A stretch of 37,089 nucleotides of DNA from Paracoccaceae bacterium (lineage in GTDB: Bacteria > Pseudomonadota > Alphaproteobacteria > Rhodobacterales > Rhodobacteraceae): assembly GCA_018223085.1 (NCBI GenBank), contig JAAEZB010000027.1:1-37089 (forward strand), in the 5' to 3' direction. The first letter of the stretch is position 1. Each line of letters begins with the position of its first letter. Below, piece after piece: positions 1 through 37,089 of this stretch. The notes under the pieces are model-generated. The model was not told the DNA's origin, searched no databases, and was given only the letters and a program-made list of their open reading frames with translations. A program made the position numbers and the translations under genes.

Positions 1-69
1 GCGGGCGCGGACCTCTGGCGGGATGTCCTCCCAGTCGAGACCGTGCAGAAAGGCGATAGGGTCGGTCAT
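1..69 (-). CDS. MmgE/PrpD family protein, N-terminal fragment (cut by window edge)
   Basis: Only the first 23 codons lie in the window, reading leftward from an ATG at 69-67 with no stop before base 1. The peptide contains the run FLHGLDWEDIPPEVRAR, which resembles the N-terminus of MmgE/PrpD proteins (2-methylcitrate dehydratase/iminodisuccinate epimerase fold), where a short helix is followed by W-x-D-(I/L)-P-x-E-V. A GGAG ribosome binding site sits six bases before the ATG. It is divergent from the aminotransferase at 222. The family call rests on a short segment, so it is tentative; the sequence to the left of the window would settle it. Confidence 0.5.
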   Translation of the reverse strand, partial: MTDPIAFLHGLDWEDIPPEVRAR

Positions 70-221
70 GATATGCTCCGGGTTTTCTCAAGCGTGGCAT
101 GGGGGCGGGGGCGCGGAAGGTCCGTTCGCGACATTTGTGGCCTGTTATTGGGCGGGGTTTGGGCGAGAAACGGGGTAATCGGGCGTTGACGGGCGCGCGC
201 AGGCGGGTCAAGGATCGGCCC

Positions 222-1415
222 ATGACAGAGCATTTCACCGGAAATTTCACCCAGCAGGAGGCGATCCCGGAAGAAGGGATCAAAGCGGCGCTTGAGGTGC
301 TTCAGAGCGGGCGGTTGCACCGTTACAACCTCGTGGGGGATGAACCTGGGGAGGTGTCGCTTCTGGAGCAGGAGTTCGCGGCGCAGATGGGGGCGAAATA
401 TGCCCTTGCCGTCGCCTCGGGGGGCTATGCGCTGGCCTGCGCGCTACGTGCGCTTGGGGTTGGGCCCGGCGATAGGGTTCTGACCAACGCCTTTACGCTC
501 GCCCCGGTGCCAGGGGCGATTGCGAGCGTCGGGGCAGAGCCGGTTTTCGTTGGGGTCACGGAAGGGTTGGTCATTGACCTTGAGGACCTTGCGGACAAAG
601 CGGACAGGGCGGAAGTTCTTATGCTGAGCCATATGCGTGGGCATATTTGCGATATGGATCGGTTGATGGAAATCTGTGACGGTGCGGGCATTCGCGTTGT
701 TGAGGATTGCGCCCATACGATGGGGGCGCAATGGCGTGGCACGTGGTCGGGGCGGCATGGGGTCATGGCGTGCTATTCGACCCAGACCTATAAGCATGTG
801 AATTCCGGCGAGGGTGGGTTTCTTATCAGTGACGATGACGATCTGATGGCGCGGGCGATCATTTTGTCGGGGTCCTATATGCTCTATGAGCGCCATCTCG
901 CGCGGCCCCCGGTCGAGGCGTTTGAAGCAGTGAAATATGTGACGCCGAACGTGTCGGGGCGGATGGACCATCTGCGCGCGGCGATCCTGCGTCCGCAGCT
1001 TGGCGATCTTGAGCGACAGGTGGCGCGGTGGAATGCATTGTATCGGGTCGTGGAAGAGGGGCTGCGGGGCACGCCGGGATTGACGATTGTCGAACGGCCC
1101 GAGGAAGAGAGTTATGTGGGGTCTTCGATCCAGTTCCTGTTGCTCGATTGGGGCGAGGGGCAGGTTGAGGAAGTCATTGCGCGCTGTGCAGCGCGGGGTG
1201 TGGAGCTCAAATGGTTTGGCGGTGCGGAGCCGGTGGCGTTTACCTCGCGCTATGACTCGTGGCGGTATGCAGAGGCCGAGCGGATGGCGGCGAGTGATCG
1301 GGTCTTGGCGGGGATCGTGGATATGCGCCTGCCGCTGACGTTCACACAAGAGGATTGCGAGGTCATTGCGCGGATCATCCGGGCCGAGGTTGGCGCGGTG
1401 TTTCAAGGGGGGTAG
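222..1415 (+). CDS. DegT/DnrJ/EryC1/StrS-type PLP-dependent aminotransferase
   Basis: The protein is 397 residues long with the fold-type I layout of the sugar aminotransferase family. An N-terminal segment contains ASGGYALACALRALGVGPGD, where small residues contact the cofactor phosphate. VVEDCAHTMGA follows, with Asp162 expected to pair with the pyridine nitrogen. STQTYKHVNSGEGG carries the predicted Schiff-base Lys191. The reading frame stays open upstream to 99, but the ATG at 222 has AAGGA seven bases before it and gives the normal family length. Members transfer amino groups to keto-sugars or to small ketones and aldehydes. No sugar-nucleotide or polysaccharide genes are adjacent (the neighbours are a probable MmgE/PrpD gene and an APC permease), so the substrate is open and need not be a sugar. 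Confidence 0.85.
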   Translation: MTEHFTGNFTQQEAIPEEGIKAALEVLQSGRLHRYNLVGDEPGEVSLLEQEFAAQMGAKYALAVASGGYALACALRALGVGPGDRVLTNAFTLAPVPGAIASVGAEPVFVGVTEGLVIDLEDLADKADRAEVLMLSHMRGHICDMDRLMEICDGAGIRVVEDCAHTMGAQWRGTWSGRHGVMACYSTQTYKHVNSGEGGFLISDDDDLMARAIILSGSYMLYERHLARPPVEAFEAVKYVTPNVSGRMDHLRAAILRPQLGDLERQVARWNALYRVVEEGLRGTPGLTIVERPEEESYVGSSIQFLLLDWGEGQVEEVIARCAARGVELKWFGGAEPVAFTSRYDSWRYAEAERMAASDRVLAGIVDMRLPLTFTQEDCEVIARIIRAEVGAVFQGG

Positions 1416-1477
1416 GGGCTTTGCCCCTCTTGGGCCGTTGGCCCAATTCACCCCGAGTATTTTTCCAGAGAAGAAGA
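1414..1477. repeat. Dispersed intergenic hairpin element, copy 1 (also a likely terminator region)
   Basis: Two perfect hairpins lie back to back directly after the aminotransferase stop: AGGGGC/GCCCCT with a 3-base loop (1414-1428) and TTGGGCC/GGCCCAA with a 3-base loop (1430-1446). They are followed by AGTATTTTTCCAGAGAAGAAG-like sequence at 1456-1476. The same arrangement, a GC hairpin plus a TATTTTT core plus an AGA/AAGA purine run, recurs inverted at 6490-6546. From memory, such elements are common between genes in Rhodobacteraceae. Here it separates two convergent genes and could end transcription from either side. Confidence 0.6.
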
Positions 1478-1478
1478 G

Positions 1479-2765
1479 TTAGCGCAGGCGTGTGTAGGCG
1501 AAGGCACCGAGGGTGAGGGCGGCGTAGAGCGCCAGCACAAAGGCGAGCTGTGCCGGGGCGTGGCGGGCCTCGAAGATGAGGATCAGGATCGCGCCGCCCG
1601 ACAGGCCAAGGATCGACAGGAGCGTCATCCATGGGTGGGCATTGGTTTTGCCGCGATGGACGTGGTTGGCGAGGGCCATGAGGATCGACACCAGAAGGAA
1701 GGTGATCGAGCCGAATTCCAGGATCAGGCGCAGATCGCCGATGAGGATCAGCAGCGAGGCAAAGACCGCCATGGCAAGGACCGCCGCGCGGGGGATACCG
1801 TCATGGCGTTTTTCGAACCGGGCGGGAAAGAAGCCATCGTGGGCAATCACAGCCATGAGGCGCGAGGCCCCGAAGAGCGTACCGGAGATGGCGCTCATGG
1901 TGGCGAGAAGGGCGCCGGCGATGACCAGTTGGGTGCCAATGGGGCCGAGGATATCGCCCGCGCCGGAGGCGAGGGCGTGCTCCTGATTGGCGATGATGTC
2001 GGCAAAGGGGATGGTCAGCACGGCCCCGATGGCGATCACCACATAGACCAGCGTGGCCAGTGCGACGGCGGAATAGATGGCGCGGGGGATGTTCTTCTCG
2101 GGCGCGGTCATTTCGCCCATGGCATGGATCACCAACTGAAACCCCTCATAGGCGACGAAGGTCACCGAGGCGATGGTGAGGATGCCGAAGAGGGGGAGGG
2201 GATTGGCCGGATCGACGAGATCGGGCAGGGCGGTTCGGGCGTTGCCCCAGAGCACGCCCGCGACGATCAGCAGGATCACGATCTTGGTATAGACCATGAG
2301 GTCTTCGATACGGCCCATGCCGCGGGTGGACCAGATATTGACCCCGGCGAACCCGGCGATGACGGCGATGGCGACCATGCGGCGCAGGGTTGGATCGTCG
2401 GAGAAGGGGGCGATCGCATAGGAGGCGAAGGTGAAGGCGTAAAGCGCGATGGTCGCGATATAGCCGAAGACCACCCACCAGCCGATCAGGGCGGCGGCGA
2501 AATCATGGCCGGGGAAGCTTTTCTTGAAGAAAGCGTAGGTGGCACCTTCGTCGCGATAATAGAGCGCCAGTTTCACATAGGAATAGGCGGCGAGCGCGGC
2601 CACGGCCCCGCCGAGCGCGATGGCAAGGGGGGTCCAGACGCCGATGCTTGCCACGCTGACGCCAAGCACGGTGAAGATGCCGCCGCCGATCATGCCGCCA
2701 AGGGCGATGGCGATCAGTTCGGGCAGACGCAGGGGCGGGGCATTGAGCGGGCGGTCAGGGCGCAT
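1479..2765 (-). CDS. APC-superfamily amino acid/polyamine permease
   Basis: This is a 428-residue, almost wholly hydrophobic protein with about twelve predicted membrane helices. The first helix contains IALGGMIGGGIF, the unwound glycine-rich substrate-binding motif of the amino acid-polyamine-organocation superfamily. Charged residues are limited to short loops, and the C-terminus ends in two hydrophobic helices. It should import or exchange an amino acid or related amine across the inner membrane; the substrate cannot be read from the sequence. The ATG at 2765 is the first Met and lies shortly before the first helix. There is no convincing Shine-Dalgarno just upstream. The gene is divergent from the leucine-catabolic cluster, which fits, but does not prove, an amino-acid uptake role. 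Confidence 0.8.
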   Translation of the reverse strand: MRPDRPLNAPPLRLPELIAIALGGMIGGGIFTVLGVSVASIGVWTPLAIALGGAVAALAAYSYVKLALYYRDEGATYAFFKKSFPGHDFAAALIGWWVVFGYIATIALYAFTFASYAIAPFSDDPTLRRMVAIAVIAGFAGVNIWSTRGMGRIEDLMVYTKIVILLIVAGVLWGNARTALPDLVDPANPLPLFGILTIASVTFVAYEGFQLVIHAMGEMTAPEKNIPRAIYSAVALATLVYVVIAIGAVLTIPFADIIANQEHALASGAGDILGPIGTQLVIAGALLATMSAISGTLFGASRLMAVIAHDGFFPARFEKRHDGIPRAAVLAMAVFASLLILIGDLRLILEFGSITFLLVSILMALANHVHRGKTNAHPWMTLLSILGLSGGAILILIFEARHAPAQLAFVLALYAALTLGAFAYTRLR

Positions 2766-2868
2766 GGAAGTCCATTCGGAAGGGGTCCTTTGGCAGGTTT
2801 GGCATGAAGGCCGGGGCAGGGCAAGCGGCGGTGCAAACCGGTAGAAATGCGGGGGTGGCGGAAAAGAG

Positions 2869-2897
2869 TTGACCGGAATCGGCGTGCACCGTAGTTA
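2869..2897 (+). promoter_or_regulatory. Candidate sigma-70 promoter of the leucine-catabolic cluster
   Basis: TTGACC at 2869-2874 is followed after exactly 17 bases by TAGTTA at 2892-2897, leaving about 30 bases of leader before the ATG at 2934. The -35 matches the consensus well and the -10 moderately. An alternative -10 is TTATAT at 2895-2900, with a less favourable 20-base spacer. Confidence 0.5.
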
Positions 2898-2899
2898 TA

Positions 2900-2913
2900 T
2901 GAACAAGCGTTCA
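2900..2913. promoter_or_regulatory. Inverted repeat, possible repressor operator
   Basis: The perfect inverted repeat TGAAC-N4-GTTCA begins at the downstream edge of the candidate -10 and covers the expected transcription start. Length and position fit a TetR-type operator that would block initiation. No regulator gene is encoded in this cluster, so any repressor must act from elsewhere. Confidence 0.4.
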
Positions 2914-2933
2914 ATAATGGGAGAATTTGAGCG

Positions 2934-4097
2934 ATGTTCATGCACACGATGAATTTCGACCTCGGTGAAGACGTCAATGCCATGCGCGAGATGGTGCATC
3001 GCTTTGCGCAGGAGCGCATCAAGCCGATGGCCGCCGAGATCGACGTTAAGAACGAGTTTCCGAACGAGCTTTGGAAAGAGTTTGGCGATCTGGGCCTTCT
3101 TGGGATCACCACGCCGGAAGAATATGGCGGGGCGGGGATGTCCTATCTCGCGCATGTGATCGCGGTGGAAGAGATCGCGCGGGCCTCGGCTTCGGTCTCG
3201 CTATCTTATGGGGCGCATTCGAACCTCTGTGTGAACCAGATCAAGCTCAACGGGACCCATGAGCAGAAGATGCAATACCTTCCCGGCCTGATTTCGGGCG
3301 AGAAGGTTGGCGCGCTTGCCATGTCGGAGCCTTCGGCGGGGTCGGACGTTGTTAGCATGAAGCTTCGTGCGGAGAAGAAGAACGACCGCTATGTGCTCAA
3401 CGGCAACAAATACTGGATCACCAACGGCCCGGATGCTGACACGCTTGTTGTCTATGCCAAGACCGACCCGGAGGCCGGCCCGAAGGGCATCACCGCCTTT
3501 ATCGTCGAGAAAGAGATGAAGGGGTTCTCGACCTCGAACCATTTCGACAAGCTCGGTATGCGCGGATCGAATACGGCGGAGTTGGTGTTTGAAGACGTGG
3601 AAGTGCCGTTCGAAAACGTGCTTGGCGAAGAAGGCAAGGGCGTGCGGGTTCTGATGTCGGGCCTTGATTACGAGCGCGTGGTGCTTGCGGGCATTGGCAC
3701 CGGTATCATGGCGGCCTGTCTTGATGAGGTGATGCCTTACATGGTCGAGCGCAAGCAGTTCGGTCAGCCGATCGGGAATTTCCAGCTCATGCAGGGCAAG
3801 ATTGCCGATATGTACACCAAGATGAACTCGGCCCGTGCCTATGTTTACGAGGCGGCGAAGGCCTGTGACCGCGGCGAAATCACGCGCCAGGATGCGGCGG
3901 CCTGCTGTCTCTATGCGTCGGAAGAAGCCATGGTCGTGGCGCACCAGGCGGTGCAAGCCTTTGGTGGCGCAGGATTTTTGAGCGATAATCCGGTGGGCCG
4001 GATGTTCCGTGATGCCAAGTTGATGGAGATCGGTGCGGGCACGTCGGAAATTCGTCGCATGCTGGTTGGACGTGAGTTGATGGGCAAGATGAGCTAA
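2934..4097 (+). CDS. ivd: Isovaleryl-CoA dehydrogenase
   Basis: This FAD flavoenzyme oxidises isovaleryl-CoA to 3-methylcrotonyl-CoA in leucine breakdown and passes electrons to electron-transfer flavoprotein. The 387-residue length is normal for acyl-CoA dehydrogenases. [10 protein letters not shown] and YWITNG mark the central FAD/substrate region. The isovaleryl-specific catalytic base is visible as Glu247 in GLDYER. At the position where medium-chain enzymes carry their glutamate (EGT), this protein reads AGT in [11 protein letters not shown], which separates it from straight-chain dehydrogenases. The ATG at 2934 has GGGAG about ten bases upstream; later Mets at 2940 and 2949 lack a well-placed site. 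It is the first gene of the cluster and is followed by a secreted protein and the carboxylase genes. Confidence 0.93.
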
Positions 4098-4132
4098 AGG
4101 TGAGTCGCAAAATCAACTTTTGAGGTGATCTC

Positions 4133-4645
4133 ATGCGGCCCTTTCTGTCTCTTGTTCTTATTGCGCTTTTCCTGCCGGTGGCAGGGCAGGCGCAACAGAT
4201 GATCCGGTTCACGCCCGAGGCCACGCTGGCCTGTATGAAAAAGGCCCGTGGCGGGGCGGCGAAAGAGGCCTGTATCGGCGAATCCGCCAAGGTCTGTTTC
4301 AACCGGATTCAGCCCCATTCCAACGGGGATGTGGCGGCCTGTATGGCAGCAGAGACGGGGTATTGGAAAAAGCGCATGGATCGCGCCTATGACGAGATGA
4401 TGGTGAAGGCGGCCAAGGCGGACGAAGAGTTCAAGAAGAACCCCAAGTCCAAGAATGTGCCGTTCAAGCTCACCGAGGATCTCGAAATTATGCAGACGCG
4501 CTGGGCAAGTTGGCGCGAGGCGCGTTGTGCGGTGGAGGCGATGATGCGGCGGGGGACGCCGTTTACATCGACCGCAGCGGCGAGCTGCACCATGAAGCTG
4601 ATGGGGGAGCAGGCGCTCTTTCTTGAGGCTGCAGTGAAATACTAG
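4133..4645 (+). CDS. Secreted LprI/DUF1311-like cysteine-rich protein
   Basis: The 170-residue protein has a clear signal peptide: positive start, hydrophobic core [13 protein letters not shown], and likely cleavage after GQA at residue 20. The mature part contains several cysteines (34, 47, 55 and others) in [14 protein letters not shown]-like spacing, then [14 protein letters not shown] and a W-x-x-WREARC motif. That layout is the pattern of the lysozyme-inhibitor LprI N-terminal/DUF1311 family. It is expected in the periplasm, and its function is unknown beyond that similarity. GAGG lies about seven bases before the ATG. The gene sits between ivd and the carboxylase beta gene with no obvious metabolic link; a short hairpin downstream may limit read-through. 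Confidence 0.65.
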
Positions 4646-4693
4646 GTCTCAGGCTGGCGCGATCCGCGCGGGCAGGGGACAGCGAGGAACAAG

Positions 4694-4708
4694 GGGCGGT
4701 CCCCGCCC
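4694..4708 (+). terminator. Short GC hairpin between the secreted protein gene and mccB
   Basis: GGGCGG-TCC-CCGCCC forms a perfect six-base stem followed by GTTTGC. It lacks a proper T-tract, so it may be a weak or Rho-assisted terminator or simply a pause site. The rest of the 166-base gap (4646-4811) shows only the ribosome binding site GGGAG at 4799-4803. Confidence 0.3.
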
Positions 4709-4811
4709 GTTTGCAGGATTGGCGCCGGAGACGGCGTCTTTGAAAGAAGGCCCAAGGGGTGTCTTCCGGTTCGGGAGGGCGGCCTGTGCGGGCGAACTGG
4801 GAGACGCGGTT

Positions 4812-6416
4812 ATGAAACTAGAGTCGAAATTCATCGCGACGAGCGACGAGGCGCGCCAGAACCGGGAGGCGCATCTTGAGGCGCTGGGTGTGGCGGCTGA
4901 GGCTGCTGCTGCGGCGACGGCGGGCGGCGGTGAGCGGGCGCGCGATCGTCATGTGAGCCGGGGCAAGATGCTGCCGCGCGAGCGGGTGGCGAACCTGCTC
5001 GATCCGGGCGCACCGTTCCTTGAGATCGGGGCCACGGCGGCGCATGACATGTATGACAATGCCGCGCCGGGCGCGGGCGTCATTGCCGGGATTGGCCGGG
5101 TGCAGGGCCAAGAGGTCATGGTGGTCTGCAACGACGCCACCGTGAAGGGCGGCACCTATTTCCCGATGACCGTTAAGAAACACCTGCGGGCGCAGGAAAT
5201 TGCTGAGCAGTGCCAACTGCCCTGTATCTATCTTGTCGACTCGGGCGGGGCGAACCTGCCGCAGCAGGATGAAGTTTTTCCCGATCGCGATCACTTTGGC
5301 CGGATCTTCTTTAATCAGGCCAATATGAGCGCCAAGGGCATCCCGCAGATCGCCGTGGTGATGGGGTCGTGCACGGCCGGTGGCGCCTATGTTCCGGCGA
5401 TGTCGGATGTGACGATTATCGTGAAAGAACAAGGGACTATCTTCCTTGCCGGACCGCCGCTTGTGAAGGCGGCAACGGGCGAGATCGTCTCGGCAGAAGA
5501 CCTTGGCGGCGGTGATGTGCATACGCGCCTGTCGGGGGTGGCGGATTATCTGGCCGAGGATGACGCCCATGCGCTTGCGCTGGCGCGTCGGGCGGTGGGG
5601 CATCTGAACCGCACGAAGCCCAGCACCGTGACGTGGCAGAGCCCGGAAGAACCCGCCTATGATCCCGAAGAAATCCTTGGCGTGGTGCCCGGCGGTTTGC
5701 GCACGCCTTATGACATTCGCGAGGTAATTGCCCGCGTCGTTGACGGCTCGCGCTTTGACGAATTCAAGCCGCGCTTTGGCGAGACGCTGGTCACCGGGTT
5801 TGCTCATGTGAAGGGGTGCCCGGTGGGGATCGTGGCCAACAATGGCGTGCTTTACTCCGAGAGTGCCGCCAAGGGCGCGCATTTTGTCGAGCTATGTTCG
5901 CAGCGCAATATCCCCTTGGTATTCCTGCAAAATATCACCGGCTTTATGGTCGGGCAGAAATATGAGGCCGAAGGGATCGCGCGGCACGGGGCGAAGATGG
6001 TCACCGCCGTGGCGACCACGAAAGTGCCGAAAATCACCATGCTGGTCGGCGGCTCGTTCGGGGCCGGGAACTATGGCATGGCGGGGCGTGCTTATAGCCC
6101 GCGCTTCCTTTGGACTTGGCCGAACTCGCGCATTTCCGTGATGGGCGGCGAGCAGGCGGCAGGGGTTCTTGCGACTGTGAAACGCGATGCCATCGAACGG
6201 CAGGGCGGGGAATGGTCGGTTGAGGAAGAGGCGGCGTTCAAGCAGCCGACGCTCGATATGTTCGAGCATCAGAGCCACCCGCTCTATGCGTCGGCGCGGC
6301 TTTGGGATGACGGGATCGTTGATCCGCGAAAGACCCGCGACGTGCTCGCCCTGAGCCTCTCGGCGTCGCTTTGTGCGCCGGTGGAAGAGACGAAGTTCGG
6401 CGTGTTCCGCATGTAA
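4812..6416 (+). CDS. mccB: Methylcrotonyl-CoA carboxylase, beta (carboxyltransferase) subunit
   Basis: This subunit moves the carboxyl group from carboxybiotin to 3-methylcrotonyl-CoA, forming 3-methylglutaconyl-CoA. The 534-residue product has the two crotonase-like carboxyltransferase halves. The N half includes [11 protein letters not shown] and [17 protein letters not shown]. The C half includes [22 protein letters not shown] and [20 protein letters not shown], which form the acyl-CoA and biotin sites. The frame is open upstream to 4719, but the ATG at 4812 has GGGAG eight bases before it and gives the family's usual start (KLESKF). About 160 bases containing repeat elements separate it from the alpha subunit gene. 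Propionyl- or acetyl-CoA carboxylase is less likely given the neighbours ivd and HMG-CoA lyase. Confidence 0.92.
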
Positions 6417-6428
6417 AAACGGGGGTCT

Positions 6429-6460
6429 GTATCGCGTCGGTATTGCGTATGCATTGCGGT
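6429..6460. repeat. GTCGGTATT-type short repeat, copy 1
   Basis: Just after the mccB stop lies GTATCGCGTCGGTATTGCGT (6429-6448), followed by a degenerate further unit ending at 6460. The same 20-base string, except for one base, recurs at 37039-37058 at the other end of the window, where it runs on as an 11-base tandem. It is non-coding in both places. Confidence 0.55.
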
Positions 6461-6489
6461 GGTGCGCCCCAAGGCCCGCAAGAGAGACT

Positions 6490-6546
6490 GATTTCCCTCT
6501 TTCTCTTGCCAAAAATATCCCGGGGGTCCGGGGGCAGCGCCCCCGG
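6490..6546. repeat. Dispersed intergenic hairpin element, copy 2 (inverted relative to copy 1)
   Basis: Read on the minus strand, this is a GC hairpin followed by GATATTTTTGGCAAGAGAAA, the same order as at 1414-1477. The hairpin CCGGGGGC-AGC-GCCCCCGG is perfect over eight pairs (6528-6546). It lies inside the mccB-mccA gap, 17 bases before the mccA ribosome binding site, so it may influence the relative expression of the two subunits. Confidence 0.55.
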
Positions 6547-6576
6547 CCTCGCCAACCGAGACAAGGAGTTGATGTC

Positions 6577-8529
6577 ATGTTCAACAAGATCCTGATTGCA
6601 AACCGGGGCGAGATTGCCTGCCGGGTTATGGAAACGGCGCGCGATATGGGCGTCAAAACGGTGGCGGTCTATTCCGATGCGGATGCCGAGACCAAACATG
6701 TGGCGATGGCCGATGAGGCCGTGCATATCGGCGGCGCGGCCCCGGCGGAGAGTTACCTCAAGGGCGATGTGATTATTGCCGCCGCCAAGGAGACGGGCGC
6801 GCAGGCGATCCATCCCGGGTATGGCTTCCTATCCGAGAACCCGGAATTCGTCGATGCGGTGGAAAAGGCGGGCTTGGTCTTTATCGGGCCATCGGCGGAT
6901 GCGATCCGCAAGATGGGTCTCAAGGATGCGGCCAAGGTTTTGATGGAAGAGGCGGGTGTGCCCGTCGTGCCGGGCTATCACGGGGCCAATCAGGACGCGG
7001 AGTTCCTTGCCAAGGAGGCGGATAAGATCGGCTATCCGGTGCTTATCAAGGCCGTCGCGGGCGGCGGCGGCAAGGGGATGCGCCTTGTCGAAGACCCCAA
7101 GGATTTCGCCGATGCGCTTGCCAGTGCACAAGGTGAGGCGACGACGGCCTTTGGCAACCCGGATGTGTTGATCGAGAAATACATCCTCCAGCCGCGCCAT
7201 ATCGAGGTGCAGGTGTTTGGCGATGGCACCCATGCGGTGCATTTGTTTGAACGTGATTGTTCGCTTCAGCGCCGTCACCAGAAGGTCATCGAAGAGGCGC
7301 CCGCGCCGGGAATGAGCCTTGAGGTCCGTGAGGCGATGGGGCAGGCGGGCGTGCGCGCCGCCGAGGCCATCGGCTATAAGGGTGCGGGCACGGTTGAGTT
7401 CATCGTGGACGGGTCGAACGGGCTTCGCACGGACGGGTTCTGGTTCATGGAGATGAACACCCGGCTTCAGGTGGAGCATCCGGTGACGGAAGCGATTACC
7501 GGCGTGGATCTTGTGGAATGGCAATTGCGCGTGGCCTCGGGCGAGAGCCTGCCTGCGGCGCAGGACGAGCTTTCGATCTTTGGGCATAGTTTCGAGGTGC
7601 GCCTCTATGCCGAGGATGTGCCGAAAGGCTTCCTTCCGGCGACGGGGACGCTTTCGCATCTGCAATTCCCGGACGGGGCGCGTTCGGATAGTGGCGTGCG
7701 CACGGGGGATACGATCAGCCCGTTTTATGATCCGATGATCGCCAAGATCATCACACACGGCCCGACCCGCGCGGTGGCGCTTTCGCGGATGAAGACCGCG
7801 CTGTCGGAGACACAGGTGGGCGGCACGGTGACCAACCTTGCCTTCCTCGGGGCGCTTTGCGACCACGCGGGGTTTGCGGGCGGTGACGTGGATACCGGGC
7901 TTATTGCCCGTGACCTTGATACCCTTGTGCGCGACATCACTCCGAGCGCGGCGCAGGTGGCCTGGGCCGGGATGGCGGCGTTGGGGCTTGATAAGCTTTC
8001 GCCGGTCGAGGGGGGCTTTACCCTTTGGGGGCCTTTGGCGCGCGCCGTTCAGATTAGCCATGGCGAAGAGGTTTTTGACGTCAAGGTCATGATGGAAGGT
8101 GCCGCCAAGGCAGAGGTTCTTGTCGGCGAGACATCCGTTCGGGCCGAGAAGATTGGCGGCGGTTGGCATTTCGATGGCAAGCGCGCGGCGCCTGTGGTGG
8201 TCAAGGCCGGGATTGTGAGCCTCTTTGCCGATTATGGCATTGAGTTTGATATCGTCGATCCGCTTCAGGTCGCGGCCGAGGCGGGCGCGGGGGGCAATGT
8301 CATTGCCGCGCCGATGCCGGGCCTTGTGAAGGCGATCTTTGCCGAAGCGGGCCAAGAGGTCAAAGAAGGTGATCGTCTGGCGATCTTGGAAGCGATGAAG
8401 ATGGAGCATGCGCTTTTGGCGGCCCGTGATGGGGTTGTGGCCGAGGTCCTCGCCCATGCAGGCGATCAGGTGCAGGAAGGCGCGGCGCTTATCCAACTTG
8501 TGGAGGAAGATGAGGAAGAAGCGGCATGA
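6577..8529 (+). CDS. mccA: Methylcrotonyl-CoA carboxylase, alpha (biotin carboxylase/biotin carrier) subunit
   Basis: This subunit carboxylates its own biotin with ATP and bicarbonate and hands the carboxyl group to MccB. The 650-residue protein starts with the biotin carboxylase N-domain (FNKILIANRGEIACRV). Next comes the ATP-grasp region with the glycine-rich loop AGGGGKGMR (161-169) and EMNTRLQVEHPVTE, then the biotin carboxylase C-domain. It ends in a biotinyl domain with EAMKMEH, where Lys608 is the biotinylation site. The ATG at 6577 has AAGGAG (6563-6568) eight bases before it, and the frame upstream runs through a repeat, so the longer start is rejected. The stop overlaps the next gene's ATG in ATGA. 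BirA, encoded at 28730, should attach the biotin. Confidence 0.93.
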   Translation: MFNKILIANRGEIACRVMETARDMGVKTVAVYSDADAETKHVAMADEAVHIGGAAPAESYLKGDVIIAAAKETGAQAIHPGYGFLSENPEFVDAVEKAGLVFIGPSADAIRKMGLKDAAKVLMEEAGVPVVPGYHGANQDAEFLAKEADKIGYPVLIKAVAGGGGKGMRLVEDPKDFADALASAQGEATTAFGNPDVLIEKYILQPRHIEVQVFGDGTHAVHLFERDCSLQRRHQKVIEEAPAPGMSLEVREAMGQAGVRAAEAIGYKGAGTVEFIVDGSNGLRTDGFWFMEMNTRLQVEHPVTEAITGVDLVEWQLRVASGESLPAAQDELSIFGHSFEVRLYAEDVPKGFLPATGTLSHLQFPDGARSDSGVRTGDTISPFYDPMIAKIITHGPTRAVALSRMKTALSETQVGGTVTNLAFLGALCDHAGFAGGDVDTGLIARDLDTLVRDITPSAAQVAWAGMAALGLDKLSPVEGGFTLWGPLARAVQISHGEEVFDVKVMMEGAAKAEVLVGETSVRAEKIGGGWHFDGKRAAPVVVKAGIVSLFADYGIEFDIVDPLQVAAEAGAGGNVIAAPMPGLVKAIFAEAGQEVKEGDRLAILEAMKMEHALLAARDGVVAEVLAHAGDQVQEGAALIQLVEEDEEEAA

Positions 8530-9185
8530 TTACCCTTCACCATATCCCGTTTTCGCGCTCGTTCCGTATTCTCTGGCTTCTCGAAGAGATGGGGCTTCGG
8601 GCCGAGCTTAAGACCTATTCGATCACGGATGGCTCGCTTCGGGCGGCAGAGTTCAAGGCGATCTCGCCGGTGGGGCGGGTGCCTGCGCTCGAAATTGACG
8701 GGCTGACGATCTATGAGAGCGGCGCGATTGTCGAATACCTCACCGAGACGCGGCCCGAGCATGGGCTTGGGCGGTTGCCGGGAGACGCAGAGCGGGTGGC
8801 GTTCCTTGAGTGGCTTGGCTTTGCCGAGACACAGGCGAGCATTTTGGCCTCGCTCAATATGCAGCATTTGTTCATGGGCGATCCAACCCCAGCCGCTCCG
8901 GCGACGATGAAGCTTGAGGCGGCGCGGTTGGCCTCGACGCTCAAGGCGATGGATCGGGCTCTTTCGGAGCGTGAGTGGCTTTTGCCGTCGGGGTTCTCGG
9001 CGGCGGATACGATGATGGGGTTCAACCTCTTCTCGGCGCCCTATTTCGTGCATTTCGACAAGTTCCCGCATGTGGCGGCCTATGTCGAGCGGATCGAAGC
9101 GCGCCCGGCCTACAAGGAAGCGCGCCTGCTTGATGGCAGGCAGGAGTTTTACAGCAAGGATTTCTACGAGGTGCCTCATGGCTGA
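8526..9185 (+). CDS. Glutathione S-transferase family protein
   Basis: This 219-residue soluble protein has the two-domain transferase fold. The thioredoxin-like N-domain includes HHIPFSRSFRILWLLEE (candidate catalytic Ser near residue 10), the cis-proline loop GRVPALEIDG, and the glutathione gamma-glutamyl site YESGAIVEYL. The all-helical C-domain includes the N-capping-like segment FSAADTMMGF. It overlaps mccA by four bases (ATGA) and the HMG-CoA lyase gene by eight, so it is translated with the leucine pathway enzymes. The substrate is unknown; scavenging of a reactive enoyl-CoA or aldehyde by-product is conceivable but unproven. No step of the canonical pathway needs it. Confidence 0.85.
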   Translation: MITLHHIPFSRSFRILWLLEEMGLRAELKTYSITDGSLRAAEFKAISPVGRVPALEIDGLTIYESGAIVEYLTETRPEHGLGRLPGDAERVAFLEWLGFAETQASILASLNMQHLFMGDPTPAAPATMKLEAARLASTLKAMDRALSEREWLLPSGFSAADTMMGFNLFSAPYFVHFDKFPHVAAYVERIEARPAYKEARLLDGRQEFYSKDFYEVPHG

Positions 9186-10044
9186 AACGGTTGAAATCTT
9201 CGAGATGGGGCCGCGTGACGGGCTTCAGAATGAAAAGCGCCTTATCCCGACGGCAGAGAAAATCGCCTTGGTCGATTGCCTCAGCCGGGCCGGGTTTCGC
9301 CGGATTGAGGTTGCGAGTTTCGTGAGCCCCAAATGGGTGCCGCAGATGGCCGATAGCGGCGAGGTTCTGGCGGGGATCAGACGTGCGCCGGGCGTGTCCT
9401 ATGCGGCGCTTACGCCGAATATGCGCGGCTTTGAGGGCGCGGTGGCGGCGAAGGCGGATGAGATCGCGGTGTTCGGCTCGGCCTCGGAAGGGTTTTCCAA
9501 GGCCAATATCAACGCCACGATTGCAGAGTCGATTGAACGGTTCGTGCCGGTGATCGAGGCGGCGAAGGCGATTGGCCTACCGGTCAGGGGCTATGTGTCC
9601 TGTGTCACGGATTGCCCCTATGACGGCAAGGTCGCGCCGGAGAGCGTCGCGCGGGTGGCGAAGATGTTGTTTGATCTGGGCTGTTACGAGGTGTCCTTGG
9701 GGGACACGATCGGGCAGGGCACACCGGAGAGCATCTCGGCGATGCTTGATGCGGTGGCGCAGGAGGTGCCGGCGGAAAAGCTTGCCGGGCATTACCATGA
9801 TACGAGCGGGCGGGCCTTGGTCAATATCGAGGCCTCGCTTGAGAAAGGCGTGCGCGTGTTTGATGCGGCGGTGGGCGGTTTGGGCGGATGCCCTTATGCG
9901 CCGGGGGCTGCGGGGAACGTGGCGACGGAGGCCGTGCATGATCGCCTGACGGCGCTTGGGTATGAGACCGGGCTTGATCGCGCGGTGTTTATGGAAGCGG
10001 GCGCCATGGCGCGGGAGATGCGGAAGGGAGACGAGAATGTTTGA
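9178..10044 (+). CDS. mvaB: Hydroxymethylglutaryl-CoA lyase
   Basis: The enzyme cleaves HMG-CoA into acetyl-CoA and acetoacetate, the last step of leucine breakdown. The 288-residue TIM barrel opens with EMGPRDGLQNE, containing metal and substrate ligands. It continues with VASFVSPKWVPQMAD and SLGDTIGQGTP, then GHYHDTSGRALVN with the metal-binding histidines. GGLGGCPYAPGAAGNVATE contains the catalytic Cys238 on its glycine-rich loop. The frame is open from 9070, but the ATG at 9178 begins right at the family N-terminus. It overlaps the glutathione transferase gene by eight bases and the hydratase gene by eight. Confidence 0.93.
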   Translation: MAETVEIFEMGPRDGLQNEKRLIPTAEKIALVDCLSRAGFRRIEVASFVSPKWVPQMADSGEVLAGIRRAPGVSYAALTPNMRGFEGAVAAKADEIAVFGSASEGFSKANINATIAESIERFVPVIEAAKAIGLPVRGYVSCVTDCPYDGKVAPESVARVAKMLFDLGCYEVSLGDTIGQGTPESISAMLDAVAQEVPAEKLAGHYHDTSGRALVNIEASLEKGVRVFDAAVGGLGGCPYAPGAAGNVATEAVHDRLTALGYETGLDRAVFMEAGAMAREMRKGDENV

Positions 10045-10822
10045 GACTGTCACGATTGAGACGGATGCGCGGGGTGTTGCGACACTGACGCTGAACCGCC
10101 CGGAGAAACATAACGCCATGTCGAGCCAGATGCTTGATGATCTCAAGGCAGCGGCGGATCAGTTGGCGAAGGATGACACGGTGCGCGTGGTGATCCTCAC
10201 CGGGGCGGGCAAGAGCTTTTGCGCGGGCGGCGATCTGGGTTGGATGCGCGCGCAGATGGATATGGACCCGGCAACACGGGGCCGCGAGGCGCGCAAACTG
10301 GCGGAGATGCTTCAGGCGCTCAACACGCTTCCCAAACCGCTCATTGGGCGGGTGCAGGGCAATGCCTTTGGTGGCGGTGTCGGCATGGCGAGTGTCTGTG
10401 ATGTGACCATTGGCACGGATGCGGTTCTGATGGGGCTCACCGAGACCAAGCTCGGCCTTATTCCGGCAACCATCGGGCCTTATGTTGTGTCGCGGATGGG
10501 AGAGGCGATGGCGCGGCGGGTGTTCATGTCGGCGCGCCTCTTTAAGGCGGAGGAGGCGGTGACGCTTGGGCTTTTGGCCAAGGCGGTGCCCGCTGAGGAG
10601 CTTGACGCCGCCGTGGAGGCGGAAGTGGCGCCTTATATGAACTGTGCCCCCGGCGCGGTGGCGTCGGCCAAGGCGCTCACACGCGCGCTTGGGCCGCGGA
10701 TCGACGACGAAGTGATCGACATGACCATTCAGGCGCTTGTCACTGCGTGGGAAGGTGACGAGGCGCCGGAAGGCATTGCGGCCTTCTTTGAAAAACGCAA
10801 AGCGGCCTGGGTCGCGGGGTAG
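10037..10822 (+). CDS. liuC: Methylglutaconyl-CoA hydratase (enoyl-CoA hydratase family)
   Basis: This crotonase-fold protein of 261 residues should hydrate 3-methylglutaconyl-CoA to HMG-CoA, linking the carboxylase to the lyase. The oxyanion-hole segments are SFCAGGDLGWM (60-70) and GNAFGGGVGMA (109-118 region). The catalytic glutamate is probably Glu136 in LTETKLGLIPA. Family membership is certain from sequence; the substrate is inferred from its place behind ivd, mccA/B and mvaB. The ATG at 10037 overlaps the mvaB stop by eight bases and is preceded by GGGAG six bases upstream. It is the last gene of the cluster, with a terminator downstream. Confidence 0.88.
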   Translation: MFETVTIETDARGVATLTLNRPEKHNAMSSQMLDDLKAAADQLAKDDTVRVVILTGAGKSFCAGGDLGWMRAQMDMDPATRGREARKLAEMLQALNTLPKPLIGRVQGNAFGGGVGMASVCDVTIGTDAVLMGLTETKLGLIPATIGPYVVSRMGEAMARRVFMSARLFKAEEAVTLGLLAKAVPAEELDAAVEAEVAPYMNCAPGAVASAKALTRALGPRIDDEVIDMTIQALVTAWEGDEAPEGIAAFFEKRKAAWVAG

Positions 10823-10884
10823 GGTGCAGGGGCGGCCCTGAGTCGTCTTTGGTGCGAGAATCCTGATAGCGCAAACAATCTTTG

Positions 10885-10917
10885 GCCCGCCCTGCGTCAT
10901 CTGCATGGCGGGCTTTT
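10885..10917 (+). terminator. Terminator after the leucine-catabolic cluster
   Basis: GCCCGCC (10885-10891) pairs perfectly with GGCGGGC (10907-10913) around a 15-base loop and is followed directly by TTTT. It lies 62 bases after the hydratase stop. Confidence 0.65.
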
Positions 10918-11165
10918 CAAAAAAACAGCCCTGAATATGCACAGTGCGCTTTTGGCGCAGCTGCGGCGATTCGGCACAAATCTGGTGCCTGAAATGCATG
11001 TTTGTGCAGATGCGGAATTTCCCCTTTGCAACTGCGGCAAGCACCCGAAACGGAAAGAAAATATTTTCTACCATATTTTATTGCAGTCCGGCTCAAGGCG
11101 CGCATACCTTTGTATACATTGAAAAATCGCAACGATTTCATGAACGTGAATATGTTGCGTGCGAG
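10918..11165. other. A+T-rich non-coding region upstream of the nuo operon
   Basis: About 250 bases between the cluster terminator and the nuo promoter candidate contain no credible gene. They are clearly richer in A+T than the flanks. They hold a perfect 14-base palindrome AGAAAATATTTTCT (11056-11069), the 8-base palindrome TGTATACA (11111-11118), and the inverted repeat AAATCG-CAA-CGATTT (11124-11138). These look like protein-binding or bending sites controlling complex I expression. None matches the FNR consensus TTGAT-N4-ATCAA. The binding proteins are unknown. Confidence 0.5.
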
Positions 11166-11194
11166 TTGACCCCCACGGGGGGCAGGATTAAACC
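11166..11194 (+). promoter_or_regulatory. Candidate promoter of the nuo operon
   Basis: TTGACC at 11166-11171 is followed after 17 bases by TAAACC at 11189-11194. The -35 is strong and the -10 weak. The spacer holds a CCCCC/GGGGG inverted repeat. The resulting leader to the nuoA start would be about 60 bases. It is the best match in the gap, but other starts further upstream are possible. Confidence 0.4.
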
Positions 11195-11260
11195 CTTCTC
11201 TAGTCACATCAGCCATTTGACTGCGCAGCCTTTGGGGCAAGCGCATGAAAGGAGCCACAC

Positions 11261-12754
<1,494 letters not shown>

Positions 12755-12755
<1 letters not shown>

Positions 12756-13969
12756 TGGACGGCTCCAAAGGTTTCGAAGACGCCCTTTCGGGCGAGCAGA
12801 AAATCCGCAATTTCAACCTCAACTTCGGCCCGCAACACCCTGCGGCACACGGGGTTTTGCGGCTTGTGCTTGAGCTTGACGGTGAGATCGTAGAGCGCTG
12901 CGACCCGCATATCGGGTTGCTGCATCGCGGGACGGAAAAGCTCATGGAGAGCCGGACTTACCTGCAAAACCTGCCTTATTTTGACCGCCTCGATTACGTG
13001 GCGCCGATGAACCAGGAGCATTCCTGGTGTCTGGTGATTGAAAAGCTTGCCGGGATCGAGGTTCCGCGTCGCGGGCAGCTCCTGCGTGTGTTGTTCTCGG
13101 AGATTGGCCGTGTCCTGAGCCACCTTCTCAACATCACCACACAGGCGATGGACGTGGGCGCGCTCACGCCGCCGCTCTGGGGTTTTGAGGAGCGTGAAAA
13201 GCTCATGGTGTTCTATGAGCGGGCTTGTGGCGCGCGGATGCACGCCAACTATTTCCGTCCGGGCGGCGTTCATCAGGACGTGCCGGAGAAGCTTCTTGAT
13301 GATATCGAAGAGTGGGCCATCGAGTTCCCGTCGATGATCGACGATATTGATGGGCTTCTGACCGAAAACCGTGTGTTCAAACAGCGCAATGTCGATATTG
13401 GCGTGGTGGATCGCGAGTCGGTCGAGGCCTATGGCATGACCGGTGTGATGGCGCGCTCGGCGGGGCTTGCATGGGATTTGCGCCGTGCGCAGCCCTATGA
13501 ATGCTATGACGAGTTCGAATTCCAGATCCCGGTTGGCAAGAACGGCGACTGCTATGACCGTTACCTGATGCGTATGGAAGAGATGCGCCAGTCGACGAGC
13601 ATCATCCGTCAGGCCATCGTCAAGCTTCGCGAGGCGACGGGGGATGTTCTGGCGCGCGGGAAATATACTCCGCCGAAGCGTCAGGAAATGAAGACCTCGA
13701 TGGAAAGCCTGATCCATCACTTCAAGCTTTATACCGAAGGGTTCCATGTGCCCGAGGGCGAGGTTTACTGCGCCGTGGAAGCGCCCAAGGGCGAATTCGG
13801 CGTTTACCTTGTCGCCGATGGCACCAACAAACCCTACCGCGCCAAGATCAGCTGTGCCGGCTATCGCCATTTGCAGGCGATGGATTTCATCGCCACCGGG
13901 CATCAGCTCGCCGATGTGGCCGCGATCATCGGCACGATGGACATCGTTTTTGGAGATATTGACCGCTAA
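12755..13969 (+). CDS. nuoD: NADH-quinone oxidoreductase subunit D (49-kDa)
   Basis: This 404-residue subunit forms the quinone cavity with NuoB. It begins with a short acidic stretch and then [18 protein letters not shown], whose HPAAHG loop contacts quinone. [14 protein letters not shown] and [13 protein letters not shown] follow, and the protein ends in the invariant VFGDIDR. The frame is open from 12701 within nuoC, but the ATG at 12755 shares a base with the nuoC stop and matches the normal start. It is not fused to nuoC, as usual in this order. Confidence 0.95.
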
Positions 13970-15120
13970 TGCTTCGCCGTCTTCATACCGAACAGCCCGA
14001 GAGCTTTGCTTTTACGCCCGCCAATCAGGCTTGGGCGGAGGCACAGATCACCAAATACCCCGAAGGCCGTCAGGCCAGCGCCGTGATCCCGCTTTTGTGG
14101 CGGGCGCAGGAGCAGGAAGGCTGGGTCACGAAACCAGCCATCGAGGCCATCGCAGACATGCTTGGCATGGCTTATATCCGTGTGCTTGAGGTCGCGTCTT
14201 TCTACTTCATGTTCCAGCTTCAGCCGGTTGGCTCGGTCGCGCATATTCAGATTTGCGGCACCCTGTCCTGCATGATCTGTGGTGCGGAAGATCTCATGGA
14301 GGTCTGCAAAGATAAGATCGCACCGACGCCGCATACGCTTTCGGCGGATGGCAAGTTCTCGTGGGAAGAGGTGGAATGCCTCGGGGCCTGCACGAACGCG
14401 CCGATGGCGCAGATCGGCAAGGATTACTACGAAGACATGACGGCAGAGGGCTTTGCCCAGCTTCTTGACGATCTGGCGGCGGGCAAGGTGCCCGCGCCGG
14501 GGCCGATGAACGGGCGGTTTTCGTCCGAGCCGCTCTCGGGTCTTTCGAGCCTCAAGGAATATGACTCTGGCCATACGAAATACAACGCCTCGGCGCAGCT
14601 TGCGACGGATATTGGCGATACGGTGAAACGTATCGACGGCACCGAGGTTCCGCTCACGACACCGTGGGTTGGCAAAGATGGCACGGTTGCAGGGCGTTCG
14701 CCCGGCAAGGCGCAGCCGCCCAAAGCCCCCGAGACGCCGAAACCGGCAGCCAAGCAGGCAGAAGAGGCCAAGAAGGCCGCGCCGAAAAAGGCCAAACCTG
14801 CTGCGAAGCCCGCACCTGTGGCGGCAGAGGTCGAGGAAACGGCCCCTGAAACGCTTGGCGCGGCGCGCGAAGGCGGGGCAGATGACCTCAAGAAGATCAA
14901 GGGCGTGGGGCCGAAGCTTGAGCAGACGCTCAACGAGCTTGGGTTCTATCACTATGACCAGATCGCGAAATGGACCGGGGCGGAGAGTGCCTGGGTTGAT
15001 AACCGTTTGAAATTCAAAGGCCGGATCGAACGTGACGGCTGGATTGAGCAAGCAAAAACCCTTGCGGAAGGTGGTGAGACTGCCTTTTCCAAGAAAGTCG
15101 ACAAGGGTGGTGTATACTAA
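13969..15120 (+). CDS. nuoE: NADH-quinone oxidoreductase subunit E with C-terminal helix-hairpin-helix extension
   Basis: Residues 1 to about 170 are the ordinary thioredoxin-like subunit carrying [2Fe-2S] cluster N1a. The ligands are Cys96 and Cys101 (CGTLSC) and Cys137 and Cys141 (CLGAC). At 383 residues the protein is about twice the usual length. Residues ~170-304 form a low-complexity linker rich in Ala, Lys, Pro and Glu. Residues 305-383 form a helix-hairpin-helix domain starting [14 protein letters not shown]. That domain matches the C-terminus of the next protein at 46 of 79 positions by hand alignment without gaps. Such modules usually bind DNA or proteins; the role here is unknown. 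The ATG overlaps the nuoD stop by one base. Confidence 0.93.
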
Positions 15121-15163
15121 GAAGACCAAAGGAAAATAGGACTGCTCAACAGGGGATAGAACC

Positions 15164-15778
15164 ATGACACAAACCACCAATTCGACATGCAGAAATGTTT
15201 GCTGGATCCTTGGGATCATCGGCGGCGTAATCGCGTTTTTGCTGCTTAAAGGCGCAATGGCGATGCTATTGGCGCTTATTCTGGCCGTGGTTGTGGCGCT
15301 CTGTCTGGGCTTTCTCCTAGTGAAAATCTTCTGCACCAAGGATGAAGCGGCGTCTGCCGTGCCGCCGACAGCGACGCAGGCTGCGCCTATGGCGAAGATC
15401 AAGCCCGCGCCGGTGCCGCGTGAACCCGAGACGGCAGAGCCGGAAGCGGCCCCTGAGCCGGAAGTCGAGGCCGCGCCCGAGCCGGTTTCGGAGCCTGTAG
15501 CGGTTGCCGCACCGATCGCGGATGTGCCGACGGCGCCGGATGACCTCAAGAAGCTCAAGGGTGTGGGGCCGAAGATCGAAGAAAAGCTGCATGCGGCCGG
15601 AGTCACGACCTTTGCGCAGATCGCGGCATGGGGCGCGGAAGACATCGCCAAGATGGATGATCTCCTTGCCTTCAAGGGACGGATTGACCGGGATGGCTGG
15701 GTCGCGCAGGCCAAGACGCTTGCGGCAGGTGGCCTGACAGAATTTGCCAAGCGCGTCGACGACGGCGACGTGTATTGA
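15164..15778 (+). CDS. Membrane-anchored helix-hairpin-helix protein in the nuo operon
   Basis: This 204-residue protein has two closely spaced hydrophobic segments at about residues 9-50 (ILGIIGGVIAFLLL and LLALILAVVVALCLGFLL). An acidic Pro/Glu/Ala linker occupies ~60-125. The C-terminal 79 residues (15539-15775) form a helix-hairpin-helix domain, DDLKKLKGVGPKIE through FKGRIDRDGWVAQAKTLAAGG, ending DVY. That domain is a paralogue of the NuoE tail encoded just upstream. Topology would place it on the cytoplasmic side if both segments cross the membrane, next to the hydrophilic arm of complex I. AGGGGA lies seven bases before the ATG. I know of no defined function. Confidence 0.85.
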   Translation: MTQTTNSTCRNVCWILGIIGGVIAFLLLKGAMAMLLALILAVVVALCLGFLLVKIFCTKDEAASAVPPTATQAAPMAKIKPAPVPREPETAEPEAAPEPEVEAAPEPVSEPVAVAAPIADVPTAPDDLKKLKGVGPKIEEKLHAAGVTTFAQIAAWGAEDIAKMDDLLAFKGRIDRDGWVAQAKTLAAGGLTEFAKRVDDGDVY

Positions 15779-15792
15779 GGACGGACAGAAGG

Positions 15793-16020
15793 ATGGCGGA
15801 CCTCGAACGGAACAGTGATCAGGCGCGCAGGGGGCGGATCGTCGCCATTGTGATTGCGGCTACGGCGCTGTTCTGGATCGCCGCCACCTTTATCGGGGCC
15901 GAGATGGGGCTAAGCCAGCGTATGCGGGCCCTGTTCGACCTGATGGCGCTGGGGGGCTTCGTGCTCGCGCTGGCGATGATTTATCAGATCTGGCGCAAGC
16001 GCCAGGACAACGAAGGGTAA
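15793..16020 (+). CDS. Small two-helix membrane protein, DUF5337-like
   Basis: This 75-residue protein has a charged N-terminus ([15 protein letters not shown]), two predicted membrane helices ([21 protein letters not shown] and [21 protein letters not shown]) and a basic tail RKRQDNEG. It resembles the DUF5337 proteins found in the nuo cluster of Rhodobacterales, though that name is from memory. The frame extends upstream to a TTG at 15775, but the ATG at 15793 is the likelier start. It ends four bases before nuoF. It could be a small accessory or assembly subunit; no catalytic motif is present. Confidence 0.65.
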
Positions 16021-16024
16021 CGGG

Positions 16025-17323
16025 ATGCTCAAGGACCAGGATCGGATCTTTACCAATCTCTACGGCATGCATGAGCGCACGCTCGCAGGCGCGAAACAGC
16101 GCGGCCATTGGGATGGCACGGCGAAGATCATCCAGAACGGGCGCGATTGGATCATCGACCAGATGAAGGCCAGTGGTCTGCGCGGACGTGGCGGGGCGGG
16201 CTTCCCCACGGGGCTCAAATGGTCCTTCATGCCGAAGGAAAGCGACGGGCGTCCGGCGTATCTTGTCATCAATGCCGATGAATCCGAGCCGGGCACCTGT
16301 AAGGACCGCGAGATCATGCGCCATGATCCGCATACGCTCATCGAAGGGGCGTTGATCGCGTCTTTCGCGATGAATGCGCATACCTGCTATATCTATATCC
16401 GCGGTGAATATATCCGCGAGCGCGAGGCGCTTCAGGCCGCGATTGACGAGGCTTATGACGCGGGTCTTCTTGGTCGCAATGCGGCCGGGTCGGGATGGGA
16501 TTTTGATCTGTTCCTGCATCATGGGGCAGGGGCGTATATCTGTGGTGAGGAAACCGCGCTTCTTGAGAGCCTTGAAGGCAAGAAGGGCATGCCGCGCATG
16601 AAGCCGCCGTTCCCGGCGGGGGCGGGGCTTTATGGTTGTCCGACCACGGTCAACAACGTGGAGTCGATTGCCGTTGTGCCGACGATCCTGCGCCGGGGGC
16701 CGGAATGGTTCGCGGGTTTTGGCCGCGCCAACAACGCGGGCACCAAGCTTTTCGCGATCTCGGGGCATGTGAACAACCCCTGCGTCGTCGAAGAGGCGAT
16801 GTCGATTTCCTTCGAAGAGCTTATCGAGAAACATTGCGGTGGTATTCGCGGCGGTTGGGATAACCTTCTCGCGGTCATTCCGGGCGGGTCTTCGGTGCCT
16901 TGTGTGCGCGGCGAGAACATGCGCGATGCGATCATGGATTTCGATTACCTGCGCGGCGAGCTTGGGTCCGGCCTTGGTACGGCAGCAGTGATCGTGATGG
17001 ACAATTCCACCGACATCATCAAAGCGATTTGGCGGCTGTCGAAATTCTACAAGCACGAAAGCTGTGGTCAGTGCACGCCGTGCCGTGAGGGCACCGGCTG
17101 GATGATGCGAGTCATGGATCGTCTTGTGAAAGGCGAGGCCGAGATCGAAGAAATCGACATGCTCTGGGATGTGACCAAGCAGGTCGAGGGGCACACGATC
17201 TGTGCACTTGGCGATGCGGCCGCCTGGCCGATCCAGGGTCTCATCCGCAATTTCCGTGAGGAGATCGAGGACCGCATCAAGGCCAACAAGAGCGGCCGTA
17301 TGGGCGCGATGGCGGCGGAGTAA
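16025..17323 (+). CDS. nuoF: NADH-quinone oxidoreductase subunit F (NADH/FMN site, N3 cluster)
   Basis: This 432-residue subunit oxidises NADH and passes electrons through FMN to cluster N3. [13 protein letters not shown] (54-66) is the NADH/FMN-binding glycine-rich loop. [19 protein letters not shown] is the FMN site. N3 ligands are Cys347, Cys350 and Cys353 ([11 protein letters not shown]) and Cys393 (HTICALGD). The start ATG follows the DUF5337-like gene by four bases. All key residues are present and the length is normal. Confidence 0.96.
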
Positions 17324-17339
17324 GGATTTGGGGATCGTG

Positions 17340-17723
17340 ATGACCGACATGAGTAAACAGAATCTGCGTCGCCGGGTCCGGAACGGGCTTATGCTGGTCT
17401 GCGTTGCGGCCTTTGCGATGGGCTGTGCCACTGCGCGCGACAAGATGAGCAACAAGGAAAAGATCACCTTTGACGGGCACTATTTCATCACCAAGATAGA
17501 TCGTCCCGAGCGCAAGGTGCGCGATCATTTCATGGTTTATGTGCGCAACCCGCATCAATCGCTCAAGGCGGCGCGCGAGGCCGGGCGTTACGAGGCGGTG
17601 AAATACTGCATCAAGGAATACGGCACGTCGCAGATCGACTGGATTCGGGGGCCGGATGTCGAGGATGCGGGGCTTGCCTTTGATAATGAGCGTCTGGTGC
17701 TTGAGGGGACATGCAAACCGTGA
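17340..17723 (+). CDS. Small predicted lipoprotein of unknown function in the nuo operon
   Basis: The 127-residue product starts with a basic segment (QNLRRRVRNG), a hydrophobic core (LMLVCVAAFAMG) and Cys29, the pattern of a type II signal peptide, although the -3 position is Ala and -2 Met instead of the best lipobox residues. The mature part is polar, with FDGHYFITKIDRPERKVRDHFMVYV and single Cys residues in KYCIKEYG and EGTCKP. I do not recognise a family. The frame is open back into nuoF, but the ATG at 17340, with GGGG six bases upstream, is the sensible start. It overlaps the following exported protein gene by 13 bases. Confidence 0.65.
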   Translation: MTDMSKQNLRRRVRNGLMLVCVAAFAMGCATARDKMSNKEKITFDGHYFITKIDRPERKVRDHFMVYVRNPHQSLKAAREAGRYEAVKYCIKEYGTSQIDWIRGPDVEDAGLAFDNERLVLEGTCKP

Positions 17724-18163
17724 TCGGAGCGCGCGTTATATCCTTTGGGGCAACCCGGGCGGCGCTTGTAGCGGCGGTGATGGGGGCGTGTCTTGCGGCA
17801 CCGGCCTCCTCGGCGGCGGCGCGTCCGCATCTGCGTGAGGCGACAGAGATCAATGACGGTCTCTTTGCTGTGGCGATTGCGCGCGAGATCAAGGATTACT
17901 GCCCTGAGATCACGGCGCGCTATTTCCGGGCGTTCAACTACCTGTCGTCGCTCAAGCGTAAGGCGCGCGATATGGGGTACTCGACTGCCGAGATCGACGC
18001 CTATGTCGAGAATGACGAAGAAAAAGCCCGCATGCGGGCGCGCGGCGAGGCCTATCTCGCGGCGAAAGGGGTCTCGTACGATGACCCGCAGAGCTTTTGC
18101 ACGCTGGGGCGTGAAGAAATCGAAAAATCAAGCCGGATCGGCGTGTTGCTGAGAGCGAAATAA
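17711..18163 (+). CDS. Exported DUF5333-like protein in the nuo operon
   Basis: This 150-residue protein has an N-terminal signal sequence (hydrophobic [20 protein letters not shown], likely cleaved near residue 36). The small helical mature domain has two cysteines, in [17 protein letters not shown] and [11 protein letters not shown], that could form a disulphide in the periplasm. From memory it fits the Rhodobacterales DUF5333 family; no activity is known. The start is uncertain: the ATG at 17711 is very close to GAGGGG (17703-17708), and a GTG at 17720 is also possible. It is squeezed between the lipoprotein gene and nuoG, only two bases before the latter. Confidence 0.7.
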
Positions 18164-18165
18164 CC

Positions 18166-20178
18166 ATGTCTGACCTACGCAAGATCATCATTGACGACAC
18201 GGAAATCGAGGTCGAGGGGGCGATGACCCTCATTCAGGCCTGTGAACAGGCCGGTGTCGAGATCCCGCGTTTTTGCTACCATGAACGTCTGACGATTGCG
18301 GGCAATTGCCGTATGTGCCTTGTCGAGGTTGTCGGCGGGCCGCCGAAACCGGCGGCATCCTGCGCGATGCAGGTCAAGGATTTGCGTCCGGGGCCGGAAG
18401 GCCAGCCGCCGGTCGTCAAGACCAATTCGCCGATGGTCAAAAAGGCGCGCGAAGGGGTGATGGAGTTCATGCTCATCAACCACCCGCTCGATTGTCCGAT
18501 CTGCGATCAGGGCGGCGAATGCGACCTTCAGGATCAGGCGATGGCCTATGGTATGTCGACCACGCGGTTTAGCGAAGCCAAACGCGCGGTGGATGACCTT
18601 GACCTCGGGCCGTTGGTATCGACGACGATGACGCGCTGTATCTCCTGCACCCGCTGTGTGCGGTTCACCTCTGAGGTCGCGGGTATCACCCAGATGGGGC
18701 AGACCGGCCGGGGCGAAGATGCGGAGATCACCAGCTATCTTAACCAGACGCTCGACAGCAATATGCAGGGCAATATCATTGACCTGTGTCCGGTAGGTGC
18801 ACTGACGTCGAAGCCCTATGCCTTTAGCGCGCGCCCTTGGGAGCTTAGCAAGACCGAGACCATCGACGTGATGGATGCGCTTGGCTCCAACATCCGCGTC
18901 GACACAAAGGGGCGCGAAGTCATGCGCATTCTGCCGCGCAACCATGACGGCGTGAACGAGGAATGGATTTCCGACAAGACGCGTTTTGTCTGGGATGGTC
19001 TTCGCCGCCAGCGGCTTGACCGGCCTTATGTGCGCGAAAATGGCAAGCTGCGCCCGGCAAGCTGGGGTGAGGCGCTTACCAAGGCCGCCGAAGCCATGAA
19101 GGGCAAGAAGGTTGCCGCGCTTGTTGGCGATCTGGCTCCGGTTGAGGCGAGTTTCGCGCTCAAGCAGATTGTTGAGGGTCTTGGCGGCACGATTGAATGC
19201 CGCACCAATGGTGCGGTGCTGCCAGCGGGGAACCGGTCGGCCTATGTTGGCACCGCAGCGATCGAGGATATCGACACCGCCAAGGCGATTTACCTTATCG
19301 GCACCAACCCGCGCGATGAGGCGCCGGTGCTCAATGCGCGTATCCGCAAGGCCTGGACCCAGGGCGCGGATGTGACCGTTGTTGGCCCGAAGGGCATGGA
19401 CCTGACTTATGAATATATTCAGGCGGGGCCGGGGCGTGCGGTCCTGAACCGGCTCGTGGATCATGCAGAGGCGGGCGAGGGCGCGATTGTCATCGTCGGT
19501 CAGGGCGCGATCACGGAAGGCGATGGTATTGCAGTTCTTGGGCAGGCGATGGCGCTGACCGAGAAACTGGGCGGCAAGATGATGGTGCTGCACACGGCGG
19601 CAAGCCGCGTGGGCGCGATGGACATTGGTGCGGTGACCGAAGGCGGTCTCGACGTGGCCATGGAAGGCGCGGAGGTTATCTATAACCTTGGCGCGGATGA
19701 GATCGAAGTCGGGGAAGGCCCGTTCGTGATCTATCAGGGGAGCCATGGCGACCGCGGTGCGCATCGTGCCGACGTGATCCTGCCGGGGGCGGCCTATACC
19801 GAGGAAAACGGTCTTTTCGTCAATACCGAAGGGCGTCCGCAGCTTGCTATGCGGGCCGGGTTTGCACCGGGCGAGGCCAAGGAAAACTGGGCCATCCTGC
19901 GGGCATTGTCGGCAGAGCTGGGCGCGGCATTGCCCTATGATACGCTGGCCAGCCTGCGTCAGGCGCTTGTCGCCGAGGTGCCGCATTTGGCCAAGATCGA
20001 TCAGGTGATCGACAATGGTTGGGACGCGCTTCCGGCCAAGGCACTTGGCAAGGGTGGCTTCCGCACGGAGATCGCGGATTTCTATCTAACCAACCCGATT
20101 GCGCGGGCGAGCGAGCTGATGGCGGAGCTTTCGGCCAATGCCAGCGCCCGCATGAGCGCCGATCTGGCGGCAGAGTGA
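18166..20178 (+). CDS. nuoG: NADH-quinone oxidoreductase subunit G (N1b, N4, N5 clusters)
   Basis: This 670-residue iron-sulfur subunit relays electrons from NuoF/E to NuoI. The ferredoxin-like [2Fe-2S] N1b ligands are Cys37, Cys48, Cys51 and Cys66. The N5 cluster has the unusual His106 plus Cys110, Cys113 and Cys119 ([14 protein letters not shown]). N4 is bound by Cys158, Cys161, Cys164 (CISCTRC) and Cys208 (DLCPVGAL). The remaining two thirds are a molybdopterin-oxidoreductase-like domain without cofactor. The ligand for the extra N7 cluster of some bacteria is not apparent. Length is normal for mitochondrial-type NuoG. Confidence 0.96.
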
Positions 20179-20183
20179 CGTAT

Positions 20184-20603
20184 ATGCATCTTGCCACGCA
20201 CATATCCCCGATGGTTCCGGCGCTTGCGCTGGGTCTTTCGGCGTGCCAGCCGGTTTGTTCCGGCGGGGCGTGCGGCAATGGGGCGGATTTGCCGGAGGCG
20301 CAGTATCTCGGGGTCGAGACACGGCTTCTTGAGGGCGATCTGGTTAATTTCCGCGTCTCCATGGCCGGCCTCGCGACCGAGGCCGATGTGCAGGCTTATG
20401 CGGAATGTGCGGCGGCGCAATATGCGCTTATCCGCGGTTTCGGTTTTGCGCGCCACGTGCGCACGCAGGTCAATGAAAACAAGGGGGCGTTGCACGGCGA
20501 TGCCGTTTACACGATTTCCCCCGCGCTTCCGGGCGGTCTCAAGACGATTGACGCAGAAGTCACCGTCGCGAGCTGCGAGGAAAACGGCATACCCACGGTG
20601 TGA
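20184..20603 (+). CDS. Small predicted lipoprotein between nuoG and nuoH
   Basis: This product of 139 residues has a short hydrophobic leader ending in the good lipobox LSAC (Cys21), then a Cys-containing stretch QPVCSGGACGNGAD. The globular domain contains VETRLLEGDLVNFRVSM, YAECAAAQYALIRGFGFARHVRT and AVYTISPALPGGLKTIDAEV, with a final cysteine in ASCEENG. I do not recognise a named family. The leader lacks Lys/Arg, which is unusual, and the start is uncertain: ATG at 20184 or a GTG at 20175 overlapping the nuoG stop. It ends six bases before nuoH. It is probably anchored on the periplasmic face of a membrane. Confidence 0.65.
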   Translation: MHLATHISPMVPALALGLSACQPVCSGGACGNGADLPEAQYLGVETRLLEGDLVNFRVSMAGLATEADVQAYAECAAAQYALIRGFGFARHVRTQVNENKGALHGDAVYTISPALPGGLKTIDAEVTVASCEENGIPTV

Positions 20604-20609
20604 GGACCC

Positions 20610-21650
20610 ATGATCGAATTCTTTACCACCACTAATCTTGGTATCTTCCTGCTCATCGTTGGGCAGGTCCTGCTGATCGTTGTGCCGCTCCTCGTGGCGC
20701 TGGCCTTCCTGCTTTATGGTGACCGGAAAATCTGGGCCGCTGTGCAGATGCGCCGGGGCCCCAACGTGGTCGGCACCTTTGGCCTTTTGCAGAGTTTTGC
20801 GGACTTCGTAAAATATGCGGTCAAGGAAATCGTTTATCCGGCGGGGGCGGACAAGGTTGTCTTCCTCATGGCGCCGATGGTCAGCCTTGTGATGGCGCTC
20901 GTCGCCTGGGCGGTGATCCCGTTCAATGATGGTTGGGTCTTGTCGGACATCAACGTGGCAATCCTCTATGTCTTTGCCGTCTCCTCTCTGGAGGTTTATG
21001 GCGTCATCATGGGCGGTTGGGCGTCGAACTCGAAGTATCCGTTCCTCGGCTCGCTGCGTTCGGCGGCACAGATGATTTCCTACGAGGTCTCGATTGGTCT
21101 TATCATCATCGGGGTCATCATCTCGACCGGGTCGATGAATTTCGGCGATATCGTTAATGCCCAGAAGGGCGATTACGGGCTGTTGAACTGGTATTGGTTG
21201 CCGCATTTCCCGATGATGTTCCTGTTCCTGATCTCGGCTATGGCGGAAACGAACCGTCCGCCGTTTGACCTTCCCGAAGCGGAGTCCGAACTCGTGGCGG
21301 GCTATCAGGTGGAATATTCCTCGACGCCGTTCCTTTTGTTCATGATCGGCGAATATGTGGCGATCGTGCTGATGTGCGCGCTGACCTCGCTCCTGTTTCT
21401 TGGTGGCTGGCTTTCGCCCATTCCGGGGCTGCCCGATGGCATCCTTTGGATGTTCGCCAAGATCCTCTTTGTCTTCTTCATCTTCTCGATGGTGAAGGCT
21501 ATCACGCCGCGCTATCGCTATGACCAGCTGATGCGGATTGGTTGGAAAGTCTTCCTGCCCATGTCGCTCGTCTGGGTTGTGATCGTGGCATTCCTTGCAA
21601 AATTCGAAGCCTTCGGCGGCGCCTATGCCCGCTGGGCGATTGGAGGCTGA
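20610..21650 (+). CDS. nuoH: NADH-quinone oxidoreductase subunit H
   Basis: This membrane subunit of 346 residues has about eight helices. It connects the peripheral arm to the proton-pumping arm and lines the quinone entry. Signature segments are [46 protein letters not shown], and the acidic loop [21 protein letters not shown] that faces the quinone tunnel. The C-terminus is ordinary. It lies six bases after the lipoprotein gene and five before nuoI. Confidence 0.96.
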
Positions 21651-21654
21651 ACCC

Positions 21655-22149
21655 ATGGCGAATATCGATTATCGACGCGCCGCAGGCTACTTCCTGCTCA
21701 GTGACTTTATTGGCGGTTTTCGCCTTGGTCTGAAGTATTTCTTCAAGCCCAAAGCGACGCTCAACTATCCGCACGAAAAGGGGCCTCTCAGCCCGCGTTT
21801 CCGTGGCGAACATGCGCTGCGCCGCTATCCCAATGGCGAAGAACGCTGCATTGCCTGTAAGCTATGTGAGGCGATCTGTCCGGCACAGGCGATCACCATC
21901 GACGCGGAACCGCGCGATGATGGCAGCCGTCGCACCACGCGTTATGACATCGACATGACCAAGTGCATCTATTGTGGCTTCTGTCAGGAAGCCTGCCCGG
22001 TGGATGCGATTGTCGAGGGGCCGAATTTCGAATTCGCGACCGAGACCCGCGAAGAGCTTTTCTATGACAAGGCGAAGCTTCTTGAAAATGGCGAACGCTG
22101 GGAAGCCGAGATCGCCCGTAATCTCGAACTGGACGCGCCCTACCGATGA
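21655..22149 (+). CDS. nuoI: NADH-quinone oxidoreductase subunit I (N6a/N6b ferredoxin)
   Basis: This 164-residue ferredoxin-like subunit holds two [4Fe-4S] clusters that feed N2. The motifs are [12 protein letters not shown] (Cys65, 68, 71, 75) and [12 protein letters not shown] (Cys104, 107, 110, 114). The N-terminal amphipathic segment [19 protein letters not shown] lies along the membrane. The frame is open upstream into nuoH, but the ATG at 21655 has TGGAGG (21641-21646) eight bases before it. Its end overlaps the CMD-family gene by four bases. Confidence 0.96.
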
Positions 22150-22553
22150 ACGAAACGACGAACCCCTTTGAAGCGATGATCGCGCAGTATCAGGAGATGG
22201 CGAAGGCCCTCAATCCTGCGATGGAATCGTTTACCCCGAAAGGGTTCGAAACCCTGTGGCCGACCATGCCCAAGGACATGATGGAAATGTTCTTTGGCAA
22301 GACGCTCAACAAGGACGGGCTCGATGCCAAGACGCGGCTTTTGCTGACGCTTGGGGCGCTGACCGTTCTTGGGGCGCAGGCCGAAAGCCAAATTCGCATG
22401 ACCGTGCGCCACCTCCTTGAGGCAGGTGCCAAGAAACAGGAAATCGTCGAGACCATCGGCCAGATGTCGATGTTTGCGGGCATCCCGGCGATGACCAAGG
22501 CGATGGAACTCGTCCAGGACGTTCTGGACGCAAACGAGGAAAGTGACACATGA
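22146..22553 (+). CDS. Carboxymuconolactone decarboxylase-family protein in the nuo operon
   Basis: This 135-residue all-helical soluble protein contains the CMD-family core: [45 protein letters not shown] and a final MELVQDVLD helix. There are no cysteines, so the CxxC pair used by AhpD-type peroxidase partners is absent and a redox role by that mechanism is excluded. It is coupled by ATGA overlaps to both nuoI and nuoJ. Its position suggests a role in complex I assembly or quinone-related chemistry, but that is inference. The first ~40 residues are a Met/Pro-rich leader without a signal peptide. Confidence 0.8.
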
Positions 22554-23158
22554 GTATCGCAGCACTGGCCTTTTATCTCTTTGCGATCTGCGTGATCGCG
22601 GGCGGGCTCTTTACCGTCATCAGCCGCAACCCGGTGCATTCCGTGCTCTGGCTCATCCTGGCGTTTCTGTCGTCGGCGGGGCTTTTCGTCCTGCTTGGGG
22701 CAGAGTTTGTCGCGATGCTTCTTATTATCGTCTACGTGGGGGCGGTCGCGGTGCTGTTCTTGTTCGTGGTGATGATGCTCGACGTGGATTTCGCCGAGCT
22801 GAAAGCGGGCATGGCGCAGTATTTGCCGGTGGCGCTTTTGATCGGGGTGATCCTTTTGATGCAGCTTGGCATGGCCGTAGGCGTCTGGCAGGTGTCGGAT
22901 ATGGCCGAGGCACAGCGCGCCGCCGTGACGCCGGAAGGTGTCGAAAACACCGCCGCGCTTGGGCATCTCATCTATGACCAATATTTCCTTCTTTTCCAGC
23001 TTGCCGGGCTGATCCTGCTTGTGGCGATGATCGGGGCCATCGTGCTCACGCTGCGCCATCGCAAGGACATCAAGCGCCAGAACGTGCTTGAGCAGATGTG
23101 GCGCGATCCGGCCAAGGCGATGGACCTGAAAGACGTGAAACCGGGGCAGGGGCTCTGA
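22550..23158 (+). CDS. nuoJ: NADH-quinone oxidoreductase subunit J
   Basis: This 202-residue membrane subunit has five predicted helices. The third contains [19 protein letters not shown], the segment with the pi-bulge that rotates during turnover. The C-terminal extension after the last helix ([22 protein letters not shown]) is typical of alphaproteobacteria. It overlaps the CMD-family gene by four bases. A 92-base gap with no recognisable signal follows before nuoK. Confidence 0.95.
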
Positions 23159-23250
23159 TCCCCTGATCCCATGGTCCTGCCGCAAGAGCGGGGCATAACA
23201 AGATAACACGGGCGATCTTGCCCGAAAGAGACGAAGAACCGAGGGACGAT

Positions 23251-23556
23251 ATGATTGGTTTGGAACATTACCTGACGGTGGCGGCGACGCTGTTTGTCAT
23301 AGGCATCTTCGGCCTCTTCCTGAACCGGAAGAACGTCATCATCCTGTTGATGTCGATCGAGCTTATGCTGCTTTCGGTCAATATCAACCTCGTGGCCTTT
23401 TCGAGCTTTCTCGGCGATCTAGTTGGGCAGGTGTTCACGCTCTTCGTGCTCACCGTTGCGGCGGCGGAAGCGGCGATTGGTCTTGCGATCCTCGTCGCCT
23501 TCAACCGCAACCGCGGCACGATCGCGGTCGAAGACGTCAACGTGATGAAAGGCTAA
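23251..23556 (+). CDS. nuoK: NADH-quinone oxidoreductase subunit K
   Basis: This 101-residue subunit has three helices. It carries the buried glutamates of the proton path: one in [13 protein letters not shown] (helix 2) and one in [16 protein letters not shown] (helix 3). The frame is open to 23218, but the ATG at 23251 has GAGGGA (23241-23246) just upstream and gives the family start MIGLEHYL. It is six bases from nuoL. Confidence 0.95.
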
Positions 23557-23562
23557 GGGCAC

Positions 23563-25656
23563 ATGGAAAAGATCATTCTCTTCGCCCCGCTTGTCGGCAG
23601 CCTCATCGGCGGTTTCGGCTGGCGTTATATCGGCGAAAAGGGCGCACAATATGTGACGACGGGGCTTTTGTTCCTCGCTTGCCTTTTGTCCTGGGTGGTG
23701 TTCCTGACCCACGGGCCGGAGACGCAGCACATCCATATCCTCGATTTCATTCAGTCCGGCACGCTTGATACCGCGTGGTCGATCCGCCTTGATCGGCTGA
23801 CTTCGATCATGCTCATCGTGGTGACGACGGTTTCGGCGCTCGTGCACCTCTATAGCTTTGGCTACATGGCGCATGACGAGAACTGGAAAGAGGGCGAGAG
23901 CTATAAGGCGCGTTTCTTTGCCTATCTGAGCTTCTTTACCTTTGCCATGCTGGCGCTGGTGACGGCCGACAACCTCGTGCAGATGTTCTTTGGTTGGGAA
24001 GGCGTGGGCGTCGCGTCTTACCTGCTCATCGGGTTCTACTATAAGAAACCAAGCGCCAACGCGGCGGCGATCAAGGCCTTCGTGGTCAACCGGGTCGGCG
24101 ATTTTGGCTTTGCGCTTGGGATTTTCGGGCTGTTCTACCTGACGGACTCGATCAAGTTTGATGATGTGTTTGCCGCAGCGCCCGCGCTGGCCGAGACGCA
24201 GTTGCACTTCCTCTGGACCGAGTGGAACGCGGCGAACCTTCTGGCCTTCCTGTTGTTCGTGGGGGCGATGGGTAAATCGGCACAGCTTTTCCTGCACACT
24301 TGGTTGCCGGACGCGATGGAAGGCCCGACGCCTGTGTCGGCGTTGATCCATGCCGCAACTATGGTGACGGCTGGTGTGTTCCTTGTCTGCCGCATGTCGC
24401 CCTTGATGGAATATGCACCCGAGGCGATGGCATTCGTGACCTTCCTTGGTGCCACCACGGCCTTTGTTGCGGCGACGATTGGTCTTGTGCAGAATGACAT
24501 CAAACGCGTCATCGCCTATTCGACCATGTCGCAGCTTGGCTATATGTTCGTGGCGGCGGGCGTTGGCGTCTATTCGGCGGCGATGTTCCACCTGCTGACG
24601 CATGCGTTCTTCAAGGCAATGTTGTTCCTTGGGGCCGGATCTGTGATCCATGCGATGCATCACGAGCAGGACATGCGCAACTATGGCGCGCTGCGCAAAA
24701 AGATCCCCTATACGTTTGGTGCGATGATGATCGGCACGCTGGCGATCACTGGTGTGGGTATTCCGCTCACCACGATCGGCTTTGCCGGGTTCCTGTCGAA
24801 GGATGCGATCATCGAGAGCGCCTGGGCCGGGACCGGCGGGGGGTATGCCTTCTGGATGCTGGTCATCGCGGCGCTGTTCACGTCTTTCTATAGCTGGCGG
24901 CTCATGTTCCTGACCTTCTATGGCGAGGCGCGCGGCAACAAGCATACCCACGATCACGCCCATGAAAGCCCGAAAGTTATGCTTATCCCGCTTGGCGTTC
25001 TGGCGCTTGGGGCGGTGTTCTCGGGCATGGTCTGGTACGGGGTGTTCTTTGGCGATCACCACAAGGTTAACGCCTTCTTCGGCATCGAGGCCCATCACGC
25101 AGCCGAGGCCGATACGGGCCATGGCGAAGAGGCGGGCCACGGGGACGATCACGGCGCGGCTCCGGCTGACGATCACGCGATGGCCGAGAGCCATGGTATG
25201 GCGCCGCAGGGCGCGATCTTCATGGCCCCCGACAACCATGTCATCGACGACGCACACCACGCTCCGACTTGGGTCAAGGTTAGCCCGTTCGTTGCCATGG
25301 TTATCGGTTTCCTGACGGCGGTGTGGTTCTACATCTGGAACCCGGCCATGCCGAAACGGCTCGCGGAGGTGCAGCGTCCGCTCTACCTCTTCCTGCTCAA
25401 CAAGTGGTATTTCGATGAAATCTATGACGCGATCTTTGTGCGTCCGGCGCGGGCCCTTGGCCGGTTCCTTTGGAAACGCGGCGACGGCAATGTCATCGAC
25501 GGCGCGATCAACGGCGTGGCGATGGGGATCATTCCCTTCTTTACCCGCCTCGCAGGGCGCGCCCAGTCTGGCTACATCTTCACTTATGCATTTGCCATGG
25601 TGATCGGCATTGTCGTGCTCATCACCTGGATGACGCTCAGCGGAGGAGCGCACTAA
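23563..25656 (+). CDS. nuoL: NADH-quinone oxidoreductase subunit L with a His-rich loop
   Basis: This 697-residue antiporter-like proton-pumping subunit lies at the far end of the membrane arm and ends in the long lateral helix. Core motifs include [19 protein letters not shown] and [27 protein letters not shown], with the key lysine in AMGKSAQ before it. Residues ~463-565 contain two histidine clusters (HTHDHAH and a longer stretch with HH and DDH repeats), 16 His in about 100 residues, interrupted by one membrane helix. His enrichment of this loop may give metal binding or may be neutral. The stop overlaps the nuoM start by one base. Confidence 0.95.
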
Positions 25657-27203
25657 TGAACGACAGCCTGCTCTCCCTAGTTACCTTTATCCCGGCGCTG
25701 GCGGCGGCCATTCTGGCCATCTTCCTGCGCGGGGAAGAGGCCGCGGCGCAGCGCAACGCCAAATGGGTGGCGATGGTGGCAACCGTCATCACCTTCCTTG
25801 TGTCGCTTTTCATCCTTGTCGAGTTTGACCCGTCCAACACCGGGTTTCAGTTCGTCGAAGAGCGCGATTGGCTTCTGGGCATGAAATACAAGATGGGGGT
25901 CGACGGGATCTCGGTCCTGTTTGTGATGCTCACCACCTTTATGATGCCGCTTGTCATTGCCGCCTCTTGGAAAGTCGAGACGCGGGTCAAGGAATATATG
26001 ATCGCCTTCCTGCTTCTGGAAACGCTGATGCTCGGCGTGTTCATGGCGCTGGATCTGGTGTTGTTCTACCTCTTCTTCGAGGCGGGCCTTATCCCGATGT
26101 TCCTCATCATCGGCATTTGGGGCGGGGCGAACCGCATCTATGCGAGCTTCAAGTTCTTCCTCTATACCTTCCTCGGCTCGGTGCTGATGCTGGTGGCGAT
26201 GGTGGCGATGTTCTCGGATGCGGGGACGACGGATATTCCGACGCTCATGTCCCATGAGTTCGCTTCCGAGAGTTTCTCGATCCTTGGCATTCATATCCTT
26301 GGCGGTATGCAGACGCTTCTTTTCCTCGCGTTCTTTGCGTCCTTTGCGGTGAAGATGCCGATGTGGCCGGTACATACCTGGCTTCCGGATGCACACGTGC
26401 AGGCGCCGACGGCGGGGTCTGTCGTGCTTGCGGCGATCTTGTTGAAGATGGGCGGCTATGGATTCCTGCGCTTCTCTCTGCCGATGTTCCCGGTGGGGGC
26501 AGAGGTCATGACCGATTTCGTCCTATGGATGTCGGCGATTGCCATTGTCTATACCTCGCTGGTTGCCTTGGTGCAGGAAGATATGAAAAAGCTCATCGCT
26601 TATTCTTCGGTCGCGCATATGGGCTATGTCACCATGGGCATTTTCGCAGCGAACCAGCAGGGGATCGACGGCGCCATCTTTCAGATGATTAGCCATGGCT
26701 TCATCTCGGGTGCGCTCTTCCTTTGTGTAGGCGTGATCTATGACCGGATGCACACCCGTGAGATTGACGCCTATGGCGGGCTTGTGACGCGGATGCCAGC
26801 CTATGCGTTGATCTTCATGTTCTTCACCATGGCCAATGTCGGCCTGCCGGGCACCTCCGGGTTTGTCGGTGAATTTTTGACCCTGATGGGCATCTTCCAG
26901 GTCAACACCTGGGTCGCGCTTGTGGCGACTTCGGGGGTGATCTTGTCGGCGGCCTATGCGCTTTGGCTCTATCGTCGGGTGGTGTTCGGTGATCTCATCA
27001 AGGAGAGCCTCAAGACCATCTCGGACATGAGCGCACGAGAGAAATGGATTTTCGCACCGCTCGTGGCGATGACGCTGATCCTCGGGGTCTATCCGGCGCT
27101 GGTCACTGATATTATCGGCCCGTCGGTAGAAAACCTGATTTCCAACTATCATGCCGCCCTGGGCAGCGCCTCGGAAGGGGCGCACCAGATGGCGTCGCAT
27201 TAA
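25656..27203 (+). CDS. nuoM: NADH-quinone oxidoreductase subunit M
   Basis: This 515-residue antiporter-like proton pump has about fourteen helices. Family motifs are [20 protein letters not shown] with the essential glutamate, then [20 protein letters not shown], and the downstream helix-7/8 lysine region [20 protein letters not shown]. The ATG at 25656 follows GGAGGAG (25642-25648) and shares a base with the nuoL stop. Longer upstream frames fall inside nuoL and are not used. Confidence 0.96.
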
Positions 27204-27217
27204 GGAGAGCTTGAGAA

Positions 27218-28657
27218 ATGATCCAGGCTGATCTCAACATTATCCTGCCGGAAATCCTTCTGGCGATCTTTGCGATGCTGGCGCTTTTGGGCGCGGTTTA
27301 TACGAGCAAGGACAAGAGTGCGCCGATGCTCACATGGGGCACAGCGGCTGTTTTTCTCGCGGTGGCAGCGTGGATCGGCATCAATGGGGAAGGCGTGAAC
27401 ACAGCCTTTGGCGGCATGTTCAACGATGATGCCTTTGCCCGCTTTGCCAAGATCATCATTCTTGTTTCGGCGGCTGCGGTGCTTGTCATGGGACAGGAGT
27501 ATATGACCCGTCGCGGGATGCTTCGGTTTGAATATCCGATCCTTGTGACGCTTTCGGTCGTGGGGATGATGGTCATGGTCTCCGCGGGCGACCTTATGGC
27601 GCTTTACATGGGGCTCGAACTGCAATCGCTGGCGCTTTATGTGGTGGCGTCGATCCGCCGCGACAGCGTCAAGTCGACGGAAGCGGGGCTCAAGTATTTC
27701 GTGCTTGGTGCGCTGTCTTCGGGGCTTCTCTTGTTTGGTGCATCGCTTGTCTATGGCTTTGCAGGCACCACGCTCTTCAGCGGTATCATTGCCGCAGCTG
27801 GCGAAGGGCATGCGCCGATTGGGCTCTTGATTGGTCTCACACTGGTCGCTTCGGGCCTTGCCTTTAAGGTCTCGGCCGTGCCGTTCCACATGTGGACGCC
27901 GGATGTTTACGAAGGCTCGCCGACCCCGGTTACGGCCTTCTTTGCCACCGCGCCGAAAATGGCGGCGATGGGGCTTTTTGCCCGCGTGCTGCATGATGCG
28001 TTTGGCGGTGTTGTCGGGGATTGGCAGCAGATCATCGCGCTTTTGTCGGTGCTGTCGATGTTCCTTGGGGCCGTGGCGGCGATTGGGCAAACCAATATCA
28101 AACGCCTGATGGCTTATTCCTCGATCGCGCATATGGGCTATGCGCTCATGGGGCTCGCGGCCGGAACGGCGTTTGGGGTTCAGGCGCTTTTGATCTACAT
28201 GGCGATCTACGTGACGATGAGCGTTGGCACATTTGCCTTTATCCTCACCATGGAGAAGGACGGCCAGCCGGTCACGGATATCTCGGCGCTCAACATGTAT
28301 GCCAAGCGCGAGCCGGGTAAGGCGCTGGCGGTGCTGATCCTGATGTTCTCTCTGGCCGGTGTACCGCCGCTTGTGGGCTTCTTTGGGAAGCTCTATGTGC
28401 TGCGCGCGGCTTATGAAGCTGGCCTTGCGTGGCTTGCGGTTCTGGGTGTGATCGCCTCGGTGATCGGTGCCTTCTACTATCTGCGCATCGTTTACTACAT
28501 GTATTTCGGCGAAGAGGGCGAGGCGCTCGACAAAGGCAAATCGCCGGTGCTTTGGGTTATGCTCATGGGCTCGGCGGCGATCATGCTGGTGGGGGTTGTG
28601 AACCTCTTTGGTATCGAGGCCCCGGCGCTTGTCGCGGCGGAAACCCTGCTGCGCTAA
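27218..28657 (+). CDS. nuoN: NADH-quinone oxidoreductase subunit N
   Basis: This 479-residue antiporter-like proton pump is the last nuo gene. Motifs include [22 protein letters not shown] with the conserved glutamate, [22 protein letters not shown], and [29 protein letters not shown] at 27202-27208 provides the ribosome binding site at nine bases. A strong terminator begins 21 bases after the stop, so birA and the following genes depend on read-through or their own promoter. Confidence 0.96.
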
Positions 28658-28678
28658 GGGCGGCAGGGCCATCGGATT

Positions 28679-28713
28679 GCGACGCGCCCCTTGTTGGGGC
28701 GCGTTGCTGTTTT
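28679..28713 (+). terminator. Rho-independent terminator after nuoN
   Basis: A 12-pair stem (GCGACGCGCCCC with GGGGCGCGTTGC, one G-T pair) surrounds the 5-base loop TTGTT and is followed by TGTTTT. It lies entirely between the nuoN stop and the birA ribosome binding site. Confidence 0.85.
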
Positions 28714-28729
28714 AAGGGAAGGTAGTTGC

Positions 28730-29482
28730 ATGGCGGAGTGGCCAGAGGGCTATGGCAAGCGGGTGTTGGCAGAGGTCGATAGCACCAATGCCGAGGCCGC
28801 GCGTATTGCGCCGGAGTTGACGGGGCCCGAATGGATCCTTGGCCTGCGCCAGACCAAGGGGCGGGGGCGGCGCGGGCGGCCCTGGAGCGATCCGACAGGC
28901 AATTTTGCAGGCACCCTTGTTATGCGTCCCGCCGAGACGCCGGATCGCATAGCACTGCGCTCTTTCGTGGCCTCACTGGCGCTTTATGATGCCTTTGTTG
29001 CAGCAACGGGGCAGAGCACGCCGTTTAGCCTCAAATGGCCTAATGATGTGTTGCTCAATGGTGGCAAGGTCGCGGGTATCCTGCTTGAGAGCGCGGGCTT
29101 TGTCGGCGGGCAGGTCAGCCATATCGCCATTGGCATTGGGGTTAACCTACGCCATGCGCCGACGTCGGAGCAGGTTGAACCGGGAGCCGTGGCGCCGAAA
29201 TCCCTTCTTTCCGAGACGGGGGCCGAGGTCACGCCGGAAGAATTTCTTAACCTTCTGGCTCCGGCCTATGCACATTATGAAGCGCAGTTTCGCAGCTATG
29301 GGTTTGAGCCGATCCGCACCGCATGGCTCGGGCGGGCGGCACGTATTGGCGAGACGATCACCGCGCGAACGTCACGTGACGAGACGGTTGGCGTTTTCGA
29401 AACGGTGGACAGCACCGGCAATCTGGTGTTGAAGACGGCGCAAGGCTCCGTGGCCATTCCGGCGGCGGAGGTTTTCTTCTAG
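28730..29482 (+). CDS. birA: Biotin--[acetyl-CoA-carboxylase] ligase
   Basis: This 250-residue enzyme activates biotin with ATP and attaches it to the target lysine of biotin carriers such as MccA in this window. The catalytic domain shows DSTNAEA, the biotinyl-AMP loop TKGRGRRGRPW (43-52 region), and LKWPNDVLLNGGKVAGILLE. The C-terminal SH3-like cap ends in GSVAIPAAEVFF. There is no N-terminal helix-turn-helix, so it is a monofunctional ligase and not a biotin-operon repressor. The ATG at 28730 has GGGAAGG seven bases upstream; the open frame further back runs through the terminator and is rejected. Confidence 0.92.
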   Translation: MAEWPEGYGKRVLAEVDSTNAEAARIAPELTGPEWILGLRQTKGRGRRGRPWSDPTGNFAGTLVMRPAETPDRIALRSFVASLALYDAFVAATGQSTPFSLKWPNDVLLNGGKVAGILLESAGFVGGQVSHIAIGIGVNLRHAPTSEQVEPGAVAPKSLLSETGAEVTPEEFLNLLAPAYAHYEAQFRSYGFEPIRTAWLGRAARIGETITARTSRDETVGVFETVDSTGNLVLKTAQGSVAIPAAEVFF

Positions 29483-29502
29483 GACCGAATGGGAGGCAGA
29501 TC

Positions 29503-30279
29503 ATGCTTCTGGCCATCGACTGTGGTAACACCAATACGGTTTTCTCGATCTGGGACGGGGAGAAGTTCCTCTGCACGCTCCGGACGTCGACGCACCACGC
29601 GCGCACGGCGGATGCCTATTTCACGTGGTATTCCACCCTCGTCAAACATTACGGGATCAATGCCGACATCACCGATGTCATCATCTCGTCGACGGTGCCG
29701 CGCGTGGTTTTTAACCTGCGGGTCTTTGCGGACCGTTTCTTTGGCTGTCGTCCGATTGTTGTTGGCAGACCAGAATGCCTTTTGCCGACGCTGCCGCGTG
29801 TGGATGAGGGCACCCAAGTTGGGCCGGACCGTCTTGTTAATGCGGCGGGCGCGTTTGATCGCCATGGCGGCGACCTGATCGTGGTCGATTTCGGCACCGC
29901 GACGACCTTTGATGTGGTGGCCAAGGACGGGGCCTATATCGGCGGTGTGATTGCACCGGGTGTTAATCTTAGCCTTGAGGCCCTACATAACTCTGCAGCG
30001 GCCCTGCCGCATGTGGATATCGCCAAGCCCCAGAATGTGATCGGCACCAATACGGTCGCCTGTATCCAGTCGGGGATCTTCTGGGGGTATGTGGGTCTCG
30101 TGGGCGAGATCTGTGAGAGAATTAAGGCCGAGCGCGATCGGCCCATGAAGATTATCGCGACCGGCGGGCTGGCGCCGTTGTTCCAGCAATCGGTCGATCT
30201 TTTCGACTGTTTCGAAGACGACCTGACGATGCACGGCCTGACCGTGATTCATAAATACAATAAGGAAAACGCAGCTTGA
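29503..30279 (+). CDS. coaX: Type III pantothenate kinase
   Basis: This 258-residue ASKHA-fold kinase catalyses the first step of coenzyme A synthesis. The phosphate-1 motif is IDCGNTNTVFSIWDG (5-19). GPDRLVNAAGAF (107-118) contains the catalytic Asp109. VVDFGTATTFDVV (127-139) is the phosphate-2 loop. GGVIAPG and ATGGLAP follow. GGGAGG (29490-29495) precedes the ATG by seven bases. It lies 20 bases after birA and overlaps rnj by TTGA, so the three form an operon. Confidence 0.93.
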   Translation: MLLAIDCGNTNTVFSIWDGEKFLCTLRTSTHHARTADAYFTWYSTLVKHYGINADITDVIISSTVPRVVFNLRVFADRFFGCRPIVVGRPECLLPTLPRVDEGTQVGPDRLVNAAGAFDRHGGDLIVVDFGTATTFDVVAKDGAYIGGVIAPGVNLSLEALHNSAAALPHVDIAKPQNVIGTNTVACIQSGIFWGYVGLVGEICERIKAERDRPMKIIATGGLAPLFQQSVDLFDCFEDDLTMHGLTVIHKYNKENAA

Positions 30280-31943
30280 GCAGCGAAAAACTGATTTATT
30301 TGCCCCTCGGTGGAGCGGGCGAAATTGGCATGAATGCCTATGTCTATGGCTATGGCAAGGAGGGTAAAGAACGCCTGATCCTTGTGGATCTTGGCGTGGC
30401 CTTCTCTGATATGGAAACGAGCCCCGGGGTCGATTTGATCTTTCCGGATATGACATGGCTCATCGAAAACAAGGAGCGCCTTGAAGCGGTGTTCATCACC
30501 CACGGGCATGAGGACCATGTCGGTGCGGTGGGGCATTTCTGGGAGGCGCTTGGCGTGCCGGTCTATGCGCGCGCCTTTACGGCGAACCTTGCGCGCCACA
30601 AGATGAAGGACCGGGGCGCACCGGAAGCGGAGGTTGTCACCGTGGCAGCCTGGCCCGAGGTCACCAAGGCGGGGCCGTTTAGTGTCGGTTTCTTGCCGAT
30701 CAGCCATTCGATCCCCGAAAGCGCCGGCCTCATCATTGATAGCCCGGCAGGCCGTGTGATCCATTCGGGCGATTTCAAACTCGATGAGACGCCGGTCGTG
30801 GGCGAGCCTTTTGACAAGGATCTTTGGAAAGAGGTCAGCAAGGGCGGCGTCAAGGCGTTGATCTGTGACTCGACCAATGTCTTTTCGCTTCATCCTGGCC
30901 GCTCTGAGGCCAGCGTCGGGCGCGAAATTGAGGCGCTGGTGAGCGAGGCGCCGCATATGGTCGTCGCGACGACCTTTGCCTCCAATGTGGCACGCGTCAA
31001 AACGCTGGCCGAGGCAGGTGAACGGGCCGGGCGCTCGATCTGCCTTATGGGGCGCGCGATGCGGCGGATGATTGAGGCGGCGGTGGAGACCGGCGTGCTT
31101 GAGGATTTCCCCAAAGTCATCAGCATTGAAGATGCCCGCGCGGTCCCGCGTGAGAACCTGATGCTTTTGGTGACTGGCTCGCAGGGCGAACGCCGCGCGG
31201 CCTCGGCGCAACTGGCGCGGGGCAAGTATAATGGCATGACCCTCAAGGAAGGGGATCTGTTCCTGTTCTCCTCCAAGACCATTCCGGGCAATGAGCGTGG
31301 GGTGATCCGCATCATGAACCAATTCTCGGAGATGGGTGTCGAGGTCGTGGAAGACCACGACGGGCGCTATCACGTTTCGGGCCACGCCAACCGGCCCGAT
31401 CTTGAGGCGCTTCAGGATATCGTTAATCCGCAGATGGTTATTCCCAACCACGGTGAACATCGCCACCTGCGCGAACATGCCAAGATTACCAAGGCGCGTG
31501 GGCGTCAATCCATTGTGGCGGTGAATGGCACGATGCTGGACCTCACGGGCAATGCGCCCAAGGTCATGGGCTATGTCGAGACCGGGCGGACCTATCTTGA
31601 TGGAGCGGTGAAGATTGGTGCCATGGATGGGATCGTGCGGGATCGTATTCGCATGGCGCTCAACGGGCATCTCGTGGTGAACGTGATCCTAGACGAGGAT
31701 GACGAACCGCTTGGCGAGGCCTGGTGTGAGATCAAGGGTCTGCCGGAGCAGGGGCGTAGCTTTGCCCCGTTGCAGGAGGTGCTTGAAGAGGATCTGACGC
31801 AGTTCCTTGGTCGTGCGAACGAGAAGACGCTGGCCAATGACGACAAGCTTGAGGAAGAGCTACGCCGGATCGCGCGCAATACATGTAACGATGAAATCGG
31901 GCGCAAGCCGGAAGTCACGGTGATTGTGAGCCGGCTGAGCTAA
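30276..31943 (+). CDS. rnj: Ribonuclease J
   Basis: This 555-residue metallo-beta-lactamase/beta-CASP ribonuclease has 5'-3' exonuclease and endonuclease activity in mRNA decay and rRNA maturation. The zinc motif is ITHGHEDHVGA (His76, His78, Asp80, His81), and ISHSIPES and IHSGDFKLDETP supply further ligands. The beta-CASP segment includes VTGSQGE and SSKTIPGNE, and HVSGHANRPDL closes the active site. The start is TTG at 30276, overlapping the coaX stop, with AAGGA nine bases upstream; the next in-frame ATG would remove the first beta strands. A bidirectional terminator follows. Confidence 0.93.
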   Translation: MSSEKLIYLPLGGAGEIGMNAYVYGYGKEGKERLILVDLGVAFSDMETSPGVDLIFPDMTWLIENKERLEAVFITHGHEDHVGAVGHFWEALGVPVYARAFTANLARHKMKDRGAPEAEVVTVAAWPEVTKAGPFSVGFLPISHSIPESAGLIIDSPAGRVIHSGDFKLDETPVVGEPFDKDLWKEVSKGGVKALICDSTNVFSLHPGRSEASVGREIEALVSEAPHMVVATTFASNVARVKTLAEAGERAGRSICLMGRAMRRMIEAAVETGVLEDFPKVISIEDARAVPRENLMLLVTGSQGERRAASAQLARGKYNGMTLKEGDLFLFSSKTIPGNERGVIRIMNQFSEMGVEVVEDHDGRYHVSGHANRPDLEALQDIVNPQMVIPNHGEHRHLREHAKITKARGRQSIVAVNGTMLDLTGNAPKVMGYVETGRTYLDGAVKIGAMDGIVRDRIRMALNGHLVVNVILDEDDEPLGEAWCEIKGLPEQGRSFAPLQEVLEEDLTQFLGRANEKTLANDDKLEEELRRIARNTCNDEIGRKPEVTVIVSRLS

Positions 31944-31963
31944 GCCGCTCTGGTGCAAAAGAA

Positions 31964-32005
31964 AACGGGCCGGGAAGCGTTTGCTTTCCGGCCCGTTTTT
32001 CTTTT
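31964..32005. terminator. Bidirectional terminator between rnj and the DEAD-box helicase gene
   Basis: AACGGGCCGGGAAGC (31964-31978) and GCTTTCCGGCCCGTT (31983-31997) form a 15-pair stem with one G-T pair and a GTTT loop. A T-run follows on the plus strand (TTTCTTTT), and the A-run before the stem gives a T-run on the minus strand. It serves both convergent genes. Confidence 0.85.
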
Positions 32006-32018
32006 GGAAGAGGACGTA

Positions 32019-33443
32019 TTAGCCCGCGCGACGCTCGTCAAAGCTTAGCGCAATAAAGCTCGGCATGTGATCGCCCATGCCGACAACCTTGTTGTTGTCC
32101 CGACCGCCGCGATCATTACGATCATTGCGGTCCGAAGAACGGTTGCGTGACCGACCCCGGCTTTTGGAGGCTGGCTTTTCGCTTTTGGGCGCTTCCTCGG
32201 TCTTGGCTTCGACCTGCGGCTTTGCCTCAGGCTGTGCATCGAGCTTTTCTTCGACTTTCGGCTGCTCTTCGGCTTTGCTGCGCTTGCGGGGCGCTTTGCC
32301 CTCGATTTCAACGCGCGGGATTTCCTTTTGGATCAGCTTTTCCACCGCATCGAAGGCTTTTTCGTCACGTGGAGTGCAAATGGTGAAGGCCTTGCCGTCA
32401 CGCCCGGCGCGGCCGGTGCGGCCAATGCGGTGCACATAATCCTCGGCGTGGCCGGGAACGTCAAAGTTGAACACGTGGCTCACCGAGGGCACATCAAGAC
32501 CGCGCGCAGCCACATCTGAGGCCACGAGGATACGCAATTCGCCATTGCGGAAAGCGTCGAGCGTGCGGGTGCGCTGGCTCTGGTCAAGGTCGCCATGGAT
32601 CGGTGCCGCATCAAGCCCATATTTCTTGAGCGATTTGGCGCAGATATCCACATCCGTCTTGCGGTTGCAGAAGATGATCGCGTTGGTGCAGGCGTCGCCT
32701 TCCTGGGCGATCAAATCACGCAACACGCGGCGCTTTTCGCTACCTTCGCGGTCACGACGCGATGCTTTGAACATGACCACGCCCTGTTCAATGGTCTCGG
32801 ACGCGGTGGCCTGACGGGCGACTTCAATCCGGGCGGGGGCGGACAGGAAAGTGTTGGTGATGCGTTCGATTTCGGGGGCCATCGTGGCCGAGAAAAAGAG
32901 CGTCTGACGGGTAAAGGGCGTGAGCGAGAAGATACGCTCGATATCCGGGATAAAGCCCATGTCGAGCATCCGGTCGGCCTCATCCACCACCATGATCTGC
33001 ACACCAGTCAGGAGCAGCTTGCCACGTTCGAAATGGTCGAGAAGGCGGCCCGGGGTGGCGATCAAGACGTCGACGCCTTTGTCGATCAGCTTGTCCTGTT
33101 CCTTGAACGAGACGCCGCCGATGAGCAGTGCCTTGGTTAGCTTGAGGTGTTTTGAATAGGTGTCGAAATTCTCCGCCACCTGCGCCGCGAGTTCCCGAGT
33201 CGGACAGAGCACGAGGCTCCTTGGCATCCGGGCGCGGGCGCGGCCACGGGCGAGGAGCGACAGCATCGGCAGCGTGAAGCTGGCCGTCTTGCCGGTACCC
33301 GTCTGGGCGATGCCGAGCACGTCCCGACCTTCCAGCGCAGGGGGAATCGCCCCGGCCTGAATCGGGGTGGGCGACTCATAGCCAGCCTCGTCGATTGCCT
33401 TGAGAACCTTGGTATTGAGGTTGAGATCAGAAAATTTTGTCAT
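32019..33443 (-). CDS. rhlE: DEAD-box ATP-dependent RNA helicase (RhlE-type)
   Basis: This 474-residue RNA helicase shows all motifs in order: Q-motif Phe4 and PTPIQ, Walker A AQTGTGKT (46-53), PTRELA (81-86), TPGR, DEAD (154-157), SAT (185-187), and in the second domain VASDVAARGLDVP and HRIGRTGRAG. After about residue 385 there is a charged tail rich in Lys/Glu/Ala, then an Arg/Asp/Gly/Asn-rich run, probably a flexible RNA-binding region. It is likely to act in ribosome assembly or RNA decay. The frame stays open to 33569, but that region contains the promoter, and the ATG at 33443 gives the family start MTKFSDL. There is no clear Shine-Dalgarno. Confidence 0.92.
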   Translation of the reverse strand: MTKFSDLNLNTKVLKAIDEAGYESPTPIQAGAIPPALEGRDVLGIAQTGTGKTASFTLPMLSLLARGRARARMPRSLVLCPTRELAAQVAENFDTYSKHLKLTKALLIGGVSFKEQDKLIDKGVDVLIATPGRLLDHFERGKLLLTGVQIMVVDEADRMLDMGFIPDIERIFSLTPFTRQTLFFSATMAPEIERITNTFLSAPARIEVARQATASETIEQGVVMFKASRRDREGSEKRRVLRDLIAQEGDACTNAIIFCNRKTDVDICAKSLKKYGLDAAPIHGDLDQSQRTRTLDAFRNGELRILVASDVAARGLDVPSVSHVFNFDVPGHAEDYVHRIGRTGRAGRDGKAFTICTPRDEKAFDAVEKLIQKEIPRVEIEGKAPRKRSKAEEQPKVEEKLDAQPEAKPQVEAKTEEAPKSEKPASKSRGRSRNRSSDRNDRNDRGGRDNNKVVGMGDHMPSFIALSFDERRAG

Positions 33444-33448
33444 GCGTA

Positions 33449-33463
33449 TCCGTGGTTTACGGA
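33449..33463 (-). promoter_or_regulatory. Hairpin directly before the helicase start codon
   Basis: In the transcript, TCCGT-AAACC-ACGGA forms a five-pair hairpin ending six bases before the ATG, covering the only GGA that could act as a ribosome binding site. The string AAACCACGG occurs twice in the leader (33450-33458 and 33507-33515 on the complementary strand). It may make translation temperature- or structure-dependent. Confidence 0.4.
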
Positions 33464-33540
33464 CACTTTTGGCCCGTACGTAAATGCGGATCGGACCCGT
33501 GCGGCCCCGTGGTTTGCCACGTATATGACCCACGAGGCGG

Positions 33541-33569
33541 GTTGTAGAGCAACAGGGGCGCCGGGTCAA
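33541..33569 (-). promoter_or_regulatory. Promoter of the DEAD-box helicase gene
   Basis: On the minus strand, TTGACC (33569-33564) and TACAAC (33546-33541) are separated by exactly 17 bases, a good sigma-70-type promoter. Transcription would start near 33534, giving a leader of about 90 bases. Confidence 0.65.
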
Positions 33570-33603
33570 TCAAGGTGCAGGAAACAAAGGGTTTTCGGCC
33601 AGT

Positions 33604-34575
33604 TCACGCCGTGCCGTGGCGCCAGTTTGGAAAGTGGCGGTCGCGTTTTTCATCTAGAGCAAGGTTGAAAACACGCAGCAGGCCACGCTCTTTGAGCCCT
33701 TCGAGAAGGGCAGGGCGAGCAAGGCAGATTTCTTCGAAAAAACCGCGCAGGGCGTCTTGGCCGTTTTCTTCAATCAGGAGATTGAAGAGTTGGTGCAGAG
33801 ACAGGCCGCCCTCCTCAGTGGGGCGCACGGATTTTAATTCGGCCCGGTAAGATCCCTTGTCGAGGCGGTAATCAAAGCTCTTCTGCCAGCTGTCCCAGCT
33901 TTTGATATGGCGGTGGCAAAGGTCGACACCGTCAAGGAAACGGCTTGGCCCGACTTCCTCGTCGCCGCGCATGGCACGATGAATCTTGAAGGTGAGGGGG
34001 GCAAGGCCTGTGCGCAGGAAGCTCTTGCCTTGGGTGTGGCTCACGAAACCGCCGCGTATGTAAGAGCCGAAGTTTGGGTAGAGCGCGGCTTCGAGCGCCT
34101 GACGGCGGGCAAGATCGGGCTCCCACGCCTTGCAATAAAGCGCCTTCGGGTCGAGGCCGGGCTGACCATCAGGGGCCATGGCTTCGGCGGGGGCAACACG
34201 GGCGGCGTTAATATCTTGCGGCAGGGTAGATAGCGCGGATGCGATATCGTTTGTGGGGCAGAGGAATTCGTCCACGTCGATATGGCCGAGCCAGTCGAGA
34301 CCCGCTTGCCCTGCTTTTTCATAGGCTTGCGTGGCGTTTTGTGTCTGGCGAACCTGATGTTTGGCGGGTTTGTGGCCTTTGGTAGCGCGCCAATAGGCGC
34401 CGTCGGTGCGGGTTACGGTGACCTGTGGATGGGCGTTGAGCGCGGCTTCTGCTTTGGGGTTTTCATTGTCGAGATAGATAAAGAGATGATCGGCGCCAAG
34501 GTCGAGGTGATAGGCGGCGAAATCGAGCACGTCGCGCGGTAGGGCCTTGATCGTAGAGACGAGGCCCCAACGCAT
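33604..34575 (-). CDS. Glycosyltransferase family 2-like protein
   Basis: This 323-residue soluble protein has a nucleotide-sugar-binding start (MRWGLVSTIKALPRDVLDFAAYHLDLGADHLF) and the metal-binding DxD motif in GHIDVDEFL (Asp100, Asp102), as in the Glyco_tranf_2_4/GT92-like group. HRHIKSW and KSFDYRLDKGSY in the C-half probably belong to the acceptor side. No membrane helices are seen. It likely transfers a sugar to a surface polysaccharide or lipid, but donor and acceptor are unknown. Its ATG overlaps the stop of the upstream gene by one base, so the pair is translated together. Confidence 0.75.
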   Translation of the reverse strand: MRWGLVSTIKALPRDVLDFAAYHLDLGADHLFIYLDNENPKAEAALNAHPQVTVTRTDGAYWRATKGHKPAKHQVRQTQNATQAYEKAGQAGLDWLGHIDVDEFLCPTNDIASALSTLPQDINAARVAPAEAMAPDGQPGLDPKALYCKAWEPDLARRQALEAALYPNFGSYIRGGFVSHTQGKSFLRTGLAPLTFKIHRAMRGDEEVGPSRFLDGVDLCHRHIKSWDSWQKSFDYRLDKGSYRAELKSVRPTEEGGLSLHQLFNLLIEENGQDALRGFFEEICLARPALLEGLKERGLLRVFNLALDEKRDRHFPNWRHGTA

Positions 34576-35336
34576 CAGTCGTCTCCTTTGAGGCGGGCAT
34601 AGACCTCGCGCATGCGGCGCAGGCGGCGGAACACCGTGCCGGGATCGCGGTTCAGTTCTTCCATGAGGTGATTGGCCAGCGGTGCAATGCCGGGATCGGT
34701 CATAGCAAGCTCCCAGACCGGGGCGAGGAGGTTGGAATCAAGCCCGCCCGCACGCAGGGAGTATTGATCCATGTTGAGCGGCAGGGAGACGCGTTTCTTG
34801 CGGCTGAAGCCAAACGGGGTTTGGGGATCAAAGCCGCTATAGAGCCGTTCGAATTCATAGAGTTTCATCATGCCAAAGAGCATACGCAGGGCTTGGCCGA
34901 CCTGACGTTGCACGTCAGTGCCGCCATGGTCGGCGAAGGTCATGATCGAAGAGACCTTCCAGCGGATATCGAGCGCCTCAATCAGGTGCGCGGGCTGTTC
35001 CTCCCAGAGCCGCAGGAACAGCGCGGCGCAGCCCTCGGGCGCGGAAGATTTGCGCAGGTTCGAGATCAGTAGCGCGTTAAGATAGGCCAATTCCGAATTG
35101 CCGATGAATTCACGTGCTATGGTGCGGCGTTTGTTGGCCCAGGCCGAACGCGGGTTGGGTTCCCACTTTGGTTTTTTCGTGGCCTCTTCGGTGACTTTCG
35201 TCGCGGCGAGCAGAGCAAGGTCCACATCCTCGGGAGGGAAGGAAAGATCTGTGAAATCAAATGGATCACGGCGGGAATTATAGCGCCCAAGAAGAGCCTC
35301 AAGGCCGCCGGGATAGGTCAGGTTATCGCTGCTCAT
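34575..35336 (-). CDS. Conserved-looking protein of unknown function paired with a glycosyltransferase
   Basis: The 253-residue protein has no signal peptide and no membrane helix. It is acidic at the N-terminus (FDFTDLSFPPEDVD) and largely helical afterwards, with LNALLISNLR, FLRLWEEQPAHLIEALDIRWK and a basic C-terminal helix RRLRRMREVYARLK. I do not recognise the family. It overlaps the glycosyltransferase gene downstream by one base and follows prfC on the same strand. The start is uncertain: ATG at 35336 has no Shine-Dalgarno nearby, whereas AAAGGAGA (35380-35373) lies upstream with a perfect GC hairpin between. A GTG at 35351 is a possible start and would add five residues. Confidence 0.65.
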   Translation of the reverse strand: MSSDNLTYPGGLEALLGRYNSRRDPFDFTDLSFPPEDVDLALLAATKVTEEATKKPKWEPNPRSAWANKRRTIAREFIGNSELAYLNALLISNLRKSSAPEGCAALFLRLWEEQPAHLIEALDIRWKVSSIMTFADHGGTDVQRQVGQALRMLFGMMKLYEFERLYSGFDPQTPFGFSRKKRVSLPLNMDQYSLRAGGLDSNLLAPVWELAMTDPGIAPLANHLMEELNRDPGTVFRRLRRMREVYARLKGDD

Positions 35337-35350
35337 GCCGTATGATGGCA

Positions 35351-35366
35351 CGGGGGGAGCCCCCCG
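35351..35366 (-). promoter_or_regulatory. GC hairpin between prfC and the following gene
   Basis: CGGGGGG and CCCCCCG form a perfect inverted repeat with a two-base centre. No T-run follows, so it is not a classical terminator. It sits between a strong ribosome-binding sequence and the start codon of the next gene. Confidence 0.45.
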
Positions 35367-35383
35367 CGCAATTCTCCTTTGGC

Positions 35384-36991
35384 TCAGATCATCATTTCCT
35401 TGGTCGCCGTGAGTTTGATGTCCGGGTAATCGCGTTCTACGCGGTCGATGTCCCATTGCAGGCGGGTGAGGTAGACCACGTCGCCGTCGTGGTCGTAGGA
35501 GATGTGTTGCTTGTTGGCGTTAACGAATTTATCGACCGCGTCGCGCGGGCCAGAGACCCAGCGGGCGGAGGTGAATTGCGACTGTTCAAAACGCACGGGC
35601 AGGCCATATTCCATCTCGATCCGGCTTGCCAGAACCTCGAATTGGAGGGCACCGACGACGCCGACGATGAAGCCCGAGCCGATATTGGGTTTGAACACCT
35701 TGGCGGCACCTTCCTCGGCGAATTGCATGAGGGCCTTTTCAAGGTGCTTGGCCTTCATCGGGTCACCTGCTCGGATACCCTGAAGCAGTTCCGGAGCAAA
35801 GGAGGGGATGCCGGTGGCGCGGATCATTTCGCCTTCGGTCAAGGTATCACCAATACGCAGTTGGCCGTGGTTGGGGATACCGATGATGTCGCCGGCCCAA
35901 GCCTCTTCGGCAAGCTCGCGATCAGAGGCGAGGAAGAGCACAGGATTCGAAATGGCCATCGGTTTCTTGGTGCGCACATGGGTCAGTTTCATGCCGCGTT
36001 TGAAATGCCCGGAGGCGAGGCGAACAAAGGCCACGCGGTCGCGGTGCTTGGGGTCCATGTTGGCCTGCACCTTGAAAACAAAGCCGCAAACTTTTGTTTC
36101 TTCAGGGAAAATCTCGCGCGGCTCGGCGCTTTGGGGCTGTGGCTCGGGGCCGTATTTGGCGATCCCGTCCATCAGTTCCTGCACCCCGAACGAGTTAATT
36201 GCAGAGCCAAACCAGATCGGGGTCATGTGCCCTTCGAGCACGGCTTGCGGGTCAAGGGCGGGGAGGAGTTCGCGCGCCATCTCGACCTCTTCCTTGAGCT
36301 GCTCAAGGAGATGGGCGGGGATGTGGTCGGCGAGTTTGGGGTCGTCAAGCCCTTGAATGGACACGCTTTCTGCGACCACGTTACGATCGGCGCGGTCCAT
36401 CAGTTCGAGACGGTCATTCAGGAGATCATAGCAGCCCATGAAGTCGCGGCCCACACCGATGGGCCAGCTTGCCGGGGTCACGTCGATGGCAAGGTTTTCC
36501 TGAATTTCGTCAATGATATCAAAGGTGTCTCGGCTTTCGCGGTCCATCTTGTTACAGAAAGTCAGGATCGGAAGATCGCGCAGGCGGCAGACTTCGAAAA
36601 GCTTGCGGGTCTGGCTCTCAACGCCTTTGGCGCCGTCGATCACCATCACGGCGGCGTCCACTGCCGTCAGGGTGCGATAGGTGTCTTCGGAAAAGTCAGA
36701 GTGGCCGGGAGTGTCAACAAGGTTGAAGCGAAAGTTGTTGAAATCAAAGGACATTGCCGATGCGGAAACCGAGATGCCCCGGTCTTTTTCCATCTGCATA
36801 AAGTCCGAGCGCGTGCGCCGTGCTTCGCCCTTGGCACGGACCTGACCGGCCATCTGGATGGCGCCACCATAGAGGAGGAACTTCTCGGTCAGAGTCGTCT
36901 TGCCCGCATCCGGGTGCGAGATGATCGCAAAGGTGCGGCGGCGGCCGATTTCAGGCGGCAGGGCGGGGCGATTGGCTGAGACGTCAAGCAT
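35384..36991 (-). CDS. prfC: Peptide chain release factor 3
   Basis: This 535-residue translational GTPase removes RF1/RF2 from the ribosome after termination. G1 is SHPDAGKTT (25-33), followed by the switch region MEKDRGISVSASA, G3 DTPGHSDF (93-100) and G4 NKMD (147-150). Domain 2 and the RF3-specific C-terminal domain follow, with FQFEV-like LQFEVLASRIEMEYGLPV. The frame is open to a TTG at 37027, but the ATG at 36991 matches the family start and lies just after a -10-like element. No Shine-Dalgarno is present, hinting at a leaderless message. The length is slightly above E. coli RF3 (529). Confidence 0.94.
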   Translation of the reverse strand: MLDVSANRPALPPEIGRRRTFAIISHPDAGKTTLTEKFLLYGGAIQMAGQVRAKGEARRTRSDFMQMEKDRGISVSASAMSFDFNNFRFNLVDTPGHSDFSEDTYRTLTAVDAAVMVIDGAKGVESQTRKLFEVCRLRDLPILTFCNKMDRESRDTFDIIDEIQENLAIDVTPASWPIGVGRDFMGCYDLLNDRLELMDRADRNVVAESVSIQGLDDPKLADHIPAHLLEQLKEEVEMARELLPALDPQAVLEGHMTPIWFGSAINSFGVQELMDGIAKYGPEPQPQSAEPREIFPEETKVCGFVFKVQANMDPKHRDRVAFVRLASGHFKRGMKLTHVRTKKPMAISNPVLFLASDRELAEEAWAGDIIGIPNHGQLRIGDTLTEGEMIRATGIPSFAPELLQGIRAGDPMKAKHLEKALMQFAEEGAAKVFKPNIGSGFIVGVVGALQFEVLASRIEMEYGLPVRFEQSQFTSARWVSGPRDAVDKFVNANKQHISYDHDGDVVYLTRLQWDIDRVERDYPDIKLTATKEMMI

Positions 36992-36998
36992 GCGTTCG

Positions 36999-37027
36999 CA
37001 TATAGAAGGGGTCGGGCGGCGGCGCAA
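36999..37027 (-). promoter_or_regulatory. Candidate prfC promoter giving a leaderless transcript
   Basis: On the minus strand, TTGCGC (37027-37022), a 17-base spacer and TATATG (37004-36999) are followed after seven bases by the prfC ATG. Initiation at the usual distance would begin at or next to the A of the start codon. The -35 is weak (3 of 6 matches), so this is tentative. Confidence 0.35.
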
Positions 37028-37036
37028 TACGGGGAT

Positions 37037-37073
37037 GTGTATCGCGTCGGTATTACGTCGGTATTGCGTCGGT
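37037..37073. repeat. GTCGGTATT-type short tandem repeat, copy 2
   Basis: Three successive units of about 11 bases (GCGTCGGTATT, ACGTCGGTATT, GCGTCGGTG) lie just upstream of prfC. The first 20 bases of the array differ from 6429-6448 by one base. It is non-coding. The remaining 16 bases to the window end show nothing recognisable. Confidence 0.6.
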
Positions 37074-37089
37074 GCGGATTTTGCCGAGG

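Follow-up and report, generated by a model that had tools for sequence, protein, structure and literature searches.

The closest described relative of the membrane protein analysed here is protein-O of Dinoroseobacter shibae, which a 2025 paper identified by mass spectrometry and described as a subunit of RC-LH1. According to the accessible text of that report, cryo-EM shows it as a helix-turn-helix inserted between reaction centre and LH1 ring and cross-linked at its cytoplasmic face by a Cys10-Cys59 disulfide; its C-terminal part is invisible in the map. Its authors likened the C-terminus to that of NuoE, located the gene between nuoE and nuoF, and termed the function unknown (PMC12079452). 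The protein is represented in PDB entries 8YY9, 8YZ2 and 9JPB; another D. shibae entry, 9LTS, matches protein-O residues 7-87 as ‘Protein LRC’ in a gapped alignment. PDB 9WQV, entitled as the LH1-RC of Rhodovulum sulfidophilum, contains a chain a (‘NADH:ubiquinone oxidoreductase 41 kd complex I subunit’) homologous to residues 11-225 of D. shibae protein-O; the deposited sequence of this chain, likewise from a phototroph, stops after the RDDWVAQARALA segment, and the final tail is missing. A two-helix hairpin at a similar site between reaction centre and LH1 is known in Rhodobacter sphaeroides as protein-U, protein-Y or PufY, but its primary sequence is described as ‘quite distinct’ from protein-O, and an HhH (helix-hairpin-helix) tail is not mentioned for it in the accessible text (PMC12079452).

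The C-terminal module of protein-O is shared with four NCBIfam families whose anchor proteins differ, namely PRK12373 (long NuoE), PRK12278 (ribosomal protein L21), PRK12311 (S2) and PhasinPhaH. Among titles and the opening lines of abstracts, no literature specific to the HhH tails of phasins or L21 was found.

The window (the whole stretch of 37,089 nucleotides that was analysed) contains a nuo operon in which a membrane ORF of this type follows nuoE (Table 1). Residues 1-236 of NuoE match chain E of Paracoccus denitrificans complex I (8qby_E) with 390 bits in a PDB sequence search, and the long-NuoE model PRK12373 spans residues 1-380. Two domains of unknown function lie within the operon, DUF5337 (15775-16020) and DUF5333 (17711-18160). 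A two-helix ORF of about 70-80 residues, perhaps DUF5337, recurs before nuoF in many loci of the family. As a relative of protein-U or of other PDB hairpins, DUF5337 gave no convincing match (best E 0.53).

Table 1 Features of the nuoE-nuoF interval in the window
Feature	Position	Strand	Remarks
nuoE	13969..15120	+	383 aa; PF01257, 7.9e-52; NCBIfam PRK12373, 604.5 bits
NuoE [2Fe-2S] thioredoxin-like core			residues 24-169; followed by linker and C-terminal (HhH)2 module
NuoE Ala/Lys/Pro linker	14659..14880	+	residues 231-304; net charge +4
NuoE (HhH)2 module	14881..15117	+	residues 305-383; 46/79 identical to the protein-O copy
protein-O homologue	15164..15778	+	204 aa; membrane hairpin, linker and (HhH)2
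protein-O membrane helix-turn-helix hairpin	15176..15343	+	residues 5-60; Cys9 and Cys57
protein-O linker	15344..15538	+	residues 61-125; block pLDDT 47-66 over residues 61-120
protein-O (HhH)2 module	15539..15775	+	residues 126-204; AlphaFold2 pLDDT 93, pTM 0.82
DUF5337 two-helix membrane ORF, between protein-O and nuoF	15775..16020	+	PF17272, 5.5e-28
nuoF	16025..17323	+	432 aa; ORF, next complex I gene; name presumed from established knowledge of the family and operon

The membrane ORF belongs to the protein-O family, and all hallmarks of the latter were found in the window: a homologous hairpin, the Cys pair, a C-terminal HhH module and a position between nuoE and nuoF. In a phmmer search of the PDB, the 204-residue protein matched 8yy9_O (‘Reaction center protein O chain’) at 6.7e-29 and 9wqv_a at 1.5e-20. 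For the hairpin, sequence search alone against 8yy9_O is weak (E 0.27). An HMM built from the hairpins of 41 phototrophs, with the HhH part cut off, matched the first 90 residues of the window protein at 5.7e-14 and recovered 48 of 50 non-phototroph hairpins. Reciprocally, an HMM from 47 non-phototrophs (window excluded) recovered 40 of 41 phototroph proteins, that of D. shibae at 5.3e-12. Each of the 107 ORFs matched by either HMM is located after the end of nuoE and before nuoF homology begins. AlphaFold2 predicts helices at residues 5-28 and 34-60, in accordance with the two hydrophobic segments reported earlier for this ORF, with block pLDDT of 88-97 over residues 11-60; its confidence is low for the linker and high for the HhH domain. 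With this model, Foldseek retrieved 9lts_A and 8yy9_O at probability 1.00 and E 0.7-0.8; the hairpin superposes on 8yy9_O with 1.4 Å over 46 columns (E 0.78), such high E-values being expected of a short hairpin. Cys9 and Cys57 align with Cys10 and Cys59 of the D. shibae protein. Compared with the latter, the window protein shares hairpin, linker, HhH module, Cys pair and gene position, but has a shorter linker, an L21-like HhH core and a host without a PufL/PufM match. The preliminary description had put the locus forward as a candidate for an undescribed system, which is right only in part, since its D. shibae homologue has been in print since 2025.

The likeness between NuoE and the membrane ORF, from which that description started, was confirmed by alignment. 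NuoE 305-383 and membrane-ORF 126-204 align without gaps at the positions originally given, with 46 identical and 58 similar residues of 79 (E = 2e-29 in a single pairwise comparison), and both end in VDxGxVY; one HhH module on complex I and another on a membrane anchor are thus supported. Pfam HHH_5 scores the membrane protein above the cut-off (1.5e-6) and the NuoE copy below it. In the window genome, the module was found with strong E-values at three places, with two more matches at E 0.36 and 0.65. Ribosomal protein L21 of the same genome ends in it too, in agreement with the L21 fusion mentioned in the preliminary description. The NuoE/membrane-ORF pair is therefore neither due to chance, given the strong alignment, nor exclusive, since the module occurs three times in the genome.

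To place the locus, we drew 150 genomes from the window's family, each from a different genus and the window's own among them; all are at least 90% complete except the window's (89%). NuoE was found in 147 of them, the other three giving no match; one further genome could not be scored because of a contig end, so that the nuoE-nuoF interval was scored in 146 genomes (141 + 5). In one genome a contig end splits the protein-O gene, leaving its HhH part on the following contig. PF00124 (PufL/PufM) was detected in 56 of the 150 genomes. It was absent from the window genome (89% complete), from a genome of the same genus (100% complete) and from P. denitrificans; a type-2 reaction centre, expected of the host of an RC-LH1 subunit, was thus not found in the window's host by the PF00124 search.

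The protein-O family is not tied to photosynthesis, as HhH-bearing protein-O occurs in 43 of 55 genera with PF00124 and in 51 of 91 without. One could read protein-O as purely an assembly subunit of the photosystem and its non-phototroph copies as relics of lost photosynthesis. The structures indeed come from two phototroph species, phototrophy changes often in the family (34 changes on the tree), and the raw counts among 141 genomes favour phototrophs (43/54 vs 51/87; Fisher, p = 0.011). On independent pairs taken from a tree of the NuoE core and NuoF of 138 genomes, however, the median p for phototrophy and protein-O is 0.375. The frames are open in the 51 non-phototroph genera, and the hairpin is as alike among the 48 non-phototrophs (identity 0.259) as among the 41 phototrophs (0.267). 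Nor does protein-O depend on cytochrome-type (PufC) reaction centres, an association that we tried and rejected (18/23 vs 24/31; 19/24 vs 24/31 with genomes G053 and G049 added). The gene moreover lies in the nuo operon and not in a photosynthesis cluster, both in the window and, by the accessible text of its report, in D. shibae (PMC12079452). Together with the Cys pair described below, these data make the relic reading quite improbable.

Among 101 aligned hairpins (three rows being omitted, one non-homologous and two with overlong starts), both cysteines are present in 63, neither in 36 and only one in two, counts that are inflated by relatedness. The 58 hairpins from genomes without PF00124 show the same both-or-none pattern, with a complete pair in 40, no cysteine in 16 and just two half pairs. 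Judging by this pattern, the disulfide known from D. shibae probably forms in non-phototrophs as well. Among phototrophs with protein-O, the pair occurs in 15 of 18 with PufC and in 8 of 24 without (kinship uncorrected, G053 excluded).

The preliminary description had further suggested that the two cognate HhH modules could dimerise and thereby anchor complex I to the membrane through its NADH module. The genes are adjacent, the modules 58% identical, and both tails are present in 84 of the 146 genomes, with a raw association of p = 0.028 (Fisher, 141 genomes). In the remainder, the NuoE tail is accompanied by a hairpin without HhH in 10 genomes and stands alone in 26; protein-O alone occurs in 10, the hairpin alone in two, and neither tail nor hairpin in 14. 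Exactly one HhH tail of the two is thus found in 46 of the 146 genomes, which argues against docking. The same description had held that one partner commonly occurring without the other in a family survey would speak against its proposal, and this was borne out in part: 36 of 120 NuoE tails lack an HhH-bearing protein-O, and 10 of 94 HhH-bearing protein-O lack a NuoE tail. The tree gave no sign of coupled gain or loss of the two tails (4.9 pairs changing the same way and 3.8 in opposite ways, of 14; median p of 1), a comparison of low power that, with so few informative pairs, amounts to absence of evidence for coupling and not to proof of independence. In raw counts of the 141 genomes the NuoE tail is rarer in phototrophs (Fisher, p = 0.015; median p of 0.22 on tree pairs). 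Of 27 class-level nuoE loci, one has an HhH module on NuoE, and none has an HhH-bearing ORF between nuoE and nuoF. In five other loci, which we take to be of Stappiaceae type, the NuoE tail is present and nuoF follows directly.

The linkers give no better support to docking. A basic linker in NuoE and an acidic one in the membrane protein had been noted at the outset, and the window bears this out, the net charge of protein-O residues 58-125 being -8. It does not hold as a rule: among the 81 genomes that were initially assigned both tails, on which the linker, charge and module-identity counts are based, the combination occurs in 18, and the charges of the two linkers correlate positively (rho 0.52). 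On these two results we rejected complementary linkers as a general feature.

Paracoccus denitrificans is instructive in this respect. In strain DSM 413, a 239-residue NuoE without a tail is followed by a 214-residue HhH-bearing protein-O and by nuoF; all 239 residues of this NuoE are identical to those of chain E in the solved complex I structure (8qby). A search of the genome with the window protein at E 0.001 returned one match, protein-O itself, so that a second module of the protein-O/NuoE type is absent at this threshold. Against the PDB at E 0.1, Paracoccus protein-O matched 8yy9_O and 9wqv_a only. The accessible text on the solved P. denitrificans complex I lists NDUFS4, NDUFS6, NDUFA12 and the methyltransferase PIMT as extra subunits and does not name protein-O or a subunit like it (PMC11522691). 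It is possible that protein-O was lost from the complex during purification. An anchor whose own module is the only one of this type found in the genome speaks against a cognate pair, and docking of the NuoE and protein-O tails to each other is poorly supported; we regard it as very unlikely.

The module itself is well conserved. AlphaFold2 predicts six helices of at least four residues; the first hairpin, KGVGPK, is canonical and the second (FKGRIDRD) is degenerate. Across 84 sequences there are ten invariant columns and a mean column identity of 68%, as against 30% for the whole protein-O alignment. This degree of conservation argues against the notion of a tail under low constraint that recombines freely and serves no dedicated function. 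That notion would account for the frequent changes of both tails on the tree (19 for the NuoE tail and 31 for protein-O) and for the partial intermixing of the copies, the window protein-O module being nearest to L21, and yet we consider it very unlikely.

At module positions 5, 8, 13, 47, 49, 52, 60 and 73, lysine or arginine accounts for 88-100% of the non-gap residues in the 84 sequences, and these positions include both hairpins. A phosphate backbone, RNA or DNA, would be a likely type of ligand on account of these conserved basic residues. On average, the module has a small negative net charge (-1.9 for NuoE and -1.3 for protein-O modules), which is unusual for a nucleic-acid binder. Foldseek neighbours include the N-terminal HhH of RadA, a DNA-binding recombinase, NusA AR2 and Y-family polymerases, none of them below 1e-3; the HhH-type fold is common to the RadA and NusA AR2 domains and the window module, and sequence similarity to NusA is marginal (E 0.03). 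The NusA AR2 neighbour, 6ib8, was solved in complex with the protein SuhB, so that on structural grounds a protein ligand would suit the module equally well. On a more far-reaching reading, already raised in part in the preliminary description, RNA or the nucleoid is what the HhH tails bind, respiratory or photosynthetic complexes and ribosomes being held near mRNA or DNA, in the manner of co-translational membrane insertion. In its favour, L21, S2, phasin PhaH, NuoE and membrane anchors all carry the module, both hairpins have conserved basic residues, and RadA and Y-polymerase HhH are among the fold neighbours; the negative net charge and the weakness of the fold matches count against it. 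We deem this reading rather unlikely.

Comparison of the modules across the 81 genomes gave nearly equal identities for NuoE with protein-O (0.655), NuoE with NuoE (0.661) and protein-O with protein-O (0.667), own-genome pairs reaching 0.693. The NuoE module found its best match in its own protein-O in eight of the 81 genomes; it is slightly closer to its own protein-O than to that of the nearest relative (46 higher, 28 lower, 7 ties; p = 0.002), which is a point in favour of docking. On a module tree, poorly resolved with 66 columns and two starred branches, the labels NuoE and protein-O change 46 times, and 100 shuffles give 60-76 changes; since this is fewer than in any shuffle, the two kinds of module keep some separate history. 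Two cleanly separate old lineages are not supported by the identities or by the module tree. The window protein-O module has its highest identity with an L21 copy (75% over 63 columns). In D. shibae, the protein-O module is closest to its own NuoE module (85%), and the first listed match of that NuoE module is the NuoE of another genome, also at 85%. All seven L21 copies in the comparison lack the final TEFxxRVDxGxVY tail, unlike the nuo-type modules. At 15539-15775 in the window, the HhH core is L21-like and the last residues are of the nuo type, as if exchanged between cassettes. On the whole, these similarities would fit either exchange of cassettes or one shared ligand, 66 columns resolving little.

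Other proteins with HhH tails were seen in the course of the survey. In 10 of 141 family loci (e.g., L241:5595-6572, L281:4450-5460 and L216:4398-5084), the interval from protein-O to nuoF contains an additional ORF with an HhH tail and, in most cases, no predicted membrane helix, and some nuo operons thus contain three HhH tails in a row. Three HhH ORFs after protein-O were tested as candidates for phasin PhaH; they match its NCBIfam model in linker and tail only, far under the cut-off, and the identification was rejected. Membrane-anchored HhH-tailed proteins were found in several bacterial groups at seven loci, among them L285:3692-4303 and L266:3752-4378, and no nuoE or nuoF was found alongside them; two of the contigs with such proteins are labelled as Campylobacterota and Sulfurovum MAGs and are perhaps misbinned. 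In D. shibae, a second motif, PSxxLxGxxELAxRKGxWxY (noted at L092 51-2005 and L287:1426-2427), is shared by the NuoE linker and the protein-O linker and also begins a protein resembling an ABC-transporter ATPase by eye. A search of the 141 loci with a strict pattern found it in eight NuoE; 26 genomes have it in other HhH ORFs, and seven ORFs without HhH carry it close to their end. In this search the window genome had no match.

Considering all of the above, we favour, with somewhat better than even confidence, the interpretation of protein-O as a membrane adaptor whose hairpin docks in larger complexes and whose HhH tail is an exchangeable element for a common ligand. The hairpin, with both ends cytoplasmic and closed by the Cys pair, would dock into a lipid-facing groove of the larger complex. 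In phototrophs this host complex is RC-LH1, as shown by cryo-EM in D. shibae and indicated by the PDB entry for R. sulfidophilum; in non-phototrophs it would have to be another partner, or complex I held only loosely. The long, presumably disordered linker would hold the (HhH)2 domain out into the cytoplasm. Tails of the same kind, on linkers of their own, are present in NuoE, L21 and several other proteins, and they may represent interchangeable cassettes for a common ligand, perhaps a phosphate backbone, and not a lock-and-key pair binding each other. A wider form of this adaptor model, in which the NuoE tail, protein-O and the L21/S2 cassettes bind one nucleic-acid (or other) scaffold and constitute a single tethering system, seems improbable to us. 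If true, scaffold-bound cassettes would gather energy complexes and ribosomes in one membrane zone, which in phototrophs would bring complex I close to RC-LH1 and so allow quinone exchange or reverse electron flow.

Protein-O of D. shibae and its resemblance to NuoE are already in print (PMC12079452). New here are the broad distribution among non-phototrophs, the both-or-none pattern of their Cys pair, the absence of a detected coupling with the NuoE tail and the exchangeable tail; in the accessible parts of the open-access literature, including PMC8115037, PMC12654162 and PMC9932092, no survey of protein-O in non-phototrophs was found. A subunit reported as new in a photosystem is thus a common gene of the complex I operon in bacteria without reaction-centre genes. 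Paracoccus denitrificans, a genetically tractable model for complex I, carries protein-O, and its role without a photosystem is therefore directly testable. The finding also points to a family of cytoplasmic tails common to respiratory, photosynthetic and ribosomal proteins.
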